Shown: positions 1 to 11,192 of the stretch, in pieces
Layout: the number at the start of each line of letters is the position of its first letter
Position numbering within the stretch: the stretch's first letter is position 1
Source: a bacterium
GTDB lineage: Bacteria > ARS69
Direction: 5' to 3'
Length of the DNA: 11,192 nucleotides
Assembly (NCBI GenBank): GCA_025774865.1
Contig: JALGZO010000209.1
Span: 1 to 11,192, forward strand
The notes under the pieces: generated by a model
Databases searched by the model: none
Seen by the model: the letters and a program-made list of their open reading frames with translations, nothing else
Told to the model about the DNA's origin: nothing
Made by a program: the position numbers and the translations under genes

Positions 1-771
1 TGCCGGCGCCTCGCCGTCCGAGTGACGTCGAGCAGGAGCGCCCGCGTGTCGATCGATTCCCGCAACCTCGAGAAGTACCTGGGCAAGCCGATCTACGCTG
101 ACGGCCGGGCGGTGCCGGAGGCGAGGATCGGTGCCGTAACGGGCCTGGCCTGGACCGAATTGGGCGGCGTCCTGCTTCCGATCGAGGCGCTACTCATGCC
201 AGGAGAAGGGGACGTCATGCTCACCGGTTTGCTGGGTGAGGTCATGGAGGAGTCCGTCGAGGCCGCGCTTTCGTACGTGCGCTCGCGGTCCGACGAACTG
301 GGAATTCCCAAAGACACCTTTGCCAGCAAGGACATGCACATCCACTTTCCCGAAGGGGCGATTCCGAAGGACGGGCCCTCGGCCGGCATCGCGGTCGCGA
401 CCACGATCGCGTCGTTACTGTCGAACCGCCCGGTACGCAGCGACGTCGCGATGACCGGTGAGATCTCGCTGCAGGGCTGGGTGCTTCCCGTGGGTGGAAT
501 ACGCGAGAAGGTACTCGCGGCGTATCGGGGCGGCATCAAGCGTTTGATCCTGCCCAAGGGCAACGAGAGCGACCTGGCCGAGGTGCCGGGCGAAGTGAGC
601 GGCAAGATGCGTTTTCAATTGGTGGATCACGTCAGCGAGGTTTTCCGGATAGCTCTCGGAAAGAGTCCGGCGCGCAAGACTCGGAAAGCCAAGGCGGGAG
701 GGAACGGGCGCCGCCGAACGCGCGCGAGCGGTTCGGGTCGGCGAAATCGATCGGCACAGTCAGTCGAGTAG
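1..771 (+). CDS. lon: Lon protease (endopeptidase La), C-terminal proteolytic domain, 5' truncated by the window edge
   Basis: ATP-dependent cytoplasmic serine protease that degrades misfolded and regulatory proteins. Only the end of the AAA+ module and the S16 protease domain are present. The frame is open from base 1, so the GTG at 22 is internal, not the start. Counting from that GTG, the Lon signatures are NLEKYLG (25-31 area), GAVTGLAWTELGG (37-49), the catalytic Ser120 in PKDGPSAGI (codon 379-381) and the catalytic Lys163 in GGIREKVLAA (codon 508-510), the Ser-Lys dyad of bacterial Lon. The conserved domain ends near residue 212. A tail of about 37 residues follows, rich in Arg, Lys, Gly and Ser, which typical Lon lacks. 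The stop overlaps the stop of the convergent peptidase gene by 12 bp. Identity is very secure; the tail's function is unknown. Confidence 0.97.
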   Translation, partial: CRRLAVRVTSSRSARVSIDSRNLEKYLGKPIYADGRAVPEARIGAVTGLAWTELGGVLLPIEALLMPGEGDVMLTGLLGEVMEESVEAALSYVRSRSDELGIPKDTFASKDMHIHFPEGAIPKDGPSAGIAVATTIASLLSNRPVRSDVAMTGEISLQGWVLPVGGIREKVLAAYRGGIKRLILPKGNESDLAEVPGEVSGKMRFQLVDHVSEVFRIALGKSPARKTRKAKAGGNGRRRTRASGSGRRNRSAQSVE

Positions 772-2478
772 TTCCTTCGGTACGGGCCCGTATCGAGGAC
801 GCCAGAGAAGAAGCCGAACGTCCGGGTCCAGCGTCACGTCGATGGCTCTTCCGGGCGTTTCGAACTCGACTCGAGTTTCACGGTTTCCGACCGCGACCAG
901 CTCGCGCAACCGCTGTCCGTCGCGGGTCACGATCTCGACCTCGACATCCAGAGCGTACGGTTCTCCCGCCTGCCGTTGCGTCAAGACCACCTCGACGGCG
1001 GCCCCGCGATCGATCGCCCACCAGTCCAGATCGATCACCGGCGCGCCGGTCCGGTCGAGCCACTGGGAGAGAAACGCCTCGAGTGACGCGTCGTCGGGCC
1101 GGGCCTTCACGAACGCGGCGCGCACGTCTCCGAGGGAGATCTCCCGGCTTTCGAAGTCACGCGTGAATCCGCGCAAGGTGGAGAAGAAGACCTCGTCACC
1201 GACCCGGCGCCGCAGCATGTGATAGAACCAGTGCCCCTTCGAGTCCGAGAGGTTGTGATCCCAGTGGTCCTGCGCCAGTTCGGATAGCGGCTTGTCGCCG
1301 CCCTCGCGGATGATCCCGAAGTAGCCGACCGCGCACTGCCAGCCGCTGTAGCCCTCGCGGGAGTACTCGAGAAACTCGGTCGCCGCTCTTTGCCCCTCGA
1401 TGGACTCGATGGCCACCACCGCGCCGTACTGCGCCAGCGACTCGGAGCAGAGCGACGCCCCGGGGCCGGTCGTGCTAACGAGGTTTCCCCACCAGCCGTG
1501 CGCGGCCTCGTGCGCGAACAGCGGGACGTTGCCTCCGTCGACGTCGAACGCGGAGGACCGCGCCATGATGAATCCTTGCTCGGAGGAAGCGTACCAATCG
1601 ACGGACTCTTCAGGGAGCTCTACGATCGCGTAGCTGGGGTAGGGATACGGTCCGAAGCGCTCTTCCATCGCGGCCAGCGCGGCCGCCAGGGTCTTCGCCT
1701 GGTTCGAAGCGCTCTCCGCCTTCGGGGAAAGCAGATGAACGCCGATCTCCCGGTCGCCGAAGATCTCGTAGCCGGCCCGAAACGGGCCGGCCACCCAGGA
1801 CCGCGCGACCGGAGCTTCCGTCGTCCAGGTCTCTACCGACCCGTCGGCGGACTCCGTCCGTTCGGTGCGAGCTCCGTTCGTGACGGAGCTCCAACGAGTC
1901 GGCAGGCGCAGCGTCGTGGTGCCCGGCACGTTCAGCTTCTCCGCGGCGATGGGATCCTCTCCGGCGACGATCGGGACGGGGTACCAGGCCTCGACCCATG
2001 AGGTGAGCGCGATCCCACCGCCGAACACGGCTTGCGGCGCCTCTCCGATCCGGTCCATTCCGAAATCGATCACGAGTCGGTCGCCCGCGGACAGCGGTTC
2101 ATTCACACGTAGGGCGGCCAACCGAGCGTGAGCGGCATGCTCATGCGGCGTCGTCCGGTCGACCGCGGCGTCCGCGTATCCGCGCGCGCGAACTTCCCGG
2201 AACTCGAAGACGGTTTCGCGATTGTTCACAGCGAGCGTGGGACCCAGCGAAGTGGCCGCCTCCAACTTCAACCATGCGGTGCCGCTCACCGCCACGCTCT
2301 CGCCTTCATCTCCGACCGTGATGTCGAGGTCTAGCCGCTCGAGCACCCACCCCGTGCCGGCGTTGGTGGCATCGGCGGGAGAAGCGGTGGGGATCGAGGG
2401 CGTCCCGAGCAGGAGCACCGTCGCCGCAATCCAGGGCCGGAAGTCGCGGCGGGAGAGTGCCGGCCAGCCGAAGCTCAT
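760..2478 (-). CDS. Exported M1-family (gluzincin) zinc metallopeptidase-like protein with Tat-type signal
   Basis: 572 residues. The zinc site is clear: HEAAHGWWG at residues 323-331, then SESLAQY with Glu346 nineteen residues after the second His, the HExxH-(18)-E spacing of M1 aminopeptidases. A degenerate GxMEN-like segment (SSEQGFIMA, about 298-306) precedes it. In the segment corresponding to YxKG of M1 enzymes the sequence is SDSKGHWFYHML, so the usual transition-state Tyr is Asp. The N-terminus reads SRRDF followed by a hydrophobic stretch and an ADA-type cleavage site, suggesting twin-arginine export as a folded metalloenzyme to the periplasm or surface. The ATG at 2478 is chosen because GGAGGAGG lies 5 nt upstream; a longer TTG start at 2502 would translate the ribosome-binding site. 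It is divergent from the lipoprotein/two-component operon, 134 bp away. It is probably a peptidase; aminopeptidase specificity is uncertain. Confidence 0.9.
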   Translation of the reverse strand: MSFGWPALSRRDFRPWIAATVLLLGTPSIPTASPADATNAGTGWVLERLDLDITVGDEGESVAVSGTAWLKLEAATSLGPTLAVNNRETVFEFREVRARGYADAAVDRTTPHEHAAHARLAALRVNEPLSAGDRLVIDFGMDRIGEAPQAVFGGGIALTSWVEAWYPVPIVAGEDPIAAEKLNVPGTTTLRLPTRWSSVTNGARTERTESADGSVETWTTEAPVARSWVAGPFRAGYEIFGDREIGVHLLSPKAESASNQAKTLAAALAAMEERFGPYPYPSYAIVELPEESVDWYASSEQGFIMARSSAFDVDGGNVPLFAHEAAHGWWGNLVSTTGPGASLCSESLAQYGAVVAIESIEGQRAATEFLEYSREGYSGWQCAVGYFGIIREGGDKPLSELAQDHWDHNLSDSKGHWFYHMLRRRVGDEVFFSTLRGFTRDFESREISLGDVRAAFVKARPDDASLEAFLSQWLDRTGAPVIDLDWWAIDRGAAVEVVLTQRQAGEPYALDVEVEIVTRDGQRLRELVAVGNRETRVEFETPGRAIDVTLDPDVRLLLWRPRYGPVPKELLD

Positions 2479-2523
2479 CGTTTCCTCCTCCTCCAGGCGC
2501 AAGCCCTCGTTCGTCGCAGCTAC

Positions 2524-2555
2524 GCCATACTTCTACAACATTCCCACGGTACCGT
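2524..2555 (+). promoter_or_regulatory. Candidate response-regulator operator and promoter of the lipoprotein-RR-HK operon
   Basis: ACTTCTACAACATTC lies at 2529-2543, with TTC half-sites at 2531 and 2541 (10-bp period). A weak -10-like TACCGT follows at 2550-2555. The same arrangement, with the TA at identical distance, recurs before the Spy-like gene; the two 32-bp stretches match at 21 positions. OmpR/PhoB-family regulators usually bind tandem half-sites with a 10-11 bp period next to a weak promoter. Autoregulation is inferred. Confidence 0.55.
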
Positions 2556-2612
2556 ATCCCCGAGGCACGGACGCGGCACGGTGCTCTGCGAAGTGTCGGA
2601 GGAGGAGCTTCG

Positions 2613-3395
2613 ATGATCTCCCGGCGAATCGGACCCCCCACGATCGAGCGTCTCGCGTACGTGGCGGCGCTGTTGACTCTCCTTCACACGGCCGGGTGCG
2701 GCGGCTTACGGGTCCAGGCCGGCTGGCGTACCGAGCCCCTCCACCCGGACGGCACGATCTCGTCCTGGGCCGGAGTCGAGCCCGAGGAAGAGGATGGGCT
2801 GCAGCTCTGGGCGGTCAACGACACGGAGCACATCTACCTGCGTCTCTCGCCGGAGAATCCCCGCGGCCAGCTTCAGCTTCTTCGTGGCGTGACCGTCTGG
2901 ATCGGCAATGAAGAGGAGCGCGAGCTCGGGCTTCACCTAGCCGTGCCGCGCGAGGCTTTGCCGGAGCCTCCCGCCGGTGCGATTCGCGAGATCGAGGTTC
3001 TTGCGCCGTCCGGCATGCTCCGCGAGACGCTTGCGCTTCCGGCGGACGACGGTTTCGACTTGCGCCTCGAAAGGACGGACGTCCTCTCGCTGGTGGTGCG
3101 CATTCCCCTGAACGGGACCGGCACCGATGCGCTCGCCGTCGCGGCCCGACCCGGAGACGTGATCGGATTCGGCGTCGAAACCGATGAGCTCGACGATGGG
3201 ATGTTCACTCGGGGGGAGCGGGGCGGGTCTGGCGGGCCTCGTGGCGGTCCGGATGGCTCCCCGCGCGGCCGGCGCGGGGGAGGCTTCGGGCGTGGCGGAC
3301 CCCAGGGTCCGGATCCCATCGACATCCGGGCGACCCTCGAACTCGCCTCGCCCGTCGACGACGTCGTTGGGAAGGGTGACAATGAGGCGTCATGA
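2613..3395 (+). CDS. Envelope lipoprotein with CBM9/DOMON-like domain and Gly/Arg-rich C-terminal segment, first gene of a two-component operon
   Basis: 260 residues. The ATG at 2613 has GGAGGAG 5 nt upstream and begins a lipoprotein signal: a hydrophobic core (about 15-25) ending in the lipobox TAGC with Cys29. The mature part resembles the carbohydrate-binding family 9/DOMON-like beta sandwich, with a DGTISSW segment (about 47-53) followed by LQLWAVNDTEHIYLRL (about 64-79). That fold assignment is by pattern only. Residues 200-232 form a Gly/Arg/Pro-rich low-complexity stretch (positions 3210-3308), followed by a short beta-like end. The stop overlaps the response-regulator start as ATGA, implying translational coupling. 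In context it is likely an envelope input or accessory protein of the two-component system. It could bind a ligand or surface glycan, or simply be a regulon member; no catalytic motif is visible. Confidence 0.85.
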   Translation: MISRRIGPPTIERLAYVAALLTLLHTAGCGGLRVQAGWRTEPLHPDGTISSWAGVEPEEEDGLQLWAVNDTEHIYLRLSPENPRGQLQLLRGVTVWIGNEEERELGLHLAVPREALPEPPAGAIREIEVLAPSGMLRETLALPADDGFDLRLERTDVLSLVVRIPLNGTGTDALAVAARPGDVIGFGVETDELDDGMFTRGERGGSGGPRGGPDGSPRGRRGGGFGRGGPQGPDPIDIRATLELASPVDDVVGKGDNEAS

Positions 3396-4075
3396 GACCA
3401 TCCATTCTCGTGGTCGAGGACGATCGAAGGATCGCGGAGCTCGTGGCGAAGAACCTCGAGGCGGCCGGCTACGCGTGCCGGCAAGTACACCACAGTCGCG
3501 AGGTCGCGGCCCTCGTGGAGAGTCTGCAACCGTCGCTGATCGTTCTCGACATCATGCTTCCGGGGATCGACGGACTGGAGCTCACGCGGACGATTCGCCG
3601 AACATCGGAGATCCCGATCCTGATGCTGACGGCGCGCTCCGCCGAGAGCGACAAGATCCTGGGCTTCGAGCTCGGCGCCGACGATTACCTCACGAAGCCG
3701 TTCAGCACCCGGGAGCTCGTCGCTCGGGTTCGGGCCCTACTACGTCGCTCGTCGGGAACGGTTCGAAGCGACGCCCTGACTCGCGGCGAACTGGAGATCG
3801 ACCCTGCGCGACGTGAAGTCCGCCGGAGCGGCGAGACCGTGCCTCTCACTACGCTCGAGTTCGATCTTCTTCACTTCCTGGCGCAGCATCCGGGGCGCGT
3901 GTACAGCCGCGAGGCATTGATGGAGCACGTTTGGGGAGAGAACCGGGTCGTGGACGACCGTTCGATCGACAGCCTCATCAGCCGTCTGCGAAGAAAGCTC
4001 GAGTTCGATCCGGCTCGACCCGTCTACGTGACCACCGTGTGGGGTGCGGGGTACCGGTTCTCCGAGTCTTCCTGA
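3392..4075 (+). CDS. OmpR/PhoB-family (CpxR-like) response regulator
   Basis: 227 residues, a full-length two-domain regulator. The receiver domain (1-118) has the acidic pair Asp10/Asp11, phospho-acceptor Asp53 in VLDIMLPG, Thr80 in MLTAR and Lys102 in LTKPF. The winged-helix DNA-binding domain (about 128-225) ends with the typical transactivation loop and recognition helix (DDRSIDSLISRLRRKLE) and the C-terminal hairpin VYVTTVWGAGYRF. The start ATG overlaps the lipoprotein stop (ATGA), with GAGG 4 nt upstream. The kinase begins 22 nt after its stop. It probably activates its own operon and the Spy-like gene through the shared motif at 2529 and 5626. The OmpR/PhoB class is certain; the CpxR comparison rests on the Spy/CpxP-like partner. 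Confidence 0.96.
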   Translation: MRPSILVVEDDRRIAELVAKNLEAAGYACRQVHHSREVAALVESLQPSLIVLDIMLPGIDGLELTRTIRRTSEIPILMLTARSAESDKILGFELGADDYLTKPFSTRELVARVRALLRRSSGTVRSDALTRGELEIDPARREVRRSGETVPLTTLEFDLLHFLAQHPGRVYSREALMEHVWGENRVVDDRSIDSLISRLRRKLEFDPARPVYVTTVWGAGYRFSESS

Positions 4076-4097
4076 TGGTCCCGGCGGAGGAATCCCG

Positions 4098-5594
4098 ATG
4101 AGGCGGCTCCTTGCACCGAGTCTCTTTTGGACCTTCGCAGGTGCTTTTCTCCTCGTGCTGGTGACGGCCACGCTACTGCAGGGGCTGATCATCTTCATCG
4201 TCGTAGAGCCGATCGGGGCGCGGTTTGCGGCGGGGCGCGCGGACGACGTTGCCCGCGACGTGGCCGGGGCTCTGGGTGAGCTCGAAGAGGCGACCGAGAT
4301 GGCGGTCGCCGGTGTTCTCCGTGAGCACCGGCCCGATCTTCGAAGCCTGGTCGTTGTGTTTCTTCCCGAGAACGGACCCCCGATCTTCGATCGCCCCATG
4401 CCGCCTCGGGCCTTTGCGGACATGGGTCTGGTACCCCTTCTCGGAGCGGACTCGGCGCGTGTACGAGCGTTCCCCGGTCCTCGGTCCGGTCATCGCCCGC
4501 CCCGGGAGGGGGGCCGTGGTGGGCCGCCCCGATTCGACGAGGAAGATCGACTCCGCGGGCGTTCCGAAGTTCTCGCGCGCTATCCGGTCAGCGCACGATC
4601 CGGGCTGCGAGGCGAGGTGGTGGTGACTGGGCGTCGTCACCCCTCCCGACTCTGGCCTGAGCACACGCCGCGCCCCATCCTCGTCTTCTTGCCGGTGGCG
4701 ATCGCTTTGGCCGCGGCCGGCGGTCTCTTGCTGTTTCGTGTTCTTCTGCGGAGGCTGCGTGCCCTGGAGGAGCTCGCGGGACGGGTCGCCCGGGGAGATC
4801 TTGCGGCACGCGTCGTTGATCCGGGAAGTGACGAGATCGGCCGGCTGGGGCGCAGCTTGAACCTCATGACCGAGAGTCTCTCGGACGCGCGGGATCGAAT
4901 CGAGACCCAGGACGCGCAGAGACGCCGCCTTCTCGCGGACGTCTCGCACGAGCTCGCGACTCCGCTGACGTCCATTCGCGGCTACGCGGAGACCCTTCTG
5001 GACCCGGGCGTTCCGAAGTCCGAGAGCGAGCGGACGGAATACCTCGAAAACGTTCTCGACGAATCGAATCGAATGGATCTTCTCATCCAGGATCTCTTCG
5101 AGCTCACCCGACTCGAAGCGGGCGCAGAGCGGCTCGAGCTCGAGCGTCTGGACTGGTCCGCACTCTGCCGCCGGATCGTGGAGCGTTTCGCGGCGCGCGC
5201 GAAGGACGCGGCGATCACGATCTCGTGGCGCGGCGTCGACCGCGCTGCCTGGGTGAACGCCGACGGAAGGCGTCTCGAGCAAGTGCTGGAGAATCTGCTG
5301 TTGAACGCGCTGCGCTATGTGCCTCGAGGTGGCGTCGTGGAGGTGTCGGTGGAGGATGCCGCCGCGGGCCACGTTCTTCGGGTGGAGGACGACGGGCCCG
5401 GCATCCCCGAGGATGATCTTCCGCACGTGTTCGATCGCTTTTACCGGGCCGACCCGTCCCGGACCGATGGCGGATCGGGGCTCGGGCTCGCGATCGTCAA
5501 GGAGATCGTCGCGCGCCACGGTGGACGCATCTTTGCCGCCAACCAGGAGGGTGGTGGGGCCGCGTTCCAGGTCGAGCTGCCTGCGGTCCCGTGA
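4098..5594 (+). CDS. Sensor histidine kinase (CpxA/BaeS-like architecture)
   Basis: 498 residues. The ATG at 4098 is chosen because GGAGGA lies 6 nt upstream and membrane segment 1 follows directly. Order: TM1 (about 9-36), periplasmic sensor region (about 37-192), TM2 (about 193-217), HAMP (about 218-266), dimerisation/phosphoacceptor domain with His284 in SHELATPLTSIRGYAE, and an ATPase domain with N box VLENLLLNALRY, G1 box VEDDGPGIP, F box FDRFYRAD and G2 box GGSGLGLAIVKEI. It senses an envelope signal and phosphorylates the upstream regulator. The periplasmic region contains an Arg/Gly/Pro-rich segment (about 126-146, positions 4473-4535) resembling those in both flanking lipoproteins. 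The third gene of the operon, 22 nt behind the regulator. The ligand is unknown. Confidence 0.96.
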   Translation: MRRLLAPSLFWTFAGAFLLVLVTATLLQGLIIFIVVEPIGARFAAGRADDVARDVAGALGELEEATEMAVAGVLREHRPDLRSLVVVFLPENGPPIFDRPMPPRAFADMGLVPLLGADSARVRAFPGPRSGHRPPREGGRGGPPRFDEEDRLRGRSEVLARYPVSARSGLRGEVVVTGRRHPSRLWPEHTPRPILVFLPVAIALAAAGGLLLFRVLLRRLRALEELAGRVARGDLAARVVDPGSDEIGRLGRSLNLMTESLSDARDRIETQDAQRRRLLADVSHELATPLTSIRGYAETLLDPGVPKSESERTEYLENVLDESNRMDLLIQDLFELTRLEAGAERLELERLDWSALCRRIVERFAARAKDAAITISWRGVDRAAWVNADGRRLEQVLENLLLNALRYVPRGGVVEVSVEDAAAGHVLRVEDDGPGIPEDDLPHVFDRFYRADPSRTDGGSGLGLAIVKEIVARHGGRIFAANQEGGGAAFQVELPAVP

Positions 5595-5620
5595 TCGTCG
5601 CCCCGCATTCCCCAGTCTCT

Positions 5621-5652
5621 GCCGAACTTCTGCCACATTCTCCGACTAGTGT
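5621..5652 (+). promoter_or_regulatory. Candidate response-regulator operator and promoter of the Spy-like gene
   Basis: ACTTCTGCCACATTC lies at 5626-5640, preceded by GCC and followed, seven bases after the last C, by TAGTGT (5647-5652). It matches the element at 2524-2555 at 21 of 32 aligned positions, including 13 of the 15 core bases, with identical internal spacing. It includes a clear 10-bp direct repeat of TTCT (5628 and 5638). It lies in the 96-bp gap between kinase and Spy-like gene, giving that gene its own promoter. Confidence 0.55.
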
Positions 5653-5690
5653 GGAGGCGTCGGCAGGAACGAACGGCGAAAGGAGAAGTC

Positions 5691-6812
5691 ATGGAAACGA
5701 TGCCGGCGCGGGGTGCCCTACGCTACCGCGCCCTCGCAACGACGGCAGCTCTGGGATTCCTGGTGTTCGCAGCCACGGGCTGTCTCGACGAAAGCCGGAA
5801 CCTGGATCTGGGGGCGGACCCGGCCTCGGCTGCCAACGCGAATGGAGAAGCTTGGGTCGAGGCTTGGGACTCGATCGCGCCCCCGGCCGTTCCCACGATC
5901 GACGAGCTCGAGGGCGCGCTCGGTCTCAGCGATGCGCAGGTGGCGGTCGTGGGGGATGCGCTGGAAACGTGGCGGTCCAAAATGGACGAGAAGCGCTCGG
6001 GACGCGGCCGTCGAGGAGCGGGAGACCGCGGGGATCGCCCGGGACACGGGGTGCCGGGTGGGTTTGGAGACTTCGAGCCTCCGCTACTCGGTTTTCTGGA
6101 GGCCGTGGTGCCCGTGCTCGAATCCACGCAAGTTACTGCACTCGCCGATCTTCTGGAGGAGAAGCGCGAGGACGCGCGGCCTTCGTTCGGATCGGGGGGC
6201 GGGCGGCCGCGGCGCGGAGGCCGAGGGGGCGGACCACTGGGTTTCGTCCCTCGTGACGTGGTCGCCGCGCTCGACCTGTCGGACCAGCAGCGCGACGAGC
6301 TTATCGAAGCTCTTCGCGGGAGCTTCGAGACGTTTCACGAGCTCCGGCAATCGTTCGCGGGAGGTGAGATCACGGCCGAGGAGCTTCGTGATCAGGCCAA
6401 GGAAACGCGCGAAGCTCTCGAGGAACGCGTGGCCGAGATCCTCAGCACGACCCAGTTCGATGCGCTCACGAAAGCGCTTGCGGAACATCGGGCGGAAATC
6501 GCGCAGCGCCGCCTCGACCATCTCGGGGAAGGGATCGACCGACGTGTGAGCTTCCTCGCCACCGTGCTCGAGCTCTCGGACGCGCAGAGGATCGAGGTCG
6601 AAAGCGCACTCGAGGCTTCCGTGGCCGAGCGGCGCGCGATCCTCGAAGGGCTGCGCGACGGAACGATCGAGATCGAGGAAGCCCTCTACCGCGGTTATCT
6701 GATCGCAGAGGCAGCGGCGGAAACGATTCGATCGGTCCTCACCGCGGAGCAGGCTTCGGTGTTCGACGACCTTCGTCGGCTCTTGCCGGGACACGGTCAC
6801 AAGGGTGTCTAG
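5691..6812 (+). CDS. Lipoprotein of three tandem Spy/CpxP-like (LxxxQ) units
   Basis: 373 residues. The ATG at 5691 has AGGAGA 4 nt upstream. The lipoprotein signal ends in the lipobox ATGC (Cys31), so it is membrane-anchored, unlike soluble Spy and CpxP. The mature part is predicted largely helical and holds six LxxxQ motifs in alternating pairs: LSDAQ 79, LESTQ 143, LSDQQ 196, LSTTQ 251, LSDAQ 295 and LTAEQ 350. Spy/CpxP proteins have one pair of LTxxQ motifs per roughly 140-residue chain, so this looks like a triplication. Flanking residues also align between units (for example VAEILSTTQFDALTKAL with IRSVLTAEQASVFDDL). Gly/Arg-rich linkers lie at about 103-126 and 168-183. Likely role: periplasmic chaperone or metal/stress-responsive negative regulator of the adjacent kinase. 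Family assignment is good; function is inferred from family and position. Confidence 0.88.
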   Translation: METMPARGALRYRALATTAALGFLVFAATGCLDESRNLDLGADPASAANANGEAWVEAWDSIAPPAVPTIDELEGALGLSDAQVAVVGDALETWRSKMDEKRSGRGRRGAGDRGDRPGHGVPGGFGDFEPPLLGFLEAVVPVLESTQVTALADLLEEKREDARPSFGSGGGRPRRGGRGGGPLGFVPRDVVAALDLSDQQRDELIEALRGSFETFHELRQSFAGGEITAEELRDQAKETREALEERVAEILSTTQFDALTKALAEHRAEIAQRRLDHLGEGIDRRVSFLATVLELSDAQRIEVESALEASVAERRAILEGLRDGTIEIEEALYRGYLIAEAAAETIRSVLTAEQASVFDDLRRLLPGHGHKGV

Positions 6813-6818
6813 TGGTGG

Positions 6819-6848
6819 CCCCCGCGCGGGCAAGGTCCCGCGCGGGGG
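6819..6848. terminator. Strong GC hairpin, probable bidirectional transcription end
   Basis: CCCCCGCGCGGG (6819-6830), a 6-nt loop CAAGGT, then the exact complement (6837-6848): 12 perfect base pairs, starting 7 nt after the Spy-like stop codon. Neither side has a T-tract, so it is not a classical intrinsic terminator. Placement between convergent reading frames supports a role as transcript end or 3' stabiliser. Confidence 0.65.
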
Positions 6849-6877
6849 TGTCCAGATCCAGTCCAAGATGGCGGTGA

Positions 6878-7027
6878 TCAAAGCTCGAGAACGACGTCGG
6901 ACTTCGGCTTGGAGCAGCAGATGAGAGCCCAACCTTCGTCCGGCGGGTCCAGTGGCTCCTGCCCATACTCCACCTCGCCTTGCTCCAGTGCCGAAGGCGC
7001 GGAGGTCTTCGCCGGAAAGCAAGCCAT
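6878..7027 (-). pseudogene. C-terminal remnant of a plant-type 2Fe-2S ferredoxin
   Basis: On the minus strand a 49-codon frame (ATG 7027, TGA 6878) encodes ALEQGEVEYGQEPLDPPDEG followed by WALICCSKPKSDVVLEL. This matches the C-terminal third of 2Fe-2S ferredoxin domains: the LxxGEV turn, the acidic EPL loop, and the fourth cluster Cys in LxCCxxPxSDVVLEL. The CxxxxCxxC loop that should precede it is degraded: only one Cys (residue 3) is present, with Ala or other residues where ligands should be. A stop codon lies directly before the ATG, there is no ribosome-binding site, and I find no N-terminal half in any frame up to 7144. It therefore cannot bind a cluster as read. Truncation by rearrangement is likely; a sequencing frameshift is less likely because the missing half is not seen nearby. 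Confidence 0.55.
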
Positions 7028-7144
7028 TCAAGGATTTGTGGATCTTGCTGCGTGAATCCCGAGTGCGTTGTACCGTGGCGTTTGTCGGGGGGCGATCGTA
7101 TCCGGAGTCGGGCGGCGCGAGCCAGTGAAGCGCTTAAGGGATCC

Positions 7145-8548
7145 ATGTCGCAACAATTCGACGCCATCGTCATCGGCACCGGTCAGGCCGGTCCGACGCT
7201 CACGAGCCGGCTGGCCGCCGCCGGTCTGAGAGTCGCCGTGATCGAGCGCGATCGCTTCGGCGGATCGTGCGTCAACTACGGATGTACGCCCACGAAGTCG
7301 CTCGTCGCCAGTGCGCGCGCGGCGTGGATGGCGAGACGCGCGTCCGAATACGGCGTCAGGATCGAAGGGTCGATCCACGTCGACATGGAGGCCGTCAAGG
7401 TCCGGAAGGACGCGATCGTCCGCAAGTCCACGGAGGGCCTCGAGCAGTGGCTCAAGGGAATGGACAACGTCACGGTGGTGGAGGGCGACGCCCGTTTCAC
7501 CGGGTCGCGCGCAGTGGAAGTCAATGGGAAGACGGTCGAGGCCGAGAAGATCTTTCTCAATGTCGGCACTCGGGAGAGAGTGCCACCCCTTCCCGGGATT
7601 GATGAGGTCGACTCGTTGACGAGCACGACCATGATGGACGTCGACGCTCTGCCCGAGCACCTCGTGATCGTCGGGGGGAGCTACATCGGGCTCGAGTTCG
7701 GGCAGATGTATCGCCGGTTCGGGAGCGGCGTGACGATCGTCGAGATGGGTCCACGACTGATCGGGCGCGAGGATCCGGATGTTTCGGAAGCGATTCAGGA
7801 CATCCTGGAGAACGAGGGGGTCGAGGTACGCACGTCGGCGGAGTGTGTGACGCTCGCGGGCCGCGACGGAGGCGTGATCGTGAGCGCCGACTGTAGTGGA
7901 GAGCGGGAGGACGTGGAGGGATCGCACGTACTGTTGGCGGTGGGGAGAATTCCGAACACGGATACCCTGGGCCTGGAGGCGGCCGGCATCGAGACGGACG
8001 AGCGCGGCTACGTCGTCGTGGATGATCAGCTGCGCACCAGCGCGCCCGGCGTATGGGCACTCGGCGACTGCAACGGCCAGGGGGCGTTCACGCACACGTC
8101 GTACAACGACTGCGAAATCGTCGCCGCCAACCTCTTGGACGACGATCCCCGGCGGGTCACGGATCGCATCCCCTGTTGCGGGCTGTTCGTCGATCCGCCG
8201 CTGGGCCGCATCGGTATGACCGAGGACCAGGCTCGGGCGACCGGGCGAAGGATTCTGATGGGCAAGCGTCCCATGACCAAGGTGGCGCGGGCCGTCGAGA
8301 AGGGGGAGCCGCACGGGTTCATGAAGGTGCTCGTCGACGCGGATAGCGAGCGCATCTTGGGGGCCGCGATCCTCGGGATCGGGGGAGACGAGGTCGTACA
8401 CTCGATGCTCGACGTGATGTACGCGGACGCCCCCTACACCGTGATCTCTCGCGCGATCCACATTCACCCGACCGTGGCCGAGCTCGTGCCCACGATGCTG
8501 CAGGATCTGCGGGAGCTGGAGGCGAAGGAGGGGACCGCTTCCGTCTGA
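7145..8548 (+). CDS. FAD-dependent class I pyridine nucleotide-disulfide oxidoreductase (often labelled mercuric reductase-like)
   Basis: 467 residues, normal length for the family. FAD-binding VIGTGQAGP (9-17) with Glu34 after the second strand; redox-active disulfide Cys42/Cys47 in GGSCVNYGCTPTK; NAD(P)-binding VIVGGSYIGLEFG (174-186) with acidic Glu200 ending strand 2, which favours NADH; second FAD motif ALGDCN (305-310); dimerisation domain with His441 and Glu446 in IHPTVAE, the active-site dyad of dihydrolipoamide dehydrogenase and glutathione reductase. It lacks the C-terminal Cys pair and the N-terminal metal domain of true MerA. Cys344-Cys345 are adjacent at the start of the interface domain. 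The start follows AAGGGA at a short 3-nt spacing. No lipoyl-enzyme, mer or thioredoxin-like partner is nearby, so the substrate is unknown. FAD/NAD disulfide reductase activity is secure. Confidence 0.95.
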   Translation: MSQQFDAIVIGTGQAGPTLTSRLAAAGLRVAVIERDRFGGSCVNYGCTPTKSLVASARAAWMARRASEYGVRIEGSIHVDMEAVKVRKDAIVRKSTEGLEQWLKGMDNVTVVEGDARFTGSRAVEVNGKTVEAEKIFLNVGTRERVPPLPGIDEVDSLTSTTMMDVDALPEHLVIVGGSYIGLEFGQMYRRFGSGVTIVEMGPRLIGREDPDVSEAIQDILENEGVEVRTSAECVTLAGRDGGVIVSADCSGEREDVEGSHVLLAVGRIPNTDTLGLEAAGIETDERGYVVVDDQLRTSAPGVWALGDCNGQGAFTHTSYNDCEIVAANLLDDDPRRVTDRIPCCGLFVDPPLGRIGMTEDQARATGRRILMGKRPMTKVARAVEKGEPHGFMKVLVDADSERILGAAILGIGGDEVVHSMLDVMYADAPYTVISRAIHIHPTVAELVPTMLQDLRELEAKEGTASV

Positions 8549-8587
8549 CGCGGCCCACGGCAGCCGCGGCCCACGCCAGCCGCGGCC
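8549..8587. repeat. 16-bp GC tandem repeat, 2.4 copies
   Basis: CGCGGCCCACGGCAGC at 8549-8564, then CGCGGCCCACGCCAGC at 8565-8580 (one mismatch), then CGCGGCC. It begins at the base after the oxidoreductase stop codon. Each copy includes or borders a CCGCGG palindrome. It may be replication-slippage material or a weak transcript-end structure. Confidence 0.85.
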
Positions 8588-8671
8588 GTCGAGTGATCAC
8601 GACACGCTCTCATCGCGGGCGGGTCCCGCCGGGTTCTCCGGGAAGGCCTAGAGCGCTCCACCAGAATGCGG

Positions 8672-8808
8672 GATTTTCAGCCTCGCCGCGAGATGGGCTC
8701 GTGGGTAGAATCCTCCGTGGTGAGTCGGTCTCGGGCGGAAGGAGCGTAGGATTCCCCGACGGCCGGAAGGCATGGTGAAGTTCGGTCGTGACCCATCTCG
8801 GGGAAATC
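8672..8808 (+). ncRNA. Possible structured RNA element (nested helices) upstream of the ketoacyl synthase
   Basis: Outer helix GATTTTC (8672-8678) with GGAAATC (8802-8808), continued by a perfect 9-bp helix CGAGATGGG (8689-8697) with CCCATCTCG (8792-8800). Inside is GAATCCTCCG (8708-8717) with CGTAGGATTC (8745-8754), 9 of 10 paired. A further small hairpin with a GGAA loop (GCC 8762-8764, GGC 8769-8771) sits inside CGAC/GTCG (8757-8760, 8785-8788). Together this draws a multi-branched RNA. The single G-U pair in the outer helix favours the plus strand. It matches no riboswitch class I can recognise. Confidence 0.35.
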
Positions 8809-8968
8809 AAGATGACGGACGCAGGGCATTGAAGCGATGAACCGGTGTGTGGCGGCGACTTCTCCCGAACGCTCGAGTCTGCGACGGGAATACGAGAAGG
8901 GGGTCATGGGTCCGGTCGGCTCGAGCTGCCCCTGCGGCGGGCGCTAGGCGCTCCGGTCCAGAGCTTTC

Positions 8969-10051
8969 ATGAGCACGCGAAACCGATCCATCATCGTCGG
9001 AACCGGCAGCCACCTGCCGACGAGAAACGTCCGCAACGCCGACTTCCTCGGGAACGAGTTCTACAACGCGGACGGGGACCGAATCGACCGACCTACCGCG
9101 GAGATCATCCAGAAGTTCGAGGACATCACCGGCATCGCCGAGCGGCGGTGGGTCACCGACGATCTCGTGACCTCCGACATCGCTTCCCTGGCCGCCGAGG
9201 ATGCGCTGCAGTCGGCCGGGATCGACCGGGAGAGTCTCGACCACGTGATCGTCGCCCACAACTTCGGGGACGTTCGCGCGGACAACCGGCGATCCGACTT
9301 CGTCCCGAGCCTTGCCGCCCGCGTGAAGGCGGGGCTGGGAATCGAGAATCCACAAGCGATCTCCTACGATATCCCGTTCGGCTGCCCGGGCTGGCTTCAG
9401 GGCCTGATCCAGGCCGACTGCTTCCTGACCGCGGGCCAAGGGAAGAGAGCTCTCGTGATCGGGGCGGAGACGCTTTCCCGCGTCTCGGATCCCCACGACC
9501 GGGACAGCATGATCTACGCGGACGGCGCCGGCGCGACGATTCTCGAAGCTGTCGCGACCGACGAGCCCGTGGGTGTCCTGTCTCACACCGCGCGCTCCGA
9601 CGCGCTGAAGCACGCCGGCCTGCTGAGCATGGGCCGGTCTTACAACCCGGGATACGTCGATGATGCGTTGTTCCTCAAGATGCGCGGCCACAAGCTGTAC
9701 GAGTACGCGCTGAGAACGTTGCCGCAGGTCATCCAGGACGCCCTCGAGAAGGCGGGTTTGCTCCTCGGAGACGTGAAGAAGGTGCTGCTGCACCAGGCCA
9801 ACGCGAAGATGGACGAAGCGATCGTCAGCCGCCTGTGCAAGCTCTGCGGGGTCGCGACCGTGGCGCCCGAGATCGTCCCGATGACGATCTCCTGGTTGGG
9901 GAACAGCTCCGTCGCGACGCTGCCGACCCTGCTGGATCTACTGATGAAGGGAAGGCTGCCTGATCAGCAGCTGGCGGCCGGAGATCTCGTGGTGTTCGCC
10001 TCCGTCGGCGCAGGAATGAACGCGAACTCGGTGACGTACCGGATGCCCTGA
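8969..10051 (+). CDS. 3-oxoacyl-ACP synthase III (KAS III/FabH-like) family condensing enzyme
   Basis: 360 residues; typical FabH is about 320. The catalytic triad is intact: Cys139 in PFGCPGW, His275 in LLHQANAKMDEAI and Asn312 in WLGNSSVATLPT. The C-terminal ASVGAGMNANSVTYR matches the glycine-rich loop of thiolase-fold synthases. It forms carbon-carbon bonds by Claisen condensation of an acyl-CoA starter with malonyl-ACP, or head-to-head or small-acyl variants in paralogues. Segments such as DDLVTSDIA, VAHNFGDV, AETLSRVSDPHDRDSMIY and PMTISWLGNSS resemble a longer KAS III subgroup common in Bacteroidota. No acpP, fabD, fabG or plsX is adjacent, arguing against the core fatty-acid operon. 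The ribosome-binding site is weak (AGAG before ATG). It follows a 420-bp gap and converges on the next gene. Chemistry is secure; the product is not predictable here. Confidence 0.94.
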   Translation: MSTRNRSIIVGTGSHLPTRNVRNADFLGNEFYNADGDRIDRPTAEIIQKFEDITGIAERRWVTDDLVTSDIASLAAEDALQSAGIDRESLDHVIVAHNFGDVRADNRRSDFVPSLAARVKAGLGIENPQAISYDIPFGCPGWLQGLIQADCFLTAGQGKRALVIGAETLSRVSDPHDRDSMIYADGAGATILEAVATDEPVGVLSHTARSDALKHAGLLSMGRSYNPGYVDDALFLKMRGHKLYEYALRTLPQVIQDALEKAGLLLGDVKKVLLHQANAKMDEAIVSRLCKLCGVATVAPEIVPMTISWLGNSSVATLPTLLDLLMKGRLPDQQLAAGDLVVFASVGAGMNANSVTYRMP

Positions 10052-10099
10052 TCGGGCACGGTTCGCGCGGCGGCCAGAGGCTCGTCCGCTCGTGCGGAG

Positions 10100-10354
10100 C
10101 TAAGAGTCGTCCGCCCGCTTCAACCGGACCCAGAGGCTCTTCGGACCGGTTTCCGGAAACCCCCGCGTGAAAACCTCGAAGACCTCCGGATAGGACTCGA
10201 TCACGCCGCGCACGGCGCGCCTCTCGCCTCCGTGGAGGAATCCCTCCACGGACGTCACGAGCGTCGCACCGTGGGCCACGATCTTCACGATCTCGTCCTT
10301 CACCGCAACCACGAGTTCCTCGTTCATGTCACTGCGCGGAAGCTCCTCCGGCAT
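10100..10354 (-). CDS. Small conserved-looking protein of unknown function, 84 aa
   Basis: I do not recognise a family. A strong ribosome-binding site (GAGGAGG, 6 nt before the ATG at 10354) and a sensible mixed composition support a real gene. The product is soluble, with no signal peptide or membrane segment. It has an acidic helix-like start (EELVVAVKDEIVKIV), a middle SVEGFLHGGE with Gly pairs, a helix-like ERRAVRGVIESYPEVFEVF and a basic end (LWVRLKRADDS). The size and alternation could suit a small alpha/beta or winged-helix fold, but no motif proves it. It is single, minus strand, convergent with the ketoacyl synthase (49 bp between stops) and divergent from the lysine-rich gene. Its coding sequence contains a perfect 10-bp inverted repeat (10229-10252). 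Confidence 0.65.
   Translation of the reverse strand: MPEELPRSDMNEELVVAVKDEIVKIVAHGATLVTSVEGFLHGGERRAVRGVIESYPEVFEVFTRGFPETGPKSLWVRLKRADDS
10229..10252. repeat. Perfect 10-bp inverted repeat inside the 84-aa gene
   Basis: TCCGTGGAGG (10229-10238), 4-nt loop AATC, CCTCCACGGA (10243-10252). It encodes part of SVEGFLHGGE on the minus strand. It may be chance codon structure or an RNA hairpin in the message. Confidence 0.8.
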
Positions 10355-10485
10355 TTCTCGCCTCCTCTGGTGAGACGTCGCCCCGAGAAGCCGCGCACGG
10401 TGGGGCGAGAGTCCCTGATCATACTCGATTGCGACCTGCCACCGGTCGGGTCATCGAAGAATCTCCGCACGAGCCTGAAAGGGGC

Positions 10486-10491
10486 TATATT
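10486..10491 (+). promoter_or_regulatory. Possible -10 box for the lysine-rich small gene
   Basis: TATATT stands out in GC-rich surroundings, 70 nt before the ATG at 10562. No good -35 hexamer lies 16-18 nt upstream, so it would be a weak or activator-dependent promoter, or one read by an alternative sigma factor. Confidence 0.35.
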
Positions 10492-10561
10492 GACGCGTCG
10501 GCCATCGATGCGGGCGTCCCCCCGGCCAGGGGAGAACATCAAACGAGAAAGGACGTACCTG

Positions 10562-10669
10562 ATGGGAGACAAGGGCAAGAAGGACAAGGACAAGGGTCAG
10601 AAGCAGAAGAAGAAGCGGCAGCAGGAAGAAAAGCAGAGGAAGAGCGACAAGCAGCCGAAACCGCGTTAG
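10562..10669 (+). CDS. Lysine-rich 35-residue small protein
   Basis: The peptide is 35 residues with 13 Lys and 3 Arg and no hydrophobic side chain after Met1 apart from two prolines; it begins MGDKGKKDKDKGQKQKKK. Ribosome-binding site AAAGGA lies 8 nt before the ATG. Composition this biased in a frame with its own Shine-Dalgarno and an upstream TATATT box is unlikely to be noise. I recall similar MGDKG...K-rich small proteins in diverse bacteria, without known function. It should be disordered and strongly cationic, so it could bind RNA, DNA or ribosomes; that is inference. It stands alone, 192 bp downstream of the divergent start of the 84-aa gene and 309 bp before nuoA. Confidence 0.7.
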   Translation: MGDKGKKDKDKGQKQKKKRQQEEKQRKSDKQPKPR

Positions 10670-10887
10670 CGAGTGTCCGCCGAGACCGGGCTGGCGTCGG
10701 AGATGGCGGAATCACGATGTCGCGCTGCGCTGGCCAGTCCAGTCGGTCGCTCGAACATCGGCAATCCATGCCTGAGCCTGACGGCGTGCTGTTCGCATAC
10801 GGCGAAGAGCAGGGCGACCGCGCGCTGACCTCGCACCACGCGAGGCGGGATGCGCTCGGACTCGGCCGCCAGGCGGTGTCCGAAAAA

Positions 10888-10926
10888 CCGGAGTGTCGGA
10901 TCCCTTGGCTGGACTCGACAGTCCGG
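10888..10926. promoter_or_regulatory. Operator-like inverted repeat over the nuoA promoter
   Basis: CCGGAGTGTCG (10888-10898) and CGACAGTCCGG (10916-10926) are inverted repeats matching at 10 of 11 positions, with 17 nt between. They flank the -35 box, and the right arm fills the spacer up to the -10 box. A second overlapping palindrome, GGACT-CGAC-AGTCC (10911-10924), lies wholly in the spacer. This is a good position for a repressor or redox regulator. Confidence 0.5.
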
Positions 10927-10932
10927 TATACT
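10905..10932 (+). promoter_or_regulatory. Sigma-70-type promoter of the nuo operon
   Basis: TTGGCT (10905-10910), 16-nt spacer, TATACT (10927-10932). Both hexamers are close to TTGACA/TATAAT. The transcription start would be near 10939, giving a leader of about 40 nt before the nuoA ATG. Confidence 0.7.
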
Positions 10933-10978
10933 GGCGCTCAGTAGCAGTGGCGCGAGGCAAGCTCACCGGAGCCAGGTC

Positions 10979-11192
10979 ATGGATCCGTATCTTCCCATCC
11001 TCCTGGTCTTTGCGGTTGCTCTCATCCTCGCGGGGCTGTTTCTCGGGGTCAGCTTCTGGCTGGGCCCGCGCCGCCCGTCCCCCGAAAAAGAATCGACGTA
11101 TGAGTGCGGCATCCCGCCCCGCAGCTCGACCCAGGTCCGCTTCTTCGTTCGGTTCTTCCTCGTAGCCTTGTTCTTCCTGCTGTTCGATCTCG
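10979..11192 (+). CDS. nuoA: NADH-quinone oxidoreductase subunit A, 3' truncated by the window edge
   Basis: First 71 codons of the NuoA membrane subunit of complex I, which helps form the quinone and proton-translocation interface. ATG at 10979 has GGAG 7 nt upstream. Visible features: N-terminal membrane helix (about 5-27), a cytoplasmic or periplasmic loop with the diagnostic YECGIPP motif containing the conserved loop Cys (the residue exposed in the deactive form of mitochondrial ND3), then RFFVRFFLVALFFLLFDL, the start of the second helix with the conserved FDxE region just cut off. It is the usual first gene of nuo operons; the promoter with operator-like repeats lies directly upstream. 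Identity is secure. Confidence 0.95.
   Translation, partial: MDPYLPILLVFAVALILAGLFLGVSFWLGPRRPSPEKESTYECGIPPRSSTQVRFFVRFFLVALFFLLFDL

Follow-up and report, generated by a model that had tools for sequence, protein, structure and literature searches.

A shared direct repeat stands before a two-component operon and before the adjoining gene for a Spy-like protein in the window, by which we mean the whole 11,192-nt stretch of DNA analyzed here, and this repeat is probably an operator bound by the system's own regulator. The repeat lies at a fixed distance from a -10-like hexamer, is kept at the two corresponding promoters of a second genus, and is rare in the genome. The first-pass annotation of this DNA had already proposed a shared operator and the circuit it implies, and both stand; the half-sites it assigned within the operator do not. 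A single relative with the orthologous locus was enough to swap those guessed half-sites for the real repeat. The result is a testable operator, defined at the sequence level and with bases to mutate, for a putative envelope-stress two-component system in a phylum sampled by five genomes. Otherwise, the arrangement is a well-supported case of an OmpR-family circuit of the ordinary kind, autoregulated and with an effector in the periplasm, and the switch is of a type that is already well known.

Structure of the probable operator

Positions 2524-2555 and 5621-5652 align without gaps at 21 of 32 bases and have in common the core ACTTCTnCnACATTC (2529-2543 and 5626-5640), as the first-pass annotation had reported and as we confirmed by re-reading the letters. 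Its statement that the flanking intergenic DNA is dissimilar also held, with the best local alignment between these regions stopping exactly at the site ends. Site 1 is located in the 134 bp that separate the divergent starts of an M1-peptidase-like gene (2478) and a lipoprotein gene (2613), and site 2 follows the kinase stop (5594) and precedes the start of the Spy-like gene (5691). When these two intergenic regions alone are considered, the site pair has a P of 0.010 to 0.016 against dinucleotide shuffles. Among real intergenic pairs from the same genome, 4% attain 21/32 identities, 3% attain 13/15, and 0.3% attain the observed composition-weighted score, in which A/T matches in this GC-rich genome are given weight. 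Given that real intergenic pairs reach such similarity at these rates, and that the pair was picked after looking, the statistics of the window pair taken alone (P about 0.003 to 0.04) are modest and only suggestive. It is the conservation in a second genus that makes the shared operator convincing.

We aligned the window sites with two sites from G001, a genome of the same family and another genus. What the four sites conserve is a direct repeat of 11 bp, which begins approximately 7 bp upstream of the core. On the plus strand, the operator of the operon promoter spans 2522-2543 and consists of ACGCCATACTT (2522-2532) and CTACAACATTC (2533-2543), of which the second is a poor repeat; the operator of the spy-like promoter spans 5619-5640 and consists of CTGCCGAACTT (5619-5629) and CTGCCACATTC (5630-5640). 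A -10-like hexamer on the same strand starts 6 bp past each repeat (TACCGT at 2550-2555, TAGTGT at 5647-5652). The aligned sites read ACGCCATACTT-CTACAACATTC-CCACGG-TACCGT and CTGCCGAACTT-CTGCCACATTC-TCCGAC-TAGTGT in the window and CCGCCATACTT-CTGCCACACCC-GGATGC-GAGGAT and CTGCCATAATT-GTGCGACATGG-ACCCGG-CATCTT in G001, giving the four-site consensus CTGCCAyAyTT-CTGCCACATTC, 6 bp, and then the hexamer. The pair of TTC half-sites proposed earlier, 10 bp apart, is present in both window sites but absent from both G001 sites, and we discarded that model. The sites instead contain half-sites of approximately 7 bp with a 4-bp spacer, arranged as a direct repeat with an 11-bp period.

The operators were delimited by the four-site alignment together with a lag analysis and a leave-one-out matrix. 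Lag 11 was the top internal repeat among lags 5 to 15 (23/44 unit matches over the four sites, column-permutation P 0.009). Each held-out site was the top position of its own region, and no equal score was found among 123,384 positions sampled from the genome, although this test is only partly independent because the G001 sites were aligned knowing the others. The box appears to take the place of a -35 element and lies 6 bp before the hexamer in 4/4 sites, as at phoA. Within the hexamer, A2 and T6 alone are invariant; the TAnnGT noted by the first-pass annotation is present in both window sites, but over the four sites only xAxxxT remains. A2 and T6 are the most important positions of the -10 element. 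As -10 elements for sigma-70, the hexamers are poor, and a consensus scan found no sigma-70 -35/-10 pair. Transcript starts are predicted near 2561 for the operon and near 5659 for the spy-like gene. A terminator scan found nothing. When the DNA was folded computationally, site 1 showed nothing notable and site 2 showed a weak structure (z -1.8).

Conservation in a second genus and occurrence in the genome

Among the five genomes analyzed for the phylum, G001 alone has an orthologous two-component system, and the system was found in only two genomes (the window's and G001). The C-terminal part of the regulator is 76% identical between the two, and the kinase is 52% identical over its full length. 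Regulators in other phyla are only 40 to 50% identical and were left out of the motif work. In G001, the Spy-like gene adjoins the kinase gene, and the regulator gene is cut by a contig end. The exact core ACTTCTnCnACATTC is absent from G001. Within the interval between kinase and spy-like gene, both window sites separately align best at one position, GCCATAATTGTGCGACATGG. The box there is GCCATAATTGTGCGACAT, which matches the window-only consensus at 12 of 16 positions (approximately 0.01 to 0.02 such matches expected by chance in the interval) and is a weak site.

The other G001 site, GCCATACTTCTGCCACAC (contig C320, 2864-2881), was found blind by scanning the five genomes with a three-site pattern. 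It is located 48 bp upstream of a lipoprotein-homologue gene that is truncated at the contig end, and it matches the window-only consensus at 14/16 positions (≤1e-3 expected by chance in the interval). The homologue, which was located via the box scan and was not picked up by the protein search, is 31% identical to the window lipoprotein over 58 aa (E 1.5e-5, partial). Because this promoter is on a separate contig, which breaks off within the lipoprotein homologue, we infer the link between the operon box and the G001 regulator from synteny. The box is present at both G001 promoters (spy-like and lipoprotein homologue), in line with the earlier expectation that it would be kept upstream of orthologues. 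The window's own genome also contains a paralogue of the lipoprotein (contig C244, L044 8255-9055, approximately 37 to 41% identical) that has no box and is not beside a two-component system; thus, the box goes with the two-component locus rather than with the gene family. The gene that precedes the operon box in G001 encodes a co-directional cupin-like protein (L281, 2472-2831), whereas the window has the divergent M1-peptidase-like gene at this place.

In the 4.7-Mb genome, the exact core occurs twice, at the two window sites, and the core plus -10 pattern with ≤3 mismatches matched only these two sites genome-wide (reversed control, 0). With ≤2 mismatches, the core had 96 matches in the window's own genome, compared to 49 for the reversed control. 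The 96 matches include both exact sites; 88 are genic (approximately 92%), counting site 1 through an over-extended ORF start, and 8 are intergenic. Since this intergenic share is close to that of the genome (9%), nothing points to a wide regulon at ≤2 mismatches, and for finding a regulon the near matches do no better than the genomic background. Pattern scans of the five genomes likewise yielded no further confirmed site, contrary to the suggestion that the motif would serve to find the whole regulon. The 18-mer consensus with ≤3 mismatches had three matches in G000, five in G001, and one in G002, and none in the five genomes other than the four operator sites was confirmed as a promoter. 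The match at L126 looks like the beginning of a coding sequence, those on G001 contigs C415 and C110 are within called genes, and those on contig C24 of G001 and contig C24 of G002 have no promoter assignment. The genome-wide scans were pattern scans, with the matrix run on the 123,384-position sample, and the assembly is a fragmented draft with 92.65% completeness and 8.3% contamination. Because no further sites were found, the regulon looks local.

Proposed circuit and its relation to known systems

We consider it likely that the two-component system encoded between the sites uses both of them as operators and that its regulator activates its own operon and the spy-like gene. The phosphorylated OmpR/PhoB-family regulator (3392-4075) would bind the two 11-bp repeats as a head-to-tail dimer; the repeats would stand in for the -35 element, and RNA polymerase would be recruited to the poor -10 hexamer 6 bp downstream. 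Site 1 would drive the lipoprotein-regulator-kinase operon, producing positive autoregulation, and site 2 would drive the Spy-like periplasmic chaperone. On sensing envelope damage, the kinase would thereby raise both the sensor and the effector. In this scheme, we infer the identity of the binder, its phosphorylation, activation over repression, and the envelope-stress signal. A single operator/promoter before the operon and the Spy-like gene, kept at both places in G001, fits the autoregulation and effector control put forward by the first-pass annotation.

Other readings of the sites are less probable. The two intergenic regions may resemble one another by chance and have been chosen post hoc, as the 4% of real intergenic pairs attaining 21/32 identities would allow; however, the box stands at both orthologous promoters of a second genus, one of them found blind, and the leave-one-out matrix recovers the held-out sites, so we regard chance as close to refuted. 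It is also very improbable that the repeats represent a promoter type of an alternative (ECF-like) sigma factor, with the shared letters as -35/-10 contacts. Although GAACTT is present at approximately -35 in site 2 and the hexamers suit sigma-70 poorly, the AAC of ECF -35 elements is missing from site 1 (ATACTT) and from the G001 sites (ATACTT, ATAATT). Moreover, approximately 18 bp are conserved with an 11-bp repeat, which is over-long for a -35 element, and the genome pattern scan found no further such promoters.

A third reading accepts the sites as operators of this regulator but has it act by repression or as a switch (negative autoregulation with activation of spy only), or has it control the M1 gene as well. 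The position of site 1 in a divergent 134-bp intergenic region is compatible with this, as is the ability of a promoter-overlapping box to repress or activate. Nevertheless, the spacing between box and hexamer is equal at 4/4 sites and is that of the activating layout of phoA and mdtA, and we think such a mode of action unlikely. Control of the M1 gene is further opposed by G001, in which the link is not conserved because the co-directional cupin gene precedes the box there.

Activation by the system's own regulator can be compared with known OmpR-family systems. Regulators of the OmpR/PhoB family occupy direct repeats as tandem dimers (PMC4832192), and 7-bp motifs with 4-bp spacers have been described for M. 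tuberculosis PhoP and for the pho box, CTGTCAT-N4-CTGTCAT (PMC4832192, PMC4415409). The PhoB pho box of E. coli phoA has a layout of 11+11+6+hexamer, equal to that of the window sites, and its half-site is CTGTCAT compared to CTGCCAy here. The hexamer at phoA is TATAGT, which we take to be the phoA -10 element. The window locus differs from the PhoB system in that no phosphate gene is nearby and the regulator scores 246.5 bits against a PhoB equivalog cutoff of 296.2.

In E. coli, BaeR binds in front of both spy and the mdtABCD-baeSR operon (PMC7657598); these targets, a spy gene and the operon of the regulator itself, are of the two kinds proposed here. The sites share TTCTnCnnnATT, a possible link to the BaeR box, TTTTTCTCCATDATTGGC (PMC3799227). 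Applied to the region upstream of mdtA in E. coli, the four-site matrix scored best exactly at the BaeR box (P 0.003 to 0.034 against shuffles, depending on the matrix form), which aligns as CCTCCATTTTT-CTCCCTTATTG-GCTGGC-TACACT, with the hexamer at equal distance. In the phoA region, the top position of the matrix coincided exactly with the pho box, and in the acrD region it fell at or within 1 bp of the BaeR-like sequence, but the known spy box of E. coli scored weakly and was not the best position. We treat the E. coli matrix results and the shared specificity as suggestive rather than as proof. Compared to BaeSR, the window operon has a lipoprotein gene and no RND pump genes, and the regulator scores 231.8 bits against a BaeR equivalog cutoff of 380.

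CpxRA is an OmpR-family system beside the Spy/CpxP-family gene cpxP, with common control. The window likewise has an OmpR-family system adjoining a Spy/CpxP-family gene, but neither intergenic region in the window contains GTAAA or TTTAC, as would be expected of the CpxR box GTAAA-N5-GTAAA, and the regulator is farther from CpxR than from BaeR, PhoB, or MtrA. We doubt that the wiring of the regulator to its own operon and spy, together with the operator (a CTsCCAynTT repeat 6 bp before the -10 element), has a common descent in this uncultured phylum and in the BaeR system of Proteobacteria. If it had, this would be an envelope-stress circuit whose operator sequence persists across phyla.

Gene products of the locus

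The upstream neighbor of the operon is the divergent M1-peptidase-like gene (760-2478, start 2478). The first gene of the operon, on the plus strand like those that follow, encodes a putative lipoprotein of 260 aa (2613-3395) and has an ATGA overlap with the regulator gene. The lipoprotein had no match in Pfam or NCBIfam, and its structure model is unusable (mean pLDDT 35.5). The response regulator (227 aa, 3392-4075) has a receiver domain (Response_reg, PF00072, 1.5e-28) and a winged-helix domain (Trans_reg_C, PF00486, 1e-28), both well above cutoff. Its nearest solved relative is BaeR (E 5.5e-56), and it falls short of the BaeR, PhoB, MtrA, and CpxR equivalog cutoffs; by these domain and family scores it is classed as a generic OmpR/PhoB type. 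The sensor histidine kinase (4098-5594) has HAMP, HisKA, and HATPase_c domains.

The Spy/CpxP-like periplasmic protein (5691-6812) contains six LTXXQ-type motifs in three tandem units. It scores below the Pfam gathering score for LTXXQ (PF07813, 21.2 compared to 24.3 bits, E 4.8e-4), and its G001 orthologue, in the same place, scores 15.5 bits. That orthologue (L038, 14788-15624, minus strand) has approximately four to five LTXXQ motifs in two units, compared to three units in the window. In the predicted all-helical model (mean pLDDT 63.8), the six motifs are at or near helix starts, and the helical units are consistent with three Spy-like repeats. Foldseek returned no match to this model at E 0.001. 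The best VIA match was 5io8, a helical bundle (Z 9.1); Spy is not in the VIA-align listing, an absence that does not exclude Spy.

Gly/Arg/Pro-rich linkers of approximately 40 residues are present in the lipoprotein (3209-3328), the sensor region of the kinase (4440-4560), and the Spy-like protein (5990-6110), and the G001 kinase also has such a linker. Unrelated to the operator, a small lysine-rich ORF, MGDKGKKDKDKGQKQKKKRQQEEKQRKSDKQPKPR, is located at 10562-10669.
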